This document shows, one piece after another, positions 1 through 64,000 of a stretch of DNA of 64,000 bases. Positions within the stretch are counted from its first letter, which is position 1, and each line of letters begins with the position of its first letter. The notes under the pieces are model-generated. The model saw only the letters and a program-made list of their open reading frames with translations, was not told the DNA's origin and did no database searches. The position numbers and the translations under genes were made by a program. This stretch comes from a virus, in IMG/VR virus record IMGVR_UViG_3300027770_000025, positions 186,001 to 250,000 of that record. One strand, written 5' to 3'.

Positions 1-311
1 AATAATTCTTCTCCTGATTCTTCTGATGATCCTTCACCTTCAATTTCGTTTCTGATCCAATCAGCAACTTCTTGAATATCGTCTTTAGATGTAGCAATAT
101 GATCAGCAGCCCAATCGTGACCATTCTTAAGATGATTATCGACTTCTTCTGGATCCATTTTAAGAATCTCTTCTATGTAATGTTTAATGGAAGTTAAGTT
201 CGCAAAAAACATGTAATGCTGTTTCTCCTGACCTCCATCCATGTGGTTGTCGTCTTCCACTATTTCCGTAGCTTTTTTCTTGAAGTCGTCAAATGATACT
301 ATTCTTTCCAT
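1..311 (-). CDS. Leader-bearing acidic protein, cut by window edge
   Basis: An open frame starts at the ATG at 311 and runs off the left edge, giving 103 residues without a stop. The N-terminus MERIVSFDDFKKKATE matches the leader motif found on many other proteins here, with F/Y-x-x-F/Y spacing. The rest is acidic and probably helical, ending in a Glu/Ser-rich stretch. A GATATATA motif lies 22 nt upstream of the ATG and the leader is A-rich without a Shine-Dalgarno sequence. I do not recognise the function. By analogy with T4 internal head proteins it could be a capsid-internal protein, which is inference. Confidence 0.8.
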   Translation of the reverse strand, partial: MERIVSFDDFKKKATEIVEDDNHMDGGQEKQHYMFFANLTSIKHYIEEILKMDPEEVDNHLKNGHDWAADHIATSKDDIQEVADWIRNEIEGEGSSEESGEEL

Positions 312-333
312 TTTTTAAATTTTTATGTTTATG

Positions 334-341
334 TATATATC
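334..341 (-). promoter_or_regulatory. Candidate late promoter GATATATA
   Basis: GATATATA on the minus strand, 22 nt before the ATG at 311. The same octamer recurs upstream of other leader-bearing and structural genes and resembles the T4 late promoter TATAAATA. The role is inferred. Confidence 0.4.
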
Positions 342-349
342 TATCTTCA

Positions 350-934
350 CTATCTAATTATGTAATCTGTGTATTTAGGCTTTGCCGGTGTTTCGTTTGG
401 AAAATAATACTTTATTGTCTTTTTAGACTTTTCTAGGTATATCGTTTTATAAAATCCGCTAGGAACGGTGGCTCCCGTTGGGAGTTTAATTGATTTCTTA
501 TCAAAAACTAGCGTTATAGTAACTGTTACTTTCTCTCTTTTAGCTAATTCCCTCTCATATTCCTCTAGCATTCTCCAAACCCCTCTGTTTAAATATTGGT
601 TTTGTAAAGCGCAGTTTAAATAACTAAATGTTTGGTGCAAAAGCTCCTTAGTGCAATTGAAATCAGCTGCAGGTGCTAAATGCCCTTTATCATAAATATT
701 CTTTACGTAATCTTCATTATCTGATGTTTTGATCGAGTCATTGGTATAAAAATCCATGCCTGCTCTAGAAGCCGTCCCATTTGGACACTGTACGATATAT
801 TGTATCCAGGTGGGCTGTTCTAATTTTTCGCTGTATACCACTTCATATATTGGGGTTTTTACCTTAACCTCTTCTCTAAATTTCTGCCCAAATACTAAGG
901 TCGGTAATAATAGTATTAATATTAATTTTTTCAT
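350..934 (-). CDS. Secreted DNA/RNA non-specific endonuclease (NUC1/EndoG-type)
   Basis: 194 residues from the ATG at 934; a TTG two codons earlier is less likely. The N-terminus MKKLILILLLPTLVFGQ looks like a Sec signal peptide, so the mature enzyme should act in the periplasm or outside the cell. The His-Me finger signature of the family is visible: DKGHLAPAADF near residue 84 in the position of DRGH (catalytic His), followed by an N-x-x-L-Q-N-Q-x-x-N-x-G-x-W stretch holding the metal-binding Asn. Such enzymes cut both DNA and RNA without sequence preference. A secreted nuclease in a phage could degrade released host DNA after lysis or destroy DNA of competing phages; that purpose is inference. 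Confidence 0.85.
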   Translation of the reverse strand: MKKLILILLLPTLVFGQKFREEVKVKTPIYEVVYSEKLEQPTWIQYIVQCPNGTASRAGMDFYTNDSIKTSDNEDYVKNIYDKGHLAPAADFNCTKELLHQTFSYLNCALQNQYLNRGVWRMLEEYERELAKREKVTVTITLVFDKKSIKLPTGATVPSGFYKTIYLEKSKKTIKYYFPNETPAKPKYTDYIIR

Positions 935-971
935 TAACAATTTTTACTACTATTTATCAAAATATCTGAAT

Positions 972-3323
972 TTATTTAGTCCAGCTCCTAGCCTCTATAG
1001 CATCCATTACCTGCTTTGCCGATATTCTCTTGGTGCATTCAAATTGTCTAGATGTTCCTTTATGCTCTGGACACCAGAACCAATCCCCGGGATCAAATGG
1101 GAATTTTTCGGGTGAGTTAAAACAGGAATTACAAACGTCTTCCTTGTGGACCCTAATACAATCCTCATCAAACTCATTATCCTTCTTGGTTACCCCTGAT
1201 ATCACGACAACTTTTTTCCCTAGTGCATGTGCCACCCAAGATAATCCACTGGAAAGCCCTACGAAGAATTCGCAATGCTCTATCCAGTGCATCATTTCTG
1301 TAAGCTCCATGCCTGTCTTATTCATGCAGTTCTTAGGGATCTCGTTCCAATTTCCTTCTGTACCAAAGCTATAATATCGATCTATACAAACTGGGGTTAG
1401 TCCCTTCTTAGTAAGAAGGTCACATAATTTTTCCCAAGAATTGTTATTGTTCCAATGCTTAGCCTGAGCCGTACTATGGCTGGAGAAGCAAACATACTTC
1501 TTATTTAAAGGAGAAGGTTTACCAGATGTCTTTAACTGTGGTCTAACTTTGCCCATATCGGCTAATCCTAGCTGTTTAGCGAAGCCTATTTGTAAAGGTA
1601 AGTCATAGATATAGTCACAGCATATAATGTCTGTATAAGCGCTTAAATCGCCTGGCATTTGTATCAGATTCACATTGGGATATAGATCTTGATACAGAAA
1701 CCCAAAATTACCAACAACATCGCATTCAATCCCATGTCTTTTAGCGTACTCGTCTGCATACGGCATGAACGATATGGTATCACCCAATGCAGCTGTTTTT
1801 AAAATTATAAGCGGATTATGGGATTTAACGTGATTGGGGCTAAAGTAAGATATTATCTGATCCGTGTTTAGCACTCTATAAAATCCAGACTCGTCATCAC
1901 CATTATATTTAAAATGTGGTACATAAATGTCTTCAAGGTATTTTGATTTTTCAGATATTGAAGGAATACACTTAGTCGAAGACACAAAGTCCTTGACTAT
2001 GTCCTTGATATCGTTTCTTCTTATAGTTCCGTCCTCTATTAACACGTGTTGATCTGTTAGATCCATCTTAATTGTTTTTAGAACTTCCACACCATCCTTT
2101 ATAAAGATCTCCCAGTCAATATACTCGTTTTTATCATCAGGAATTGTTGACCAAGCTCTTCCGTTTTTTGCGGTATTTAAAAATGATTTAATCGATCCAG
2201 TTCTGCCATCCCTAAAAAATATTGATTGTCCTACAGCTTCCGGATATGAGCATTTATAAAAATGAGGATGTCTTTTAAACCACGAGTAAAATCCATGATC
2301 TTCTCTCTTTTCTATTCTTTTAGGAATTGTCCGATAATCATTAAGTATAAGATCCTTTTGCGATATCTTACCGAATGATGCATAGTCCATGAGCATTCGT
2401 GAAACGATAACCTCCCATGATATTAAACTTCTTTCCTCTTTACATTCAAGAACATACTGTGAATATCTTTTCATCACATCAGAAACACCATCAACTAGAT
2501 CTACTGTGTTTGCGGTATCTATTCTTTTCATCCCCTTTAAATCAGCTTCCATTAAACCGACAACAGGGATACCCATTGCTATGCTTTCAGTAACTGTTAG
2601 ATTGGGATGCCCGGCCTCAATAGAACCTGGGTTTAAAAAGATGTGGTGCTTTCTCATTTCTGAAAGCGAATCCTCATAATTCAAATCATATATTAAATTA
2701 AGTTTTCTGTATGATGCTACCACATTATTCTTCTCAAAAAACTCCTTGTTGTTTTTACTTGGACATATTATAGTTATTGGTAGATCCAGTACTGCAGCAC
2801 ACTCTATTCCAGGAATGAATCCCTTTCTATCGAATAATGGATCTCCTAAAAGACCGTTGTTTGCCATCATTATTAAACTTGGTCCTTTTTCGATAAGGTC
2901 TTTTGATCTATCCTCGAAATAGTAATCTTCTAAATTAGCTCCGTGGCTGAGATATCTTAGCTGTGGTAAAGAATCGAAATAATCGACAAGATATTTAGCA
3001 TGAACAAAAGATAGAACAGATCCCTTTATAGCTTCCAGATTTTGTTTATAAACAGCTGAATCCTTTCCTAAATGATGTGCGTGGTGGTCGTGGTGAGAAA
3101 AGACATAAGGAATGCCTCTCTCTTTTAAAATTAAAGCTAGATTAGCCATGTGTACATGAACGATATCCCATTCACCTACCCTGACGTCATCTGTGTAAAT
3201 TATTTCAACTTCATGGCCAAGACCTCTTAATACCTTTGTGTACTCCCAGATTATTTTTTCTACTGCTCCCCATCCGTTAGGGGGTATCTGAATTACTCCT
3301 GGTGTGATTTGTGCTATTCTCAT
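972..3323 (-). CDS. Two-domain glycosyltransferase: GT4 + BAHT-like O-heptosyltransferase
   Basis: 783 residues. Residues 1 to about 320 are GT-B like: an N-terminal Rossmann start (RIAQITPG) and the GT4 signature region GHPNLTVTESIAMGIPVVGL near residue 240. Residues from about 500 to the end resemble autotransporter O-heptosyltransferases (BAHT; TibC/AAH family), starting NPLIILKTAALGDTISFMPY and containing a donor-site region GLSSGLSWVAHALGKKVVV. Four cysteines near residues 731, 734, 751 and 763 match the iron-finger arrangement of that family. It probably transfers sugars (perhaps heptose) to protein or cell-surface acceptors. It starts 3 bp after the GT4-FkbM gene stops, so the two are likely co-transcribed. 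GT4 is secure; BAHT-like rests on the finger and domain pattern. Confidence 0.8.
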   Translation of the reverse strand: MRIAQITPGVIQIPPNGWGAVEKIIWEYTKVLRGLGHEVEIIYTDDVRVGEWDIVHVHMANLALILKERGIPYVFSHHDHHAHHLGKDSAVYKQNLEAIKGSVLSFVHAKYLVDYFDSLPQLRYLSHGANLEDYYFEDRSKDLIEKGPSLIMMANNGLLGDPLFDRKGFIPGIECAAVLDLPITIICPSKNNKEFFEKNNVVASYRKLNLIYDLNYEDSLSEMRKHHIFLNPGSIEAGHPNLTVTESIAMGIPVVGLMEADLKGMKRIDTANTVDLVDGVSDVMKRYSQYVLECKEERSLISWEVIVSRMLMDYASFGKISQKDLILNDYRTIPKRIEKREDHGFYSWFKRHPHFYKCSYPEAVGQSIFFRDGRTGSIKSFLNTAKNGRAWSTIPDDKNEYIDWEIFIKDGVEVLKTIKMDLTDQHVLIEDGTIRRNDIKDIVKDFVSSTKCIPSISEKSKYLEDIYVPHFKYNGDDESGFYRVLNTDQIISYFSPNHVKSHNPLIILKTAALGDTISFMPYADEYAKRHGIECDVVGNFGFLYQDLYPNVNLIQMPGDLSAYTDIICCDYIYDLPLQIGFAKQLGLADMGKVRPQLKTSGKPSPLNKKYVCFSSHSTAQAKHWNNNNSWEKLCDLLTKKGLTPVCIDRYYSFGTEGNWNEIPKNCMNKTGMELTEMMHWIEHCEFFVGLSSGLSWVAHALGKKVVVISGVTKKDNEFDEDCIRVHKEDVCNSCFNSPEKFPFDPGDWFWCPEHKGTSRQFECTKRISAKQVMDAIEARSWTK

Positions 3324-3326
3324 TTC

Positions 3327-5261
3327 TTAATTTTTTCTTTTTGCAAATATTACTCCGTGATCTGCATTGTTATCAACCTCTTTTTGTATTAATTCATCAT
3401 AAAGCTTAACCGCAAAATCAGCGCTAACTAATTTTTCTATTAACATATTGACCCTTCCGTCGTTATTGTCATGGAATTCTAGAATTATATTTTTAGCTTT
3501 AGCTAGAGATGCAATATCAGTATTACTAAGAAGATCATATTCAGCACCCTCTATATCAATCTTTAGAAGATCAACTGAATCATGATCAGACATCAAAGAG
3601 TTTAGTGTTTGCGATTTAACCAAAACAGTATTATCACCTATAGTTTTAGCAATGCTTGAAACTAGGCTGTTTCCTGGATCTACACTAAGATTAACATCCT
3701 CGCCATCCGAGGTCAAAGCAATCTCACTGAAGATAACATTTGGATTTTCTGAGTGCATTTTTCTGAATTCATTAGCGGCTAGGTGATTTGGTTCTATTGA
3801 GATAACTTTTTCAAACCCTACATCTAAACAATACTCTGTGAATAATCCAACATTAGCACCAACGTCAATAGCAACTTTCTTTTGGAATATGCTATCGGTC
3901 ATAATGTCATATATTCGGTCAGTGAAGAACTCTTCATAGTTTCTAAATATAGGATCTTTCGTATCCAATCTGCAAGTCTTCTTTGTTACGTTCCTAAATC
4001 TTATTATAGATTCTGAGATCACCTCTTCTCCCTGTTTATATTCAATTAAGAATCCACCAAAATTTGCATTATTTTGGAAATCGTAAATGTGGATGGGCAC
4101 TGGGATTATCCAATATGATCCACCTAAACTAAAGTTTATAGTGCAATGAAATATATTAGAACCGCTGTCCACATCCTTAACATAAACATCACAATCGAGT
4201 TCCTTTATGTTTCTTGAATCCCCTATATAAACTATATCAAGTTTATTATCCCATGGAGAAAATTTATGTATAAACATATCGCTTTTATTATTCATAGCTA
4301 ATTCTTTTTTAAGTTCTAATATTTCCCTTATCTGGTTTGCTATCCCTGTTTTATCATCACTTATAAAAAACTTTAGAGTGTTTGATTCCTGATACATGTC
4401 AACGTAGACAGGGAGATTTCTTAGGAGCAATGGGGCTTTCCAAGATATTGCTTCTTTGATAACAAGAGGGCTTGTTTCTTTATCATTAAATAAAGGTATT
4501 GACGGGAATATAACAAGATCCGCTGCCTGATAGAATAGATCTACGTCATCTCTTTCTCCCCATACCTTACAATTGCTGGGAAGATTGCTTGTGATAGGAT
4601 TCCAATACCATTTAAAATTATCAGCCATTGTACCGATGAAATGAAATTCCACTTCTGGTAGTAGCCTTGCAATCTCTGCTGTTTCCCTTTGATTTTTTCT
4701 TGGTGTAAATATACCTATTTGGATTACGTGTTTCTTATTAGGATCCAGCCCTAATTTTGCTCTGCTATCTAAATAATCTCTTACAGGTTTCTTAGCTATC
4801 TCGTGCTCGATAACTTCTATGGGTACTTTAAGATCTCTTAACAGATTAACCTGCCAAGGGCTAACGACCACAAATTTATCGGGAAGGTATATTTTTTCTT
4901 CAGGGGAAACCGATGAATCGTGCATGGTCTCAAATATTTTATATTCTCTGTCGTCGGAGAATATAATATCCAAAAGATGGTGACTTAAGAATTGCTCGCA
5001 TGGTTCTTCGAAATGTATAATATCAGGTTTCATCTCCTTAATCGCCTTGATAAGAATATCCTCAGGCTTTTCCCCCCATGTTATTATTCTCTCCGCACCA
5101 AGTATGGATTCTATTCTTTTCCTGATTGTATTATAGGAAAACTCGTGTCTTTTTTCAAAAACCCAAACTTCAGCTTCGTCTTTGATTTTGTCTATTTTAT
5201 TCTTTAAATATTCCGGCATTCCTCCGGTAGACAGATATGGTACAATATAAAAAACTCTCAA
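3327..5261 (-). CDS. GT4 glycosyltransferase fused to FkbM methyltransferase
   Basis: 644 residues from a TTG start directly at the beginning of the GT-B fold (RVFYIVPYLSTGGMPEYL). The first ~330 residues are a GT4-type glycosyltransferase; the nucleotide-sugar site region includes DKETSPLVIKEAISWKAPLL. From about residue 465 there is an FkbM-family SAM-dependent methyltransferase: AIDVGANVGLFTEYC (SAM-binding motif I), ISIEPN, and LLKIDIEGAEYDLL. The fusion suggests addition and O-methylation of a sugar on the same glycan. Seven nucleotides before the start is a TATAAATA identical to the T4 late promoter consensus. Substrate is unknown; decoration of virion proteins or host surface glycans are both possible. 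Confidence 0.85.
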   Translation of the reverse strand: MRVFYIVPYLSTGGMPEYLKNKIDKIKDEAEVWVFEKRHEFSYNTIRKRIESILGAERIITWGEKPEDILIKAIKEMKPDIIHFEEPCEQFLSHHLLDIIFSDDREYKIFETMHDSSVSPEEKIYLPDKFVVVSPWQVNLLRDLKVPIEVIEHEIAKKPVRDYLDSRAKLGLDPNKKHVIQIGIFTPRKNQRETAEIARLLPEVEFHFIGTMADNFKWYWNPITSNLPSNCKVWGERDDVDLFYQAADLVIFPSIPLFNDKETSPLVIKEAISWKAPLLLRNLPVYVDMYQESNTLKFFISDDKTGIANQIREILELKKELAMNNKSDMFIHKFSPWDNKLDIVYIGDSRNIKELDCDVYVKDVDSGSNIFHCTINFSLGGSYWIIPVPIHIYDFQNNANFGGFLIEYKQGEEVISESIIRFRNVTKKTCRLDTKDPIFRNYEEFFTDRIYDIMTDSIFQKKVAIDVGANVGLFTEYCLDVGFEKVISIEPNHLAANEFRKMHSENPNVIFSEIALTSDGEDVNLSVDPGNSLVSSIAKTIGDNTVLVKSQTLNSLMSDHDSVDLLKIDIEGAEYDLLSNTDIASLAKAKNIILEFHDNNDGRVNMLIEKLVSADFAVKLYDELIQKEVDNNADHGVIFAKRKN

Positions 5262-5268
5262 TGTTTTG

Positions 5269-5276
5269 TATTTATA
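5269..5276 (-). promoter_or_regulatory. TATAAATA, T4 late-promoter-like
   Basis: TATAAATA on the minus strand just upstream of the TTG at 5261. It equals the T4 late -10 consensus and would drive the two-gene glycosyltransferase operon. Only sequence identity supports this. Confidence 0.4.
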
Positions 5277-5316
5277 GGTTCTATTGTAAAAGTCAAATAA
5301 AATTTCGGGTAAAAGT

Positions 5317-5337
5317 ATTAAAGGGGTGCCTTTGTAC
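5317..5337. repeat. Inverted repeat flanking the zinc-ribbon gene (copy 1)
   Basis: A 21-nt element (core AAAGGGGTGCCTTT, then GTAC) lies just after the stop of the 5343-6155 gene. It is a near-perfect inverted copy of 6234-6254, differing by two single-base indels. Each copy also holds its own small AAAGG/CCTTT hairpin, so it may act as a weak terminator. Confidence 0.6.
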
Positions 5338-5342
5338 GAAAT

Positions 5343-6155
5343 TTATTGATCTAGAGATTCGCCACAGTTAGGGCAAAATTTCCATGTTTTTTTCTTGGAT
5401 CTTGTTCCACATCCGGTACAATAATCCCTAATCTCAGTAACCTCTACAGGCTTAGCTGATCTCGGAAGAATTTGATACTCCGATGTGTAACCGCAATACC
5501 AGGAGTAACTACCTGAATCTTTTCCGAAGTCCTGATCAGATTTTTCCCCCTTTTCTACTCTACCGGTTTCAAGAGAACCTGCAACCGAGCAGTTAACTAA
5601 TCCAGATAATCTTTTAGAAGAGTAACCAATCGTACCACTCAATGCTGAAGTGTTGCTAGCGTAATAAACATTGTTGGTCGTAGTTCCTCCGAAAATAATA
5701 GGATTCACTGTTCCTGGGTCGTTCGTCCAAGTTTGGTGATAAGGTACATAGGCTGTCCCTGTTGAAAGAGGGCTCCAACTGTAACTCGTGTGTTCCTGAT
5801 AGAACTCAACCTTTACCTTACCGTTGTTTTTGATTGCCTCTTTAGCCTCTTCTGTGTCATCAACATCGTAAGTCGAGAATAAGAATTTCTTCTTCTCTTC
5901 GATGAAACGATCCAAGAAGTATCTCTGCCCGGGTCTAAGTACTAAACCTGAGCTACTGATAATCTTGTCATTGAGATAGATTTTAGCTAAATAGGATGTT
6001 GATGTTGGATTATAGAGCTCGATTTGAAACTCTTGTCCATTGTCTAGATAAACTAGATCTTCCTTTGAGCCGTAGATTTTTTGTCTGTTGTTGGATACGG
6101 CTACCCAAGCTTGTGGTTTTGGGGTACTGTATACCCCGATCGTGTTGTTTTTCAT
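5343..6155 (-). CDS. Zinc-ribbon protein with N-terminal beta-rich domain
   Basis: 270 residues. The N-terminal ~110 residues look beta-rich and contain LRPGQRYFLDRFI followed by KKFLFSTYDV, a pattern I associate with virion or large-virus hypothetical proteins but cannot name. The middle is Ser/Thr/Tyr/Gly-rich. The C-terminus is a clear zinc ribbon: CTGCGTRSKKKTWKFCPNCG, two CxxC pairs. The gene stands alone between two inverted repeats and is not packed against neighbours as most genes here are. Function unknown; a structural or nucleic-acid-binding role is possible. Confidence 0.8.
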   Translation of the reverse strand: MKNNTIGVYSTPKPQAWVAVSNNRQKIYGSKEDLVYLDNGQEFQIELYNPTSTSYLAKIYLNDKIISSSGLVLRPGQRYFLDRFIEEKKKFLFSTYDVDDTEEAKEAIKNNGKVKVEFYQEHTSYSWSPLSTGTAYVPYHQTWTNDPGTVNPIIFGGTTTNNVYYASNTSALSGTIGYSSKRLSGLVNCSVAGSLETGRVEKGEKSDQDFGKDSGSYSWYCGYTSEYQILPRSAKPVEVTEIRDYCTGCGTRSKKKTWKFCPNCGESLDQ

Positions 6156-6233
6156 TTTACCTTTTTCTTTTTTTTAAAATCCCATCGCTGCTATTGCTAA
6201 CAACTCTAAGGCCATTTTGACCCGGGACACTAA

Positions 6234-6254
6234 GTACGAAAGGCACCCTTTAAT
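6234..6254. repeat. Inverted repeat flanking the zinc-ribbon gene (copy 2)
   Basis: Second copy of the 21-nt element, core AAAGGCACCCTTT, in opposite orientation to 5317-5337 and about 80 bp upstream of the zinc-ribbon start. A TATATATA tract follows at about 6260. Confidence 0.6.
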
Positions 6255-6279
6255 ACATTCTATATATAATCACTGGTTA

Positions 6280-6741
6280 TTACCAGAAATCTTCTCCCTC
6301 TTGCCCCTTTGAGTATTCATTATAACCACCCAATGAATTATCATAGTCATCATCCTCAAATTCTGCATCGCTAAGGAATTCCCTTTCTGATTCAGAAATT
6401 CTTTCAAACCAATCCCCGTTGTCTTTATACCAAACGGTGTTTATAGCGGGTGTTCCTGCTGTCCACTCTATTTTTGAATCATTCGATAAACCTCCGGGTA
6501 TAATTGAATCTAGATCGTTGACTACTTTTTCTAAATCGTTTTGTAGATCTGTGTCTAGTTCTACATCATCAACGTATATTTCTAAATATTCATTAAAGTT
6601 AGGTTCCATACAATCAATAAAGATATTATATAAAATAATGAAATCTTCTCTTGATTCCATTAGTAATTTAATATCTAATATTTCGCTAGCTTTAAACTTG
6701 TTATTGGTTATTAGCTCTGCATTTAAAATGTAATTCTTCAT
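6280..6741 (-). CDS. Hypothetical acidic protein
   Basis: 153 residues starting MKNYILNAELI, strongly acidic throughout and especially in the last 40 residues (many Asp, Glu, Tyr). No membrane segment, Cys pair or recognised motif. It precedes the broken RNase HII region in the genome but is transcribed after it. Function unknown; the acidity could mimic DNA or serve in protein binding, which is speculation. Confidence 0.75.
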   Translation of the reverse strand: MKNYILNAELITNNKFKASEILDIKLLMESREDFIILYNIFIDCMEPNFNEYLEIYVDDVELDTDLQNDLEKVVNDLDSIIPGGLSNDSKIEWTAGTPAINTVWYKDNGDWFERISESEREFLSDAEFEDDDYDNSLGGYNEYSKGQEGEDFW

Positions 6742-6775
6742 TATTTTTTTAGTTGTATATACCCATAATGCTTCT

Positions 6776-7060
6776 CTATTTTATTTGGCTTCCCCTAACT
6801 TTTATAGTTTCCTCTGTTATCGGTCGAGAATAAAGACTCATTATTTTAGTTCCCTCTACATTAGTAAAAGTAATTCTACTTTTCTCGTTTGGCCTCAGTG
6901 TAATCGTAACATCACCAGGTTCTTCTGAAATGTCACTCCATGCAAAAACAATAGGATTCTCGTTATCAAATTGAAAAACCCATTCGGCATCTTTGAAATT
7001 TTCTGGTAATCCTGCTATTGTAGCGGATTCCCCCTTTAGTTCTATGTTATTATCTTCCAT
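6776..7060 (-). CDS. Small hypothetical protein, beta-rich
   Basis: 94 residues, starts MEDNNIELKGESATIAGL. Alternating hydrophobic pattern suggests an all-beta fold. It begins 6 bp after the stop of the RNase HII reading frame, so the two are probably on one transcript. No known family recognised. Confidence 0.75.
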   Translation of the reverse strand: MEDNNIELKGESATIAGLPENFKDAEWVFQFDNENPIVFAWSDISEEPGDVTITLRPNEKSRITFTNVEGTKIMSLYSRPITEETIKVRGSQIK

Positions 7061-7066
7061 GTTATT

Positions 7067-7670
7067 TTATATAAAGTTTTGACAAAATGTTTTTCTGTGA
7101 TGTTTGGATAAACCGATTTCTCTTATTGCTGAGATGTGTTCTGGTGTACCGTACCCAACATTCTTTTCCCATAGATAATGTGAAAATTCTGGGCTGATAG
7201 ATTTCATTAGCCTATCTCTATGAACTTTAGCTAAGATAGATGCTGCAGATATACATTGCACTTTAGAGTCTCCTTTTATCACACACTCATAATCTATTCC
7301 CTTATGTCCAGGAAATCTATCGCCGTCAACATAAAGGAAATCCGGAACTACGCTACAAGAATCAATAGCTCTTTTCATAGCTAAAAATGTTGCCTGTAAA
7401 ATATTGATCTGATCTATTTCCTGTGGCGATGCTGCACCTATTCCCCATGCTATTGCATTTTCTTTTATTAGTGCTTCCACATCTTCTCTTTTTTTTAAGC
7501 TCTTTATGGTTTTACTATCTCTAATTCTAGGATCTAAAAAATCATTGGGTAGAATAACTACTGCGGCAACTACTGGGCCAGAAAGGCATCCTCTTCCTTC
7601 AGCCCACCTCGTCTACACCAGCAATAAATCTTAGCTCGCGTAGAAGAGGCGGATTATTATTTTCTATCAT
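7067..7670 (-). pseudogene. rnhB: RNase HII gene with internal frameshift
   Basis: The frame ending at 7067 gives the C-terminal two thirds of RNase HII: DSKTIKSLKK, VDGDRFPG, ASILAKVHRDR and YGTPEHISAI are all family landmarks. From the ATG at 7670 another frame supplies the N-terminus, FIAGVDEVG with the catalytic Asp-Glu, but it meets a TGA at 7599-7601. The second frame then reads GRGCLSGPVVAAVVILP. Removing 7 nt near 7597-7605 would restore an uninterrupted DEVGRGC. RNase HII removes ribonucleotides and RNA primers from DNA. As written, the gene is broken unless ribosomes bypass the 7 nt or the assembly has an error. The downstream frame alone lacks the first catalytic residues. Confidence 0.8.
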
Positions 7671-7766
7671 TATTTTTATTATTAATTTATTAAAATCCTC
7701 TTTGACAATATGCCATTGCATTTATCTTTTCTTTTTGCAACCACTGTAAATACTTAAATAATCTTT

Positions 7767-7952
7767 TCATGGACTTTCTATTGGATAATTTTCATATTGA
7801 AATATTAAATCTTTAAGTAATTTGTTTTCTTGAATGACTCCTTCACATTTATTACCTTCTTGAAACACGGTCATACCTATAAAAATTCCAATAACAAACC
7901 CTATAAGTAATCCTAATCCGGCTGCTCTATATTCGGTTCTTCTATCGGACAT
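7767..7952 (-). CDS. Small single-pass membrane protein
   Basis: 61 residues. One hydrophobic glycine-rich segment (GLGLLIGFVIGIFIGMTVF, residues 12-30), preceded by a basic N-terminus and followed by a short polar tail. The topology suggests N-in. Function unknown; the next gene upstream is the large metallophosphoesterase. Confidence 0.7.
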   Translation of the reverse strand: MSDRRTEYRAAGLGLLIGFVIGIFIGMTVFQEGNKCEGVIQENKLLKDLIFQYENYPIESP

Positions 7953-7965
7953 TTATTCTTAATTT

Positions 7966-9522
7966 TTATGGTTTAAGTGTGGTGAATTCGCCTTTAATGA
8001 AATTGATATGCTGAGCTTTACCGTCATGATGAATTATAACGTGTGATTGAAGCCATCCGCTAGGTCCGATATTATAATTAACCCTTAGCTTAGTTGATGT
8101 ACCTACTGCAAGTGCTCCGTCTTTTCTACCCGGTGAGTGATAGTGACCGACTACTATTTTAGTATTAAGTTTTCTGAATTGTACTAAGGATCCTCTGGTT
8201 CCGCTAGAACCAATATCTCCATGTTGGCCTAATTCCCAGCCATTGATTACCAAGCTATCGCTTCTGCCTAGAGTTTTGTACTTGGGGTATTTAGCGTTTA
8301 TTAAATAAGGTATAACACCGTTTGGAGCCACACCTTTAAGTAGCAATGCACTGTATTCCATATACTCTATGGAATTTTTCATGGTCGAAGCCTTTCTCCA
8401 ATCAGTTCCTTTTAGCCATCTATCCAAAAAATCATCATGATTACTTCTAACAATTACCACGTTATATTCTTCAAAGCTTTTTAATCCATCAAGCATGGCA
8501 TCAACTTCACTCTTAAGAGAATTAGTTCCGTCTAATTCTCTTTGATATTGTATGAAAGGATCTTTTGATTCGTGGTGGTTAATAGAAAGCCCATCAAATA
8601 CATCATGAAGAACTACGTGTTCCGGTTTTAGATTCTTGAATAGATCAAGTGTTTTTAAAATGACCCTTTCGTCATGCTGGCCGTAGTGAATATCTCCTAA
8701 TATAGCAGCTGCAATCGAATCAATCTTAGAAACTTCCCCTTCCTCAACTTTATAGTATAAATCGCAGAAATCCCCATCTTCGGTAGCTGTAACCTGTCTG
8801 GCAAAGAATGTATTTGCATCTTTAATTTCCACTACAACAAAACCTAATGTGTGATGAAATTCACCTTTCTTTCCTGATTTTGAATCGGTGTAGTTTTTAA
8901 GGGTACATGCTCCAGTGGTCATCATCATCTTAGGAAGATTTCCTTCGAGTACAGGAATTGTTTCCATATGAACTCTTGGTGATCCAAAGACGCAAGAATT
9001 AATTCCACTCATACCTTGTAGTCCTGTCATTGGATCTACTGCAGTAGGTTGAATCTTGACATCTGACATGATCCACATATGTTTATGAACCTCATGACGA
9101 TTGGCATCAAGATATATTGCTATTCTATTTGACCATTCGTCATAACTTCTGTCAGAGAAAACTGAAGTTGGATTTTTATATCTTCCTGCAATGACGTGAA
9201 TGTCTGCATCTATCTCTTTGGCGTAAGCCTCTATGTTCATTATAAAATCCTCATGAACTGGAGTATCGTTCTGTGCCCAAGTAATTATAAATTTCTTTTT
9301 CTTCTTGTCAAATTTTCTTTCCTTGGCCTTTATGTACTGTGGTGACTCTGTTAGTGCTTTTTCTGTTATGCCTAATTTAGAAATCCATTTTTGTATTGTC
9401 CTTTCGGATTTTCCTATAAGATCACTTAGGGTTTTCATTCTCTGATCCCATGTTAAATCTCTGTTCCAGTAAATATCCGACATTTTAGATATTTGCTCGT
9501 CGTTTAATTCTTCAAACTTCAT
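7966..9522 (-). CDS. HTH + calcineurin-like metallophosphoesterase (possibly T5 A1-like)
   Basis: 518 residues from the ATG at 9522. The N-terminus (about 25-55) looks like a helix-turn-helix (IGKSERTIQKWISKLG). The C-terminal half carries the metallophosphoesterase motifs in order: GDIHYGQ (~285), HDVFDG (~315), RSNHDD (~375), GQHGD (~445) and GHYHSPG (~475), which bind two metals. The arrangement resembles large phage phosphoesterases related to the T5 A1 early protein; I hold that comparison with modest confidence. It may cleave nucleic acid or a nucleotide. A 15-nt sequence repeated at 22-bp spacing overlaps the start and may be its operator. Confidence 0.75.
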   Translation of the reverse strand: MKFEELNDEQISKMSDIYWNRDLTWDQRMKTLSDLIGKSERTIQKWISKLGITEKALTESPQYIKAKERKFDKKKKKFIITWAQNDTPVHEDFIMNIEAYAKEIDADIHVIAGRYKNPTSVFSDRSYDEWSNRIAIYLDANRHEVHKHMWIMSDVKIQPTAVDPMTGLQGMSGINSCVFGSPRVHMETIPVLEGNLPKMMMTTGACTLKNYTDSKSGKKGEFHHTLGFVVVEIKDANTFFARQVTATEDGDFCDLYYKVEEGEVSKIDSIAAAILGDIHYGQHDERVILKTLDLFKNLKPEHVVLHDVFDGLSINHHESKDPFIQYQRELDGTNSLKSEVDAMLDGLKSFEEYNVVIVRSNHDDFLDRWLKGTDWRKASTMKNSIEYMEYSALLLKGVAPNGVIPYLINAKYPKYKTLGRSDSLVINGWELGQHGDIGSSGTRGSLVQFRKLNTKIVVGHYHSPGRKDGALAVGTSTKLRVNYNIGPSGWLQSHVIIHHDGKAQHINFIKGEFTTLKP

Positions 9523-9557
9523 TAGCAAGTGTTAAGTTTATTATTAGCAAGTGTTAA
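9521..9557 (-). promoter_or_regulatory. Tandem 15-nt repeat at a gene start (operator candidate)
   Basis: TTAACACTTGCTAAT on the minus strand occurs at 9543-9557 and again at 9521-9535, 22 bp apart, about two helical turns. The second copy runs into the ATG at 9522. Paired sites on one helix face fit binding of a dimeric regulator, but no regulator is known. Confidence 0.45.
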
Positions 9558-9621
9558 AGTTACTGGTTATTATATACTTTTTCCAATTAAAGGTTTCAAT
9601 TATATAAAAACGGATAAGCAG

Positions 9622-9900
9622 TTAAAAATTATAAGCTTTATCAGAAAATCTTTCTCCTGTAGCTCCTACTATATCATCATATATTTTAGACTCTTCCGCT
9701 TCTCTTTCCAGCTCCTCGAAGAACTCTTTTATATAAGTGCATTTTTCAAATTCCTCGGTAGACTCATAGTATACAAGAAGAGATTTTTTGATGCTTTCCC
9801 TCTTGGGGTATATTTTTGCTGACAATATGCTACCAACTCCATATTTTTTCATGGTAGCTATTGCATTTTCGAATACACCTCTATCTATTTTTTTTTCCAA
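9622..9900 (-). CDS. Small hypothetical protein with E-x-F-E-K-C motif
   Basis: 92 residues, probably from a TTG at 9900. Mostly helical and charged. It contains EEFEKCTYIKEFFEEL, which resembles EDYEKCNHLLSIIKEI in the gene just upstream and [16 protein letters not shown] at 24185-24520. The three look like one family of small phage proteins of unknown function. Confidence 0.65.
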   Translation of the reverse strand: MEKKIDRGVFENAIATMKKYGVGSILSAKIYPKRESIKKSLLVYYESTEEFEKCTYIKEFFEELEREAEESKIYDDIVGATGERFSDKAYNF

Positions 9901-9906
9901 TTCTTA

Positions 9907-10095
9907 TTATATTGTTGTTGGATTATCTATCTCTTTTATTATGCTTAAAAGATGATTGCATTTTTCATAGTCCTCAAAATACTCAAGTAATTTTATGCAA
10001 TCTAATATTTTATCTTTATCCCGGATTCTTTCTCTTACTATCGCAGAATAGATTATTAGATTCTTGTTGTATATTTCCTTCTCATTATCTTTCAT
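9907..10095 (-). CDS. Small hypothetical protein with E-D-Y-E-K-C motif
   Basis: 62 residues, MKDNEKEIYNKNLIIYS start, helical, ending in EDYEKCNHLLSIIKEID. It is followed after 6 bp by its probable paralogue at 9622-9900, so the pair may have arisen by duplication. No function known. Confidence 0.65.
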   Translation of the reverse strand: MKDNEKEIYNKNLIIYSAIVRERIRDKDKILDCIKLLEYFEDYEKCNHLLSIIKEIDNPTTI

Positions 10096-10172
10096 GAGAT
10101 CATCATCCTGATATTATTTAATTTACAAAAATTGTAGTATTTGCGAATAGCTAGGTTCAGCCTTTTATAAAC

Positions 10173-10206
10173 AAAAAACCCTCATGCTATATATTAACAT
10201 GAGGGG
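10173..10206 (-). terminator. Rho-independent terminator
   Basis: Stem CCCTCATG (10179-10186) pairs with CATGAGGG (10198-10205). On the minus strand it is followed by a run of T. It lies downstream of the 10227-10613 gene and ends that transcript. Confidence 0.85.
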
Positions 10207-10226
10207 TATTTTAACTAGTTATTGTC

Positions 10227-10613
10227 TTAAGGAGCTACTCCAAAAATAACTTTTAGTGCAATAGCTAATATAGCTCCAAAAATAATCCAAAGAGCTTTAT
10301 TAACACCGCTTTGCCATTTCTTAAGAGAATCAACATCGATATTAAATTTCATATAATCTTCATATCTGTTTTCTTCAGCTAATCTAAATTTGGTATTCTC
10401 ATTAACCTTAACAATAACGCCAGATTCTGGATCAAGAAGCTTTTTCTTCATATCCGAAATATCATCCTTCATAGACCTTTGGTCTTTCTTAAGATCCTCC
10501 ATTGTTGTTTGCAGGTGTTTTAATTCACCATTCGGCATATTAGCTTTAAGATGATTTAGTTCATCTAAAATCTGCTTCATTAAAAACGTGCTTGTTATAT
10601 CTTTTTCTTCCAT
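10227..10613 (-). CDS. Coiled-coil protein with C-terminal membrane anchor (XhlA-like)
   Basis: 128 residues from the ATG at 10613 (MEEKDITSTFLMKQIL); an in-frame TTG lies eight codons earlier. Residues ~10-70 form a charged coiled coil. The end is KKWQSGVNKALWIIFGAILA then IALKVIFGV, one membrane segment. The W-Q-x-x-x-N-K-x-L-W junction resembles XhlA-type phage lysis accessory proteins. It could assist holin function or anchor a complex to the inner membrane; the lysis role is inference. Confidence 0.75.
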   Translation of the reverse strand: MEEKDITSTFLMKQILDELNHLKANMPNGELKHLQTTMEDLKKDQRSMKDDISDMKKKLLDPESGVIVKVNENTKFRLAEENRYEDYMKFNIDVDSLKKWQSGVNKALWIIFGAILAIALKVIFGVAP

Positions 10614-10698
10614 TGTCTTTCGGTTAATTTTGCCCAATTCCCAAAAGATAACTGATTATATATCCTGGAAGGTCTAAGATCTAAATGGTTTTTAAAAA

Positions 10699-10923
10699 TT
10701 ATCTGAGGGTTTTTCCCTGAGGATATTCAACGGTTATTCCAATTGAGAACTCACTGAATACCTCGAAAGCATCTTCCGATGCTTTTACGTAAAATACACC
10801 ATAGAAAGGCTCATCTTTTTCGCACACTTTATCCGTTATTATTTCACAATTGAAGTAGTTTATAAGGGAGCAAGCCTCTATATGAGATTTGGGATCGTGG
10901 GTTTTTACGTAAAATTCAACCAT
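10699..10923 (-). CDS. Small hypothetical protein
   Basis: 74 residues, MVEFYVKTHDPKSHIEAC start. Mixed alpha/beta pattern, no recognised motif. Its ATG abuts the stop of the 10923-11207 gene, so the two are translationally coupled. Confidence 0.7.
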   Translation of the reverse strand: MVEFYVKTHDPKSHIEACSLINYFNCEIITDKVCEKDEPFYGVFYVKASEDAFEVFSEFSIGITVEYPQGKTLR

Positions 10924-11207
10924 TATCTTTTCCCAGTTACTATTTCTGATATGATATTACCGTTCATTCTATAGTAATTTTCTTCAGAGTCCTTAACTAA
11001 CATTAATACCTGATCTATAGTACCCATTAATTTCATGCTCTTTTCCTCGAACACAAATTCAGAACCTAGATGGCTAACCTCTAAAGAGGCTCTACGAATC
11101 CATTTGGTTTGGTTCCTTCCGTAAAGATCCGCATAGTGTTTAAGCATTTCCTTACTGGGGGCTTTAAATGGGATTAATTCGGACTTTTTATTTTTATTAT
11201 CTTCCAT
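10923..11207 (-). CDS. Small hypothetical protein
   Basis: 94 residues with a lysine-rich N-terminus, then SKEMLKHYADLYGRNQTKWI and a beta-rich C-terminal half. It overlaps the 11197-11385 gene by 11 nt. No family recognised. Confidence 0.7.
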   Translation of the reverse strand: MEDNKNKKSELIPFKAPSKEMLKHYADLYGRNQTKWIRRASLEVSHLGSEFVFEEKSMKLMGTIDQVLMLVKDSEENYYRMNGNIISEIVTGKR

Positions 11208-11385
11208 AATAGATTGGGTTCTTTGTGAGTTCTTTAATGTCTATGTGTTTATTGTCTTTTAGCGAGCCTGCTATTTTTCTCATTTTATCACCCAATTCCA
11301 TGTTGTTTGGTGTTTCCTGTGTGATCATGAGAATTAAATCTTTCAAATCCTCGTAGTTTTTTGGTGTTTGTAGTTCATCATTCAT
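11197..11385 (-). CDS. Small hypothetical protein
   Basis: 62 residues, acidic-amphipathic, starts MNDELQTPKNYEDLKDLI. It heads the three-gene run 11385 to 10699 and begins 18 bp after the ThyA-family gene ends, so all may share a transcript. No function known. Confidence 0.65.
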   Translation of the reverse strand: MNDELQTPKNYEDLKDLILMITQETPNNMELGDKMRKIAGSLKDNKHIDIKELTKNPIYYGR

Positions 11386-11403
11386 TGTGAATTTAGTTAT
11401 TTT

Positions 11404-12189
11404 TTACATATTAGACTGCCTCAATATGCCTTTCTCGCTATTAAAGCAATGTAACGAAGTTATGTGCATAACAAAGTAACCAGGGGTAACATCTGACCAT
11501 CTTTCAGGATCTCTTTGTTTTAAGTTGTCTAACAACCACATAAGTTTTCTGCATGCCATATAAACATCGTCTCTAAAGTGTCTTATATAATCACATGATC
11601 TTATGTAATAAGTCATATGAATCCAATTTCCTCTCCTGATAAACTGATATCCCAAGGTGCATGGTACGCGTTCCCCGTGAACTGTTCCTGTATCTTCTGG
11701 AAACCAAATAGGTAAAAATGCTTGTCTAGTAAAAGGCTCTCTCTCCATAAGATCTACCACATCGCCAAAATCGCCATATTCATATCTAATACCTTCCATT
11801 TTACTATTAGGAACCTCTGAAGCAAATTTAGGCCAAATTCTTTCTGGGTATGTATGTGAGAATTTATCATGTCCTCCGAATTGAGCGTTATTTTTCTGAG
11901 CAAAAGGCCATCTAACATGCGATGGGGGAGGATTTAATGGTTGACCCCCTACTCTCTCACCAAAATGCTCATCTGCCCAAGGCAAATTTGGTCTGATCTC
12001 CGTTACTAATTCATCTATGGTGTGTGGCATAAAAAACTGGAAAGAATGATTCATACTTTCCCACATATCGTCAGGAGATTCTATCCCCTGCCATCTTTCT
12101 GTTTTAACAACATAACCGTGATTAAATAGTTCCTCCTTGGTCCATTTAATTGCTTCGCTTGGTTTATAAAAAGTTTTTATGCCTGCCAT
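11404..12189 (-). CDS. Thymidylate synthase / pyrimidine hydroxymethylase family protein
   Basis: 261 residues. The C-terminal half carries the ThyA fold signature: PCTLGYQF in the position of the catalytic-cysteine motif PCHxxxQF, then IRSCDYIRHFRDDVYMA corresponding to QRSCDxxLGxPFNIA, and VMHITSLHCFN in place of the dUMP-binding GDxHLYxNH. The Cys and the RS-D of the phosphate and substrate site are kept, but the loop after the Asp is divergent. The family methylates dUMP or hydroxymethylates dCMP/dUMP using methylene-tetrahydrofolate. Which nucleotide is used cannot be read from the sequence. The divergence makes a role in modified-base synthesis as plausible as plain dTMP supply. A dUTPase gene at 35.2 kb could provide dUMP. 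Confidence 0.75.
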   Translation of the reverse strand: MAGIKTFYKPSEAIKWTKEELFNHGYVVKTERWQGIESPDDMWESMNHSFQFFMPHTIDELVTEIRPNLPWADEHFGERVGGQPLNPPPSHVRWPFAQKNNAQFGGHDKFSHTYPERIWPKFASEVPNSKMEGIRYEYGDFGDVVDLMEREPFTRQAFLPIWFPEDTGTVHGERVPCTLGYQFIRRGNWIHMTYYIRSCDYIRHFRDDVYMACRKLMWLLDNLKQRDPERWSDVTPGYFVMHITSLHCFNSEKGILRQSNM

Positions 12190-12235
12190 ATCCTAGTTTA
12201 TAGAAGTTTTAGAATAAAGTGAGAAATAAATTTCA

Positions 12236-12895
12236 CTATACATGTAAAATTACTGGTGAATTTTTAACCTCGTAATACAAATCAAGAATACTTGCATTTA
12301 CGTAGATTACGCCATCCTTTTCAACTACACCATCAGCCTCGTGGATATGGCCAAAAACATGAACCTTTAAATCAGAAAGGCCCTCTATTTTATTGGCTAA
12401 TTCAGGGCATCCAACTCTAAGACCAGATTTAGTAGCATCAAGGGTTAGATAAGGAGGTCCATGGGTTATTAAAATATTAGTGTCTACAGGAATAAGATCC
12501 CAGTGTTCGTTTATTTTCTCTTCAACTCTATTGAATGCCCAATTATGAAACCATGGGGTGACTGGACTACCCCAGAATTTTAAACCTTCCAATTCAACCC
12601 CACTGTCATTTAAGTATATTATTCCTGGTCCTATTCTATCCAGTATATCTTTTGCTGCCTCTGGCGAGTCTTCGAATAAAAAATCATGATTACCTGCAAT
12701 CATGATTTTATGTTTAAATGGTAATCCTGAATACCACTCTGTAAATTCTTCAACCTCCCACTTTCTTCCTCTATATGAAATATCACCCGCATGTACTATA
12801 ATAGCATCAGGATGGTTCCCGTATATCTCTTTAAGTTGAGCATCTATTTCATAGTGCTTGGTGTGGGTATCTGATATTAAAACTAAAGTTGGCAT
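12236..12895 (-). CDS. Calcineurin-like metallophosphoesterase (MPPED/YfcE type)
   Basis: 219 residues. All metal-binding motifs are present in order: SDTHTKH (residues 8-14), HAGDISYRG (~36), AGNHDFLF (~67), ITHGPPY (~144) and FGHIHEADG (~180). This is the full size for a single-domain class III phosphodiesterase. Family members hydrolyse phosphodiesters, including cyclic nucleotides such as 2',3'-cNMP. In phages such enzymes may process nucleotides or RNA ends; the substrate here is unknown. Confidence 0.85.
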   Translation of the reverse strand: MPTLVLISDTHTKHYEIDAQLKEIYGNHPDAIIVHAGDISYRGRKWEVEEFTEWYSGLPFKHKIMIAGNHDFLFEDSPEAAKDILDRIGPGIIYLNDSGVELEGLKFWGSPVTPWFHNWAFNRVEEKINEHWDLIPVDTNILITHGPPYLTLDATKSGLRVGCPELANKIEGLSDLKVHVFGHIHEADGVVEKDGVIYVNASILDLYYEVKNSPVILHV

Positions 12896-12925
12896 CGGCT
12901 ATTATTTTCTTTAATGTTAATTGTT

Positions 12926-13240
12926 TTAATGATCTGCTTTGCTAGTGTCATTAGGATCCTTAGTAGATCCAGCTTCTATCGGCTTAGCATTAGCAGAAAC
13001 ATGTTCTCTGTTACAGGCATGAATAACTTTAATCTTAATAGTATCGTGGATGTAAATAACTTCCTGCTTAGGACAAACGTGTGATTCTTTTACCAATTCT
13101 TTACTATGTGATCCCAAAGAAGACTTTCTGGTCATAGCAATTATAACCCCGAATAATAACATCATAAATATTAATATTATAACAGAAATTGGGATTATCC
13201 CTATCCAGAATACGCCTCTAAAGTTATTTTTGTTTTTCAT
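12926..13240 (-). CDS. Membrane-anchored small protein
   Basis: 104 residues. A basic N-terminus precedes one hydrophobic segment (about 11-35, IGIIPISVIILIFMMLLFGV), then a polar tail with CPKQEVIYIHDTIKIK. Two cysteines in the tail could form a disulfide outside the membrane. It overlaps the upstream gene by 17 nt. It may be part of the lysis or envelope set around 10-16 kb. Confidence 0.65.
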   Translation of the reverse strand: MKNKNNFRGVFWIGIIPISVIILIFMMLLFGVIIAMTRKSSLGSHSKELVKESHVCPKQEVIYIHDTIKIKVIHACNREHVSANAKPIEAGSTKDPNDTSKADH

Positions 13241-13646
13241 TTAGTTTTTTTATTATTGATTTAAGACTATGCTGAACGTTATTTTTATATTCATCCTCCA
13301 TCTGATTCCTTCTTTTTTCTACCTCCTCTATAAAAGTTTCGGTTAGCATCCTTTCTGATTTTTGTGAAAGGGGAACGTTATATCCATATACATGATTTAC
13401 TATTGATATCTGATTGTGGCCTAGTACTAAAAGCATAGACTTATCTCTAGTTCTTATATAATATTTTCCTGATAAAGGGGAGGTAAGAAGCTCCGACTCA
13501 GGATCCTTTAAAAGTTTTCTGAATATAGATGCGGTTTCTCTTTCGCTCTCTTCTATTTTGGAGCAATTTAACGGATTCATTATTCGATAAAATTTAATTC
13601 CTATTTTCTGTGTAATTCTTTTTAGCGTGTGAATTCTGTTGTCCAT
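13224..13646 (-). CDS. Hypothetical protein
   Basis: 140 residues, basic, with a predicted helical C-terminus (TETFIEEVEKRRNQMEDEY). No domain recognised. The 3' end overlaps the membrane-protein gene at 12926-13240, implying coupled translation. Confidence 0.7.
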   Translation of the reverse strand: MDNRIHTLKRITQKIGIKFYRIMNPLNCSKIEESERETASIFRKLLKDPESELLTSPLSGKYYIRTRDKSMLLVLGHNQISIVNHVYGYNVPLSQKSERMLTETFIEEVEKRRNQMEDEYKNNVQHSLKSIIKKLNEKQK

Positions 13647-13725
13647 TTTTTTAATTTGTTGATTAGTACTTTTTTTATTTTATGCAAATTTATATAGCGA
13701 TCCCGAATAAAAAAAATATTTTCAC

Positions 13726-13764
13726 AAAAAAACCTGCTAATTTATGATATTAGCAGGTTTTTTT
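13726..13764. terminator. Bidirectional terminator
   Basis: CCTGCTAAT (13733-13741) pairs with ATTAGCAGG (13749-13757), flanked by seven A on the left and seven T on the right, so it works on either strand. On the minus strand it ends the 13784-14095 transcript. Confidence 0.85.
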
Positions 13765-13783
13765 AATATAGTTTCGTTATAAA

Positions 13784-14095
13784 TTAGCTTAGAAGCATAT
13801 CGTTTCCTTTATCCTTTGACTTTCTCTCTTTTTTAACTGCAGTTTCTTTTTTAACTATCTTCGCCTTAACCTTCTTTACCACTTTTTGTTTTGCTGGTTT
13901 TTCTTTAACTTTGGTTTTTTCTAATTCTGGTGTAGGTGAAGGCACATTCTCTAATATAACAGGGTATTCATTTTTTGTAACCTCGGGTACTGTTACTTCT
14001 GGTTCTGTTACTGTTGATTCTTTTTTTCTGTTAAATAATAAATATCCGATGTAGGAAACTGCCAATAAGATTAATAAGACGATTAAGGTTTGCAT
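13784..14095 (-). CDS. Membrane-anchored Lys/Pro-rich protein
   Basis: 103 residues: a hydrophobic segment at the very N-terminus (QTLIVLLILLAVSYIGYLLF), then a Pro/Val/Glu/Thr-rich linker and a highly basic C-terminal third with KKVKAKIVKKE. Orientation is probably N-out, C-in. A basic tail next to the membrane could bind DNA or phospholipid. A terminator follows directly. No family recognised. Confidence 0.7.
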   Translation of the reverse strand: MQTLIVLLILLAVSYIGYLLFNRKKESTVTEPEVTVPEVTKNEYPVILENVPSPTPELEKTKVKEKPAKQKVVKKVKAKIVKKETAVKKERKSKDKGNDMLLS

Positions 14096-14147
14096 AAATT
14101 TAGTTTTTTAATTTGGTTATTATATATTGATTACGCTGATTTGTTTC

Positions 14148-14183
14148 AAAAAAAATCCTTGTCAATTAGATTAACAAGGATTT
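14148..14183 (-). terminator. Terminator of the tmRNA gene
   Basis: AAATCCTTGT (14153-14162) pairs with ACAAGGATTT (14174-14183), followed on the minus strand by a T-run. It begins five bases after the tmRNA 3' end. Confidence 0.85.
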
Positions 14184-14187
14184 CGTG

Positions 14188-14650
14188 TGGATCTGCAGGG
14201 AGTCGAACCCTGGTCTCCTTCAGTTAATACTAAGAATTCATTCACAGGCTTAGAAAGTTTTTTATAAACTTACAAACTAATCGGGTTTATGACACCAGCA
14301 AACATTTTGCTGTCTTTTAGTGACTTACAGCGTCAGTCAGAGAACTTATACTAACAGCGATCTTAAGGGTATTGATGTTATCTCAGGGTTACTGATCATA
14401 AGCTCTACTTTTTTGGTACTGTTAACCCTTTTTCCCAACGTCACATTTTTTTAAACGGAGTAAGTGAGACTCCGGAGGTTATGCAGCGTAAGCGTACTCA
14501 ACCTCAGTTACAGGAGTACCAAACGAGTTGATAGCGTCCCAAACTGATTTTTTGCCATTTATAGCTTTATATAGGTTATTAAAGTGTTTCCAATACTAAC
14601 ACTGCCTGCATTCAAAGAACTACGCCTGCGGATCAATTCCGGTCAGACCC
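14188..14650 (-). ncRNA. ssrA: tmRNA (transfer-messenger RNA)
   Basis: The 5' end GGGTCTG (14650-14644) pairs with CAGATCC (14195-14189) as a 7-bp acceptor stem with one G-U pair. The 3' part has a perfect T-arm CAGGG-TTCGACT-CCCTG just inside it. CCA is not encoded and must be added. An Ala codon GCT occurs at nucleotide 86, where resume codons usually sit, and starts an open frame ending TEVEYAYAA then TAA (about 28 residues; GGC three codons later is an alternative start). The C-terminal YAYAA resembles the degradation-tag end (Y)ALAA. After the stop come further stems expected for H5 and pseudoknots. tmRNA rescues stalled ribosomes and tags proteins for proteolysis. The ~463 nt length is longer than the 363 nt of E. 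coli. Confidence 0.92.
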
Positions 14651-14730
14651 ATTTATTATGTATCTATAGATTAAGATGGATTATTTGTTTCGCCTCCATA
14701 TAATTCTCCGCTCTTAATTAAAATTATTTG

Positions 14731-14799
14731 TTATTTTTCTTCTCTTAGTAGCCAAAGTGCAATAATGCAAAGGCATGTTACCAATAAAACTTCTACCAT
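14731..14799 (-). CDS. Possible 22-residue membrane micropeptide
   Basis: ATG at 14799 opens a 22-codon frame, MVEVLLVTCLCIIALWLL then REEK, a single hydrophobic helix with a charged C-terminus. It starts 3 bp after the stop of the lytic transglycosylase gene, in the same direction. The position and shape fit a small lysis protein, but such short frames also arise by chance. Confidence 0.35.
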   Translation of the reverse strand: MVEVLLVTCLCIIALWLLREEK

Positions 14800-14802
14800 A
14801 AT

Positions 14803-15324
14803 TTATCTGACTTTATAATTATAAACATCAATTGCATATTGATTTACCATCGGCCTACCTGTATTATAAGCACCGAATACTAATTTCCAATCTCCATAAG
14901 TTTCATATAGATGTTTCAGTAATTTCATACTCGTTTCAATATTAAACCTTATGTCTGTTCTAAGATTGTTTCTATCGATGACTTTATCTTTCCACATCAT
15001 TCTAGCAGTTGCCGGCATTATTTGCATTGGTCCTACTGCTCCGGCACAACTTTCTTGACCCGGATTATATTTCCAATGAAATGGACCTTCATATCTCGTT
15101 TCCTTAAATGCTACGCCAAAAGCGTAGTCTCTTGGTATCCCGTACTGTTCGGAATATTTTTCAATGTAATAATACATTTGAAGGCAAGGCGGGGATTGAG
15201 AATTTATAGGATTTCCCCTTACTGCTATTTCTGCTTCGTTCTCTATCTCTTTAGTTTCGAAATAAAAGAAAGCCAGAATAGCTAGCATCATTGCACCCAA
15301 GAGTGTGTATATGCCTCTGAACAT
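14803..15324 (-). CDS. Membrane-anchored lytic transglycosylase (SLT fold), endolysin candidate
   Basis: 173 residues. An N-terminal hydrophobic segment (TLLGAMMLAILAFFYF) precedes a lysozyme-like SLT domain: FGVAFKETRYEG with the catalytic Glu, GAVGPMQIMPATA, and the AYNTG motif near residue 155. The enzyme cleaves the glycan strand of peptidoglycan, forming 1,6-anhydro-muramic acid. The anchor could be a signal-anchor-release element, so lysis may be Sec-dependent. Its start overlaps the preceding membrane-protein gene by 1 nt (TAATG), and a membrane micropeptide follows, making this the likely lysis cassette. Confidence 0.85.
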   Translation of the reverse strand: MFRGIYTLLGAMMLAILAFFYFETKEIENEAEIAVRGNPINSQSPPCLQMYYYIEKYSEQYGIPRDYAFGVAFKETRYEGPFHWKYNPGQESCAGAVGPMQIMPATARMMWKDKVIDRNNLRTDIRFNIETSMKLLKHLYETYGDWKLVFGAYNTGRPMVNQYAIDVYNYKVR

Positions 15325-15653
15325 TATTTAGATTTTTGAGCATTATAAATCTGATTAGCTCGTAGGTTAAAAATAATATCCATTACGTTTTTGTCATAAA
15401 GTTGATATGATCCAGATTTAATGTCCATTAGCATTAATTCATTATCTCCGCTCAGATAAACCTTAGTCTCCTCTCCTGTTTTTGCGGTCTGCATTTTGTG
15501 GGTTTTTAGAGTCGTCTCGTATCTATGATAGATCTCTGATGCTGCATAACCCGAGGCCATTGCAGTAAAAATGATAGCCACTTTGCCTAAATTGTTGAAG
15601 AATTTTTTCAGATTCTCAGTAAAGGTCTTGAAGTTAAAATTGTACTTTTCCAT
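15324..15653 (-). CDS. Small membrane protein beside the lytic enzyme
   Basis: 109 residues from the ATG at 15653 (MEKYNFNFKTF). One membrane segment around residues 22-40 (KVAIIFTAMASGYAASEIYH), then a soluble tail. The stop overlaps the transglycosylase ATG. It could be a holin, antiholin or spanin component; nothing in the sequence decides which. Confidence 0.7.
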   Translation of the reverse strand: MEKYNFNFKTFTENLKKFFNNLGKVAIIFTAMASGYAASEIYHRYETTLKTHKMQTAKTGEETKVYLSGDNELMLMDIKSGSYQLYDKNVMDIIFNLRANQIYNAQKSK

Positions 15654-15747
15654 GTTTTTCTTTTTTAAAGATTTAAACAAATGTAAGACCAGTACACGGG
15701 ATAAAAAAATTTTTCAGTGATTATTCACAGCATGGAAAAAAATAGAT

Positions 15748-16065
15748 TTAATACTGAAATCTTTGAACTTGATCTATACCGTTGTAATTAATCTCAGGAT
15801 TCGGTGACATTATAACAGAAATACCATCGGATAAATCATATATGCTCTCAATATAGCTTTGAACCTCATCCTTCTTTGATTTGTCTATACCTAGTTGATT
15901 GAGTGCGTCATTAGTAATCTGATCGACAGAATTCATAAAATTTCCGCTATCATGAAAGTTGAAGTATTTTTCATATTTTTTTAGCCAGTTTCTAATCTCT
16001 GCTTGTTGTTCAGGATTAAGATCTAAGTCGTCCATATAGTCGGAGAATTCTAGTATTTTTTTCAT
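15748..16065 (-). CDS. Leader-bearing small protein
   Basis: 105 residues. It starts MKKILEFSDYMDDLDL, matching the recurring leader with F-x-x-Y. The rest is helical and acidic. There is no clear L/I-x-E site directly after the motif. Start region is divergent from the plus-strand gene at 16095, with TATATAT between them. Function unknown; possible internal head protein. Confidence 0.7.
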   Translation of the reverse strand: MKKILEFSDYMDDLDLNPEQQAEIRNWLKKYEKYFNFHDSGNFMNSVDQITNDALNQLGIDKSKKDEVQSYIESIYDLSDGISVIMSPNPEINYNGIDQVQRFQY

Positions 16066-16094
16066 ACAATATATATCATCTAAATTACATTCAA

Positions 16095-16391
16095 ATGGAA
16101 GGCGAAGAACAATTACCAGGAGACGAGATATCTGCGGATAAGTCTCAATTAAATCAAGAAATAGGAAGAGAAGAAGGACAGGGATCTTGGGATCAGTTCG
16201 AGACGGAGCCAGAAGAAGATCCCAACACAGAGATTGAGACTGGGCAGGAAGAACCTGAAGTTATTGGAAATGATTCGGAAGAGGAAGAAGATCCAATAGA
16301 TTCGGAAGAGGAAGAAATAGAGCAAAAAAATACCCTGCAAGGCGAGCCAAACAGAGTATTATCATTTAAGGACTTCTCTAATAAAAATTAA
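16095..16391 (+). CDS. Highly acidic protein with leader-like motif at its C-terminus
   Basis: 98 residues on the strand opposite to nearly all others. About a third of residues are Glu or Asp, with repeated EEEED blocks. The final residues NRVLSFKDFSNKN match the motif that sits at the N-terminus of other proteins here (VLSFKDF). The stop overlaps by 4 nt the convergent RHH gene. The composition resembles scaffolding-core or DNA-mimic proteins. Coding status is supported by the motif but not by homology. Confidence 0.55.
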   Translation: MEGEEQLPGDEISADKSQLNQEIGREEGQGSWDQFETEPEEDPNTEIETGQEEPEVIGNDSEEEEDPIDSEEEEIEQKNTLQGEPNRVLSFKDFSNKN

Positions 16392-16570
16392 TCCTCTGAA
16401 GTGCTCTTACCTAGATCTCTTCTAATTAGTCTTCTAACATAGTGAGATATTGATACCGGTGCATCGCCTTTAGCCAATGCGCTTTTAGCGATTTTTCTGC
16501 TAAGATCGGTTAAATCCTCTTCAGATAGAAGTACCTGTATCTTTTCTGTTTTTTCTTGTTGATTGCTCAT
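16388..16570 (-). CDS. Probable ribbon-helix-helix DNA-binding protein
   Basis: 60 residues. A short strand KIQVLLSEEDL is followed by two helices ending VSISHYVRRLIRRDLG, the layout of a CopG/Arc-type RHH protein. Such dimers bind operators through the paired strand. It could regulate phage genes, perhaps its own. The gene follows the RimK-like gene by 6 bp. Confidence 0.6.
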   Translation of the reverse strand: MSNQQEKTEKIQVLLSEEDLTDLSRKIAKSALAKGDAPVSISHYVRRLIRRDLGKSTSED

Positions 16571-16576
16571 ATTGTT

Positions 16577-18034
16577 TTATTTATTTTCAAAGTAGATTCC
16601 TGCATGGGCTTCACCCTTTGCTTTACCCGGACTATATTTATCTTCAGGCTCTTCAGTAACCACGAATGCCTTATTAGGGTTTACTATTAATCCCATTCTT
16701 CTCATTAGTGTTCTATTTGCTAAGAATGGTGTGCTTTTATCTGTTCTGCCGACAGGGGAAACTTTAACATTAGGTATTAGGCTTCCGTTAAATTCAAGGT
16801 TAATTTCTATGATAGGTCTAGTGTGTGTATCGCTTCCTATTTCAGCATCAGAATATCCAACGATATCATTAACGAACTTTTTATCACCAACTGACCAAAT
16901 AAGCTTTTTACCATTCTCTTCAATCTCGTCTGCATGAAGAGAGCAGGATTTTGCACCATTTCCTGTGTCAAATTTAGCTACCATGTCACCAATTCCAGGT
17001 ACAGATACTTTCTCAAGATAACCAATTTCTAAATTAGCATAGCTCCAATTAGCCTTATCTAAGATGTAATCAAGTACATCATTAACAATGGGTTTACCTA
17101 TAGCCTTGGAAATACCCTCGGTTCCAGGGGATGAATTAACCTCTAAAATATATGGTTTCTTAGTTTTCTTATCTATCATGATATCTACTCCACACCAGTG
17201 GCATCCAACTGCGTTAGCTGCTTTGCAAGCTATTTCTACTAAATCCTCTGGAATTTCGTAATTTGATACAGATCCGCCTAAAGAATAATTAGTTCTAAAA
17301 TCTTTATCTACCGCCTCTCTTTTCATAGACCCTAATATAATACAGTTGTCTGAAGATGGTTTGATTGGATCAAAGTTCTTAATTATAACCTGAATTCTAA
17401 GGTCAAAGTTTGAATCGATTTTTTCCTGAACTAATATCTCGCTGTTCTCGTCAAGTTTTCTTATCGTTTGATATACAGACTTTAAAGATGCGTAAGAATC
17501 CACAATAGAAACCCCGATACCTTGGGTTCCTGATAAAAGCTTCATGATGATTGGGAATTTGCCACCTATCTTTTCTAGTGCAGAATCAAGAAATTCCTCA
17601 TTCGGTACTAAAGCATATTTAGGAACGGGTAATCCCGCTTCCTCCATATATTGTGAAGTTATGTACTTATTTTCACAAACCTCAATGGATTCCAGTGTAT
17701 TCACAGTGAAATATCGGTCAGCTTCTAATTGTGTCAAAATTTGCTTAGTGTAAGAGTTTTCTATCACTCCTCTTCTTGGTATAATCACCGTTGAATTGGG
17801 ATCAATTAAAATTCCCTCTTTTCCAGTTTTTAATAGATGCCCATTATAAACTTTTTCTATCATCACTTGATTTACGTCAACCACATAGCATTCAACGCCC
17901 CTTTTTTCGCATTGTTCTGCGAAAGACTTAGATGTCTTACTTCCCTGCGTATTTCCAGTCAGAACTATAACCTTAGTAGTTTCACCTTTTGCTTCATTCA
18001 AAAAAGACCAAAAATCCAATACTTTACCAGCCAT
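16577..18034 (-). CDS. RimK-like ATP-grasp ligase fused to RimB-like retropepsin domain, with leader
   Basis: 485 residues. Residues 1-18 (MAGKVLDFWSFLNEAKGE) form the recurring leader with an LNE site and lie before the conserved fold. Residues ~20-340 match RimK: VIIPRRG, KLLSGTQGIGV, ILVQEKI, MKREAVDKDFRTN, the metal site GVDIM and LEVNSSPGTEGI. RimK adds glutamates to ribosomal protein S6 in E. coli. Residues ~355-485 match the RimB/ATP-dependent zinc protease-like retropepsin family (PF05618): AKFDTGNGAKSCSLHADEI with the catalytic Asp, and later ANRTLMRRMGLIV. The partner protease is thought to trim the tails. So one polypeptide could both add and cut glutamate tails. A GATATATA promoter candidate precedes it by 24 nt. 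Confidence 0.85.
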   Translation of the reverse strand: MAGKVLDFWSFLNEAKGETTKVIVLTGNTQGSKTSKSFAEQCEKRGVECYVVDVNQVMIEKVYNGHLLKTGKEGILIDPNSTVIIPRRGVIENSYTKQILTQLEADRYFTVNTLESIEVCENKYITSQYMEEAGLPVPKYALVPNEEFLDSALEKIGGKFPIIMKLLSGTQGIGVSIVDSYASLKSVYQTIRKLDENSEILVQEKIDSNFDLRIQVIIKNFDPIKPSSDNCIILGSMKREAVDKDFRTNYSLGGSVSNYEIPEDLVEIACKAANAVGCHWCGVDIMIDKKTKKPYILEVNSSPGTEGISKAIGKPIVNDVLDYILDKANWSYANLEIGYLEKVSVPGIGDMVAKFDTGNGAKSCSLHADEIEENGKKLIWSVGDKKFVNDIVGYSDAEIGSDTHTRPIIEINLEFNGSLIPNVKVSPVGRTDKSTPFLANRTLMRRMGLIVNPNKAFVVTEEPEDKYSPGKAKGEAHAGIYFENK

Positions 18035-18057
18035 TAATATTTTATTATTTTTATAAG

Positions 18058-18330
18058 CTATATATCACTTATCTGGTCTCTTAAAAAGTGCTTAACCATT
18101 ATTGCCTTCTTTAATTCGTTCAGCTCCTGTACAATTTCATGTTCTTCCTCTAAATAGAATAGGTCAATCATCTGATCCAGATTAAATAGCTTAGTTATTG
18201 AGCCTATAGAATTTGTTTGAATATACCGTTTTTTACCCTTTAGGACTAGTTCGGTCTCTTCTAATATGAATTTACGGTATAAATCATAGTTATCAAGTAT
18301 GTTCCCCTGTGGCGTGTTTTCTCTCTCCAT
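18058..18330 (-). CDS. Small hypothetical protein
   Basis: 90 residues, helical and charged, with FYLEEEHEIVQELNELKK near the C-terminus. It overlaps the upstream gene 18293-18502 by 38 nt in another frame, so the real start may be internal. Function unknown. Confidence 0.65.
   Translation of the reverse strand: MERENTPQGNILDNYDLYRKFILEETELVLKGKKRYIQTNSIGSITKLFNLDQMIDLFYLEEEHEIVQELNELKKAIMVKHFLRDQISDI
18059..18066 (-). promoter_or_regulatory. Candidate late promoter GATATATA
   Basis: Octamer 24 nt before the ATG of the RimK-RimB-like gene, overlapping the end of the upstream small gene. Confidence 0.4.
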
Positions 18331-18502
18331 TGGATTTTATTTTTTCATAAAGCGAATCAAGATAGTCCACAGATTCCTTAGGACCTATTAGAGCATCTGA
18401 TTTTCCCACAACAGCATCCAGAAATTCCTGGTCCGAATTATAGTCCTTCCTTCTTTCCTTTAGTACCTCTATCTTCTGAATATATCTTTTGTTGAATCCC
18501 AT
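18293..18502 (-). CDS. Small hypothetical protein
   Basis: 69 residues, basic, mostly helical, starting MGFNKRYIQKIEVLKERRKD. It begins 4 bp after the polymerase C-terminal half ends, so it is likely co-transcribed. No family recognised. Confidence 0.65.
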   Translation of the reverse strand: MGFNKRYIQKIEVLKERRKDYNSDQEFLDAVVGKSDALIGPKESVDYLDSLYEKIKSNGERKHATGEHT

Positions 18503-18506
18503 AGTG

Positions 18507-19655
18507 TTAAAATAAAGCGTTTATTAAGAATAAATTTGGACTTATTGTATTGTAGCCCATAACCTCAATGAATCTATTAATAGGATCCAGAATTGTTTTG
18601 GTAAATTGCATGTCATGGTCTATCGGGGGTGCATATTCATAAGGATAAGTTCCCTGTGCATAAGCAAAAACGTTATTGTCCATAATGGACTTAGTCTTAA
18701 CAAAATAATAATTGATTTTTTCTCCACTTCTAATTAATGGGTACTTGTCTTTATATTTTGATCTGTTCAGCAGAAGATTATGATAAGCTGCTGCTCTAAC
18801 TTGAATAGGACATCCCTTTGTGACTTCTAATGCACTTACATCATTAAGGATATACTTTTCATAGTTATTAATTGCTATTGCGGCAGAGATGTTCCTAGGC
18901 TCTTGTATTTTAAAGTCTCTTTTAATATCTTTAAGCTCTCTTACAAATTCTCTTATATCGAATGCACGGCCTTTAGCAAAAATGAATTTCGTTAGGTAAA
19001 TTAGTTTCTCCCTAACAAAAGGTGGGGTTCCGCCTTTGATCATTTCCACTCCTACTGTCTTTATCTGTGAGAGTGGATCCATATGTAGACCATCTGAATA
19101 AACTAGATTAGTAACATACTTCTTCTTTCCTAAGAATATACCATTTATTGCCAGGTTCTCCATCTCGAAATCCTGGTAATTTATCGTGCCCCATTTTTTG
19201 GAGTATTTCTCAAAGCATGCTTTAAGATAATCTGCTAACCTATATTCGTTTATTTTTAAAATAAGATCTTTCGGATCGCCATTCCAATCACACGAATCTA
19301 CTACCTCCTGAAAGGTAACATAGTTAGAATCGGTGTCTCCATAAATAACAAGAGGTTTAGAAACTCTCTTAACCTTAGTTAATTCTAGCTTGTCGTGGAG
19401 TTCCTTATCTACATGCCAATACTCATGAAAATATTTATGAAGCACCTTCTCCGAATATTTGATCAAGTCCTGGCCCTGAAGTGTCACTGCCTCCGCAACG
19501 TCAGGGTTAAAGCAAACAAACCAATTATTTCCAATCGCTCCGTAGATGGAGTTCATCGTTAATTTTACAGCCTGTTCCTCGTTCTTTAACTCGTTCTTTA
19601 GTGAGGTAAGTTTTTCTATTCTTTCTTCAATTTCTTTTATTTCTTCCTGATTCAT
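18507..19655 (-). CDS. 43B: Family B DNA polymerase, C-terminal half (gp43B)
   Basis: 382 residues containing polymerase motif B (KLTMNSIYGAIGNN, ~30) and motif C (YGDTDSNYV, ~104), with the two catalytic aspartates in motif C. Palm, fingers end and thumb are covered; exonuclease and motif A are in the separate gene at 35757-37157. The N-terminus is a short coiled coil (EEIKEIEERIEKLTSLKNEL) that matches a coiled coil at the other half's C-terminus and may join the two. The C-terminus ends FLINALF, similar in position to the clamp-binding tail of T4 gp43. The two halves total 848 residues against 898 for T4 gp43. No homing endonuclease is next to the break. Confidence 0.93.
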   Translation of the reverse strand: MNQEEIKEIEERIEKLTSLKNELKNEEQAVKLTMNSIYGAIGNNWFVCFNPDVAEAVTLQGQDLIKYSEKVLHKYFHEYWHVDKELHDKLELTKVKRVSKPLVIYGDTDSNYVTFQEVVDSCDWNGDPKDLILKINEYRLADYLKACFEKYSKKWGTINYQDFEMENLAINGIFLGKKKYVTNLVYSDGLHMDPLSQIKTVGVEMIKGGTPPFVREKLIYLTKFIFAKGRAFDIREFVRELKDIKRDFKIQEPRNISAAIAINNYEKYILNDVSALEVTKGCPIQVRAAAYHNLLLNRSKYKDKYPLIRSGEKINYYFVKTKSIMDNNVFAYAQGTYPYEYAPPIDHDMQFTKTILDPINRFIEVMGYNTISPNLFLINALF

Positions 19656-20588
19656 TTATCTTAAATTTGTTGGGTCATTTGATACCCTACCTATATTTTC
19701 AGGATTTCTTGGTGATTTTAGATAAACCCAATTGCTTCCATCGAATGTATTCCAGTAAATATAATCACTTGGCCCCTGATTGGTTTCGATGAAATCATAG
19801 CCAAAATTTCTTCTGCAGAAATTTAGAAAATTGAATCCCCCTGGATTTTTAACTATTTTACCATTCAAATCATTTATAAGCAATCCTGAGATAGATTGAT
19901 CGTGTCTGTGTCCAACTTTACCACAGTTTCCGACATCAACTCCGTAAAAATCCCTTACTGGTTCATCCAATGATGATAAACTAGCACACTCATCTATAAG
20001 ATTCCATTTTAACCACTCAGATACAAAATCTAGGGTTTTCTTTGATTTTTGAAAGACCATCATGCCTGAAGCATGCTGTATGGAATGGCGATACTTTTGC
20101 ATGTCCATTCTATTCATACAGGACTCTGTGGTAAAGTTCTCATGCGTATGTGGAGCAACTTCGTTATTAACTATCCAAACACTTTCAGTGCTAAGTATAC
20201 CACCGTTTGAGTTGCACAGTTCTTTTATAACGTCAAGGCTAAACACCGAAGAATCGAACGATAGATTAGTCCAATGCTCGGGGGAAACGTCATTATAGAT
20301 TAAAAAATCTCCATCCCCTATTGACTTTAAAGCTTCTAGGATAGTGAATGGCTTATAGCATCTACCGTTCATAGCAGGATCATAATTATCTAGCATCTTT
20401 TTATTCTCCTTATAGAAATCTGTCGATAGTATATCATTAAATTTCCAAAAGAAAAAATTAGAGAATTCCATATGGGAATTACCTCTAAGAGTTTCTAAAA
20501 TAAAATCCTGAGTTGATGAATATTTGCCATCCTTACGCCCATATCTGTCATCAGATACGGTTACAAATGAAATGTTGCTTGTGCTCAT
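19656..20588 (-). CDS. Hypothetical protein, possible GT-A-like fold
   Basis: 310 residues. An N-terminal strand (NISFVTVSDD), then ALKSIGDGDFLIYNDVS near residue 95, which looks like a glycosyltransferase A acidic motif, and RHDQSISGLLIN further on. This is reminiscent of small sugar transferases but no key motif is decisive. Its TAA directly abuts the ATG of the polymerase half, so translation is coupled. It might modify DNA or protein; I cannot say which. Confidence 0.7.
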   Translation of the reverse strand: MSTSNISFVTVSDDRYGRKDGKYSSTQDFILETLRGNSHMEFSNFFFWKFNDILSTDFYKENKKMLDNYDPAMNGRCYKPFTILEALKSIGDGDFLIYNDVSPEHWTNLSFDSSVFSLDVIKELCNSNGGILSTESVWIVNNEVAPHTHENFTTESCMNRMDMQKYRHSIQHASGMMVFQKSKKTLDFVSEWLKWNLIDECASLSSLDEPVRDFYGVDVGNCGKVGHRHDQSISGLLINDLNGKIVKNPGGFNFLNFCRRNFGYDFIETNQGPSDYIYWNTFDGSNWVYLKSPRNPENIGRVSNDPTNLR

Positions 20589-20594
20589 TAATTA

Positions 20595-21356
20595 TTATTT
20601 TTCAACTAATCCTATCGCAATCGAAGTAGACGATTGTTCAGAGCACATGACCAATCTGTTATCGTGTACGTAAACTTGGCAAGTCTCAGCTTCCATGTAT
20701 GATAATTGTCCTTTGTATATGTTTGAGATAACAGATTCCGACGTGGTTATTTCAGAAGCACCCAAATTAAGTTTGTATCTGAATGAGTCACCAAATGAAT
20801 GCGCATTTTTTTCGTTTATTTCAAATGCTAATACTTCCTCTGAGTTTGTTTCCAATCCACATAAGGAAAGAATTGTGGTAAAGTCTGATTGGTAGATCTT
20901 GAATTGTGCAACTGCATCTTCCTGTGAATGTACCATGCTTAAGATTTTATCTTCGACATAAGATAATAATCCTAGATCTGCACATCTTAATCTGATGTTT
21001 AATGAAGCAGAGATAAGTTTAATCTCAGTAGATACGCAATCACCATCTACATTATCAGTAGTAAGTTCTAAGTAAACGTCCTCTTCTGGTCTAAAGTGTT
21101 TAAATGCTTCTATTAATCTTGTAGCATCCAAAATACCAATTTTAATCCTATCAGTTTTTAATTTTGTCCAATCAACATCTCCCTCCATAACATCAGATAA
21201 TAAAATACTAGTGTATTTCATAACCGATTTATCCGCGGTGTGAACTTTTGAGAATAAGCTATCCTTCGTCAATTCAAGGATTACACTTTTTTCTACTGAT
21301 TTAAGTCTTTTTAAAAAGACTAGAAAATTTTGGATGCTCGTTATTCTTAATTTCAT
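20595..21356 (-). CDS. 45: Probable sliding clamp (gp45-like)
   Basis: 253 residues, beta-rich throughout, without catalytic motifs. The N-terminus MKLRITSIQNFLVFLKRL and the segment IGILDATRLIEAFKHF resemble the first helix and linker of DNA clamps, and the C-terminus ends in strands (NRLVMCSEQSSTSIAIGLVEK shortened here). It sits two genes upstream of a polymerase half, as gp45 neighbours gp43 in T4. Clamp loader genes 44/62 are not in the window. The assignment rests on size, fold pattern and neighbourhood. Confidence 0.55.
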   Translation of the reverse strand: MKLRITSIQNFLVFLKRLKSVEKSVILELTKDSLFSKVHTADKSVMKYTSILLSDVMEGDVDWTKLKTDRIKIGILDATRLIEAFKHFRPEEDVYLELTTDNVDGDCVSTEIKLISASLNIRLRCADLGLLSYVEDKILSMVHSQEDAVAQFKIYQSDFTTILSLCGLETNSEEVLAFEINEKNAHSFGDSFRYKLNLGASEITTSESVISNIYKGQLSYMEAETCQVYVHDNRLVMCSEQSSTSIAIGLVEK

Positions 21357-21393
21357 TTTCTTATTATTTAATAGTTCTAGATTTATTTTGCAA

Positions 21394-22800
21394 TTAAATT
21401 TCGTTTTCTTCTAAATTTTCATCCGAAATTACTGTATCCTCTTCATCTGGTACCTGATAAACTTCTATTCCCTCTATCTGATTTGTCTCGAATAGATTTA
21501 TCATGGGTTTGAATGACTTAATTTTACCTAATGCCTGTATTTTCTTAGCCGCTTCTTTGTGTATTTTTTCCTGATCCTTTACAAGCTTTTTAGCTTCAGT
21601 TATTTTTTCTTTTAACTCTTTGATATCAATCTCGGTTTGTTTAATATGATCAGAGCTTAGCCTTATTATTTCAATCCTCTGCAATCTCTGGGAGATCCAA
21701 TTTTCAAATTCTCCCAGAAATGCTATGATCTCATCGTTTGTTCTTTTCTTAGATATCATGAAATTAAGGAACTTTAGTTTTGCTTCCAAAAACTGTAGCT
21801 CTCTAGAATAGTCGCTAAGATCCTTTAATAACCTTTTTAGCTTAACCAATTCAAGATGACCCTTGAAATGATCTAAGTACTCTTTGACAGAGGTGAATTC
21901 CATAACGCCACCGTCACGAATGAATATAACATCCTCTGTAACTATAATCTTACACATCCTTGATATGATTTCAACAATTTCGGTAAACCTGGTATTATCC
22001 ATACCCCTTAGTGAAACTATAAGATCGCATTTACTTTGTGACCTGTTCTCTATCCTATACTCACATCCGGAGTTTTCTAATTTAGAATCTAGCTTATTTA
22101 TAAAGCTATCATATCTCATTACCGGTGGTAAATCGTAGATGTGTATTGTTTTTTTCTTAGCATCAACATCAAATCCACTTTCAAATAACCACGTATTATC
22201 CTCGTTTCTAAATTTTGATATCTTACCTGAGAAATCCTTAAAATATGGTTTAAGCAATTTCGGAGATCCATTTAGATATTCTATAATATCTTCTAATTTT
22301 CTAGGAAGGATGTTACTTCTGTACCCTACTGCAATACCAACAACGTGAGTTAGTAATCCAACAGGAACTTCAACATGAAGCCAATCGTGGCCACCCTCTT
22401 CGTTCTTGTCATTAAGATCATAGTTTTTGAATAGAAAATCTTTGATCTTGCTATTGATTTTAACCGACGTGTATCTGGGAGCAGATGGACTTGGATTGAC
22501 TGGGGATCCAAAGAATCCGTCACCTTCTAAAACACTGAATGAGCATCCGAAAGGTCTAGCTAATTTAGATATAGCTCCAGAAAGTGAAGAATCCCCATGA
22601 TGGTAAAGCCCGGTTTTGATTACCTCTCCAACCAAGCCAATGGTCTTATTAAATTTTCCAGGGGAGTTCTCTAATATTAATCTCTGAACTGGGGTTAAAG
22701 CATCATAGAAATTTGGTATACCTCTGCTTTGTAAAACATATAATGCGTACGTTCTATATTGATGATTTATTTGATCCGATATGCTTAAATTTTGTAACAT
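21394..22800 (-). CDS. 52: Type II DNA topoisomerase, medium subunit (gp52-like)
   Basis: 468 residues, near the 442 of T4 gp52. It follows the GyrA/ParC breakage-reunion order: YALYVLQSRGIPNFYDALTP, HHGDSSLSGAI, and APRYTSVKI holding the DNA-linking tyrosine near residue 112. The C-terminal third is a long coiled coil (about 310-430). With the large subunit at 25719-27506 it forms an ATP-dependent topoisomerase that relaxes supercoils and supports origin use. Confidence 0.92.
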   Translation of the reverse strand: MLQNLSISDQINHQYRTYALYVLQSRGIPNFYDALTPVQRLILENSPGKFNKTIGLVGEVIKTGLYHHGDSSLSGAISKLARPFGCSFSVLEGDGFFGSPVNPSPSAPRYTSVKINSKIKDFLFKNYDLNDKNEEGGHDWLHVEVPVGLLTHVVGIAVGYRSNILPRKLEDIIEYLNGSPKLLKPYFKDFSGKISKFRNEDNTWLFESGFDVDAKKKTIHIYDLPPVMRYDSFINKLDSKLENSGCEYRIENRSQSKCDLIVSLRGMDNTRFTEIVEIISRMCKIIVTEDVIFIRDGGVMEFTSVKEYLDHFKGHLELVKLKRLLKDLSDYSRELQFLEAKLKFLNFMISKKRTNDEIIAFLGEFENWISQRLQRIEIIRLSSDHIKQTEIDIKELKEKITEAKKLVKDQEKIHKEAAKKIQALGKIKSFKPMINLFETNQIEGIEVYQVPDEEDTVISDENLEENEI

Positions 22801-22815
22801 TATAAATTTTTATTA

Positions 22816-23127
22816 TTAACTGTTTCTTGAGCCCTTAACTAGATAAATTATAAACGATTCGATCAATACTGAAACACCGCTTTGAATTATTGGGTATGCT
22901 ATGTAGCCAACCCATTTGTATGTTGTTATGTAAGGAACTTCATCTAGTGCTAAAAGTGGAACGAATATAATTATCCCAACCCATAACCCTGTGCATTGTA
23001 TACAGGAAAGTAGTTTTCCAAAAAATGGATACTTTACAAGAAGGTAATTTCTAAGTGGATCAAATATAGATCCGTTTACTAGGATTGACGTAAGTGACCA
23101 TCCAAGAAATAAATATAGTGTAATCAT
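22816..23127 (-). CDS. Multi-pass membrane protein (DUF1360-like)
   Basis: 103 residues with three hydrophobic segments (1-18, ~45-65, ~75-98). A CIQCTGLWVG motif follows the first loop, like the CxxC-x-G-x-W-x-G of DUF1360 phage and Bacillus membrane proteins. Function of the family is unknown. It is translated immediately after DnaJ. Confidence 0.7.
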   Translation of the reverse strand: MITLYLFLGWSLTSILVNGSIFDPLRNYLLVKYPFFGKLLSCIQCTGLWVGIIIFVPLLALDEVPYITTYKWVGYIAYPIIQSGVSVLIESFIIYLVKGSRNS

Positions 23128-23130
23128 AGT

Positions 23131-24174
23131 TTAAAAATATTCTATTGCTTTCATTTGTTCTTCTGTAAGGAATTCTGGTATTTTAACATTTACCTGGACT
23201 AGGATGTCACCAAATCCAAATCCATTAAATTCTGGTAATCCTTTGCCTTTTAATCTAAATATCTTACCTGGTTGTGTTCCAGGGGGAACTTTTATTCTAA
23301 AGCTAGATCCGGTTAAGTTGGGAAAATCCATTTCAGTACCTAGACAAATATCTTTGAATGAAATGTATTTCTCGCTTACTAAATTTATGCCATCTCTACG
23401 ATAAACAGGATGTGCATATTCTTCTATTGCTACAACAAGATCTCCTGGATTTGAAGGTGCCTTTGCCCAATCACCTTTAGCAGCCAAAACGTAAGAAACA
23501 CCATCTATAGATCCTTTAGGTATATTGAAATCAACCTCTTCCTCTTTTTTAACCGTACCTGTTCCTGAACAGTCATTACATGGCTTTCTAGGTTTAGTCC
23601 CATGTCCTCCGCAAGATCTACATGTTTCCTGTGTAACCATTTCTCCGAATTGATATTGAATAGTTTTATTAACCCTACCAATTCCCCCGCATGCAGAACA
23701 ATTTACAACGTCAGCATTTTCTGCACCGGTACCTTTACATGGATCGCAGTGGACTCTTCTATTAAGTTTGATCCTCTTATTTACCCCCGTCATCATCTCC
23801 TCCAAAGTTAAAGCTACGATAGTGTTTATATTTCTACCCTTGTTTACCATTGGCTCTTGAGATCTCTTACCCTGACCATTGAAAAACGATGAGAAGTCTC
23901 CGCTTTGAAATGGATTTGTTCCGTTCCAGAACTGTTCAAATGGATTACCCCCACCCGCTCCAGAGAATGGACTTGGGTTATCGTGTTTTGATTTTTTGTT
24001 CGGGTCAGATAAATTATCATAAGCCTCAGAAACCTCTTTAAATTTTTTCTCCGCATCGGGATCATTCCCTGTTTTGTCCGGATGATATTTTATAGCTAAC
24101 TTTCGGTAAGCCTTTTTTATTTCATCTGGTGAAGCTCCTTTATGAACTCCTAATATTTGATAGTAATCTTTCAT
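23131..24174 (-). CDS. dnaJ: DnaJ co-chaperone (type I Hsp40)
   Basis: 347 residues, full type I layout. J domain 1-70 with HPD at about 32 ([10 protein letters not shown]), a Gly/Phe-rich linker, then four CxxCxGxG repeats (about 143-205: [32 protein letters not shown]) binding two zincs, and the C-terminal substrate domain ([20 protein letters not shown]). It delivers substrates to DnaK and stimulates its ATPase. A phage-borne dnaK lies at 39978-41867, so the pair may work together in capsid assembly or replication. Confidence 0.95.
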
Positions 24175-24184
24175 CTTGTTATTT

Positions 24185-24520
24185 CTAAGATTTAAAAAGG
24201 TTTTTTATTCTAGAAATACTTGGAGATTCCTCTATAAATTCCCTGTTTTTCCATCTTTCTTTAAATTCTTTGCTTAAATCTAGAACTTCCTTGCAAACTT
24301 CATAATCTTCTAATCCTTCCCAATAATTGAGAATCCTTTCAGTAAATTTATCTAGCTGGAACTCGTCATTAAACACATAAAGTAAATCGTTAGTTCTACT
24401 TCTCAGCGAATCTATAAAAAGATCCTGAACTGCTCTTTCTATATGCTTCTTTATAACTTCGAACTGCGGATGTTCCCCTTCGTTTCTGAAATCATTTATT
24501 TGGAAGCCCCCGCTGTTCAT
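24185..24520 (-). CDS. Small hypothetical protein with E-D-Y-E-x-C motif
   Basis: 111 residues. It contains [19 protein letters not shown], resembling motifs in the two small proteins at 9622-10095. Charged and helical, no catalytic signature. It follows the 24524 gene by 3 bp. Function unknown. Confidence 0.65.
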
Positions 24521-24523
24521 ACT

Positions 24524-24763
24524 TTATATCGAAAATTCATTTAGTATTCTAGCTACAGTGTTGAAATTATCAATATCATAAAGATCGGTCATTTCCAACC
24601 CAGATTCTTTGATACCTAAATCTGTTTTTTCTTTACCGAAACTGTCACAAAGATATTCATACTTTACCAAAGCTTCCATATTACTATCAACAGTATATTT
24701 AATCTCCTCTGTGTTTTCTTTATTAAGAATCATATTCTCAAAGTTCTGTATGTTCTCTCTCAT
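24524..24763 (-). CDS. Small hypothetical acidic protein
   Basis: 79 residues, starts MRENIQNFENMILNKENTEE, acidic and helical. It overlaps the 3' end of the UvsE-like gene by 26 nt in another frame. No recognised domain. Confidence 0.6.
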   Translation of the reverse strand: MRENIQNFENMILNKENTEEIKYTVDSNMEALVKYEYLCDSFGKEKTDLGIKESGLEMTDLYDIDNFNTVARILNEFSI

Positions 24764-25682
24764 AATTTAATATTTTTTTATTTTCTTTTAAGAATTTGAG
24801 CAAAGCCAAATCCTTCATTTTTACTTCAAACTCTATATCAAAATTAAGTCCATAAGTTTCGACATTTCCCCATACCCAGTCTGTATGAGCAAGCTCTTTT
24901 GATGATTCGTCCTCATAAAGTTTTTTAGAATCAGAGTAGTGTGTAATAGCAGGTATTTCTTTAGGCCAAGTAGATAGGCATAGAGCTAGTGCTTCTTCCT
25001 CATTAAGTATTGACGGGTTACATCGATTATGCAAATAATCAAAAGTAATTGGAATTCCAATGTTTTTATGGATTAAATGGAATAGATTAACCGCTGTATA
25101 CTGTGATTTCTTATCGTCAACTTCAACGACCAGTCTTTTCTTAACTGAATCTGATAGTCTTTCGAAATTTAAACAGAATCTTTCTGCAGCTTCTTCTTTG
25201 GATGGTTGTGTCGTATTTACGTGTATATTTATGGGATAAAATAAACTCCTATCTAAACCCATTAGATCAAAGATTTCTCCATGCTGGTTCAATTCTTTTA
25301 TTGCTTTAATAACTACTGATGGATTCACTGAAGCTAAAACGCCATACGGTGATGGGTGAAATGTTATCCTCTGATCAGTTCTCTTTGCAAAATCTCCACA
25401 TGATTTCAATATCTCTAAGATAGCCTGATAATCAGGGAGATCCATTATTTCATATTCAGAGCACCAGGGAAAGATGTCACTGGACATCCTAAACATCCTT
25501 ATGTTATTATCATCATTCCACTCTAGTATCTGTCTGAGATCTAATACATTCTTTAGAGCAAGTTCGGAGGCATAAGCAATACCCTTTTCTTCAAAGGTCT
25601 TTTTGACCATTCCCCTATTTGTAGAAATTTTGTCCTTAGCTAAACTTAAATTTATACAACAATAACCATATCTTCTTTCCAT
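24738..25682 (-). CDS. uvsE: UV damage endonuclease (UvsE/UVDE)
   Basis: 314 residues, full length. The N-terminus RRYGYCCINLSLA and the TIM-barrel metal-site segments FRMSSDIFPW, ITFHPSPY, NIHVNTTQPSK, LVVEVDD, FDYLHNRCNP and ITHYSDSKK all match the family. The enzyme nicks DNA 5' to cyclobutane dimers and 6-4 photoproducts and starts an alternative excision pathway. It differs from the T4 solution (endonuclease V). Carried by a phage it would repair virion DNA damaged by light. Confidence 0.93.
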   Translation of the reverse strand: MERRYGYCCINLSLAKDKISTNRGMVKKTFEEKGIAYASELALKNVLDLRQILEWNDDNNIRMFRMSSDIFPWCSEYEIMDLPDYQAILEILKSCGDFAKRTDQRITFHPSPYGVLASVNPSVVIKAIKELNQHGEIFDLMGLDRSLFYPINIHVNTTQPSKEEAAERFCLNFERLSDSVKKRLVVEVDDKKSQYTAVNLFHLIHKNIGIPITFDYLHNRCNPSILNEEEALALCLSTWPKEIPAITHYSDSKKLYEDESSKELAHTDWVWGNVETYGLNFDIEFEVKMKDLALLKFLKENKKILNYEREHTEL

Positions 25683-25718
25683 TCGGTAAATGTATTAAAA
25701 TATCCCGGTATAAAAAAA

Positions 25719-27506
25719 TTAAACAATCGAGCTTAACCATTTTTTTCTCTCCATTGCAGACTTACCAAATGCCATATCTAAATGGTACTTAGTTTTCTTG
25801 TCTTCAATTAAGACCGTTATCCTTTTATCCTTCATCACATAATCCCAGTCTTCAAGAGATAATGAGCCAAGTCCTTTTAGGTATCTTACGTTTCCTTTAT
25901 CAGATTTACCCGATCCCTTCTTAAATTCTTCAAGTGAGTAGAAATACTTTTTAGCCTTATCCCCGGTAGTAACTAAGGGTGTTTCCAAAAACTGTATTCT
26001 TCCCTGTTTAATCATCCAAGGGAACCAAAGATAAAATAGATTTATTAAGAGTGAAGTAATGTGTGCTCCGTCAGGATCCTGGTCAGTAGCTATAACAACC
26101 CTGTCAAATGGACACTGTATATTTTGTCCCTCTGGATCCAGATTTAATATCTGCATCAATTCTAAAATTTCTCTGTTATCAGAAAGATCAGATAAGCTTC
26201 TTGCATTTTTAATCTTTCCCTTTAACGCATAAACAGCTTCTTTCTTAGGATCTCTTTTTTGTAATATAGATCCCATGGCACTAAGTCCTTCCACTATAAA
26301 AAGAGTTTCTGGTCTGGAGGATGCAGAGGGAAAGTATTTATTTGATTGTTTTATTCTAATTGATTTCTTATCCCTTCTTATCTTTTTTAGCTCGGTCTCT
26401 TTTTTTCTGGCATCTACAGCCTTCCTAATGTTCTTGTAAACCTCGCTCTTAAAGAATCTAGCCAATATAGGATCAAAGTGTTTTGCTATGGTTGGCTCTA
26501 CCTCTTCTCTTTTAGAAACGAATTTAGTCTTATTCTGATCACCGAATCTAACGATGCCAGGGGAAAGATTCAATACAATTAATGTGTCGTAAAAATGGTG
26601 TCCCAAAGAATCATCCAGCTGTCCGTTGATTCTATCAAGAATTATCTTTTGGTGGATGCCAGTACAAAGAGCACTGTTTACAAAAGAGAAAGATCCAGAC
26701 TCCGAAGTTTTTTCCCAGATTAGTATTTCACCTATCGGTGTTTTTGCAGTCCAATCGGGTGAAAGGAGACTTGTTATATTCTCTGTTTTTCCATCCCAAA
26801 TGAAATCAATCTTAAGGCTGGCAGTTTTAGATTCGGTCTCTAATACTCTTTTCTTTAAACAAAGGTATGATTTTATTGTTTGATAATCCCATTTTGAGTT
26901 ATCAAAAACCTGGTGATTTGGTATGAAGGTTACTCTAGTCCCTGTTTGCCTACTCTTTGCTTTAGGGGTAACCTTAGCAGAAGATGCTTTAAAAGTTTTC
27001 CAAGTCTGTAAATAAGCTTCATTTGGATTGACCGTTTCAATCTCAAACATATTTGATAAGGCATTAACTAAGCTAACCCCCATACCATTCGTTCCTACGA
27101 GGGTTTCTGTGATTGAATCATTATCAAAATTGGATCCAGAACGGAGCATGGAAACAGCAGTTTCGATGTTACTTAGACCACTCTTTTTGTTTATCGTAGA
27201 TCCGTTGGTAAATCCGTCTCCGGTATCGGTAATAGAAACAGAATTCTCTTTTATGTTAACATCGACTATTATTTTCTTCATCGGTGTAGACATCCTTTTT
27301 GCTTCGTCTACCGAGTTTGAAAACACTTCATCAAATAACTTATACATTCCAACCGAATGTTCTTTTACGACGCCCTTAATGATGCCTGCGTCAATTATAG
27401 GAAGTGTTTCCTCGCTCCTTTTAACACTGCCAACATAGATTGTTGGTCTTTTTATAATGTGTTCAAAATCTGTAAGAACCTCGATGGTCTTATTAACTTT
27501 ACTCAT
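25719..27506 (-). CDS. 39: Type II DNA topoisomerase, large ATPase subunit (gp39/gp60-like)
   Basis: 595 residues. GHKL ATPase motifs: FDEVFSNSVDEAKR (~45), ITDTGDGFTNG (~80), GTNGMGVSLVNALS (~140). A TOPRIM domain follows: ETLFIVEGLSAMGSI (~395) and ATDQDPDGAHITSLLI (~460). This is GyrB/ParE-like without a long C-terminal insert. In T4 the same functions are split between gp39 and gp60; here they are one chain. It pairs with the gp52-like subunit at 21394-22800. Confidence 0.93.
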   Translation of the reverse strand: MSKVNKTIEVLTDFEHIIKRPTIYVGSVKRSEETLPIIDAGIIKGVVKEHSVGMYKLFDEVFSNSVDEAKRMSTPMKKIIVDVNIKENSVSITDTGDGFTNGSTINKKSGLSNIETAVSMLRSGSNFDNDSITETLVGTNGMGVSLVNALSNMFEIETVNPNEAYLQTWKTFKASSAKVTPKAKSRQTGTRVTFIPNHQVFDNSKWDYQTIKSYLCLKKRVLETESKTASLKIDFIWDGKTENITSLLSPDWTAKTPIGEILIWEKTSESGSFSFVNSALCTGIHQKIILDRINGQLDDSLGHHFYDTLIVLNLSPGIVRFGDQNKTKFVSKREEVEPTIAKHFDPILARFFKSEVYKNIRKAVDARKKETELKKIRRDKKSIRIKQSNKYFPSASSRPETLFIVEGLSAMGSILQKRDPKKEAVYALKGKIKNARSLSDLSDNREILELMQILNLDPEGQNIQCPFDRVVIATDQDPDGAHITSLLINLFYLWFPWMIKQGRIQFLETPLVTTGDKAKKYFYSLEEFKKGSGKSDKGNVRYLKGLGSLSLEDWDYVMKDKRITVLIEDKKTKYHLDMAFGKSAMERKKWLSSIV

Positions 27507-27561
27507 ATTTTTATGTAATTAGATCCGGAGATTATATGCTTAGATCAATCAAAGTTTCAAT

Positions 27562-27595
27562 AAAAAACTCCAACATTTAAAAAATATTGGAGTTT
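27562..27595 (-). terminator. Rho-independent terminator
   Basis: AAACTCCAACAT pairs with ATATTGGAGTTT (one G-U), followed on the minus strand by a T-run. It ends the 27620-28156 transcript ahead of the topoisomerase gene. Confidence 0.8.
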
Positions 27596-27619
27596 AAGTT
27601 ATTTAAAGGGATCTAATAA

Positions 27620-28156
27620 TTAAGATTTATTAAAATAAATCTCCATTATTTGATCTGGTGATATTTTAACAGTGTAGTAGTCTTTTAAACTTGGCTCTCT
27701 TTTAATCTTGCTTACAAAAGAAGCAGGAATACCGATTAAATAATCCTTTCCGATCTCTCTAACAACTCCTTCGATAGCATATTCAGAGTCAACAAAAACG
27801 TTAATTTCGTCTCTGTATTCTTCATCCTCTGGCCTATCAGCTCTTTCGATTCTACTTCCGTATATAGCTTGTTGTCTTTGAGCCATTCTTTCTCTTTCCT
27901 TTGTCATTAAATCCCTAACATATCCAGGAGCATTTTTACCTTGGGTAGGTAAATCTGCAATAACATTAACGGAAGCAAGCTCGCCAGCTTCAACCTTGTT
28001 TAAAAGCCCTTCAATAACCGCAGGAATTTGGGTCCATTTAATTTCCATTTCTGGTTTAGACTTTGTATCCTTTACGAATTCTGCCTCATCATAAACTGGG
28101 ATAGCGCCTTCGTTTACCTGATTTTCGTAAGATTCATATTCTAGTAAATGTTTCAT
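27620..28156 (-). CDS. Leader-bearing hypothetical protein
   Basis: 178 residues from the ATG at 28156, placing the leader MKHLLEYESYENQVNE at the N-terminus; codons upstream lie under the promoter motif. The body is mixed alpha/beta with an acidic middle (DRPEDEEYRDEINVFVDSEY), no known motif. A V-N-E then Gly-Ala follows the leader, near the L/I-x-E cleavage pattern. GATATATA lies 20 nt upstream and a terminator follows, so it is a single-gene unit. Candidate capsid-internal protein. Confidence 0.75.
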   Translation of the reverse strand: MKHLLEYESYENQVNEGAIPVYDEAEFVKDTKSKPEMEIKWTQIPAVIEGLLNKVEAGELASVNVIADLPTQGKNAPGYVRDLMTKERERMAQRQQAIYGSRIERADRPEDEEYRDEINVFVDSEYAIEGVVREIGKDYLIGIPASFVSKIKREPSLKDYYTVKISPDQIMEIYFNKS

Positions 28157-28176
28157 TAATTTAATATTTTTTTCTT

Positions 28177-28184
28177 TATATATC
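28177..28184 (-). promoter_or_regulatory. Candidate late promoter GATATATA
   Basis: GATATATAAAG lies 20 nt before the ATG at 28156. The same extended form with AAAG follows at 48910. Confidence 0.45.
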
Positions 28185-28193
28185 ATTTATTTA

Positions 28194-28940
28194 TTATAAA
28201 TAGTCCTTTATGTTAGCATAGGTAGCCAACGCATTGTACTTTCTGGTCTCTTCTGGTGGTAGATTAGTCATTTGTTTATACATTAGCACCCTATCTTCAT
28301 CTCCCATCTCCGGCCAATACTCTTCTAGAGCCTGTTGATAAGCCATTCCTTTTTCCATTAGCGCAAAGATGGAATACAAAGTTGTTTTAGTGACTGAATT
28401 ATCAGCACAATTGAAATTCCGACCAACCGTCTGAGGTGCTCCCTCCAGAGATGTGAGATGATTGTGACGACAATTGAAATCCCCGTCAACGCTCTGTGGT
28501 GCTCCCACCAGTGAGGTGAGCTCATTGTTACGACAATTGAAACTCCACCCAACCGTCTGAGGTGCTCCCTCCAGTGTGGTGAGCCGATTGTCATAGCAAT
28601 TGAAACTCCCACCAACCGTCTGAGGTGCTCCCTCCAGTGAGGTGAGCTCATTGTCGTCACAATAGAAACCCGCACCAACGGTCTGAGGTGCTCCCCCCAG
28701 TGTGGTGAGCCGATTGTTATAACAAACGAAATCCCCACTCACGTCTCCGAACTTAACACCTTTAAGATCTGTCAGACCCTGTTCGCTACAATAGAAACTC
28801 CCAACCACATCAACAAGACCTGTTTGTGGATTAAGCTTCCATTTTCTTTTTACACATTTATCCAACCAGCCAATCTGCTTCGCTGTAAGTGCAGCTGTCG
28901 CACTGGCTTCGAATAGTGCATATGGTAAAACATGTTTCAT
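28194..28940 (-). CDS. Leader-bearing protein with seven ~20-residue leucine-rich-like repeats
   Basis: 248 residues. Leader MKHVLPYALFEASATA with an L-F-E site. From about residue 45 to 190 there are about seven repeats of consensus VGGSFNCYDNRLTTLEGAPQ (20 residues), an LRR-like solenoid with a Cys and Asn in each turn. This type is common in large phages and in Bacteroidota proteins. The C-terminus is helical (EALEEYWPEMGDED-like). LRR solenoids usually bind proteins. The leader implies delivery with the virion; a target in the host is conceivable. Confidence 0.8.
   Translation of the reverse strand: MKHVLPYALFEASATAALTAKQIGWLDKCVKRKWKLNPQTGLVDVVGSFYCSEQGLTDLKGVKFGDVSGDFVCYNNRLTTLGGAPQTVGAGFYCDDNELTSLEGAPQTVGGSFNCYDNRLTTLEGAPQTVGWSFNCRNNELTSLVGAPQSVDGDFNCRHNHLTSLEGAPQTVGRNFNCADNSVTKTTLYSIFALMEKGMAYQQALEEYWPEMGDEDRVLMYKQMTNLPPEETRKYNALATYANIKDYL
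28400..28770 (-). repeat. 60-nt tandem coding repeats
   Basis: The DNA for the leucine-rich-like repeats is highly alike from unit to unit (GGTGCTCCC and AACTCCCACC segments every ~60 bp on the plus strand). The sameness at the DNA level suggests recent unit duplication or gene conversion, so repeat number may vary between isolates. Confidence 0.75.
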
Positions 28941-28947
28941 GGATCAT

Positions 28948-28955
28948 TATATATC
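28948..28955 (-). promoter_or_regulatory. GATATATA near the repeat-protein start
   Basis: Octamer 7 nt before the ATG at 28940, closer than in other cases. If used, the transcript would have almost no leader. Confidence 0.3.
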
Positions 28956-29022
28956 TAAAAATTAATGGTGGTTTATATGCAGTTCACAGGGATCGCTATT
29001 TTAATCTAGATTTATAAAGCAA

Positions 29023-29052
29023 AAATAAAGCAGACCGAAGTCTGCTTTATTT
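29023..29052 (-). terminator. Strong terminator with TTCG loop
   Basis: AAATAAAGCAGAC (29023-29035) pairs perfectly with GTCTGCTTTATTT (29040-29052), giving a 13-bp stem capped by UUCG on the minus-strand RNA. It ends the 29079-30344 transcript. Confidence 0.9.
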
Positions 29053-29078
29053 AATAAACATATTTTAAATTTAATAAA

Positions 29079-30344
29079 TTATCTTCTTTGCATTTGCTGA
29101 GCTTTTTCAGCTGCTTGCATCTGCTGGATCTTCTTCATTTTCTCTTCCGATCCCTTTTTATAGAAGTCCATATTTTTTCTTAATCTCGTCTTCTCATCCT
29201 CAGGTAAGGTGTTAAAGAATGGTGCACTTAAGATTGCTGCGGTCTTTTCTACAGATAAATCAGGATTTCCTATATAATATGCGCAAAGTGAATATTCATC
29301 CAGAAGTCTCCATTGCCATATCTCGGGCTCAACGAATAGGATATCACCAGTTCCCCTTGTTTTTATAGCAATATCACCATAAGCAAAAGCAATAAGAAAT
29401 CTTTTCTGATCTCTAAGTTTTCTCATAGTATGGAAAACAGCTTCTAGTCTTTCTGGTCTGTATTCCCAAGCTCTAGAATAGCACTCAGTAACTTCTTTGT
29501 CGGATGCACCAATCTTCTCTTTAATTTTAGCAATCATATACATTGAGTAATAAACTTCCTCTGGCCATTCCCCCATGTTGATTCTTTTCTCGTAAGCCTC
29601 GATAGCTTTCTCGTGTTGCTCTGAATCCCTGTAGCTTTGTGCTAGATAAAACATATATCTGGTGTTATTAGGCTCATCGACTAGAGCTTTTTCTAATATA
29701 ATAGCATCATTAGCATATTTTTCCTGTAATGAATTAGCTCTTTTTAATGGTGAGATATCAGCAATAACATAAGACATTGGAATTATACCCTGTGAAATCT
29801 CGGGCTTGTCCAAATGTAGGTATTCATGGAGTACCCCTTTATAAACCCAGTCCTGATCTGATTTTACAATCTGTACCCTATGGTATTGTAATGTGTTCAG
29901 TTTATATAAAATCTGATATCCGTCAGGCTCATTTGTTAATCCTACAAATGGATTAGTTCCGGGAACTTCAGGATAGAATGTATCATCCGCATCTATTATC
30001 CATCTGTAATCGCATCTTCCCTTTGCTAGTTCTAAACTCTCTGTTCTATTAACCTCAAAGTTAACCCAAGGTCTTTCGTGGAGCTCACCCTTAATATTAA
30101 GTTCTGCTGTTGTTTCTCTAATGACATTCAAAGTGTTATCCTTAGATCCCGTATCAACTATAACCCAATACGAAATATACGGGGCAACAGCTTTTAAACA
30201 TTTTGCTATTGTATCTTCCTCGTCTTTTACTATCATAACCAAGCATAAGGATATTTCTTGCTTGTTAGATAAAGGTTTTGACATTGATGCAGTTATGGGT
30301 TTTATTTTCCCCATAGGGACTGCTTTTTTCTTAAATTTACTCAT
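29079..30344 (-). CDS. GT2 glycosyltransferase with TPR-like C-terminus
   Basis: 421 residues. Residues ~28-230 are a GT-A family 2 transferase: SLCLVMIVKDEEDTIAKCL, VIVDTGSKDNT (nucleotide site) and WIIDADDTFYP with the DxD metal motif. Residues ~230-390 contain TPR-like helices (FYLAQSYRDSEQHEKAIEAY). The C-terminus is Gln/Met-rich (MQAAEKAQQMQ). Similar two-part proteins add sugars to proteins in other bacteria and phages. Acceptor unknown; a strong terminator follows, so it forms its own unit. Confidence 0.85.
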   Translation of the reverse strand: MSKFKKKAVPMGKIKPITASMSKPLSNKQEISLCLVMIVKDEEDTIAKCLKAVAPYISYWVIVDTGSKDNTLNVIRETTAELNIKGELHERPWVNFEVNRTESLELAKGRCDYRWIIDADDTFYPEVPGTNPFVGLTNEPDGYQILYKLNTLQYHRVQIVKSDQDWVYKGVLHEYLHLDKPEISQGIIPMSYVIADISPLKRANSLQEKYANDAIILEKALVDEPNNTRYMFYLAQSYRDSEQHEKAIEAYEKRINMGEWPEEVYYSMYMIAKIKEKIGASDKEVTECYSRAWEYRPERLEAVFHTMRKLRDQKRFLIAFAYGDIAIKTRGTGDILFVEPEIWQWRLLDEYSLCAYYIGNPDLSVEKTAAILSAPFFNTLPEDEKTRLRKNMDFYKKGSEEKMKKIQQMQAAEKAQQMQRR

Positions 30345-30371
30345 TGGTTGTATATTTTAATTATTATAGAT

Positions 30372-31022
30372 CTATTTTTTGTTTTTCCTCCTCTTTTTTG
30401 GAAATAAAGTAAAGTTATCCGGTTCATCTATTTCATTAAAGGTTATTGTGATTTCATGGCCAGATTCTCCGCTAAGTGTACTAATTTTTTTTATGTTCCT
30501 ATTAAAATCTTTAAGTCTTATAGATTCCACGTTTATCTCTGAGTTTTCATATAGCCAGTATTTTATTTCATGATAATTCTTTTCAAAAACTGAGTATCCA
30601 AATTTAGAATCACACTGGGATATTTTAATCTTAAAAGTTCTAAGTCTTTTTGAAAAAATCTCTAATGAAATCATATTATGCGGATTACCCGATGCTACCA
30701 ATCTATTTTCTAAATCCAATATAAATAAACACTTATATTCCCCTAACATAGCTGACTGGCTAGATATTCCTGATTTTTCTAATGAGTTCTTTATACTTTC
30801 GTATGGGTCTTCTGGAGAATATACATCAACAAAACAGGATATTTCCGAAGTTTCAAAATCCCTAATTGTTCTTACCTCTAGATCTGAATGCTCTTTGAAT
30901 ACACCAAGTATTATATTAAGGGAATCCTGTAGTAGGATTCTTTTCTTTTGTATTTGATTTTTTTCTTCAGAAATTTTTTCTTTTAGAGACCTCACAAAAT
31001 TCCCAGATATACTTTCTGTCAT
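30372..31022 (-). CDS. Hypothetical protein
   Basis: 216 residues. A coiled-coil N-terminus (KEKISEEKNQIQKKRILLQD) leads into a mixed fold; the C-terminus is basic (KKRRKNKK). No motif recognised. It follows adenylate kinase by 9 bp and is probably co-transcribed with it. Confidence 0.7.
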   Translation of the reverse strand: MTESISGNFVRSLKEKISEEKNQIQKKRILLQDSLNIILGVFKEHSDLEVRTIRDFETSEISCFVDVYSPEDPYESIKNSLEKSGISSQSAMLGEYKCLFILDLENRLVASGNPHNMISLEIFSKRLRTFKIKISQCDSKFGYSVFEKNYHEIKYWLYENSEINVESIRLKDFNRNIKKISTLSGESGHEITITFNEIDEPDNFTLFPKKRRKNKK

Positions 31023-31031
31023 GGTCTAGAT

Positions 31032-31658
31032 TTATTTTTTTGATTTCAAACCAAGTCTTTCCCTGACTTGTTTTAGCACTTTATCCTTTCCTTCGTTAGC
31101 TTCTACCTTTATAAGCTTACGACTTTTTTGATAAAAGTCTAATAATGGAAAAGTCTTCTCGTGATATTCTTTGAATCTTTTCTCAACTATTTCTTCGCTA
31201 GCATCATCTTTTCTATTCTCTTCCTTAGCTCTGCTTTTTATTCTTTCCCTGGCTACTTTATCAGGAAGATCTAAGTAAATGGCATGATTCAAACCTAAGC
31301 CCATTCTACCTAAAAGAGAATCTAGTCTTTTTGCTTGCTTTATCGTTCTAGGAAATCCATCAAGTATAACATTAGAACTGGGATCAATTTTTTTAAGTTC
31401 AGCCCTGAGCATTTTTATCATCATATTATCAGGAAGTAGATTTCCAGCATCTATGATTTTTTTTATATCTTCATCTTTGGAATTTCTTATTAGATCACCA
31501 GTTGACAAGTGGATAAAGTTATAGTCTTTTTTTAATTCCTTAGATAATGTTCCCTTACCTGATCCAGGTGCTCCTAAGATAACAAGGATTTTACCCTGGT
31601 TATCAGGAAGTTGTCTTTCATTTAGTGCAAAATCTTCAAAAGTTTTTATTCTTTCCAT
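31032..31658 (-). CDS. adk: Adenylate kinase with phage leader peptide
   Basis: 208 residues from the ATG at 31658, 14 nt after NrdA. The kinase fold starts only at about residue 20: P-loop GAPGSGKGTLSK, then FIHLSTGDLIR, DGFPRTIKQAK and the LID region with RERIKSRAKEENRKDD. It converts AMP + ATP to 2 ADP, supplying substrate for ribonucleotide reduction. The first ~14 residues, MERIKTFEDFALNE, have no place in the normal adenylate kinase fold and match the shared leader, ending in an LNE site. Removal after LNE would leave the enzyme intact. So it may work in the cell and also be packaged. Confidence 0.92.
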   Translation of the reverse strand: MERIKTFEDFALNERQLPDNQGKILVILGAPGSGKGTLSKELKKDYNFIHLSTGDLIRNSKDEDIKKIIDAGNLLPDNMMIKMLRAELKKIDPSSNVILDGFPRTIKQAKRLDSLLGRMGLGLNHAIYLDLPDKVARERIKSRAKEENRKDDASEEIVEKRFKEYHEKTFPLLDFYQKSRKLIKVEANEGKDKVLKQVRERLGLKSKK

Positions 31659-31672
31659 CTTTTTAATATTTT

Positions 31673-34153
31673 TTATGATCCACAGGCGATACAATCGTCT
31701 GGGTTGTCCAAGCTACAAACTATTCCGGATGTAAGCTCTTCCTCTGCTGCTTTGCTTAATTCCTCGCTAGTCATGCTTCCTAAGTCTATTTTCTTGGATT
31801 CAGTTTCGACGTCCTCCATTCTTTTAAGAGATTCTTTAGCTTTGGCCATATCTATCCCTAATCCTGCAATTGCATCAACAGCAGATTTAGTTCTTAGGTA
31901 GTACATACCAGTTTTAAGCCCTAGCTCCCAAGAGTGAAAATGTGCTGCCGTTAATTTAGCAGAGTTAACACCCTCGATGAATAGATTTAGAGACTGTGAC
32001 TGACAGATAAATTTACCTCTATCAGCTGACATTTGGATTAGATCCTTTTGTTTGATCTCCCATACTGTCTTATAAACTTCTCTGATCTCCTGAGGTATTT
32101 GTGGGATATTCTGAACAGATCCTTTGTGTAAGATAATAAGATTTTTCATATCCTCACTCCAAAGATCTAATGAGATTAAATCCTTAACAAGGTGTTTATT
32201 AACTAAAACAAATTCTCCACTTAATGTTCTTCTCGTATAGATATTAGATGTGAAAGGTTCGAAAGCTTCGTTATTACCCATGATCTGAGCTGTTGAAGCA
32301 GTTGGCATAGGGGCTAACAATAAAGAATTTCTAGCTCCATTCTTCATAACATCCTTTCTTAATTTAGCCCAATCCCATCTTCCTGAAAGTTGCTCGTCTT
32401 TAAATCCCCAAAGATTGAATTGGAAATCACCTTTACTTAATGGTGATCCGTCAAAGGTTTCATATTTACCGTCTTTTTTAGCTAACTCCATTGAAGCTGT
32501 CATAGCTGCAAAGTATATAGTTTCGAAAACTTCCTCGTTGGTTTTCATAGCTTCCTCAGAAGTAAATGCTATTCTCATATTAGCAAAAAGATCTGCTAAG
32601 CCTTGGATACCGATACCAATTGGTCTATGTCTAAAGTTAGATTTTTTTGTCTCGGGTGTTGGATAATAATTAATATCAATAACCCTATTTAAGTTGACCG
32701 TTGTTTGATAGGCAACATCATATAATGCTTTATGATCAACCTCACATTTACCTCTGTTAATCTTAGCAGTTCTTGCGTCTGTTGATTTTAAGAACTTATT
32801 AACAGGTATAGAAGCTAAGTTACAAACTGCTTGCTCATCTTTATCAGTGTATTCTAATATCTCTGTACAGAGATTTGAACTTTTAATCGTTCCAAGGTTT
32901 TGTTGATTTGATTTTCTATTAGCAGCATCTTTATAAAGCATATAAGGTGTTCCCGTTTCAATCTGGGAATCAATCACTTTGGTCCAAAGTTCTCTCGCTT
33001 TAATAACCTTTCTTGCTTTACCTGCAGCTTCAGCTTCAATATAAGCTTTTTCGAATTCGTCACCGTAAAGTTCCCAGAGTCCGGGAACGTCGGAAGGAGA
33101 GAACAATGACCAATCCTCACTGGCCTTAACTCTCTTCATGAATAGATCAGAGATCCAAAGTGCTAGAAAAAGATCTCTCGCTCTTAGTTCTTCTTTACCT
33201 GTATTCTTTCTTAGGTCTAAGAAATCTTCAATATCTGCATGCCAAGGCTCGATATAAATAGCAAAGGATCCTTTTCTTTTTCCCCCACCCTGATCTACGT
33301 ATCTTGCAGTTTCATTGAATACTTTTAGCATCGGAACGATACCATTTGATGTACCATTTGTTCCTTTGATATAAGAACCAGTACTTCTAATATTATGTAT
33401 GGCCAAACCTATACCTCCAGCATTCTGTGATATGGTGGCTACATCGGTTAAAGTTTTATAAATACCCTGTATAGAGTCATCAGACATTGTTAAAAGAAAA
33501 CAAGAAGATAATTGGGGTTTTCTAGTACCTGCATTAAATAATGTAGGCGTAGCGTGTGTCATCATATGGGTAGATAAAAGTTCGTATGTTTTAAGAACGT
33601 TCTTTGTGTCTTCTCCCCAAATTCCAGCAGCAACTCTCATATACATGTGTTGAGGACTTTCAGCTGGCTGTCCTTTCATCTTTAAAAGATAACTTTTCTC
33701 TAATGTTTTAAATCCAAAATATTCAAAATTAAAATCCCTTTCATGTATAATACCACCATCAAACTTCTGTTTGTTTTTCATAACAGAGCTATATGTTTCT
33801 TCGTTGATTAAACCTGCAGGTTGATTAGTTTCTGGATCTATGTAAGAATATAGATCTTGAATTGTTTCCGAGAATTTTTTCTTAGTTGATTTGTGTAATT
33901 TAGATACCGCAATTCTAGATGCCAATACCGAATAGTCCGGATGTTTTGGTATTAAAGAAGCTGCTGTTTCTGCTGCAAGATTATCTAGTTCATCTGTTGT
34001 AATACCGTCATAAATTCCTGCAATTACTTTTTGTGCGATTTCAATCGGATCAATATAATCCCCATTTAGACCATAAGTCATTTTTCTTACTCTGTTTGAT
34101 ATCTTCTCGAATCTCACGGGCTCTTTCGAACCATCCCTTTTTATTACCTGCAT
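31673..34153 (-). CDS. nrdA: Class Ia ribonucleotide reductase, alpha subunit
   Basis: 826 residues, complete. ATP-cone at 1-90 (MQVIKRDGSKEPVRFEKISN), active-site cysteines in SSCFLLTM, NLCTEIL (with Asn and Glu) and AVCNLASIPV, the tyrosine pair in GMYYLRT, and C-terminal redox cysteines CIACGS. The N-terminal wording is closest to the eukaryote-like/Bacteroidota group of class Ia. It reduces NDPs to dNDPs with NrdB. It lies in one run with NrdB, dUTPase and adenylate kinase, a nucleotide-supply operon. Confidence 0.96.
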   Translation of the reverse strand: MQVIKRDGSKEPVRFEKISNRVRKMTYGLNGDYIDPIEIAQKVIAGIYDGITTDELDNLAAETAASLIPKHPDYSVLASRIAVSKLHKSTKKKFSETIQDLYSYIDPETNQPAGLINEETYSSVMKNKQKFDGGIIHERDFNFEYFGFKTLEKSYLLKMKGQPAESPQHMYMRVAAGIWGEDTKNVLKTYELLSTHMMTHATPTLFNAGTRKPQLSSCFLLTMSDDSIQGIYKTLTDVATISQNAGGIGLAIHNIRSTGSYIKGTNGTSNGIVPMLKVFNETARYVDQGGGKRKGSFAIYIEPWHADIEDFLDLRKNTGKEELRARDLFLALWISDLFMKRVKASEDWSLFSPSDVPGLWELYGDEFEKAYIEAEAAGKARKVIKARELWTKVIDSQIETGTPYMLYKDAANRKSNQQNLGTIKSSNLCTEILEYTDKDEQAVCNLASIPVNKFLKSTDARTAKINRGKCEVDHKALYDVAYQTTVNLNRVIDINYYPTPETKKSNFRHRPIGIGIQGLADLFANMRIAFTSEEAMKTNEEVFETIYFAAMTASMELAKKDGKYETFDGSPLSKGDFQFNLWGFKDEQLSGRWDWAKLRKDVMKNGARNSLLLAPMPTASTAQIMGNNEAFEPFTSNIYTRRTLSGEFVLVNKHLVKDLISLDLWSEDMKNLIILHKGSVQNIPQIPQEIREVYKTVWEIKQKDLIQMSADRGKFICQSQSLNLFIEGVNSAKLTAAHFHSWELGLKTGMYYLRTKSAVDAIAGLGIDMAKAKESLKRMEDVETESKKIDLGSMTSEELSKAAEEELTSGIVCSLDNPDDCIACGS

Positions 34154-34175
34154 TTTTTAGTTTAATTATTTTTAT

Positions 34176-35159
34176 TTAGAAGTCTGTGTCGAAGTCGAAC
34201 GAATCTTCTGATTTGTTCATTACCCCTGATTTTTGATACTCGCCAACTCTTTTTTCAAAGAAGTTAGTTTTCCCCTGTAGTGAAATGTTTGCCATGAAAT
34301 CGAAAGGATTTTCTACATTGTATACTCTAGAACATCCTAAATCCATAAGCAATCTATCAGCTACAAACTCAAGATATTGTTTCATCAAATCTGAATTCAT
34401 TCCTATTAATCTAACTGGAAGCGATTCGGTAATGAACTCTTTTTCAATCTCTAGAGCGCTCATAATAATTTCTTTGATTCTTTCCTCCGAAACTTTATTT
34501 GATAAATGATTATTATGCAACATAACAGCAAAATCTGTGTGCATTCCTTCGTCTCTCGAGATTAGCTCATTAGAGAAAGATAGACCTGGCATAAGCCCTC
34601 TTTTCTTTAACCAGAAAATAGAACAGAAAGATCCACTAAAGAAAATACCTTCCACTGCGGCAAACGCCACGACTCTTTCTTGAAAGTGCGGTGAGTCTAT
34701 CCATTTAAGTGCCCACTCAGCTTTTTTCTTAACAGCAGGAATAGTATCGATTGCATGGAGAAGAGTGCTTTTTTCTTCCGGATCTTGAATATATGTGTCA
34801 ATTAAAAGAGAATAAGTCTCTGAGTGTATATTCTCCATCATTATTTGGAAACTATAAAAGAACTTTGCCTCAGTGTATTGAACTTCAGACAAAAAGTTCT
34901 CAGCCAGATTTTCATTTACTATACCATCGGAAGCTGCAAAGAAAGCTAAAACGTTCTTGATGAAATATCTCTCGTCGTCGCTTAATCTGTTTCTCCAATC
35001 GTTTAAATCCTGAGCTAGGTCAATTTCCTCCGCTGTCCATATGCAAGCTTGTTGTTGTTTATACATCTGCCAGATGTCGTGGTGCTCTATTGGAAATAAA
35101 ACAAACCTATCTGGGTTTTCTTGCAGAATAGGCTCAGGTATAGAATAAAAATCTTTCAT
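34176..35159 (-). CDS. nrdB: Class Ia ribonucleotide reductase, beta subunit
   Basis: 327 residues. The di-iron/tyrosyl site is visible: [17 protein letters not shown] with Glu, His and the radical Tyr, and later EGIFFSGSF and [10 protein letters not shown] with Glu and His ligands. The C-terminus SFDFDTDF is the peptide that docks onto NrdA. The ligand set predicts a normal Tyr-radical class Ia enzyme. The gene is 22 bp upstream of nrdA. Confidence 0.96.
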
Positions 35160-35176
35160 GTTTTTAATTAGTTTTT

Positions 35177-35656
35177 TTAATAATTGTTTTCTTGTCTTCT
35201 GATATTTTCTTTATTCTTACTTAAATAATAATTATAAAGCTCATCTGCGGTCATACCAACAGAGACCATCATATTAAATAAGAAATGCTGAATATCAACC
35301 AGCTCCATTTTAAGTTCTTTAACATCTTCTGGAGACAGGTCAGATACCTTCATGGAATAAGCTTTCTTGTGATTACTTTTCCATGGCTTCCAAACTGCGT
35401 TACCAATCGATGTTTCTCCATTATTAGAAACACCGCCTAGAGCGTCATATGCTTCCGATATTTCATCATCTATTGCTCTGGTGTTCCAGAGCCAGAAGTC
35501 TTTAATCTCTCCTAAAGAAAGATTTGCGAAATCGTAACCATAGACTTTCTCCTGGGTGTTTTTTTGGAGTGTCATTAATGTGCCCAAGTGATGCGTGGAC
35601 TTTACGTAGTCGTCCTCAACGGGAAGATCTTTGCATTGATTGTCTGTATTTGCCAT
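35177..35656 (-). CDS. dut: Dimeric all-alpha dUTPase
   Basis: 159 residues. The family pattern is present: [11 protein letters not shown] (metal-binding Glu set), WKPWKS, then [17 protein letters not shown] with the second acidic pair, and [14 protein letters not shown], the conserved K-N-x-x-N-x-R-Q ending. It hydrolyses dUTP to dUMP, keeping uracil out of DNA and feeding thymidylate synthase. It heads the RNR cluster; a GATATATA motif lies ~53 nt upstream. Confidence 0.85.
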
Positions 35657-35709
35657 ATTTGTGATTTTTGACTAGGTTTTTTTGTCTATGCCTCCACCAC
35701 CGGGTTTTT

Positions 35710-35717
35710 TATATATC
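35710..35717 (-). promoter_or_regulatory. GATATATA upstream of dUTPase
   Basis: The octamer lies 53 nt before the ATG at 35656 inside a short gap between the polymerase half and dut. The distance is longer than in late-gene cases, so use is doubtful. Confidence 0.25.
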
Positions 35718-35756
35718 GATCTGTTTCCGGGGACAGGGGCTTGACGTGATTTATTT

Positions 35757-37157
35757 TTATATTTTGCCTATCTTTTTTTTCAGCTGATCGATTTCATATT
35801 CTAACTCTAACATTCGGTCCTTAGTTTTACGACGTTTACCGTACAAATCCTTAATAATTATTTTAAGTATAGGATCTTCTTCATCGGAAGCAAAGCATGC
35901 CCCGGAGGCAGTTCTAATCCAATCGTCTTTGGGATTTACTGGATTTTTACCTCTATATGCTTCAGGCGAAATGTTCCACTGAACCATTGTATTTGGGTAT
36001 AGCGATGCAAAGTCATAGCAGGCTACCCATTCATGTAATCCTTTTATAGGTTCTTTAACATATCCACCCGCAAACTTGACGTGTACCTCCTCTCTTTTTT
36101 CCACGACAAATAGCTGTTTACGGTCTAAAAACTTTCTAAGCATTAATACTTCCGTCGACCAAACAGGGGAAAGGCATCGATTTATCTCCACCCCGCTAAT
36201 CATAGCGATTTTAAAGAAAGTCTGCATGGTCTTTAACTTCTGATCGATATAATGTACTAAAGCACAGTCAACTACGTTATAGTAAATAAAGTCCTCGAAG
36301 TTTGACTGGTAAAGGTCTCGGAGGGTTCCGTTATATTCAATCTTTTTAAGTCCTATTGCTTTGTCTGCTACGTAGTCCAATCTATTGCTTTCTTTAATCT
36401 TGATAACTCGGTCCCACTTCTTGTAGATTTCTAAGTAGTCAAACATTAATAGATGAACCGGAAGCTGTTGCTTCCCTATAAGGTATCCCCCAGGTGAAAT
36501 AATTTTTGGATCAATCCCAAGTTTCTTCGCTCTGTTAATAAGATAAGGCCAGTCATATCCTAGCCAGTTCCATCCTGTCATAACCGGCATTTTAGGTCCA
36601 AGTTCTTTAAAGAATGTATACATCATATCATATTCGGTCTCGAACTGTTTATATTTAAAGGACCATTCATCTCCAAACTTCTTGAAATATTCGTTGGTCT
36701 TCTTATAGATATTAGCTTGTTGCTCTGGTGTCAATGGATCTAGCCCTAAAACTATCAATTTACATTTGTCTGTTGCAATACCTATTGATAGAACACGATT
36801 TTTAGCATTCTCTGTGTCTAGTGCTGCTGCCATATCTTCGGTTATCTCGACCTCAATATCGACAAAGTATTTCTTAGGATTCTGATATACCCAAAGTGGT
36901 GCTGTTAATTCAGGATCTGCTTCGATTAGAATCTGAGCCATCCTATATTTGTCGTATTTTTGAGTTTTTAGTTTCTTTACCGAATCACCTGTCCAGGTTT
37001 TCCATTCTTTATCCTTAGCGGAATTGCTAGGACTGCACTTTTCCCAAACGAATCTTTCTGATTCCGGAATGGGTACATCTAGGAAAGCTAGGTCGCCTTC
37101 TTCTGTGAAATGTGATACTTTAAGATATTCCCCTCTGTTCTCAATGTCTACGATCAT
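35757..37157 (-). CDS. 43A: Family B DNA polymerase, N-terminal half (gp43A)
   Basis: 466 residues holding the 3'-5' exonuclease and the first part of the palm. Exo I KYFVDIEVEI (~110), Exo II TGWNWLGYDWPYL (~195), Exo III YYNVVDCAL (~295) supply the metal-binding acids; motif A is DFASLYPNTMVQWNISP (~395). The C-terminus is a coiled coil (ELEYEIDQLKKKIGKI) placed where fingers begin. The remaining motifs B and C are in the gene at 18507-19655, ~16 kb away. The two halves should assemble into a working enzyme. Similar split gp43 genes are known in some Aeromonas T4-like phages. Confidence 0.93.
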   Translation of the reverse strand: MIVDIENRGEYLKVSHFTEEGDLAFLDVPIPESERFVWEKCSPSNSAKDKEWKTWTGDSVKKLKTQKYDKYRMAQILIEADPELTAPLWVYQNPKKYFVDIEVEITEDMAAALDTENAKNRVLSIGIATDKCKLIVLGLDPLTPEQQANIYKKTNEYFKKFGDEWSFKYKQFETEYDMMYTFFKELGPKMPVMTGWNWLGYDWPYLINRAKKLGIDPKIISPGGYLIGKQQLPVHLLMFDYLEIYKKWDRVIKIKESNRLDYVADKAIGLKKIEYNGTLRDLYQSNFEDFIYYNVVDCALVHYIDQKLKTMQTFFKIAMISGVEINRCLSPVWSTEVLMLRKFLDRKQLFVVEKREEVHVKFAGGYVKEPIKGLHEWVACYDFASLYPNTMVQWNISPEAYRGKNPVNPKDDWIRTASGACFASDEEDPILKIIIKDLYGKRRKTKDRMLELEYEIDQLKKKIGKI

Positions 37158-37239
37158 TTTTTTTATTTACGTATGTTTTATACCAATACCATCTTTTTAT
37201 TTCGATCTTTACTTAAGTTTCATGAAGATATATAAAAAT

Positions 37240-37545
37240 ATGAAGAATTTAAAAAACATTTACCAATTTATCAATGAGTGGCTTGATTCACCGGGTAGTA
37301 TCGACGTTCCTGGTCAGAATTCGGAAATTAGAGTCAATTCTAGAAATTACAAAACACAGAATCAGCAGCTTCCCGAAGTTGTTGATGCTATGTTCGAGGC
37401 AGCATATTTTCACGATTTTCTAGATGAGGAGGGCAAATCAGAGGAATTTAATAAATTTTTAGATGGTGGGAAAAAATCGGGTGCTCAGGTAACAAGCTAT
37501 ATAAAAGACTCTTTTAAAAATAAGGCATCTAAAAAGAGAGATTAA
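37240..37545 (+). CDS. Leader-bearing small protein, plus strand
   Basis: 101 residues from the ATG at 37240; an earlier ATG at 37222 overlaps GATATATA (37227-37234). Leader MKNLKNIYQFINEWLDS with an I-N-E site. The body is acidic then basic, ending SFKNKASKKRD. It looks like a small helical protein of the type found in phage heads. Followed 45 bp later by the M28 peptidase on the same strand. Confidence 0.65.
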   Translation: MKNLKNIYQFINEWLDSPGSIDVPGQNSEIRVNSRNYKTQNQQLPEVVDAMFEAAYFHDFLDEEGKSEEFNKFLDGGKKSGAQVTSYIKDSFKNKASKKRD

Positions 37546-37590
37546 TTTTTAATATCCGCATTAAAACATTAGATTTGTAAGAAAAATAAT

Positions 37591-38589
37591 ATGTACTCAA
37601 AAATATACGACTTTTGTAAAGTCAAAAATTTAGGAAATTGCTACAGAAACGGGGAAAGCCCAACACCGAGGGTAAACTTCATATTAGATCTTTGTGATCA
37701 AATGGGGCTTAAATACGAGTTGGATATTTTCGCAGACAACAGATCTAGTGCTGGTGATGATATGACAATGAGGGATTTCCGCTACATACTAGATACCCTG
37801 TCACCCGATAAAAGAAAGGATGCACTGGATCTATATAAAGAATTCACCCAAAAGGTAAAAGATCTTGACACCGACTTTGAAAATTCGGGTCTAGAGGATG
37901 ATGATTCTGCTATCGATTTCCACGAGGAAAAATATTACCAGCTGGAAGATGAATACTCTGAAAAATTAAAAGGAATTGCAGGAGAGATAAAAAAAGGTGT
38001 TAATAACTACTTCAATATAGTTCTTCCTGGATCATCAGATAAATTTGTTGTAGCACACCACGACATCGTAAATAAAGATTCAGATAATGCCAATGATAAT
38101 TCTTGCTCAGTTATAAATGCTTTAATGATTAAGAAGCTAAGACCTGAGGTAAACGTGGTTATATTAGACGGAGAGGAATTCGGAGGTATAGGATCTAATC
38201 AATTAGCACAAAGAATTAAAGCAGGTGATTTCAAATGTAAATGGGTGCTTAACCTAGAGCTAACTGGTAAGGGCGGAAAAAGCTTCTTCGTTGGAGCTAT
38301 GGGAACACCTTTAACAGATTGGATCGCAAATAGATTTGAATGCCCAATCGTAAATGTGCCATTCAATGATTCAGTGATATTTAAGAAATATGGAATAAAT
38401 AGCACTGTGATTAATCCTCTTCCTGTAACAGATGAAAAAAGCCCGGTTATAAATAAGGATGGTGAATACCTAAACTTTAAAATGCTATTCAACTGTCACA
38501 AAATGACAGACTCAGTAGACAGCATTGATCCAAAAGATATGGAAGAATTCGTTAATGAAGTTTGTCTAAAAATAATAGACGAAGCTTGA
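37591..38589 (+). CDS. M28-family zinc aminopeptidase-like protein
   Basis: 332 residues. Zinc ligands of clan MH appear in order: VAHHDIVN (His), NANDNSCSV (bridging Asp), DGEEFGG (catalytic Glu-Glu), LNLELTG, and CHKMTDSVDSI (last His). The first ~120 residues form an extra helical domain. It should remove N-terminal residues from peptides or split other amide bonds. This is one of few plus-strand genes; its stop TGA overlaps a possible TTG start of a micro-gene. Its role in infection is unknown. Confidence 0.8.
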   Translation: MYSKIYDFCKVKNLGNCYRNGESPTPRVNFILDLCDQMGLKYELDIFADNRSSAGDDMTMRDFRYILDTLSPDKRKDALDLYKEFTQKVKDLDTDFENSGLEDDDSAIDFHEEKYYQLEDEYSEKLKGIAGEIKKGVNNYFNIVLPGSSDKFVVAHHDIVNKDSDNANDNSCSVINALMIKKLRPEVNVVILDGEEFGGIGSNQLAQRIKAGDFKCKWVLNLELTGKGGKSFFVGAMGTPLTDWIANRFECPIVNVPFNDSVIFKKYGINSTVINPLPVTDEKSPVINKDGEYLNFKMLFNCHKMTDSVDSIDPKDMEEFVNEVCLKIIDEA

Positions 38590-38690
38590 GACGTATAAAA
38601 CTATTTGAAGAATTTATTGAGTATGTTATGCCGGTAAAAAAGCGTAACATGAAAAACATAGTCATTATACCTAATTGGAAGGTCTATTAA
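38586..38690 (+). CDS. Possible 34-residue leader-only micropeptide
   Basis: A TTG at 38586, overlapping the TGA of the peptidase gene, opens a 34-codon frame starting (M)RRIKLFEEFIEYVMPV and ending in NWKVY. The first 11 residues are an almost ideal copy of the leader motif, with nothing like a domain after it. It overlaps the convergent gene end by 20 nt. It is either a real minimal leader protein or a remnant of one. Confidence 0.4.
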   Translation: MRRIKLFEEFIEYVMPVKKRNMKNIVIIPNWKVY

Positions 38691-39072
38691 TGGCCTTTAA
38701 ATAAGCATCCAGCTTTTTATCAGCAACCTCTATATTTAAGTTTCCGTTAATAAAGATTTCCCAAGAATCCCTGCCATATTTACCTATACCTGGCAGCTCT
38801 ATAGCATCTCTAAATCCCTCAACCCATTTCTGACTTAACTTTATTATCCGGGATGCTTTTACATTCTGAAATCCGGTTGTTTTTATGACCGCTGCCAGCC
38901 TTTCTGGATCACACCCAATAGTAGATATGGGCGTCGGGATAAGTTCAAATACGGAGCTTAAAATCGGTCTTACTTGCTTATTATTTGTTTGATTTAATAG
39001 AATACAACAAACCATCATTTTCCATGGCTCTTTCAGATAATCCTCCTGTATTAGTATCTCTCTTTCCCCCAT
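38671..39072 (-). CDS. MBD4-like HhH-GPD DNA glycosylase
   Basis: 133 residues. The sequence follows the glycosylase domain of MBD4: LKEPWKMMVCCILLNQTNNKQ, then IIKTTGFQNVKASRIIKLS, the helix-hairpin-helix ELPGIGKYGRDSWEIF, and VADKKLDAYL with the catalytic Asp. The family removes thymine or uracil opposite G. No iron-sulfur cysteines of EndoIII are present, as expected for MBD4. It is coupled to the Fpg/Nei gene through a 1-nt overlap (TAATG). Confidence 0.8.
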   Translation of the reverse strand: MGEREILIQEDYLKEPWKMMVCCILLNQTNNKQVRPILSSVFELIPTPISTIGCDPERLAAVIKTTGFQNVKASRIIKLSQKWVEGFRDAIELPGIGKYGRDSWEIFINGNLNIEVADKKLDAYLKAINRPSN

Positions 39073-39884
39073 TATATTTGTATTCCGGGTACCCAGTGGG
39101 TCATTCTACCATCATCGGTAATCTCATGAACTACTATGTTACCTAAAGGATCCTTATCCTTACGGTAAACATGAAAGGAGAAAACAAAATCCCCGTGGTT
39201 GTTGTCCATGTCGGTGTACGTGGCTAGAGTTGCTCCCCCTTGTTCATACGATGTTTTAATTATGGTCTTTATCCATTCGCATAGCTTCTCCATTCTATCC
39301 ATCGGAATGTCGCATATTTTTAAATGTGGAGAAATGCCAGCTCTGTAAAGTGCCTCCGATTTTATATAGTTGCCTACGCCTGAGATGACCTTCTGATCCA
39401 TGATAGCTTTGCAAATGTTTTTGTTTGGTGATTTGGTTAATCTAGCATAAAATTCAGCAAAAGGAACTTCATTATTTAACATATCTGGTCCTGATGAGTT
39501 TAGCTTCTTCCTAATCTCCTCGTGATCAGAATAGAAAGAAATGTTACCAAATCTCCTTACATCCTCAAAGAAAACTTCGGAAGAGTCTGAAAATCTAAGT
39601 ACAAAATGCGAATGCTTCCCTCTAAGGTCTCTCCATCCCCCACTCATGCCCAACGTGTTCCACATAAACAGATCTCCAATTTTAGCATAGATAAATTTAC
39701 CTTTAACTCTGACCCAGTCAACCTGGAGTGGACCTGCTGATAACGCTTCCCTGATAAGTGAAATCCCGGTGGGTTCTTTCTTTAACCATTTTCCTCCGAG
39801 TATTTCAGCCTCTGTTAGTTCTTTATAAACTATTCTTTTGGCTAATCCCTCAGCCATTCTTCTTACTTCCGGTCCTTCTGGCAT
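39072..39884 (-). CDS. Fpg/Nei-family DNA glycosylase with zincless finger
   Basis: 270 residues from the ATG at 39884, chosen because it exposes Pro2-Glu3 (MPEGPEVRRMAEG), the catalytic N-terminus of the family. The helix-two-turn-helix VISGVGNYIKSEALYRAGIS is intact. The C-terminal finger region VYRKDKDPLGNIVVHEITD, then DGRMTHWVPGIQ has no cysteines, so it is a zincless finger like that of NEIL1 and Mimivirus Nei. The intercalating and phosphate-binding Arg of the finger is kept in GRMTHW. It excises oxidised bases and cuts the strand at the abasic site. It precedes the MBD4-like glycosylase in one operon. Confidence 0.9.
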   Translation of the reverse strand: MPEGPEVRRMAEGLAKRIVYKELTEAEILGGKWLKKEPTGISLIREALSAGPLQVDWVRVKGKFIYAKIGDLFMWNTLGMSGGWRDLRGKHSHFVLRFSDSSEVFFEDVRRFGNISFYSDHEEIRKKLNSSGPDMLNNEVPFAEFYARLTKSPNKNICKAIMDQKVISGVGNYIKSEALYRAGISPHLKICDIPMDRMEKLCEWIKTIIKTSYEQGGATLATYTDMDNNHGDFVFSFHVYRKDKDPLGNIVVHEITDDGRMTHWVPGIQI

Positions 39885-39930
39885 TTCTTTTCTTTTTGCA
39901 AATATAATCAATAGACCCGGTATAAAAAAA

Positions 39931-39959
39931 TAAAGCCGAGCTAATTTAGCCCGGCTTTA
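39931..39959 (-). terminator. Terminator after dnaK
   Basis: TAAAGCCG...GCTA pairs with TAGC...CGGCTTTA with one mismatch, followed on the minus strand by a T-run. It ends the dnaK transcript. Confidence 0.85.
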
Positions 39960-39977
39960 CCTTATAATTTATTTATA

Positions 39978-41867
39978 TTATTGCTTGATTTCTTCGTACT
40001 CTACATCTTGTAAATCTTCCGCACTATCAGAAGTTTGTTCGGAAGGGGATTCAGTTGCTTGAGCTTGCTGATCTGCTGCATATACAGCAGAAGCTATTAC
40101 ATTCATCTTATCAGAAAGAATCTTCATTGTGGATTCGATAGCATCTAAATCGTCACCGTCCATGATTTTTCTTAATTCTTCTATTTTATCAGAGATCTCT
40201 TGTTTATCTGAATCACTTACCTTGTCGCCAAAGTCGCTAATCGCTTTTTCCATCTGAAAACACATAGAAGAAGCTTCATTATAAAGCTGAGATTTTCTTA
40301 ATCTCTCCTTATCTGCCTCTGCATTTGCTTCAGCATCATTTTTCATCTTTTCAATTTCTTCATCAGTTAGCTTAGATCCTGATTCAATTCTAATATTTTG
40401 AACTTTACCTGTTCCCTGATCCTTAGCAGAAACCTTAATAATACCGTTGGCATCAATATCAAATGTAACTTCGATCTTTGGAATACCCCTCATTGAAGGC
40501 GGAATATCAGTTAACTGAAATCTGCCAAGAGATCTGTTATCTGTAGCCATTGCTCTTTCCCCTTGTAATACGTGTATCTCCACTGCTGGTTGGTTATCAA
40601 CAGCTGTAGAAAATACCTCGCTCTTTGTTACTGGTATAGTTGTGTTGGATTCGATCAATTTAGTAAATACACCACCTACTGTTTCTATTCCTAGAGAAAG
40701 AGGTGTGATGTCTAACAAAAGAACGTCTTTAATATCTCCAGCTAGCACTCCTCCTTGGATAGCAGCTCCAATAGCTACCACCTCATCAGGATTAACGCCC
40801 TTGGAAGGTTTCTTACCGAAAAGTTTTTCAACTTCTTCCTGTACCTTAGGTATCCTTGTAGATCCGCCTACTAAAATAACCTCATCAACCTGAGCAGCTG
40901 TTAAACCTGCATCTTTCAATGCTTTCTTACAAGGTTCTAATGTTCTTTTAATTAGATCCCCGCACATAGACTCGAATTGAGCTTTAGATAATTTCTTTAC
41001 GAAATGTTTAGGCCCATTTGAATCTGCACTTAAATAAGGAAGGTTAATCTCTGTCTCATTAGAAGCAGAAAGTTCAACTTTTGCTTTCTCCGCACCTTCT
41101 CTAATTCTTTGATAAGCCGTAGGGTCTTTAGAAGCATCCACACCGGTTTCATCTTTAAATGCAGCAACTACCCAATCGATAATCATTTCATCAAAGTTGT
41201 CACCACCTAAGTGGGTGTCACCGTTGGTGGAAAGAACCTCAAATACTCCAGATCCTATTTCTAGGATTGAAACGTCAAATGTACCGCCACCTAAGTCATA
41301 CACTGCAACCTTAAGATCTTTGTCACCTTTATCCAGGCCATAAGCTAAAGCTGCTGCTGTTGGTTCGTTAATAATACGGAGTACTTCTAATCCTGCAATT
41401 TCACCAGCCTCTTTAGTTGCTTGTCTTTGGCTATCGTTGAAATAAGCAGGAACTGTAATTACCGCTTGGGTAACAGCTTCTCCTAAATACTCCTCTGCAG
41501 TTCTTTTTAGATTCTGTAAAATTATTGCCGAAATTTCTTGGGGTACGTATGTTTTTCCGTTTGCTTCTACTACTACCTTATCACCCTTTTCTTTTTTTAC
41601 TTTATAAGACATTTTACCTGCCTCATTTTTAATCTCCGAATACTTAGATCCAATAAACCTTTTTACTGAATAGATAGTATTCTCTGGGTTAGTAACCGCT
41701 TGTCTCTTTGCAGAGTCTCCGATTCTAATGTCACCATCTTTAAAAGAAACCACACTAGGTGTAGTTCTTTTTCCCTCCTGGTTAACAATAACTGAGGGTG
41801 TGCTTCCTTCAATTAGGGAAACACATGAATTTGTTGTTCCTAGGTCAATACCAATTACTTTTGCCAT
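39978..41867 (-). CDS. dnaK: DnaK (Hsp70) chaperone
   Basis: 629 residues, full length. Nucleotide-binding domain: [72 protein letters not shown]. The linker [19 protein letters not shown] is followed by the substrate domain and a disordered acidic tail ending DVEYEEIKQ. It folds proteins with DnaJ and a nucleotide exchange factor; GrpE is not seen in the window. The gene sits between two terminators, so it is a single-gene unit. A complete dnaK in a phage is rare. Whole-length similarity to bacterial DnaK suggests host acquisition. Confidence 0.97.
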
Positions 41868-42032
41868 TTGTTTTAAATTTATTATTTTTAGTTGATTTCT
41901 GAGAAAAGATTCCGTTATAGAATCATATTTCCTGTAATAAATTAATCAAAATTAGATCCGAAAGAAATTTTTAGTCATATTGTCATTTCATTCCCAAATA
42001 AAGTGACTTTTTGTCTACCGAAGCCCACAAAA

Positions 42033-42056
42033 AAACCCGATCTACCGACCGGGTTT
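42033..42056 (-). terminator. Terminator upstream of dnaK
   Basis: AAACCCG pairs with CGGGTTT, with T-run on the minus strand, 18 bp after the 42074-42532 gene. It separates that gene from dnaK, whose promoter must lie at 41868-42030. Confidence 0.8.
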
Positions 42057-42073
42057 GTCATATCAATGAAATA

Positions 42074-42532
42074 TTATTTCTTCTTTCTTTTCTTTACGAA
42101 TTCAAGATAATTATCAACAGTCTTTGCTTTCTTTTTCTTAGCTGCTCCTGTTCCTGCAGTAAGACTTGTGAATTTGTCACCGGACCCATTATTAGTTGAA
42201 TCATAAAATCCGCTATTAGTTGCACCTGCTGAGCTAGGTGGAGATGGATTACCCATTCCCGATACGTTGCCCAATGTAGCTAATCCCGGAGCTGGAGCTG
42301 CTGCTCCCATATCCTCATTCATTTTATCTTCGTCCATGCCTTTAGCTTTAAGATATTCTTTTAGCTGCCAGCTTTCTACACAGTAATCATTCTCATTTAG
42401 CCATTCGGTAACGGCTTTAACGTATTGTTCTGAAGATTCGCAATCACAAATAATGTCATCTAATTCTTCTTCCTCATCCATCATGCAGATTAAGGTTTTT
42501 CCATTTGGTAATTGTCCTGTTGGGTGAAACAT
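42074..42532 (-). CDS. Hypothetical protein, low-complexity middle, basic tail
   Basis: 152 residues. The N-terminal ~70 residues are acidic (MMDEEEELDDIICDCE), the middle is Gly/Ala/Ser/Pro-rich, and the C-terminus is AKTVDNYLEFVKKRKKK. The YLEF tail resembles the leader motif seen elsewhere at N-termini. No known family. It could be a head or DNA-associated protein. Confidence 0.7.
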   Translation of the reverse strand: MFHPTGQLPNGKTLICMMDEEEELDDIICDCESSEQYVKAVTEWLNENDYCVESWQLKEYLKAKGMDEDKMNEDMGAAAPAPGLATLGNVSGMGNPSPPSSAGATNSGFYDSTNNGSGDKFTSLTAGTGAAKKKKAKTVDNYLEFVKKRKKK

Positions 42533-42536
42533 ATTA

Positions 42537-42767
42537 TTAGTCTAAGGTTTGTTTTATATTGGTTTTAAAAATACGAACTATATTGCCGTCCGGATTCTTA
42601 GTGATATATCCTATTATATCATTGTATATATCATATATGGGAGACTGTATTAGTAGTTTTCTGTTTAGATTGTCCAATACCCATTTGTTTAGGATCTTGC
42701 TTTCCTCTTTTGACATATCTCTTTTAACAGACTCAAATTCAAAACTGCTTCCTGTACAATTACACAT
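42537..42767 (-). CDS. Small hypothetical protein
   Basis: 76 residues, beginning MCNCTGSSFEFESVKRD. The Cys at 2 and 4 recall lipid or metal attachment but no signal peptide is present. Its start touches the stop of the leader-bearing gene at 42767-43192. Confidence 0.65.
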   Translation of the reverse strand: MCNCTGSSFEFESVKRDMSKEESKILNKWVLDNLNRKLLIQSPIYDIYNDIIGYITKNPDGNIVRIFKTNIKQTLD

Positions 42768-43192
42768 TATCTATAATTTCCTCTTTCTTGTTTGCGTTTA
42801 ATATATTGCCAAAGGTATCTTAATCCCTTTGCATACTCAGAAGGTCTGCTAAAAGGCTTGCCGAAGTCTTTTATATCGTTTCCGTTACCCTCCATTCTTT
42901 CGCCGGGATTATCCTCATTCTTTAGTGGATTATATCTTCTAACCTTTCCTGTTGGGTGGATAGTATAGAATACTTTATCGTGGCCCTTCTCGTTTTTATT
43001 GTTGGTTACCCTAATAAATTTTAGAGTGTTGTTGATTTCCTGCTGATGTGATGTATCCTCTTTGAAACCAAGTTCTATTAGTCTCTTATAGTCAACTGTC
43101 TTTCTAACAAGATCCAGGTTAAGGGATCTTCTAGAATCTGATTTGTATTCCTCATCCGGACTGTATTTTTCATATTCTAATAGGTACTTCAT
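42767..43192 (-). CDS. Leader-bearing hypothetical protein
   Basis: 141 residues. Leader MKYLLEYEKYSPDEE fits the M-K-x-L-x-x-Y-x-x-Y form. The body is basic with RLIELGFKEDTSHQQEI and ends in a basic tail (RKQERGNYR). A TATATAT lies a few nt before the ATG. No enzyme motif recognised; a basic capsid protein is possible. Confidence 0.7.
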   Translation of the reverse strand: MKYLLEYEKYSPDEEYKSDSRRSLNLDLVRKTVDYKRLIELGFKEDTSHQQEINNTLKFIRVTNNKNEKGHDKVFYTIHPTGKVRRYNPLKNEDNPGERMEGNGNDIKDFGKPFSRPSEYAKGLRYLWQYIKRKQERGNYR

Positions 43193-43203
43193 ACTCTATA
43201 TAT

Positions 43204-43611
43204 TTACTTTAACTCCTCAAGATTCATCCGGCTTCCCTGACCCCAGTAATCTGCACCCCCGTAATAGGTGCAAATCTCTTCATTTTGTTCTATGTCTCTA
43301 ATTGCATAGAAGAAAAAAGTCTCCCTTGGTTCTGAACTTTTCCATGCTGCATTGGGAGAATTTGAATGATTGTAAAGTGCTCCATAACCAGTTGGTATAA
43401 CCTGTGTAACCGGAGACACAGTAGGCCACATAAATCGATAGTGTTCTAGTACATGCCAACATGATGCATTTACGTGTAGATCCAGTCCTATAACTGTGCA
43501 TTCTTCTATGATCTCACCCTTTCCTATTCTGGATTTAGCAAAAACACCATATCCGTGGATTGGGCTAGGTGAAACATAAACTTTTTCTGGTAAATAAATT
43601 TGTACTGCCAT
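43204..43611 (-). CDS. SET-domain protein lysine methyltransferase
   Basis: 135 residues. SET landmarks: SPIHGYGVFAKSRIGKGEII at the start, the knot motif GALYNHSNSPNAAW with the NH-x-x-x-P-N pseudoknot residues, FFFYAIRDIEQNEEICTYYG with the catalytic tyrosines. It should transfer a methyl group from SAM to lysine in a protein. The gene lies close to a histone-like Hc1 gene 1 kb upstream, so that protein is a conceivable substrate; this is inference. Confidence 0.85.
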   Translation of the reverse strand: MAVQIYLPEKVYVSPSPIHGYGVFAKSRIGKGEIIEECTVIGLDLHVNASCWHVLEHYRFMWPTVSPVTQVIPTGYGALYNHSNSPNAAWKSSEPRETFFFYAIRDIEQNEEICTYYGGADYWGQGSRMNLEELK

Positions 43612-43672
43612 TTGATCTGTTTTTTAAGTATAGGTTATACACACAAAAAGAAAAACTGTTCCGGCTTAATAT

Positions 43673-44050
43673 CTATTTAGAATTTAGCCAATCCCTATAA
43701 TCTTTTAAATTCTCCAGATTTTTTTTCCCCTTTTTCTTTTGCTTAGAGTCGGGATCAAGAAAAGGTACTATTTTACCTGGGCCTTTTGGCTGGAACGTCG
43801 GAATACTGTCAGATCCAACAGGTTCCAAACTAACTGGCATATCACCAATGACTTCCTCATCCACATGGTGTGGCAAGTTCTTATGTTTCGTAGAAGCATA
43901 TTTTTGAAGTTCCTTCTTAGTCATGCTATCTGCAAGATTCGTAATGGCTTTCTTGTATTTTGGATTGAGATCGGAAGGTTCCATCGCTCCCACTTTTATT
44001 GCATAGGCCTGGGCCATTAATCGTTGTTGTGCTGTACTAAGTGCTGGCAT
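43673..44050 (-). CDS. DUF3008-family protein
   Basis: 125 residues. The N-terminus MPALSTAQQRLMAQAYAIKV and KELQKYASTKHKNLPHHV match DUF3008, a small protein common in T4-like cyanophages. The C-terminal part is Pro/Lys-rich and ends LENLKDYRDWLNSK, similar to the leader motif but at the other end. Function of the family is unknown. GATATATA precedes it by 25 nt, suggesting late expression. Confidence 0.75.
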   Translation of the reverse strand: MPALSTAQQRLMAQAYAIKVGAMEPSDLNPKYKKAITNLADSMTKKELQKYASTKHKNLPHHVDEEVIGDMPVSLEPVGSDSIPTFQPKGPGKIVPFLDPDSKQKKKGKKNLENLKDYRDWLNSK

Positions 44051-44075
44051 TTCTTCTGTTGATTTTTTTGTGATC

Positions 44076-44083
44076 TATATATC
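44076..44083 (-). promoter_or_regulatory. Candidate late promoter GATATATA
   Basis: Octamer 25 nt upstream of the ATG at 44050 of the DUF3008 gene. Confidence 0.4.
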
Positions 44084-44090
44084 CACACAA

Positions 44091-44118
44091 AAAAGGACTT
44101 ATAAATATAAGTCCTTTT
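44091..44118 (-). terminator. Terminator overlapping a gene end
   Basis: AAAAGGACTTATA pairs perfectly with TATAAGTCCTTTT. The stop codon of the 44099-44341 gene lies in the stem, so coding and termination share sequence. Confidence 0.85.
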
Positions 44119-44341
44119 GTTTCTTGTCCCATTCACTTTGTGTTATGGGTTTAGAGGATAAATCCCAATTCTTATCTGGATTGATAATTTTCTTTTTAGA
44201 TTTGTACCAATCATTGAAGGTCCAAATAAATCGATTATATCCCTTGCCGACTAAGGCAAATCCACTGTCCCCTGGTTGAATAGCCATTGGCGATTGAGGG
44301 GGAGCATAAAAACTTGTTTCAGGATTCTTTGTTTTTGACAT
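44099..44341 (-). CDS. Small hypothetical protein
   Basis: 80 residues, starting MSKTKNPETSFYAPPQSPMA, with RFIWTFNDWYKSKKK in the middle. Pro- and Lys-rich, no known family. It begins 2 bp after the 44344-44553 gene stops, forming a small run with it. Confidence 0.65.
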   Translation of the reverse strand: MSKTKNPETSFYAPPQSPMAIQPGDSGFALVGKGYNRFIWTFNDWYKSKKKIINPDKNWDLSSKPITQSEWDKKQKDLYL

Positions 44342-44343
44342 TA

Positions 44344-44553
44344 TTAGTTGCCTACGACAGCCTCTATTTTTGATTTCGTAACTTGAGTTGTCTCAAATCC
44401 TCCAACTGAACCATCTAAGTATTCAGCCATTTTAGTTTCTACGTCAAGAACAGATTCGCCAGATACTAAGAATTCTGCTTTTTTATAAACAGGATCACCG
44501 TTCTTGTTAACCTCTCCAGACTCAAAACTTGTTTTAACTACGTAATAGCTCAT
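44344..44553 (-). CDS. Small hypothetical protein
   Basis: 69 residues, beta-alpha pattern starting MSYYVVKTSFESGEVNKNG, with a V-x-x-V-E-x-K-M-A-E stretch. It could be a short relative of DUF4494-type phage proteins of Bacteroidota, at low certainty. It follows the histone-like gene by 25 bp. Confidence 0.65.
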   Translation of the reverse strand: MSYYVVKTSFESGEVNKNGDPVYKKAEFLVSGESVLDVETKMAEYLDGSVGGFETTQVTKSKIEAVVGN

Positions 44554-44578
44554 TAGATTTTTAGTTTTAAAATGTTAA

Positions 44579-44758
44579 TTAAGCTTTTTTGTTTTTAAAC
44601 TCTTGCACTTCTAATCTAAGATCTTGAGCAAGTTTTTTAAGTTCCTGCATAGCTTGTCTTACTCTTGTACCAGCTGAGCCGTTACCTTTGTCGAAAAACT
44701 TTTCAGCGTCTCCTTGAGTGCTTTCGATTAATGCTTTGATTTGTTCGAATTTTTCCAT
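44579..44758 (-). CDS. Histone H1/Hc1-like nucleoid protein
   Basis: 59 residues from the ATG at 44758: MEKFEQIKALIESTQGDAEK, then FFDKGNGSAGTRVRQAMQEL and a Lys-rich end. This is close to the short histone H1-like (Hc1) proteins found in most Bacteroidota, whose pattern is K-F-x-x-L-K-x-x-I-x-x-x-x-x-D-A-x-K-F-x-x-K-G-N-x-x-A-G-T-R. Such proteins bind DNA without sequence preference. In a phage it may compact DNA in the capsid or take over the host nucleoid. It also supports a Bacteroidota host. Confidence 0.85.
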   Translation of the reverse strand: MEKFEQIKALIESTQGDAEKFFDKGNGSAGTRVRQAMQELKKLAQDLRLEVQEFKNKKA

Positions 44759-44818
44759 GATTTTTTTTGTTTTTTAAATTGTTACTATTTATACTTGTTT
44801 ATTACTGATTGTTTCGTC

Positions 44819-45382
44819 TTATCTGCTAATTAATACAGATTTTTTTGTTGATCCCTGTTGAACCGACCAATTTTCTCCTAAATAAGAAATAATAATTGAC
44901 TTCATAAACTCAATATATTCACCCTTACCGTCAAATTCTAAATTGTCCTGTATTTCATCATATATTCTATTGGTCTTAGGATTTGATTCTAGATAGCTGC
45001 TTAAACATTTCGATGCGTATTCCATTATTCTAGAAACCTCATTTCCACCTGCTTTGAATTTCATAGTGTTAGGCTGAGGAACTTCCTCTTTCTTTACCGC
45101 TATGTCTTCTATTAATTCATGAGAAATCTCATTCAATGTAAGTACACAATATGAATTTTTAGGTCCATCTATAACTTCGTTATTAGAATATTTTCCGATT
45201 ATGAAATGAAATCCTTTTTCATCTTCACCCCTTTCATCTTCTATATCAAAGAAGTAGTTGTAAATATCCCCGTTTTTTACCAAGAGGAAAGGAGAAGTAC
45301 CGAATCCATCTGATTCATGCATAGACCTTGACTCCAGATCATTTATTTTGAATTGCTCGAATGTAGATATTATTCTTCTCAT
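44819..45382 (-). CDS. Leader-bearing hypothetical protein
   Basis: 187 residues. Leader MRRIISTFEQFKIND matches the shared motif. The body has strands and helices with no catalytic signature (e.g. YCVLTLNEISHELIEDIAVK). It is followed by no close downstream gene and sits 8 bp after the ligase fusion. Function unknown. Confidence 0.7.
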   Translation of the reverse strand: MRRIISTFEQFKINDLESRSMHESDGFGTSPFLLVKNGDIYNYFFDIEDERGEDEKGFHFIIGKYSNNEVIDGPKNSYCVLTLNEISHELIEDIAVKKEEVPQPNTMKFKAGGNEVSRIMEYASKCLSSYLESNPKTNRIYDEIQDNLEFDGKGEYIEFMKSIIISYLGENWSVQQGSTKKSVLISR

Positions 45383-45390
45383 TTTATTTT

Positions 45391-47412
45391 TTATTTTTCT
45401 ATATTTTCTTTTAGAGATTCATTCTCAAGATCTGCGATTTCACTCTCAGTTACGATTTCCTCTGATTCTTTAATTTCCTTTCCGTTAATAGAAGAAAGTA
45501 AACTATTATAGAAAGAAGAAACACCCTGTGGTACAAGCTTTTTAAATGTTAGGAAATCTTCGTTCCCTATGGAATTTCTAATTTCTGTTCCTGTCGTTGT
45601 TCTTGGGGTTTCTACAACTTCTATTTCTTCAGAGAAATCACCGCCAGCTTTTTTAAGGTATTCCGATTGTTTCCTGTAATCATCCATCCTATCGTCGCCA
45701 GCTCCTATTAGATTAACTTTATACCCCATTTCTTTTGCTATACCATATATAACACCCAATAATCCTTTTTTAGTTGCAAAATATCCATTAATTAGTCCAG
45801 GATGATCCTTAACTACTGCTTCCATATACTTGCCAATAAGATCCTCATTGAATGGGGATTTGCCCGATTTATTATGACCTGGATTAACCACAGCAACTAT
45901 ACTAGGTAAACCGTTTTTCTCTTTAAGTAATTTTGCCATCTTTATATGACCATTATGGAAAGGCTGGAATCTGCCAACTAAAATATTAACCTCATTAAGC
46001 TCCGGTTTTTTGTCTTCCCCTTTTTCATCTAATTTAGGTTTTTCTATGTCCTTCTTAGTTGTATCTATTGTTTCCAAAGCCGAGATAAATTCATTATAAG
46101 AACAGAAGTGATCATCATCCTTAGTGCTCTCTTCAGATTCACTAGTTACGTAATCAACTTTTTTAGGCTTTAAATTATTCTTTTTAAAATCTAAAAATGA
46201 AGGCATTTCTGACTCCATTACAGCAGGTTTCTTTGTTTCAGTCTCTACCCTTTTTTCTATTGAGGATACGAGTAAATTGAATTGATCTATTATACCTGGT
46301 GTGATTATTCCACCTGCTCTCTTTTTAATCTTTCTGAATGAATTAAGAATAAGCTTAAATAGCGATTCAAAAGCTTCGTCTTCTTCCAAATACTTTAGTA
46401 CTCTTCTGTCAGTTATAAGATTCTTATTCAGTCTGAAGTCTTCTTTCTTTAAATATTCTGGCTCTTGAAAATCTGCCCCTTTGTATTTGTATCCATATTC
46501 GTCTAGGAATTTAGAGAAGACATCAGAAATAAAAGAAATGTATCTCTCATCTTCGGTAGTTCCTGCTATTTCAAAAGTATCCACACCATTTTCTAGTATG
46601 AAGTTCATCACATCCAGTATAGTAATACCTAAGAAATCGCTAGGTTTTTCCTCTGTTCTTTTCTTAGCCTTTGATTTTGCAAGCTCAGTAAAAACAGGAT
46701 CTACCATTTTAGATAAAATAGGTTCTTGCTCTTCATCTTCTTCCCCGAATCTAAATACTATTCCCTCTATTGGCTTTTCTAAATCTGCATTTAGAGCAGT
46801 CTTTTTTAATTCAGGATTAAGCACGCCAATAATAAATGCAACGAAACTTCTTGTTTTATATTCGGTTACGAGATCTTCGAAAGGTGTTCTTAAGAAATCG
46901 AGTATTCTATCTTTCTGCTCTTTTTCAAGATACCCCTGAAAAATGATAGGTGGTCTTTCTACCCCTAATAAATCTGCCCATGTATCTAGATCATTCTTAC
47001 CCTGAATTGTTCCCTTAGGTTTTCCACTTTGATCTTTCTTATGGATATAAGAAAGTATTAGATTATTCTTAGGAACTTCATCATAAACTATCTCAACCGG
47101 AGCACTATTTGCAAAGTACTCTAATCCAAATCTCCACCCCCTAGGGATTTCTTTTATTATGTGGGGAGGCAATGATTCGATATATTGTATGGGTTTTTCA
47201 TAGTACTTCATTAAAGTCCTATCTACCAGGGTTATTGGATTTCTCTGATCTCTTTTATAAAAATTAAATTTTCCTGTTTCGCTATCTCTTTCAACAATGA
47301 AAGCAGACCCGTCCATTTTCTCGTTAACGGTAACATAAGTGTTGAAAAGATTATCGATGAAATCTTTTCCCTTCTTATTATAGAGATCATATAAATGACT
47401 AATTCCTGCCAT
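45391..47412 (-). CDS. RNA-ligase-like domain fused to HxGH nucleotidylyltransferase
   Basis: 673 residues. Residues ~1-270 look like a covalent nucleotidyltransferase/RNA ligase: motif I VNEKMDGSAFIV with the adenylated Lys near 33, motif III GWRFGLEYFA, motif IV IEGIVFRFGEE. Residues ~465-650 form a Rossmann nucleotidylyltransferase: NILVGRFQPFHNGHIK (HxGH), and TTGTEIRNSI in the place of ISSTxIR. This half resembles NMN adenylyltransferase or related CTP/ATP transferases. A linker of ~200 residues includes MPSFLDFKKN, akin to the leader motif. Joining an RNA ligase to an NMN/nucleotide transferase suggests RNA-end or NAD-cap chemistry; that is inference. Confidence 0.75.
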   Translation of the reverse strand: MAGISHLYDLYNKKGKDFIDNLFNTYVTVNEKMDGSAFIVERDSETGKFNFYKRDQRNPITLVDRTLMKYYEKPIQYIESLPPHIIKEIPRGWRFGLEYFANSAPVEIVYDEVPKNNLILSYIHKKDQSGKPKGTIQGKNDLDTWADLLGVERPPIIFQGYLEKEQKDRILDFLRTPFEDLVTEYKTRSFVAFIIGVLNPELKKTALNADLEKPIEGIVFRFGEEDEEQEPILSKMVDPVFTELAKSKAKKRTEEKPSDFLGITILDVMNFILENGVDTFEIAGTTEDERYISFISDVFSKFLDEYGYKYKGADFQEPEYLKKEDFRLNKNLITDRRVLKYLEEDEAFESLFKLILNSFRKIKKRAGGIITPGIIDQFNLLVSSIEKRVETETKKPAVMESEMPSFLDFKKNNLKPKKVDYVTSESEESTKDDDHFCSYNEFISALETIDTTKKDIEKPKLDEKGEDKKPELNEVNILVGRFQPFHNGHIKMAKLLKEKNGLPSIVAVVNPGHNKSGKSPFNEDLIGKYMEAVVKDHPGLINGYFATKKGLLGVIYGIAKEMGYKVNLIGAGDDRMDDYRKQSEYLKKAGGDFSEEIEVVETPRTTTGTEIRNSIGNEDFLTFKKLVPQGVSSFYNSLLSSINGKEIKESEEIVTESEIADLENESLKENIEK

Positions 47413-47422
47413 GTTTTAAATT

Positions 47423-48355
47423 TTAACCAATTCTGTTTATTTCTGTTGGTATTTCTAGACCAGCTCTTTCAAGATATTCCAGAAATCTTTGTTTTATTTC
47501 AGGTAATCTTTCGTGTAGATCAAATTTTGGATCTTCTATTATATCTAATAAAGCCTCGAAAGTTTTAACATCCTCTAGTTTATATCCCTGACCCAATGCA
47601 AAGTTTATAAATTCTTGAGGATCTCTTGTCACAAATCTTTCGCTTCCCTCTAATTTCTTAGAGTGTTTTAATCGGGGGATTCTAATTCCTTTGTATGATT
47701 TCGTGTGCCAATATAATCCGTCACTAAGAATCAATACAGGTGCATTATAGTCCATGATTTCCCCAGTTTCATCTGTATCTATTATTTCTTTTCTAGCGGA
47801 TAGTATGGCTGATAAAAGCCAGTTTCTGTGTGCTGATTTGTATTTACTCTCGTCCACTTTATAATTGGGCGAATAGTAAATAAAATCTGCCCATTCCATG
47901 CTGGATAATGGGATAAGGTCCAATTGAACTATGCCCTTTTGTAAATCACCTTCTATTGGCCAGCCAAGGCTAACCACGTTTAATCCCTTCAGATAATTTA
48001 TTTCTGGTTCAAATCCAAGTGCTTCTGCAAGTTGTGTTCTTAGTATGGTATCAACCGTTGCCGAACATTCTTTAGCGCCTACCCCATGCTCTCGTGAAAA
48101 GAAAGTTGTATCATAGCCAAGATCAAGATCACCTGATGTGTCATCGGGATTCTTTTTCTTACCTATGCTTCCGATTATAATATATTCCTCCCCGTACTTA
48201 TCAACATCTATACCTAGAAGTGGAAAAAGAATTTCTTTGATACTATCAAGGGTTTTAGGAAATTCATCTTCACGAATTCTCCTTGAGGTTTTTATGGCAG
48301 CGCCACCCTCAAATATCTTGGAAAAGCCTGAAAAATTTAAAACAGTATTACCCAT
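47423..48355 (-). CDS. Leader-bearing nucleotidyltransferase-superfamily protein
   Basis: 310 residues from the ATG at 48355, which overlaps the previous gene end by 8 nt. Leader NTVLNFSGFSKIFEGGAA with an I-F-E site. The NTase signature is IIIGSIGKKKNPDDTSGDLDLGYD: GS plus the D-x-D metal acids. Members transfer a nucleotide to RNA, protein or antibiotics. It sits beside the RNA-ligase fusion and may act in the same RNA pathway. Exact substrate is unknown. Confidence 0.75.
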   Translation of the reverse strand: MGNTVLNFSGFSKIFEGGAAIKTSRRIREDEFPKTLDSIKEILFPLLGIDVDKYGEEYIIIGSIGKKKNPDDTSGDLDLGYDTTFFSREHGVGAKECSATVDTILRTQLAEALGFEPEINYLKGLNVVSLGWPIEGDLQKGIVQLDLIPLSSMEWADFIYYSPNYKVDESKYKSAHRNWLLSAILSARKEIIDTDETGEIMDYNAPVLILSDGLYWHTKSYKGIRIPRLKHSKKLEGSERFVTRDPQEFINFALGQGYKLEDVKTFEALLDIIEDPKFDLHERLPEIKQRFLEYLERAGLEIPTEINRIG

Positions 48356-48893
48356 TATTTTTTTGAATCTTATCATAATATCTTCCCATAGCACCACTTA
48401 AATAGCTGCTATATTGTTTCTCGTCGTCTGTTTTAGGCTTAAGCGGATCATAGTTTTTACCGAAGTAGCTTTTACCTTTAAGAGCACCTGATTTATAGAA
48501 ATCTTCAGCATCTTTCTGTGTAACGTTCTTATCCCCTATTTTTTCCTTCTCCCAATCATCCAAGACATCTTTCTCTTTAGACTTAAGATCAGCTTTAGAC
48601 ATTTTAGAATAGCTATCTTTAGAATCACCTTTAAAGAAAAAATCAGAAATAGCAGCTCCTGAGCTAGCTATCAATCTTCCGAAAAGTGGAATAATTGAAT
48701 TTATTCTATTAATCGTTGCCCTTCCTCCGTCATCCGGACCTGGATCAGTATCTCCCCTAAGCTTATCGTACTCGTATTCCATGTTTGCATCCACCTTTCT
48801 AAGCCATCTGCTTAGTTTAGTATTGCCTTTATATAAGTCGATTTCACCTTCAGTTAGCGATTCTGTAAAAGTATCAAATTTCTTTATCCTCAT
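48348..48893 (-). CDS. Leader-bearing protein, possible internal head protein
   Basis: 181 residues. Leader MRIKKFDTFTESLTE, followed by Gly-Glu; LTE fits the L/I-x-E site. A short hydrophobic stretch (about 70-86, IIPLFGRLIASSGAAISDFF) is followed by a Lys/Asp-rich charged half and a Tyr-rich tail. No enzyme motif. GATATATAAAG precedes it by 16 nt. It resembles T4 internal proteins in size and charge. Confidence 0.75.
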   Translation of the reverse strand: MRIKKFDTFTESLTEGEIDLYKGNTKLSRWLRKVDANMEYEYDKLRGDTDPGPDDGGRATINRINSIIPLFGRLIASSGAAISDFFFKGDSKDSYSKMSKADLKSKEKDVLDDWEKEKIGDKNVTQKDAEDFYKSGALKGKSYFGKNYDPLKPKTDDEKQYSSYLSGAMGRYYDKIQKNNG

Positions 48894-48909
48894 TTCTGTA
48901 GTTTTTCTT

Positions 48910-48917
48910 TATATATC
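48910..48917 (-). promoter_or_regulatory. Candidate late promoter GATATATA
   Basis: GATATATAAAG 16 nt before the ATG at 48893; same extended form as at 28177. Confidence 0.45.
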
Positions 48918-48924
48918 CCTAAAA

Positions 48925-50463
48925 TTAAAGTTTTACCTTGTATATCTTATATTCGAAGGATTCGTTCTTATAGATCTGAATTCTTGCTTCTGAGTGTTTA
49001 AGTAGATAGTTTTGGTACTTAGGCGAAGAAAAGTCATCAACAAAGTCTATTATGTTAACTTTTTCCTTACCCTCCATCTGTCTCATTCCCCTCCCTAAAC
49101 TTTGTTTAATTAGAACCTCACTTTTATATGACTCAACCAAAAAAATGTTATGTAGGTTGTTTATTGAGATTCCCGTTGAGAATGTACCATAGGTTGCAAT
49201 AAGTATTTTATTATTTCCTGATGCCATTCTTGATTTGTATTCCTCCCTTAAACCCTCGTTTGTGTCGCCATCTACATAGAAAACCTCTTTTTCGCTATTC
49301 TTCTCCCTGAGTAGGTTCCATATCTGTTTGCCATACTCATCCTTAACAGATTGGAATAGCACCAAAGAATTCTTAGATGTTTTACTTATAAAGTCTACTA
49401 CATAATTAAGCCTTTTCTTGCTTTCAACTACAAGTTTTCTCTCCAGATTATAAACCTCATTCCCTTCTAGATTATTATTATTAAGCTTTAAATCAGCAAG
49501 TTTATCCTTATATTCTTTTTCTAACCAATCCATAACGACTATCTTGATTGAAACCGGTGTTGCATAATTATTATCGAAAAGAAAACTAGGGGATATCTCA
49601 ACTATAAGTGGACCGAGAAATTGCTGTATAGTCAAATAATCCGCCGTGCCCCTTTTAGTTAGTGTTCCAGTTAGTCCGAATCTCCACCTAGAGTGCATAC
49701 AATTTGCAACAATCTTTTTGATAGACATTGAATTTGTATGATGTGCTTCGTCAACAAAAACCAAATCAGCTTCTTCGAAGAATTCAGGATCTTGTTTAAC
49801 CAAAGACTGGAATGTACCTATAATAACATCACATCCTTCTCTTAATTTAGATCCGCCACCTATTTGTTGTATCTTAGAACCTAGCTTATGTAATCCATAA
49901 TCTTCAAAATCCTCACTACCTTGGAAAACCAAGTTTGTACTAGGAACGATCATAAGGAACTTTCTAATAAGTCCTTTCTGTCTAAGATATGCAAATATCA
50001 TAAACGAGATTAGAGTCTTGCCAGATGATGTTGCAACCTCAGAAATCGAGTATCTATATTTGATTAGCTTCCATGCTGTCTCAATCTGGTAATCCCTTGG
50101 CATCTTATTTGGATCACCGCCAATGCCGCCTTCAAAAAATTCATTAACCCATTCGGTATACTCCTCCAGGGTCAAGTCCTTACTAACTATTTTATCGAGA
50201 CCGTTTATCTCGATCTCTATTCTATAATCTTCGCCGATTTGTAAAACTTCTCTCCATAGGCCTATTGGAACTTTCCATGCGTTACCCTTCTTTTCAATAA
50301 AGCATATATTTCCATCCCAGATTTTTTTCTTAACTAAAGGATGGAAATAGAAGTTGTGTATCTTCTTGGTTAATGATATATCTATTTGTTTCTTCTCAAC
50401 CTCGTCAAGTGCTTCAGTTAGCACTATCCATTGATGGTCGTCAGAAACTTGGAATTTAATCAT
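48925..50463 (-). CDS. uvsW: UvsW-like DNA/RNA helicase
   Basis: 512 residues, close to T4 UvsW (503). N-terminal substrate-binding domain, then SF2 motifs: SEVATSSGKTLISF (Walker A, ~140), VDEAHHTNS (motif II, ~250), RFGLTGTLTKRG (III), and QSLGRGMRQMEGKEKV (VI, ~455). UvsW unwinds R-loops and branched DNA, switches off origin replication and drives recombination-dependent replication. GATATATA at 50468 near its start fits the fact that uvsW is a late gene in T4. Confidence 0.93.
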   Translation of the reverse strand: MIKFQVSDDHQWIVLTEALDEVEKKQIDISLTKKIHNFYFHPLVKKKIWDGNICFIEKKGNAWKVPIGLWREVLQIGEDYRIEIEINGLDKIVSKDLTLEEYTEWVNEFFEGGIGGDPNKMPRDYQIETAWKLIKYRYSISEVATSSGKTLISFMIFAYLRQKGLIRKFLMIVPSTNLVFQGSEDFEDYGLHKLGSKIQQIGGGSKLREGCDVIIGTFQSLVKQDPEFFEEADLVFVDEAHHTNSMSIKKIVANCMHSRWRFGLTGTLTKRGTADYLTIQQFLGPLIVEISPSFLFDNNYATPVSIKIVVMDWLEKEYKDKLADLKLNNNNLEGNEVYNLERKLVVESKKRLNYVVDFISKTSKNSLVLFQSVKDEYGKQIWNLLREKNSEKEVFYVDGDTNEGLREEYKSRMASGNNKILIATYGTFSTGISINNLHNIFLVESYKSEVLIKQSLGRGMRQMEGKEKVNIIDFVDDFSSPKYQNYLLKHSEARIQIYKNESFEYKIYKVKL

Positions 50464-50467
50464 TATC

Positions 50468-50475
50468 TATATATC
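50468..50475 (-). promoter_or_regulatory. GATATATA just before uvsW
   Basis: Octamer 4 nt before the ATG at 50463. T4 uvsW is expressed from a late promoter, which agrees, but the spacing is tight. Confidence 0.3.
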
Positions 50476-50919
50476 TTATTTTACGGTGGACCCTCTTAGA
50501 TATTCCTCAAGCGATATTCTTTGGCGAACCCCATAAAGCATATGATCCACAGTTTGTACTGTTTGATCTATAAATTTTCTATGGCTTTCTACAAGCTCTA
50601 TCTTTTCTGCAATCTCAGTTAAGTCACCTTCAATTAATACGGTCTTTTCATTAGCACCGTATCTAACATCGCTTCTTTCTGAATAATCTTTTAGCTTCTT
50701 TGCTCTCTCCACTCTTCCTTTTGAATTCAATTTAGATACAATAGCTGCTAGCTTATAACTGTACTCAAGTAAAACCTGGCGTTGGCTGAAAAGATCAACC
50801 TGAGCTTTAGCTAGGGTTTTTATATCCTTCATCATGATGGCTATTACTTGTATTTTCTCTCTCCATTCGCCTCTTTCGTTTTCGAAGATCTTACTAAAAT
50901 CAGTTTTTTCTGTTGACAT
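50476..50919 (-). CDS. uvsY: Probable UvsY-like recombination mediator
   Basis: 147 residues, mostly helical and charged, near T4 UvsY (137). The middle KLKDYSERSDVRYGANEKTV and VESHRKFIDQTVQTVDHML follow the helical plan of UvsY. It lies immediately beside uvsW, as in T4. UvsY helps load UvsX onto gp32-coated DNA. Support is size, composition and neighbourhood rather than a strict motif. Confidence 0.55.
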   Translation of the reverse strand: MSTEKTDFSKIFENERGEWREKIQVIAIMMKDIKTLAKAQVDLFSQRQVLLEYSYKLAAIVSKLNSKGRVERAKKLKDYSERSDVRYGANEKTVLIEGDLTEIAEKIELVESHRKFIDQTVQTVDHMLYGVRQRISLEEYLRGSTVK

Positions 50920-51258
50920 TTAAAATAGTTTATTTTTATCTTTATCTTTATTTTTACTGCTAGTTAGACTTACCACCTTAACAGAATTTTTATTTTTTTC
51001 GCTCTTCTTTTCTTTAGGTTCCTTTACTACAGGTTCATCAAATTCCGTGCTGACCTGATCTATTAGATTATCCTTCAGCTTAAGTGGGAATTTTATGCGA
51101 GGAGAACTTCTCTCATCACACTGTTTTTCCCATTCACCAGTTTTGTCCGTGCCTGAGCTAGGATCATTTATCAATAAAATATCTAAGGTCAAGTGCTTCG
51201 TTGGTAAAGTAGTTATCAAATCTCTTAATTTTTTTCCCCGTAGTTCTAAGGTGAACAA
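50920..51258 (-). CDS. Hypothetical Lys-rich protein, uncertain start
   Basis: Up to 112 residues, of which the first ~30 overlap the end of the primase gene in another frame. A TTG near 51180 would avoid most of the overlap. The C-terminus is Lys/Ser-rich (KEKKSEKNKNSVKVVSLTS). No family recognised. The stop abuts the ATG of the UvsY-like gene. Confidence 0.5.
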   Translation of the reverse strand: MFTLELRGKKLRDLITTLPTKHLTLDILLINDPSSGTDKTGEWEKQCDERSSPRIKFPLKLKDNLIDQVSTEFDEPVVKEPKEKKSEKNKNSVKVVSLTSSKNKDKDKNKLF

Positions 51259-52228
51259 CTAGATCATTAAGATCCCATTTTCTATTCTTTGTTATATTAT
51301 TTTCTTCCAGAAATTTTCCCCAATTGAAAACAGTAAATCCTTTAGCTAAAAGATCCACGCTTTTCTCTATTCCTGCTTTATCCCAATCATACCAATATCT
51401 TAGATCCTCAAATTCAAACGGAAATTTATTCTCTATTGAGCAAAGTCCAGCAGAATTTGTCCACATCCAAGAATCCATTGGTCCTTCGAATATTGTAATA
51501 GGCTGACCGAAGTCCAAGAATCCTATACCAAAAACGTGAGATATGGGATCGATAGTTCTTGCTTTTTCTATAAGCTCTACATCTTTCCAATTTAAGAGTT
51601 TTTCGTAAATACCACTTAATTTGTAAGTGAGATATTTAGATGACCCCTTTATTGAATTCATGTTTCTAACTTGTAACCCTATTATCTTATCGTCAGGGGT
51701 AAGATTAAAAAGAAATAGCCTTTCTTTTTTTCCGTCCCAGGCAAATCTTGAATCTATTCTCTGATTTCTTTTTTGGATGTATCTTTGTATTTTAGATCCC
51801 CAAACTTCCTGGAGGCTTAAAGCATTCATAAAGTCTGCTCTCTTTATTAAAATATCAGAGATATCGTTATCGAAAAAATAGCTGATGTCAACCTTACCAT
51901 ATACAGTTCTTCTTTTAGTACGGTTTTCTTCAATGATAGTTTTTATCAGATCCTTTTCGCTTCCCGTCAGTTTGTTGAACAAACCAAAATCTTTCATAAG
52001 GGTTATAGAATCTTTGAATATTCCGCAACCTCCATTATAGCATTTATATGCCATAGTATCCATATAGAAATTCCCGCGTTTCTTTTTACCGTCGTTGGAA
52101 TCACCACAATACGGACAAGAGAAATTCAATCTGTTACCAGCTTTATAAACAATTTGTTTTGCTGGATTACCCTGAAATTCTCTGCTGAGTATTACTCCTA
52201 TTAGATCTTCTATTCTTTCTGGTTGCAT
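51164..52228 (-). CDS. 61: DNA primase (gp61/DnaG-like)
   Basis: 354 residues, near T4 gp61 (342). Zinc-binding N-terminus: FSCPYCGDSNDGKKKRG, then YKCYNGGCGIF. The TOPRIM core appears as TIFEGPMDSW (~235). It makes RNA primers for lagging-strand synthesis and works with the gp41 helicase, not seen here. A terminator separates it from gp32 upstream. Confidence 0.9.
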   Translation of the reverse strand: MQPERIEDLIGVILSREFQGNPAKQIVYKAGNRLNFSCPYCGDSNDGKKKRGNFYMDTMAYKCYNGGCGIFKDSITLMKDFGLFNKLTGSEKDLIKTIIEENRTKRRTVYGKVDISYFFDNDISDILIKRADFMNALSLQEVWGSKIQRYIQKRNQRIDSRFAWDGKKERLFLFNLTPDDKIIGLQVRNMNSIKGSSKYLTYKLSGIYEKLLNWKDVELIEKARTIDPISHVFGIGFLDFGQPITIFEGPMDSWMWTNSAGLCSIENKFPFEFEDLRYWYDWDKAGIEKSVDLLAKGFTVFNWGKFLEENNITKNRKWDLNDLVVHLRTTGKKIKRFDNYFTNEALDLRYFIDK

Positions 52229-52233
52229 GGGAT

Positions 52234-52263
52234 AAAAAAGGGGACAGCAATAAAGCCGTCCCC
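52234..52263 (-). terminator. Terminator between gp32 and primase genes
   Basis: GGGGAC (52240-52245) pairs with GTCCCC (52258-52263) plus GC/GC inside, with a T-run on the minus strand. It ends or reduces gp32 transcription. Confidence 0.85.
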
Positions 52264-52277
52264 GGTTAGGTTATCTA

Positions 52278-53246
52278 TTAAAGATCGTTATAAAGATCTT
52301 CTAGTGAAGATGAAGTTGAGCTAGTATTAGGTCTAGCTGGTGCTTCGGTTTGAGCTGGTTCTTCTCTTTTAGCTGAAGATCCAACTTTAGTCTGAGCAGC
52401 TTCAGCATAAATATCATCAGAGTGACTGTGTTCTGAGCCTTTTGCCGGGGCTGAATTAACGCCACCAATGATTTCATTAATGATACGAGCTTCTGGAACG
52501 GTGTTCTTAATAACACTCATAATCTTTTCAGTCATTTCATCGTCCCAATCTTTGTAATCAAAGCTTGTTAGATTTTTAGGACCTTCGTTTAAATATTCCA
52601 AGATAGCATTCATGTCATCTTGATTTTTATTCATTGATTTTCCATTTACTTGAATCGAACATTTCTCGCCAACGAAAGAGCATAAATCGTAGTTGTTCCA
52701 TTCTCCTACTTTTCTAACTTGGACTGCAAATAATTTACCCTCGAATAAATCAAAAGGATTTGATGGTTCGCCATACTCGGGTTGAAGCTGAGCTTCAATA
52801 AGCTCGTTTAATTTTTTACCAAATTTAAAGATCATTATCTTTCCTTCTAATTCTGGCTTATTCTTGTCCTGAACGATTTGAACTAAAGAATAGTAATCCT
52901 CTTTTCTAGAAAATTTCTTAGCAAGCTCTTGATCTGCTGCAGAATGAGAATTTTTTAATTTCCAAAAAAGATCTTTAAGAATTGATCTTTTTCCTACTGT
53001 GGAAGGACAATCAGCAGAAAATGCATTACCACTAATAGGATCGTTTAGGTAAACGTAGTACTTGTGGATTTTTGATTTTGCTGGATTAGCTGGATTAGGT
53101 ACGAATCTCATTAAAGATTTATAAACTCCGTCTTTTCCATCCTCCGGATACGGTTTGTAAAATTCAAGGTCTTTTCCTGCTCCTTGTTTAGCAGTTGGGG
53201 TTACGAACGCTTCTGCGTCCAGGTTGAAGATGTCTAAATTGCTCAT
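52278..53246 (-). CDS. 32: ssDNA-binding protein (gp32-like)
   Basis: 322 residues, near T4 gp32 (301). The order fits gp32: a short N-terminal part, an OB-like core (YYVYLNDPISGNAFSADCPS to DLCSFVGEKCSIQV), and an acidic, Ser/Asp-rich C-terminal tail ending SSSLEDLYNDL. I do not see the His-Cys3 zinc set of T4 gp32, so the core may lack zinc. The protein coats ssDNA and recruits UvsY, primase and polymerase through the tail. It has an A-rich 94-nt leader that could serve autoregulation. Confidence 0.88.
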   Translation of the reverse strand: MSNLDIFNLDAEAFVTPTAKQGAGKDLEFYKPYPEDGKDGVYKSLMRFVPNPANPAKSKIHKYYVYLNDPISGNAFSADCPSTVGKRSILKDLFWKLKNSHSAADQELAKKFSRKEDYYSLVQIVQDKNKPELEGKIMIFKFGKKLNELIEAQLQPEYGEPSNPFDLFEGKLFAVQVRKVGEWNNYDLCSFVGEKCSIQVNGKSMNKNQDDMNAILEYLNEGPKNLTSFDYKDWDDEMTEKIMSVIKNTVPEARIINEIIGGVNSAPAKGSEHSHSDDIYAEAAQTKVGSSAKREEPAQTEAPARPNTSSTSSSLEDLYNDL

Positions 53247-53340
53247 GTTTTTTTAAATTTAATTTTTAGTTTTACTTTTTGTTTTCTTTTTGTTTCTATT
53301 AATTTCTATTTTTTCATTAAAATTTTCTTTTTTTTTCTAC
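53247..53340 (-). promoter_or_regulatory. A/G-rich unstructured gp32 leader
   Basis: In the mRNA direction this 94-nt gap is almost all A and G with a few T, e.g. GAAAACAAAAAG repeated, and offers no stems. T4 gp32 represses its own translation by binding an unstructured leader. The same mechanism is suggested by composition only. Confidence 0.45.
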
Positions 53341-53628
53341 TTATATCTTTGTGATGTTGTATTCTTTTGTGATTAACCTACCTGTACGAAGACCGTTTTG
53401 TGACCAATGTGTTTTTATTGGAGCACTAGCTATATCTCCGTAGCGAGCTTGTAAATGACCGTTACGGTTATTGTGTGATGCTGTTATCTTTGCGATAACA
53501 CTAAACGAATTTAAAGATGGATGAGATGCCTCTTCTGCAGAGTATAGATACTCTGACCTTTTAGAAAAATAGTTTAATTTACTAGAGGTCTGCTGTGTGT
53601 TCTGTTTCAAAATTTCCTTTAATTCCAT
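53341..53628 (-). CDS. Small hypothetical protein
   Basis: 95 residues, basic, starting MELKEILKQNTQQTSSKLNY, with NNRNGHLQARYGDIASAPI near the end. The start overlaps the RuvC-like gene end by 47 nt. Possibly a small DNA-binding protein by charge; no motif proves it. Confidence 0.6.
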   Translation of the reverse strand: MELKEILKQNTQQTSSKLNYFSKRSEYLYSAEEASHPSLNSFSVIAKITASHNNRNGHLQARYGDIASAPIKTHWSQNGLRTGRLITKEYNITKI

Positions 53629-54289
53629 AAATTTCTTTTAGTTCTTTCTTTAAATACAATGTTATCCAAGTTGCGTCCACAATATCATCAATCGGTTTGT
53701 TAACTACCTTAGCTGGTGTTATCCACTCAGTTTTGTTAGTTTCTAATATATTAGCAAAGATTGCTAAATTTGTTTCATTCTCTTTGTAAATACATAGAGA
53801 ATTATATAGTTCGTCCTTTTTAGCATTACCCTTTAAGGCGAATTTTTTAATAGATGTCGGAGAGAAAACGTGAAACCTTTCCACACCAACCCTATCTATT
53901 ATTTTTTTCCTTAATAATGCAGTAGCCATAGATATATCTATAAGTGCATTACCATTAGAGGAGAAACTTAATCCTTCCATAGCAACATGGAAATTTGAAT
54001 CCCCCATAACTTCTTCTATACTACTCCAAAACGAATCAACAATTTCCAGGAAGTAAACTATTTTGATTCTTTCCCTGCCTGTATAATCATCGGGTAATTC
54101 CTTCTTATCAAGGAAGATGAATTTAAAATCCTTCTCCGCTTCTAAAACGGCAAAAGGTTTCTTTGAACTCTTTCTTAGTGATTCCGGGCTTCTGTCGGAT
54201 CTTGTCAAAGATCCCCAAATATACCTACCATCTTTATAACAGCAAAAAGCGGGGGAGTTTATAGAAAAATCGATTCCTACTGCATTCAT
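53582..54289 (-). CDS. RuvC-like Holliday junction resolvase
   Basis: 235 residues with the RNase H-fold acid set of RuvC: GIDFSINSPAF (Asp ~6), HVAMEGLSFSSNG (Glu ~107) and KPIDDIVDATWI (Asp pair ~205). T4 uses endonuclease VII instead, so the junction-resolving enzyme has been replaced. It would resolve branched DNA before packaging. Its stop overlaps the next gene. Confidence 0.75.
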   Translation of the reverse strand: MNAVGIDFSINSPAFCCYKDGRYIWGSLTRSDRSPESLRKSSKKPFAVLEAEKDFKFIFLDKKELPDDYTGRERIKIVYFLEIVDSFWSSIEEVMGDSNFHVAMEGLSFSSNGNALIDISMATALLRKKIIDRVGVERFHVFSPTSIKKFALKGNAKKDELYNSLCIYKENETNLAIFANILETNKTEWITPAKVVNKPIDDIVDATWITLYLKKELKEIYGIKGNFETEHTADL

Positions 54290-54303
54290 AAAAAATTTAC
54301 GAA

Positions 54304-54537
54304 TTAAGAAGGGTGAATAATCTGGCCCACCGATCCTGTATATCCATAAACTTTAGCAAGCTTTTCGAAACAAGATTTCATTTGTGCATCTGTTAAACAA
54401 CTTACCAAGTCATTTAATACTCTTTGGTCGTTACCTGCAGCAGATACCAAAAGGTTTTTCATTTGGTCCTTTTCATCACCTAGTGGCTGACCATACTTCA
54501 TTTCGTTTAATTCTTTTACGTCTGAAAACTTTTTCAT
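54304..54537 (-). CDS. Small protein with partial leader motif
   Basis: 77 residues. N-terminus MKKFSDVKELNEMKYG has an LNE site but a looser F/Y spacing than the other leaders. The rest is helical with SCLTDAQMKSCFEKLAKVYG. GATATATA lies 19 nt upstream. Function unknown. Confidence 0.65.
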   Translation of the reverse strand: MKKFSDVKELNEMKYGQPLGDEKDQMKNLLVSAAGNDQRVLNDLVSCLTDAQMKSCFEKLAKVYGYTGSVGQIIHPS

Positions 54538-54556
54538 CTTTATTGTTTAATTTAAT

Positions 54557-54564
54557 TATATATC
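54557..54564 (-). promoter_or_regulatory. Candidate late promoter GATATATA
   Basis: Octamer 19 nt before the ATG at 54537, next to the tail gene block. Confidence 0.4.
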
Positions 54565-55113
54565 TTACTTGGCTTCAAGAACTATATCTAAATAGTTACA
54601 TTTAAAACCTAGATTAAATGTTGTATATGCAGGGTTATTGTTTGTGTAGTTTAGCTCTAATTCAGAGAAGGAAGTAAATAAAACCTCCTGAAATGTCACC
54701 GACATAACTATGTTACCCTCGTTGTCCATTATTCTTAGCGGAAGTGACTGGATAAAAACCTGATTACTAGCAAAATTAAGAAAATCTAAAACTGTATCGA
54801 GCATTATAAAATAGTTTATAAATCCATCAGCCATTTTAAAGATCATAGTAAATTCCTTAGAGAAAAGATCCTGTGTAGGTGTAGCACTCTTATAAGCTAT
54901 CTTTTTACCCAAGTTTCTAACCTGTTCTACAGAATCTATAGATAATCCAGGAAATCCCACTGATTGTATTGTGCTATTTACATATTGAGCAACATCATCA
55001 AACGGAATAGGTTGTTTCTTAATATAGTCTTCATACTTCTTAGTCACCCTTTCCGAAAAGAATCCCCTAGGAAAGTTGAAGTAAAAGCTATTTGATTTTG
55101 GATTAAGTAGCAT
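54565..55113 (-). CDS. Tail tube-like protein (gp19/gp54-type fold suspected)
   Basis: 182 residues, beta-rich, beginning MLLNPKSNSFYFNFPRGFFS and ending ELNYTNNNPAYTTFNLGFKC. The C-terminal pattern (aromatic-x-Tyr, then tFxlxFxcnyldi) resembles the tube fold of myovirus tail proteins. It begins the long structural block. The call is a guess from fold pattern and place. Confidence 0.55.
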   Translation of the reverse strand: MLLNPKSNSFYFNFPRGFFSERVTKKYEDYIKKQPIPFDDVAQYVNSTIQSVGFPGLSIDSVEQVRNLGKKIAYKSATPTQDLFSKEFTMIFKMADGFINYFIMLDTVLDFLNFASNQVFIQSLPLRIMDNEGNIVMSVTFQEVLFTSFSELELNYTNNNPAYTTFNLGFKCNYLDIVLEAK

Positions 55114-55121
55114 GCTTATCT

Positions 55122-57335
55122 TTATATATTACGTAATGTTGATGATTTAAGAATTCCGTCTGCAGCTTTTTTAAACTGAGCCCTAGTTAATCCAGGATAT
55201 TGGAGGTACCCAGGTTTACTTGGGCTTAAGAAGTAATCAACTATTGTTTGATCCGCCCATCCGCTATCATGAAATCCTAATATATGTGCAGATAAAGCAC
55301 TTATTAGAGCATCACCTTGCAATGCTGCGTTTATAGGATTTGTGCTGGGTACTGTATTTACTACCGGTGTACCGGCAGTACCACCGGATGCTGGGGTAAC
55401 CCCTTTAACTACACCTTGGGGTGCTGCTTCTGTCCTTTGGGGTGCTGGTACCCTGCTCGGTTTAACAGATTGAGCTCCAGTTGCTCCAGTTGCATCGGTA
55501 GGTAATGTTACAACCTCGAATTCTTTTTTCCAATATCCCCAGAATAAAACTGATGAGGATTCATTAGACACTGGGTTTTGTGATGTTAATGTTACCGGTG
55601 CTAATGTCAAACTTTTTTTTGGCTGAACCTCTGCATTAGACTGAGCAGTTACATTGCCGTTTATTATAAAGAATCTTCTATCAGTAAACTTAAGTATTTT
55701 AGTTGACTGTGTCTCATCCACCTTGAAAGCAAGCTCACCTAAAGCAGGTTTTGCTATATCATTATCAAGTAATGTAGGCACATAATTTTTATTTCCCGAA
55801 TTGTCCAGAAAAGCAATCTTATAAAGACCACTATTACTTAAATCTATTTCAACTGGTATACCATTAGGACCTGCTTTAACAAACTTAAATTTATAATAGT
55901 TATCAAAAGGGGAAATAGATATACTAAGTTTACCTGAGCCTAAAGCGGTAACATTTGAAGTTCCGTTATTTTGGGTTAGATTTCCGTTGGTAAAAGTTAG
56001 ATTTGCTGAAGTAGCGGTTACGTAGTTTTGTTGTATAAAAACATTGGTGTATCTAATAATTTCAATAGGAGGTGGTGACTCAGTGTTACTTGAACCTACA
56101 CTAATAGAAGAGGTGGAATAAACTCTGTTGTATATTTTCTGAACCTGAGGCAGATTTTGAAGCTTTATTGGTGTTATGGTTGTTCCCCACTGTGCAGGAT
56201 TATTAGAAGCATAGGATGATATTCTAATGACTCTACTTTGATCGACACTGTTTATTAATGACATTGTATATCTCAAAAAGAATGATGATGAATACGCTGC
56301 ATTTCTTACGATAGGTCTGTAGTAATTAGGCGAATCATAAGCAGTTGTTTGTGTTGACTCAAACCTAGATGTCTCGATTATAGCAGCTCCTATTTGTTCA
56401 AGAACTTCTATCTGATGGCTTATGTAATAGCTATTACCTATCGAGTTTTGAAAAAGAATAAAATCCTCCACAAATCCTTCATTATCTGTTGCATAATATT
56501 CAAAGAATTGACCTTTTGCTGATTCTTTTATAGTTGCCCCTATATTAGAGAAAGGATCTTCCTGCTCTAAAGAAAGAAGAGCAATTCTTGCAGAATCATA
56601 TCTCGAATACCCCTCAAAGTCAGTAGTACTTTGTACCTGCCACGCAGAGATTCTGATAGGTGCATCCGAAACGAAACCATCTCCGCTCTGGCTTATTAGT
56701 GAAGCTAAAGTTTGAGGTCTGAAGTAATCCGAAGCAGCAAGATACTTATAGTTCATATCTTTAAGATTCGGTATCTTAATCTCAAAGTATTTATCATAAA
56801 TATTCGAGCCTATGACTACAGGGTTAGGATTAAGCTCATAATCTTGTTCAGTTCCTTTCTTAAGTAGTATTTGAGAAGCAGTTACGTAATTTAAGTTCTG
56901 ATCTTGAAATTCTATTTTAAGTATTAAACCATCTATATTAGAAAGGTTATACCCAGCTCTAATGTGATATTTAATAGTGTCATAAATCACTAATAGGTTA
57001 GATGGAAATACTATTGGGAGATCTGCAGTATTAGTTAGCTTATCCGAATAATCGTTGAATGGAATTATTAGATTTGAATCTAAAGTAATAAAAGAGTTAG
57101 TACTAATTTGTACAACACTATTGCTTGCACTGTTGTGTGTTAAGTCATAGTCACCATTCGGGTTGAATATCTGTACAGCATTATCCTGATAACCATTGAT
57201 AAGTTTATCGTATCCTATTGTTGATGGTCCGCTGTTAACAAAGTGATCCTCTGGCTGCGGTTGATCAGCATACATGTACTCCATTAGGAGATACGGGGTA
57301 AGCTGAACGTATTTTGATGTTGTGCTGTAAGCCAT
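55122..57335 (-). CDS. Large tail/baseplate structural protein
   Basis: 737 residues, beta-rich with many Ser, Thr, Asn. No known domain. A low-complexity linker (about 620-670, Pro/Ala/Gly/Thr/Val-rich) precedes a C-terminal helical tail (GYLQYPGLTRAQFKKAADGI). The linker suggests a hinge to a last domain. Size and neighbours indicate a baseplate or tail fibre part. No leader motif. Confidence 0.7.
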   Translation of the reverse strand: MAYSTTSKYVQLTPYLLMEYMYADQPQPEDHFVNSGPSTIGYDKLINGYQDNAVQIFNPNGDYDLTHNSASNSVVQISTNSFITLDSNLIIPFNDYSDKLTNTADLPIVFPSNLLVIYDTIKYHIRAGYNLSNIDGLILKIEFQDQNLNYVTASQILLKKGTEQDYELNPNPVVIGSNIYDKYFEIKIPNLKDMNYKYLAASDYFRPQTLASLISQSGDGFVSDAPIRISAWQVQSTTDFEGYSRYDSARIALLSLEQEDPFSNIGATIKESAKGQFFEYYATDNEGFVEDFILFQNSIGNSYYISHQIEVLEQIGAAIIETSRFESTQTTAYDSPNYYRPIVRNAAYSSSFFLRYTMSLINSVDQSRVIRISSYASNNPAQWGTTITPIKLQNLPQVQKIYNRVYSTSSISVGSSNTESPPPIEIIRYTNVFIQQNYVTATSANLTFTNGNLTQNNGTSNVTALGSGKLSISISPFDNYYKFKFVKAGPNGIPVEIDLSNSGLYKIAFLDNSGNKNYVPTLLDNDIAKPALGELAFKVDETQSTKILKFTDRRFFIINGNVTAQSNAEVQPKKSLTLAPVTLTSQNPVSNESSSVLFWGYWKKEFEVVTLPTDATGATGAQSVKPSRVPAPQRTEAAPQGVVKGVTPASGGTAGTPVVNTVPSTNPINAALQGDALISALSAHILGFHDSGWADQTIVDYFLSPSKPGYLQYPGLTRAQFKKAADGILKSSTLRNI

Positions 57336-57346
57336 TTAATTTTAAA

Positions 57347-58192
57347 TTATTTTCCGAATTGTAAAAATCTTGGTGAATAGTGAACCCCAAATCCGATATA
57401 AAATCCAGGAGAAAGTCCAACAGATGATCCAGAAATACCGTATCCAAGCTGAACCCCAAGTCCAAATTCTTTTCTAGCTGCTTTTAAAGCCTTTCTAGTA
57501 TCTGCATTATCTGTAATGTCGAAAGAGTTAATGTCATTAAAAGTTAAACCTGGATAGGTTGTGGTTACCCTTGTCATCATTCTTTTAGTTTTTGGATCTC
57601 TGTATATTCCTGTTGTGATATCTATATTTTGTTCTAGATTCAAAGAAGTAAGACCAGGTAAAATTGTAGCTATGTATTTGGTTGAATCTAAAGGATCCAC
57701 ATTAAGACCTATTGTATATGGGGTTTTTCCTGATATCATCAATCTATTTTTTCCTGTCATAATTGGATTATGAAGGAAATTAATTGATTCTTCTCCATTA
57801 GGATCCTTAACAATTGTTGATACTATCTTAACACTATCCCTAATCTCGGTAACGATATTTATTACTGAGTTTGGGGTGTTTCCTCTTCCGCTAGATTTTA
57901 AACCTAACTGATATATCAGCTCTTTTTGATTTTTAGAAAGCTCAGAAGCTTTTAGCTCGTAAGCTGATTTTTCCTGAATCAAATGCCCATTCTCGCTCTT
58001 AATAGTTCTTACACTATCTAAAGATGCGAGATAGTTATTGTGATCTCTCTTAGCTTCTGCCTCTATGTGAGATATTTGCCCGCATTGTTTTAAAAACAGC
58101 AAGATCATAATAATGATAACAGCAAGCATCATAAATCTGCTGCTTAATACCGAAGATACTTCGGATAGTGTATCCTTATTTAATAATTTCAT
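57347..58192 (-). CDS. Membrane-anchored coiled-coil protein, spanin-like
   Basis: 281 residues. A membrane segment at about 20-38 (FMMLAVIIIMILLFLKQCG), then a coiled coil to ~100, a beta-rich part, and a C-terminus GLGVQLGYGISGSSVGLSPG, then FYIGFGVHYSP typical of beta-hairpins in outer-membrane proteins. A single chain reaching from inner to outer membrane fits unimolecular spanin-like proteins of Bacteroidota phages. It overlaps the next small gene by 17 nt. Confidence 0.6.
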   Translation of the reverse strand: MKLLNKDTLSEVSSVLSSRFMMLAVIIIMILLFLKQCGQISHIEAEAKRDHNNYLASLDSVRTIKSENGHLIQEKSAYELKASELSKNQKELIYQLGLKSSGRGNTPNSVINIVTEIRDSVKIVSTIVKDPNGEESINFLHNPIMTGKNRLMISGKTPYTIGLNVDPLDSTKYIATILPGLTSLNLEQNIDITTGIYRDPKTKRMMTRVTTTYPGLTFNDINSFDITDNADTRKALKAARKEFGLGVQLGYGISGSSVGLSPGFYIGFGVHYSPRFLQFGK

Positions 58193-58439
58193 ATATAACT
58201 TCTTTTTTCCATTTTAGACCCATAGGATCCAGTTGTCCTTCCCCATATTTTTCTGCTAACGAATCAGAAAAGTACTTCTCTCTTTCCCTGCATTCTTCAA
58301 GTTCTTGAATTAATTCGGAAGATCTGATCTCCATCTTCTTGATTGTTTCCTCTACTGTCATTATTTCACCATGGATTCTGATAAACTCCTGGGAAATACT
58401 TAAAACATCTTCTTTTTCTTTTTTAGTTAGTTCTGTCAT
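58176..58439 (-). CDS. Small coiled-coil protein
   Basis: 87 residues, almost all heptad-like (SISQEFIRIHGEIMTVEETI then KKMEIRSSELIQELEECRER). It overlaps the spanin-like gene start, so the two are probably translated together. Perhaps its partner. Confidence 0.7.
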   Translation of the reverse strand: MTELTKKEKEDVLSISQEFIRIHGEIMTVEETIKKMEIRSSELIQELEECREREKYFSDSLAEKYGEGQLDPMGLKWKKEVIYEIIK

Positions 58440-58457
58440 TTTATTTTATTTTTTAGT

Positions 58458-60206
58458 TTAATTCTGGACTTGCCCTGTAATTACTACAGAAGCAGCACCA
58501 GAGGCAACATAAGTAGTAACTATACTTCCTACACTAGCATAATTAGTCAATGATATGTATCCGCTAATTCCATCACACGTTTTCCAAAATACCCTAGGAT
58601 TTGCGTTAGTTGTACTAGCTATGCCCAAAAAAGTTAAATCAACATATAAACACTCCGTAGGGTAAGTGTTCAAAGAAGGTTGGTATCTAAATCTCATGTA
58701 ATATGGGATTGATGATATAGTGGATCCCCCGCCCTTAGCTGAATTGAAACTAAAGTAATTATATACTAATCCAGCTATTTTATATGATTGAGAATTACTA
58801 ATATCATTCAAGAATATTCTATATGTGTTGGTATATCCAGTATTATAAAGTCCATCCACATTTTGATCATATGAAGTAGGAATTCTAAGGAAAACCTCAT
58901 TGGCAGCTGGTAGGTTATATGAAGTAGGCGTAATTAATATCATATTGCTGTCCCAAAGAGAAACAGGAGTTAAATCCATTACGTTATAAACAGTTTCCGA
59001 AGTTGTCGTGGTTGCTGACAAATATCTTGCGCTCAGCGTAATAGTCGAAGATCTAACCTCCCTTACTCTCTTAACTGGATAAAGATAAGGACCTCCTGTA
59101 GCTCCAGCAGCCTGTCCCCCTGTAGATCCGAACGTGGTCTGTATATGTTTTCCCGAAGAAACCGACCCTCTAGCTTTAGCAGAGAATATTGGTGCGTTTT
59201 TAAGATCAAAAAATTCAAAAGCAGAATCCTGAGTGCTAGAAGCTAGAATTGATATCCCTGCTGTTGATGTAGATACCCCCGAAGGGTTATTCTTAGTAGC
59301 ATCAAAAACTGTTTGCCCGGCATAAAAGTAAGTATTAGACTGTACTTTTATAGGTATTCTTGAGGATAAACTTGTAGAAGAAAGAGTTAGGTTAGAAGAA
59401 GCTATCGAAAGATTTCCACCAACCCCAATAGTTGTATTTGAGTATAAATAAAAATTACCGGTTCCCCCTATATTAATATTCTGAACGGAGCTTATCTCTG
59501 CGTTATCTCCATATAATATAGATCTTGCGGTATATGAGTCTATAGTAATCCCATCTCTAGAAGATATCTCAAGACTACCTGTAGAATAATATCTCAATGA
59601 AGCTGAATTACCCCCTGTTCTCCAATAGAAACCAGGTACTCCCGTTGAGGTTGCTCCTGTTTTAGAGAAAGTTAATATAGGCCTGGTTATCTGATCTTCA
59701 GTAGAAATTAATAACTTGCTTCTATTTGGATTTATTCCTGTGATTGTGGTATAATCATCTCCTATAACTAAAGACGTGTTAAACGCACTTAAATTAGAAT
59801 TTATGCCTACCACATACTTGTCTGTTACCCCAGCAGGTCCTACTATACCTCCATATATGGAAAAGTACGTAGAAGTAAATAACGAATATCCTGTATATGA
59901 CCAGGAACCTCCAGTACCTAAGGTGCTTATCTGATAGTCACTAGTATTAGAATCTATCCACATATCGAAAGCATTACCTGAGGTTGGCTGGTCATCCATC
60001 TTAGACCAAAGGGTACCTCTTAAACCAGTAGCTCCAGTAGCTCCTTTTTTTCCTGAAGGCCCATCATATCCTGCTGGACCCTTAAGTCCTTGCTTCCCAT
60101 TAGGTCCAACAGCAAAGGAAAGTATCTGGTCAAAATTATAATTGATCTTTCTTTTTATCACTGAAGCTGAATCACCAGCAAAAATATATTTAGTATTAAA
60201 GTGCAT
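58458..60206 (-). CDS. Collagen-like tail fibre protein, paralogue 1
   Basis: 582 residues. N-terminus with KINYNFDQILSFAVGPNGKQ, then about nine GxY collagen triplets (GLKGPAGYDGPSGKKGATG), then a W-x-W-D/S domain (MWIDSN). The rest is Ser/Thr/Gly/Tyr-rich beta structure. It shares this layout with the two genes upstream. The triplets probably form a trimeric stalk, the C-terminal part binds the receptor. Receptor unknown. Confidence 0.8.
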   Translation of the reverse strand: MHFNTKYIFAGDSASVIKRKINYNFDQILSFAVGPNGKQGLKGPAGYDGPSGKKGATGATGLRGTLWSKMDDQPTSGNAFDMWIDSNTSDYQISTLGTGGSWSYTGYSLFTSTYFSIYGGIVGPAGVTDKYVVGINSNLSAFNTSLVIGDDYTTITGINPNRSKLLISTEDQITRPILTFSKTGATSTGVPGFYWRTGGNSASLRYYSTGSLEISSRDGITIDSYTARSILYGDNAEISSVQNINIGGTGNFYLYSNTTIGVGGNLSIASSNLTLSSTSLSSRIPIKVQSNTYFYAGQTVFDATKNNPSGVSTSTAGISILASSTQDSAFEFFDLKNAPIFSAKARGSVSSGKHIQTTFGSTGGQAAGATGGPYLYPVKRVREVRSSTITLSARYLSATTTTSETVYNVMDLTPVSLWDSNMILITPTSYNLPAANEVFLRIPTSYDQNVDGLYNTGYTNTYRIFLNDISNSQSYKIAGLVYNYFSFNSAKGGGSTISSIPYYMRFRYQPSLNTYPTECLYVDLTFLGIASTTNANPRVFWKTCDGISGYISLTNYASVGSIVTTYVASGAASVVITGQVQN

Positions 60207-60209
60207 ATT

Positions 60210-61925
60210 TTAAATTGCTATTGAACTTGCTGTGTACATTACCCCGCAATGATTTCCTACTATATTACCCCCATATGCGCTATAATAAACTTTGAACCAT
60301 CTACGACTAGCAGAGGTAGCTCCAGTTCCCGCTATGTTCATTATGGTAAAATCTATGTGAGATGCTCCGACTCCATCGGTAGATGTTAAATCTATAGCTT
60401 GGGAGGAACCATACGGAGCATATGGTGCGACTGTAAAAGTATTAGATGTATTTAATCCCAGAAATCTAATAAATTTGCTTTCTGAATCAGTCCTAACTCT
60501 GAAGTTGATTGCCTCGTGATCATTAAGCATATTAAGCCATCCTCCATTATTATCAACGCCACTTCCGCCTGTTGCAGGTGTCCATAGACAAATACCTACG
60601 GTGTTACTAGGTCCATATACGGAAGGCCTAATAACAAAATCAGTTCCGTTGTTAGAGCTTATTCTTTGACTTGCTGTACCCCCCGCACCAGCATAGATTG
60701 CTCCTGGTATTGCTGTATACCACTGAACCGAAACAGTAGGCCCTGTTATATTGGTGTTTCCAGTTACCGTTGGGGTAACAGTTTGAGCAGGTTGTATTGA
60801 ATTAATCCTTTTGTTATACCAAACTTCCCCATTAGCTTTAACATCAAATATAACTTCACTTGATGTATAAGCTAGGAATAATCGAGAAACCCTGCTAGAT
60901 GCTACATTTGACTGGTATCTTAAATTTCCCTGATTTGATCTCGTGCTTTCTATCCAAAGCGGGGGGAGAGAGGTATTTAACGGATTAGTAAAATCAAAAG
61001 CAATAGGCATTTCAAATACATTTGCTCCAAATCCAAGATTTACAGCAGCATAGCTTATGTTTCTATTAGATAGTAATAGTGCTCCCGATGCTGTATGATT
61101 TAGTATGAAATTACCGCTCGTTGTTACGGAAAGTCCTTGACTTCCTGTTAGGTTTAAATTAAAACCGGTAGATCTATATCTTGAATTATTGCCTCCATTA
61201 GCAGTGGTCGAAAGCTTTAATTGGCCAAAGGGGATATCAAAAAATAACGAATCGCCATTTTTCCAAGAGAGCCCATATTTCAAAGATGTCGTTGCAGTTG
61301 TAGTCCAGTAAAATCTAGGGGTCTTTGTGTTAAATGATGTAGCTGTTGAATAGATACCCTTGGTAAATTCCATCAGATTTTTTCCAGTAGCTCCGCCGTT
61401 TATTGCGATGACAGCCTTAGAATATTGTGGGTTTGCAATTCCAGTAGCACCTACTGATGATAATGAATTGTCGCTAAGTACTAACGTGTAGTTGTAGGGA
61501 TTCGTTGAAGTTAACACGTATCCGTTATATGTTGAATTTCCTGCAGATGTTGGTATATTCGGATAAACCCTAAATAGGTCCTGTGAAAGCATTCCAAATC
61601 CATATTGGTTCCATCCCGAAGAAGAAAATTGATAAATCGGATTACCTAATCCTGTTCTTGTATTTAACCAGAAATCATTATTAATATAGCCAGTTAATCC
61701 AGGATCAGTAGCTCCTATGGTCCAAATGCTACCCCTACTCCCCATGTCACCATAAGAACCAACTGGACCAGCTTGTCCCTGTATACCATCAGGTCCTTGC
61801 TGTCCTATCTTTCCGTAAGGCCCCCCTCCGAAAGTTAGAACATCAGAAAAATTAGAGTTGATCTTATCAACAAAAACTTTTTGATTGTCTCCTTCTTGTA
61901 TTCTTAGTAATTTTAAATCTGGCAT
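60210..61925 (-). CDS. Collagen-like tail fibre protein, paralogue 2
   Basis: 571 residues. Start MPDLKLLRIQEGDNQKVFVD, then KINSNFSDVLTFGGGPYGK, collagen triplets (GQQGPDGIQGQAGPVGS), RGSIWTIG and a D-F-W-L motif. The C-terminal two thirds differ from paralogue 1 while the first 100 residues match closely. It begins 3 bp after the neighbour's stop. Different C-termini on a common base suggest several receptor specificities or several parts of one fibre. Confidence 0.8.
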   Translation of the reverse strand: MPDLKLLRIQEGDNQKVFVDKINSNFSDVLTFGGGPYGKIGQQGPDGIQGQAGPVGSYGDMGSRGSIWTIGATDPGLTGYINNDFWLNTRTGLGNPIYQFSSSGWNQYGFGMLSQDLFRVYPNIPTSAGNSTYNGYVLTSTNPYNYTLVLSDNSLSSVGATGIANPQYSKAVIAINGGATGKNLMEFTKGIYSTATSFNTKTPRFYWTTTATTSLKYGLSWKNGDSLFFDIPFGQLKLSTTANGGNNSRYRSTGFNLNLTGSQGLSVTTSGNFILNHTASGALLLSNRNISYAAVNLGFGANVFEMPIAFDFTNPLNTSLPPLWIESTRSNQGNLRYQSNVASSRVSRLFLAYTSSEVIFDVKANGEVWYNKRINSIQPAQTVTPTVTGNTNITGPTVSVQWYTAIPGAIYAGAGGTASQRISSNNGTDFVIRPSVYGPSNTVGICLWTPATGGSGVDNNGGWLNMLNDHEAINFRVRTDSESKFIRFLGLNTSNTFTVAPYAPYGSSQAIDLTSTDGVGASHIDFTIMNIAGTGATSASRRWFKVYYSAYGGNIVGNHCGVMYTASSIAI

Positions 61926-61954
61926 TTTTTCTACGGGATCTTAATAAGTTATTG

Positions 61955-61962
61955 TATATATC
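61955..61962 (-). promoter_or_regulatory. Candidate late promoter GATATATA
   Basis: Octamer 29 nt before the ATG at 61925, between fibre paralogues 2 and 3. Confidence 0.4.
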
Positions 61963-63514
61963 AATAAGTGAAAGATCCCCCGGAACCTCCAGTAGATCCT
62001 ATGGCACCACTTGATGACCAAGGTGCATAAGCACGATAGTAAACCGTAGTAACCCCAGTTCCGGTAACCCCTCTGGCAATAGTAAGATCCACTGTTGGTG
62101 ATAGGAATGGCAAGGTTACCTTGGTTACACAAGAAGCTGAAGCCCCCGTGCCCACCCCTATAAACTTGAAACCTGAAGCTGATGTTGTTGGAGAATCTGA
62201 GCTATTGTGAACTGTTATGTCAATCGATTCACCCATTTGAAGTCCTCCAGATCCGCCCCATCCTAAATTAGAGTCATTATATAGCCCAAGACCAACATGC
62301 TGTCCTGAAACTATAGCTGGATTTATTATCATGGTATTTCCGTTATTTAAAGGAGATCCTAGCGTTGCAGAAGTTCTAGAAATAAAATACCAATTTATTG
62401 CAGTAGCTCCGGAATAACCAACAGTTCTCTGAGTAGTAGACGGATATGATATACCCTCGACTGTTTTATTCATTTTAAGCTTTCCCTTAGTTGAAAGCCA
62501 AACTTGCTTTCCTGTAGAGTTCACTAGTTCCAAATGATAAGTAAATTGGGAAATCGTACTATATGTGTCACCTATTCTGGTTGATCTAAATCCAGCTGTT
62601 CCGGATGGGGTTATCTGTGTGTGGGGAGATGCAGATGCTACTGTTGCTATTGATCTAATAGGATCAAGAAAGCCTCCGGATACTCCGGATATATTAAGAT
62701 ACTTACTTGTTACATTAAGCTGCCCAGTTAAATTGATATTATATCCGCCTGTTGCATATATTCCTGATGTCGAGTCTACTCCGTAGTTTATATCGGTACC
62801 TTTTTGTGATTCCATTCTCAAAGATGAAAACCTCGATTCAAATCCCCCGGAAACCCCAATATCTAAAGTACCACCAGGGACTCTTATACCTAATGAATTG
62901 TCGGTTGGTATAGTAGAAGGCCAATAAAAATATGGATGTTGTATATAATCGGTCACACTTCCATCTGCTACATCACTTCTAGAAAATTCTAAAAGTGGGG
63001 AATCATTTACAGCTGAATCGTTGGAAATAGAGAATTTAGAAAGCAATTCATTTATAACACCATTCTCAGGTGTAACATCGCTTAGTATAAACAGATAGTT
63101 CTTAGGTAATGTCTGAGCCATTTGTATAGCAGCACCAGTTCCCCCGTTATATGTAAAATCGTCTATTCTGAATAGATCTCCACCCGATCTTATATTATAT
63201 CCCGTTGGGTTCCACCCAGTTAACTCGAGGGTGTATATGTTACTGGTTATCGAGTCTATCCAATAATCCCCCTCCTGAGCGGATCCAGCAGGAGCTAAGG
63301 AAGAAACAAACCATCTAGTTCCTCTCGCACCATCTAATCCAGTATGGCCAAAAGTTCCAGAATCACCTATTGCTCCTCTGTCACCAGTAGGACCTACCGT
63401 ACCCTGAGTTCCCCCGTGTAGCTCCACTGTTTCGTCGAAGTTATTATTCAGCTTATTTATCAGTTGACTTTGGTTGTCGCTGTAGCTTAAGGCCTGTATA
63501 TTAGTATTTGGCAT
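61961..63514 (-). CDS. Collagen-like tail fibre protein, paralogue 3
   Basis: 517 residues. Start MPNTNIQALSYSDNQSQLIN, then KLNNNFDETVELHGGTQGT, triplets (GPTGDRGAIGDSGTFGHTG), RGTRWFVS and GDYWIDS. Same plan as paralogues 1 and 2. The C-terminal region is Gly/Ser/Thr-rich. Together the three genes form a tandem fibre array of about 5 kb. Confidence 0.8.
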   Translation of the reverse strand: MPNTNIQALSYSDNQSQLINKLNNNFDETVELHGGTQGTVGPTGDRGAIGDSGTFGHTGLDGARGTRWFVSSLAPAGSAQEGDYWIDSITSNIYTLELTGWNPTGYNIRSGGDLFRIDDFTYNGGTGAAIQMAQTLPKNYLFILSDVTPENGVINELLSKFSISNDSAVNDSPLLEFSRSDVADGSVTDYIQHPYFYWPSTIPTDNSLGIRVPGGTLDIGVSGGFESRFSSLRMESQKGTDINYGVDSTSGIYATGGYNINLTGQLNVTSKYLNISGVSGGFLDPIRSIATVASASPHTQITPSGTAGFRSTRIGDTYSTISQFTYHLELVNSTGKQVWLSTKGKLKMNKTVEGISYPSTTQRTVGYSGATAINWYFISRTSATLGSPLNNGNTMIINPAIVSGQHVGLGLYNDSNLGWGGSGGLQMGESIDITVHNSSDSPTTSASGFKFIGVGTGASASCVTKVTLPFLSPTVDLTIARGVTGTGVTTVYYRAYAPWSSSGAIGSTGGSGGSFTY

Positions 63515-63517
63515 TTT

Positions 63518-64000
63518 TTATATCTTAGCTATTCTTATGTTAAACATTAAAGAGTAATAAAAACCAACTTCTGTTGGATATTCAAACTCGTATATTAAAT
63601 TAGTAATCGGTGTTAATTTATAGTTGTTATTTATAAAATATTCCAATTTATATCTATCGGTAGCAAATAGATCACCTCTAACTATTTCAAGGTTAGGTAT
63701 TGTTGAGTTTGCGATTTTCTTAACATAAAGATCAAATAAGTCACCTCTGTATATAGGGGCAACGTTTAAATCTATATAAGTGTTGATATCGTCATTTATT
63801 GATAAAGGATTGCCTACGCCAAACTGGGATATCATATTATCAATAAAGACTTTTTTTACCCCTGAATTTAACAGGTATCTTCTGAGTATTCTATCTAATC
63901 TTATTATACCTTTTATATTTCCCTGACCCGATCTATCTGAAAAATTCTGCCAAATAACTTCTGCGTTAGTGAATATTTTAAGATCTAGCTTATCGTAATC
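63518..64000 (-). CDS. Hypothetical structural protein, 5' end outside the window
   Basis: The frame runs from the right edge to 63518 without a stop, so at least 160 residues are present and the real start lies outside. An internal ATG at 63835 is not needed, since codons upstream continue (DYDKLDLKIFTNAEVIWQNF). The C-terminal part is beta-rich with YYSLMFNIRI. It is 3 bp from the fibre array and probably part of the baseplate. Not recognised. Confidence 0.7.
   Translation of the reverse strand, partial: DYDKLDLKIFTNAEVIWQNFSDRSGQGNIKGIIRLDRILRRYLLNSGVKKVFIDNMISQFGVGNPLSINDDINTYIDLNVAPIYRGDLFDLYVKKIANSTIPNLEIVRGDLFATDRYKLEYFINNNYKLTPITNLIYEFEYPTEVGFYYSLMFNIRIAKI

Follow-up and report, generated by a model that had tools for sequence, protein, structure and literature searches.

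A giant-phage tmRNA with a conserved long tag, encoded in one genome with SmpB, ClpP and a ClpC-like unfoldase

A locus in a giant-phage genome raises the question of why tmRNA genes are carried by phages. The window analysed here is a stretch of 64,000 nt (bases 186001-250000 of a 348,582-base IMG/VR virus record in which a portal and a major head protein are encoded), and ARAGORN reported one RNA gene in it, a tmRNA on the minus strand (Table 1). Its tag is conserved, phage-specific and distinct from that of the presumed host, which makes the question directly testable. In addition, candidate partners for tagging and degradation are present in the same genome, and clpP and smpB are adjacent in relatives.

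Table 1. Coordinates and sequences of the tmRNA features, associated genes and related tags. Positions refer to the window unless another record is named.
Feature	Position	Strand	Basis or detail
Phage tmRNA gene (ssrA), one-piece	14187..14650	-	ARAGORN; RF00023, 62.6 bits over full model; relatives
Acceptor stem 5' half, GGGUCUG	14644..14650	-	Pairs 7/7 with 14189-14195 (CAGAUCC), including G3·U70
T-arm, CAGGG-UUCGACU-CCCUG	14196..14212	-	RF00023 alignment and sequence
Pseudoknot 1	14569..14603	-	Stem 1: 14603-14598 with 14588-14583; stem 2: 14596-14590 with 14575-14569
Tag reading frame, GKKSVWDAINSFGTPVTEVEYAYAA, 25 codons	14482..14556	-	Rfam alignment; frame and peptide conserved in relatives
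Tag stop codon TAA	14479..14481	-	Sequence; relatives' alignment
Intrinsic terminator hairpin, 15 bp with U run	14152..14184	-	-15.8 kcal/mol, z -6.5
SmpB, 141 aa	record 121959-122384	-	NCBIfam equivalog models
ClpP	record 123253-123936	-	PF00574, Pfam 192 bits
ClpC-like unfoldase, 691 aa	record 40841-42916	-	Two AAA modules, UVR motif
Ribosomal protein bS21, 65 aa	G000:C1 about 40663-40860 (L375 1468-1665)	-	Overlaps 3' end of ClpC-like gene
G001 tag			GKKSVWDVINMFGAPVAEVEYAYAA, 25 codons
G002 tag			GKKSVWDVINAFGTPVNEVEYAYAA, 25 codons
G021 tag			GKKSVWDVINAFGTPVAEVELAYAA, 25 codons
G059 tag			GNKNVWDAINAFGTPATEIELAYAA, 25 codons
G004 tag			GKKANVWEAINKFGAPVTTKQAIAA, 25 codons
Tags of distant pair G037 / G049			AKVELSTWTVEDALAFVDGEYAVAA / ANVELSTWTIEDALAFVDGEFALAA
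Tags of distant pair G030 / G031			GDVYRNMEVAGVLATSKVAA / GNVYNNMEVAGLLATSEVAVA
Tags of distant pair G038 / G042			GNELSVDENFLANATCGVFAGEAMAA / DNEFNVDKNFLETSTVEVFEGEVAFA

The covariance-model check proposed in the first-pass annotation came out positive: the match to Rfam RF00023 spans the whole model (1-374) and exceeds the gathering score of 47. The complete acceptor stem, the T-arm and the gene's own terminator, all read from the letters in that annotation, were likewise recovered. The acceptor stem is followed by a discriminator A at 14188, and the 3' CCA is not encoded in the gene. The G3·U70 pair, the mark of alanine tRNAs, is present in 18/18 phage tmRNAs compared. The folding energy of the terminator hairpin was matched by 0/200 shuffles; a simple terminator scan did not detect this hairpin, probably because its U run lies inside the stem. 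The outcome for the pseudoknots is divided, in that pseudoknot 1 forms with 12 pairs and 100% standard pairing in 6/6 relatives tested (slid controls pair in 31-63% of cells), whereas the middle of the tmRNA, i.e., the region of pseudoknots 2-4, aligns poorly to the model. Covariation in pseudoknot 1, seen in few sequences, comprises a single pair with compensation on both sides and two pairs that changed on one side only. By sequence and anatomy, the gene is a real phage-borne tmRNA.

The Rfam model alignment places the resume codon GGC at 14556-14554, nt 95 of the tmRNA and twelve bases past pseudoknot 1. The long frame ending in YAYAA and TAA, as first annotated, is thus present, but the start assigned to it at GCT, nt 86 (28 codons), is three codons off and is ruled out by the same alignment. 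The tag called by ARAGORN, EVEYAYAA, is a truncated call that comprises only the last 8 residues of the 25-residue tag. Since known tmRNA tags span 8-35 residues (PMC8012679), the earlier description of this tag as longer than usual applies relative to the presumed host group, and not to tmRNAs overall.

The closest cellular SmpB proteins belong to Bacteroidota (identity up to 60%), and the host is presumed from this kinship to be a member of that phylum. Among host-like Bacteroidota genomes, 30/32 contain a tmRNA, and most of those with a plausible ARAGORN call have tags of 8-10 residues, e.g., GENNYALAA, GNTQYAMAA and GEYNYAMAA; ARAGORN gave no tag call in four genomes, and in two its tag was a long frame far downstream that was taken as a miscall. 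Compared with these ssrA tags, the phage tag is almost three times as long (25 vs about 9 residues), with similar ends: it retains the host-like G start and YAYAA end, with ~16 residues between them. It therefore looks like a host-type tag into which ~16 residues have been inserted. The AYAA end is close to host ALAA/AMAA, and host ClpXP might well degrade the phage tag too.

A 25-codon tag was found in six further records on separate contigs (G060, G001, G002, G021, G059 and G004), that of G060 being identical to the window tag. More distant giant-phage contigs carry other long tags, each conserved within a pair. As a 25-codon open frame is likely to arise by chance and is weak evidence alone, an excess of synonymous change was chosen as the test, using four independent pairs (window-G059, G037-G049, G030-G031 and G038-G042). 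Summed over these tags, synonymous change affected 30.2/66.3 sites (pS 0.46) and non-synonymous change 36.8/215.7 (pN 0.17), an excess with a Fisher p of about 1e-5, which indicates that the tag is read over its entire length and is under selection as a peptide. The excess is carried by the more distant pairs and is small or absent among the closest relatives (window-G001, pS 0.06 and pN 0.09). A [STND]-x-x-[DE] cap with hydrophobic residues after it, a pattern picked post hoc, occurs in 9/9 tag groups vs 3.4 expected by shuffling; this motif, found in all long-tag groups tested, resembles an N-capping box. Most phage tags, including the window tag, have a hydrophobic -AA end, which is typical of degrons, and some lack the terminal AA (...LAV, ...EIA, ...PAAV).

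Further tags were encountered along the way. G041 (L200 1501-1903) contains a tmRNA with a 36-residue tag, GNVITNEVGSKADVLAVLKTVKAKPSVAQVEELEIA, and in LR756508 (L361 1501-1947) the tmRNA has, as judged by eye, an apparent tag of 36 residues, GVNNADYESAGFTAEDFAQMDGESLYHGSERKPAAV, in which TAEDFAQMDGE resembles TVEDALAFVDGE of G037. In a distant blastn search of the tmRNA against isolate phages, LR745206 was the only meaningful match; its candidate tmRNA (L109 about 4700-5060), which has no Rfam score, has an atypical T-loop, GGCGGTA, and an apparent tag of 29 residues. This tag was left out of the synonymous test, although the post hoc motif count includes it. For LR756504 the tag was read by eye in an ambiguous frame and was left out, and high-scoring tmRNAs with short tags in the small SmpB contigs G045, G052 and G054, which look like bacterial flanks, were not counted.

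The same record encodes proteins that could act with this RNA. Its SmpB scores above both NCBIfam equivalog cut-offs (159.7 vs 119.1 bits for TIGR00086, and 157.7 vs 130 bits) and has its C-terminal tail, being aligned up to residue 139/141. The ClpP is full-length and keeps the catalytic Ser, His and Asp regions in the alignment; its best equivalog score is below the NCBIfam cut-off (225 vs 361 bits), so it is regarded as a divergent ClpP. ClpX was not found as a full gene, and the search for it exposed the ClpC-like gene instead. This unfoldase is nearest to solved ClpC (759 bits), ahead of ClpB (666 bits), and carries MGF, by alignment only, at the loop position that we take to serve in docking ClpP. 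It is named ClpC-like only, because a Clp_N match, i.e., the N-terminal adaptor domain, is absent. The overlap of the bS21 gene with the end of the ClpC-like gene couples two translation/proteostasis genes. Elsewhere, a 485-aa protein at window 16577-18034 matches the PHROG named ribosomal protein S6 glutaminyl transferase and is possibly another ribosome modifier, and ARAGORN called a tRNA with a two-base anticodon (tt) at G000:C1 about 46419-46493, minus strand (L087 8419-8493).

In this record, one gene lies between SmpB and ClpP, which resembles a nucleotide-sugar dehydrogenase (named from sequence only). In G002, G021, G022, G023 and G059, clpP is separated from smpB by 24-36 bp, both on the same strand. 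The distance between tmRNA and clpP is about 63 bp in G038 and about 0.6 kb, with one intervening gene, in G042; these two records were counted as one lineage on account of their common tag type. The tmRNA, ClpP and SmpB genes lie together on each of two independent contigs, G002 (134 kb) and G059 (154 kb), so a single faulty assembly does not account for the combination. ClpC-like relatives occur in G030, G038, G040, G043 and G056; no ClpC-like gene was detected in several tmRNA-bearing relatives, most of which are fragments. As records were picked by SmpB similarity, co-occurrence counts are conditional on it. In public records of giant phages, SmpB and ClpP occur with ClpC-like genes (LR745206 and LR756502) or with a tmRNA (Lak phages). 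The tag in the SmpB/ClpP-bearing Lak phages L363 (Lak-A2) and L364 (Lak-C1) is short (DDEIDFRMAA), so the protein kit can do without a long tag.

The occurrence of tmRNA, SmpB, ClpP and ClpC-like genes in one genome suggests a private tag-and-destroy pathway. The presence of the three protein genes also lends indirect support to the idea, put forward in the first-pass annotation, that the RNA may act in rescue and/or in directing peptides to a chosen protease. On balance, it is favoured here that a giant Bacteroidota phage has a working rescue system of tmRNA and phage SmpB, and that its long tag passes proteins to the phage ClpC-like protein and ClpP or to phage-controlled degradation. In this scheme, infection would break messages and strand ribosomes; the phage tmRNA would be transcribed, charged with alanine by the host enzyme and bound by phage SmpB, freeing ribosomes stuck on broken mRNA and adding the 25-residue tag to the unfinished proteins. 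The tag, being unlike the host's, would then mark the fragments for the phage ClpC-like protein and ClpP, or for host ClpXP; alternatively, phage factors may at least control degradation of the tagged proteins. Transcription, charging, use of the phage SmpB and delivery to phage ClpCP are steps that we infer. The parts of this scheme differ in strength: the phage tmRNA-SmpB pair is very probably functional in ribosome rescue, whereas it is plausible, though somewhat short of an even chance, that the tag is delivered to the Clp protease of the phage itself. A more specific version, in which giant phages have a private degradation channel where a conserved short helix in the long tags is read by a phage unfoldase or adaptor, parting phage-tagged from host-tagged proteins, is speculative and rather unlikely. 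If the tag does feed the phage's own protease, phages would replace a whole host quality-control pathway, beyond one RNA.

The alternative that survives best, although we hold it to be the less likely account, is that of rescue only, with extra tmRNA and SmpB supplied for many broken messages, host ClpXP clearing the tag, and the extra middle being a tolerated spacer. It agrees with the greater dependence of cells on rescue than on degradation (PMC8012679), with the host-like tag ends (GENNYALAA vs ...EYAYAA) and with the short tags retained by Lak phages alongside SmpB and ClpP. A pure spacer, however, would not preserve amino acids as the tags do (pN below pS), and this phage also encodes ClpP and a ClpC-like unfoldase, with clpP linked to smpB in relatives. 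Improbable, to a further degree, is a long tag that is no degradation signal and that protects truncated products against host ClpXP or assigns them a different fate, e.g., where host degradation is blocked during takeover: the tags ending without AA would fit it, but the degron-like end of most tags, that of the window included, and the proteases brought by the phage speak against it.

It is very improbable that the tmRNA uses host SmpB and proteases while the phage ClpP is a capsid maturation protease unrelated to tagging. The best PHROGs matches of ClpP are indeed head maturation proteases, but NCBIfam assigns it 193-225 bits with true ClpP models vs 67-71 bits with head-protease models, and clpP is located about 180 kb from the head genes, near smpB. 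Moreover, a neighbour of the major head protein, 654 aa long, has matches to head proteases of the T4 type (PHROG 207; Pfam S77), and this separate prohead protease makes a capsid role for ClpP unlikely. Lastly, a stray cellular tmRNA gained by chance and functionless in the phage is disfavoured to the point of near dismissal: mobile elements often integrate at tmRNA genes (PMC12595487), but six related records keep this one, together with a phage-specific tag, of a length unlike host tags, and a conserved pseudoknot.

For each of phage tmRNA, SmpB and Clp proteases, there are earlier reports from huge phages. Genes for tmRNA are found in the genomes of mycobacteriophages Bxz1, Cali and Wildcat, Bacillus phage G and the marine methylophage Melnitz (PMC4131195, PMC9004378), as in the present phage though with different hosts; a keyword look-up in these papers found no description of conserved long tags or of a phage SmpB-ClpP-ClpC set. 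Huge phages carry tmRNA and SmpB (Al-Shayeb et al. 2020, PMC7162821), the same two components as here, and in the main text of that paper, by keyword look-up, ClpP was unmentioned and a tag analysis was not found. Large freshwater Bacteroidetes phages with bS21 and Clp protease (PMC9723584, where tmRNA is unmentioned) have both genes in common with this record, a likeness by gene content, and Clp proteins are known from jumbo phages (PMC6102473, PMC9723584, PMC12619734). No paper on tmRNA with SmpB and ClpP in phages came up in a literature search that covered a minority of subscription papers. The conserved long tags and the complete linked tag-and-degrade set thus seem to be new, not having been found in the searchable literature.

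With ClpCP of S. aureus and B. subtilis, the phage unfoldase shares two AAA domains, a UVR motif and a ClpP partner, and it differs in the missing N-terminal adaptor domain. With the Bacteroidota-type bacterial one-piece tmRNA (RF00023), the phage RNA has in common the tRNA-like end with G3·U70, pseudoknot 1, the GGC resume codon, and the tag frame and stop. It departs from this type in its low score (62.6 bits against 98-183), its central pseudoknots, which are not recognised, the lack of an encoded 3' CCA, and a tag of 25 residues instead of the 8-10 seen in host-like genomes.
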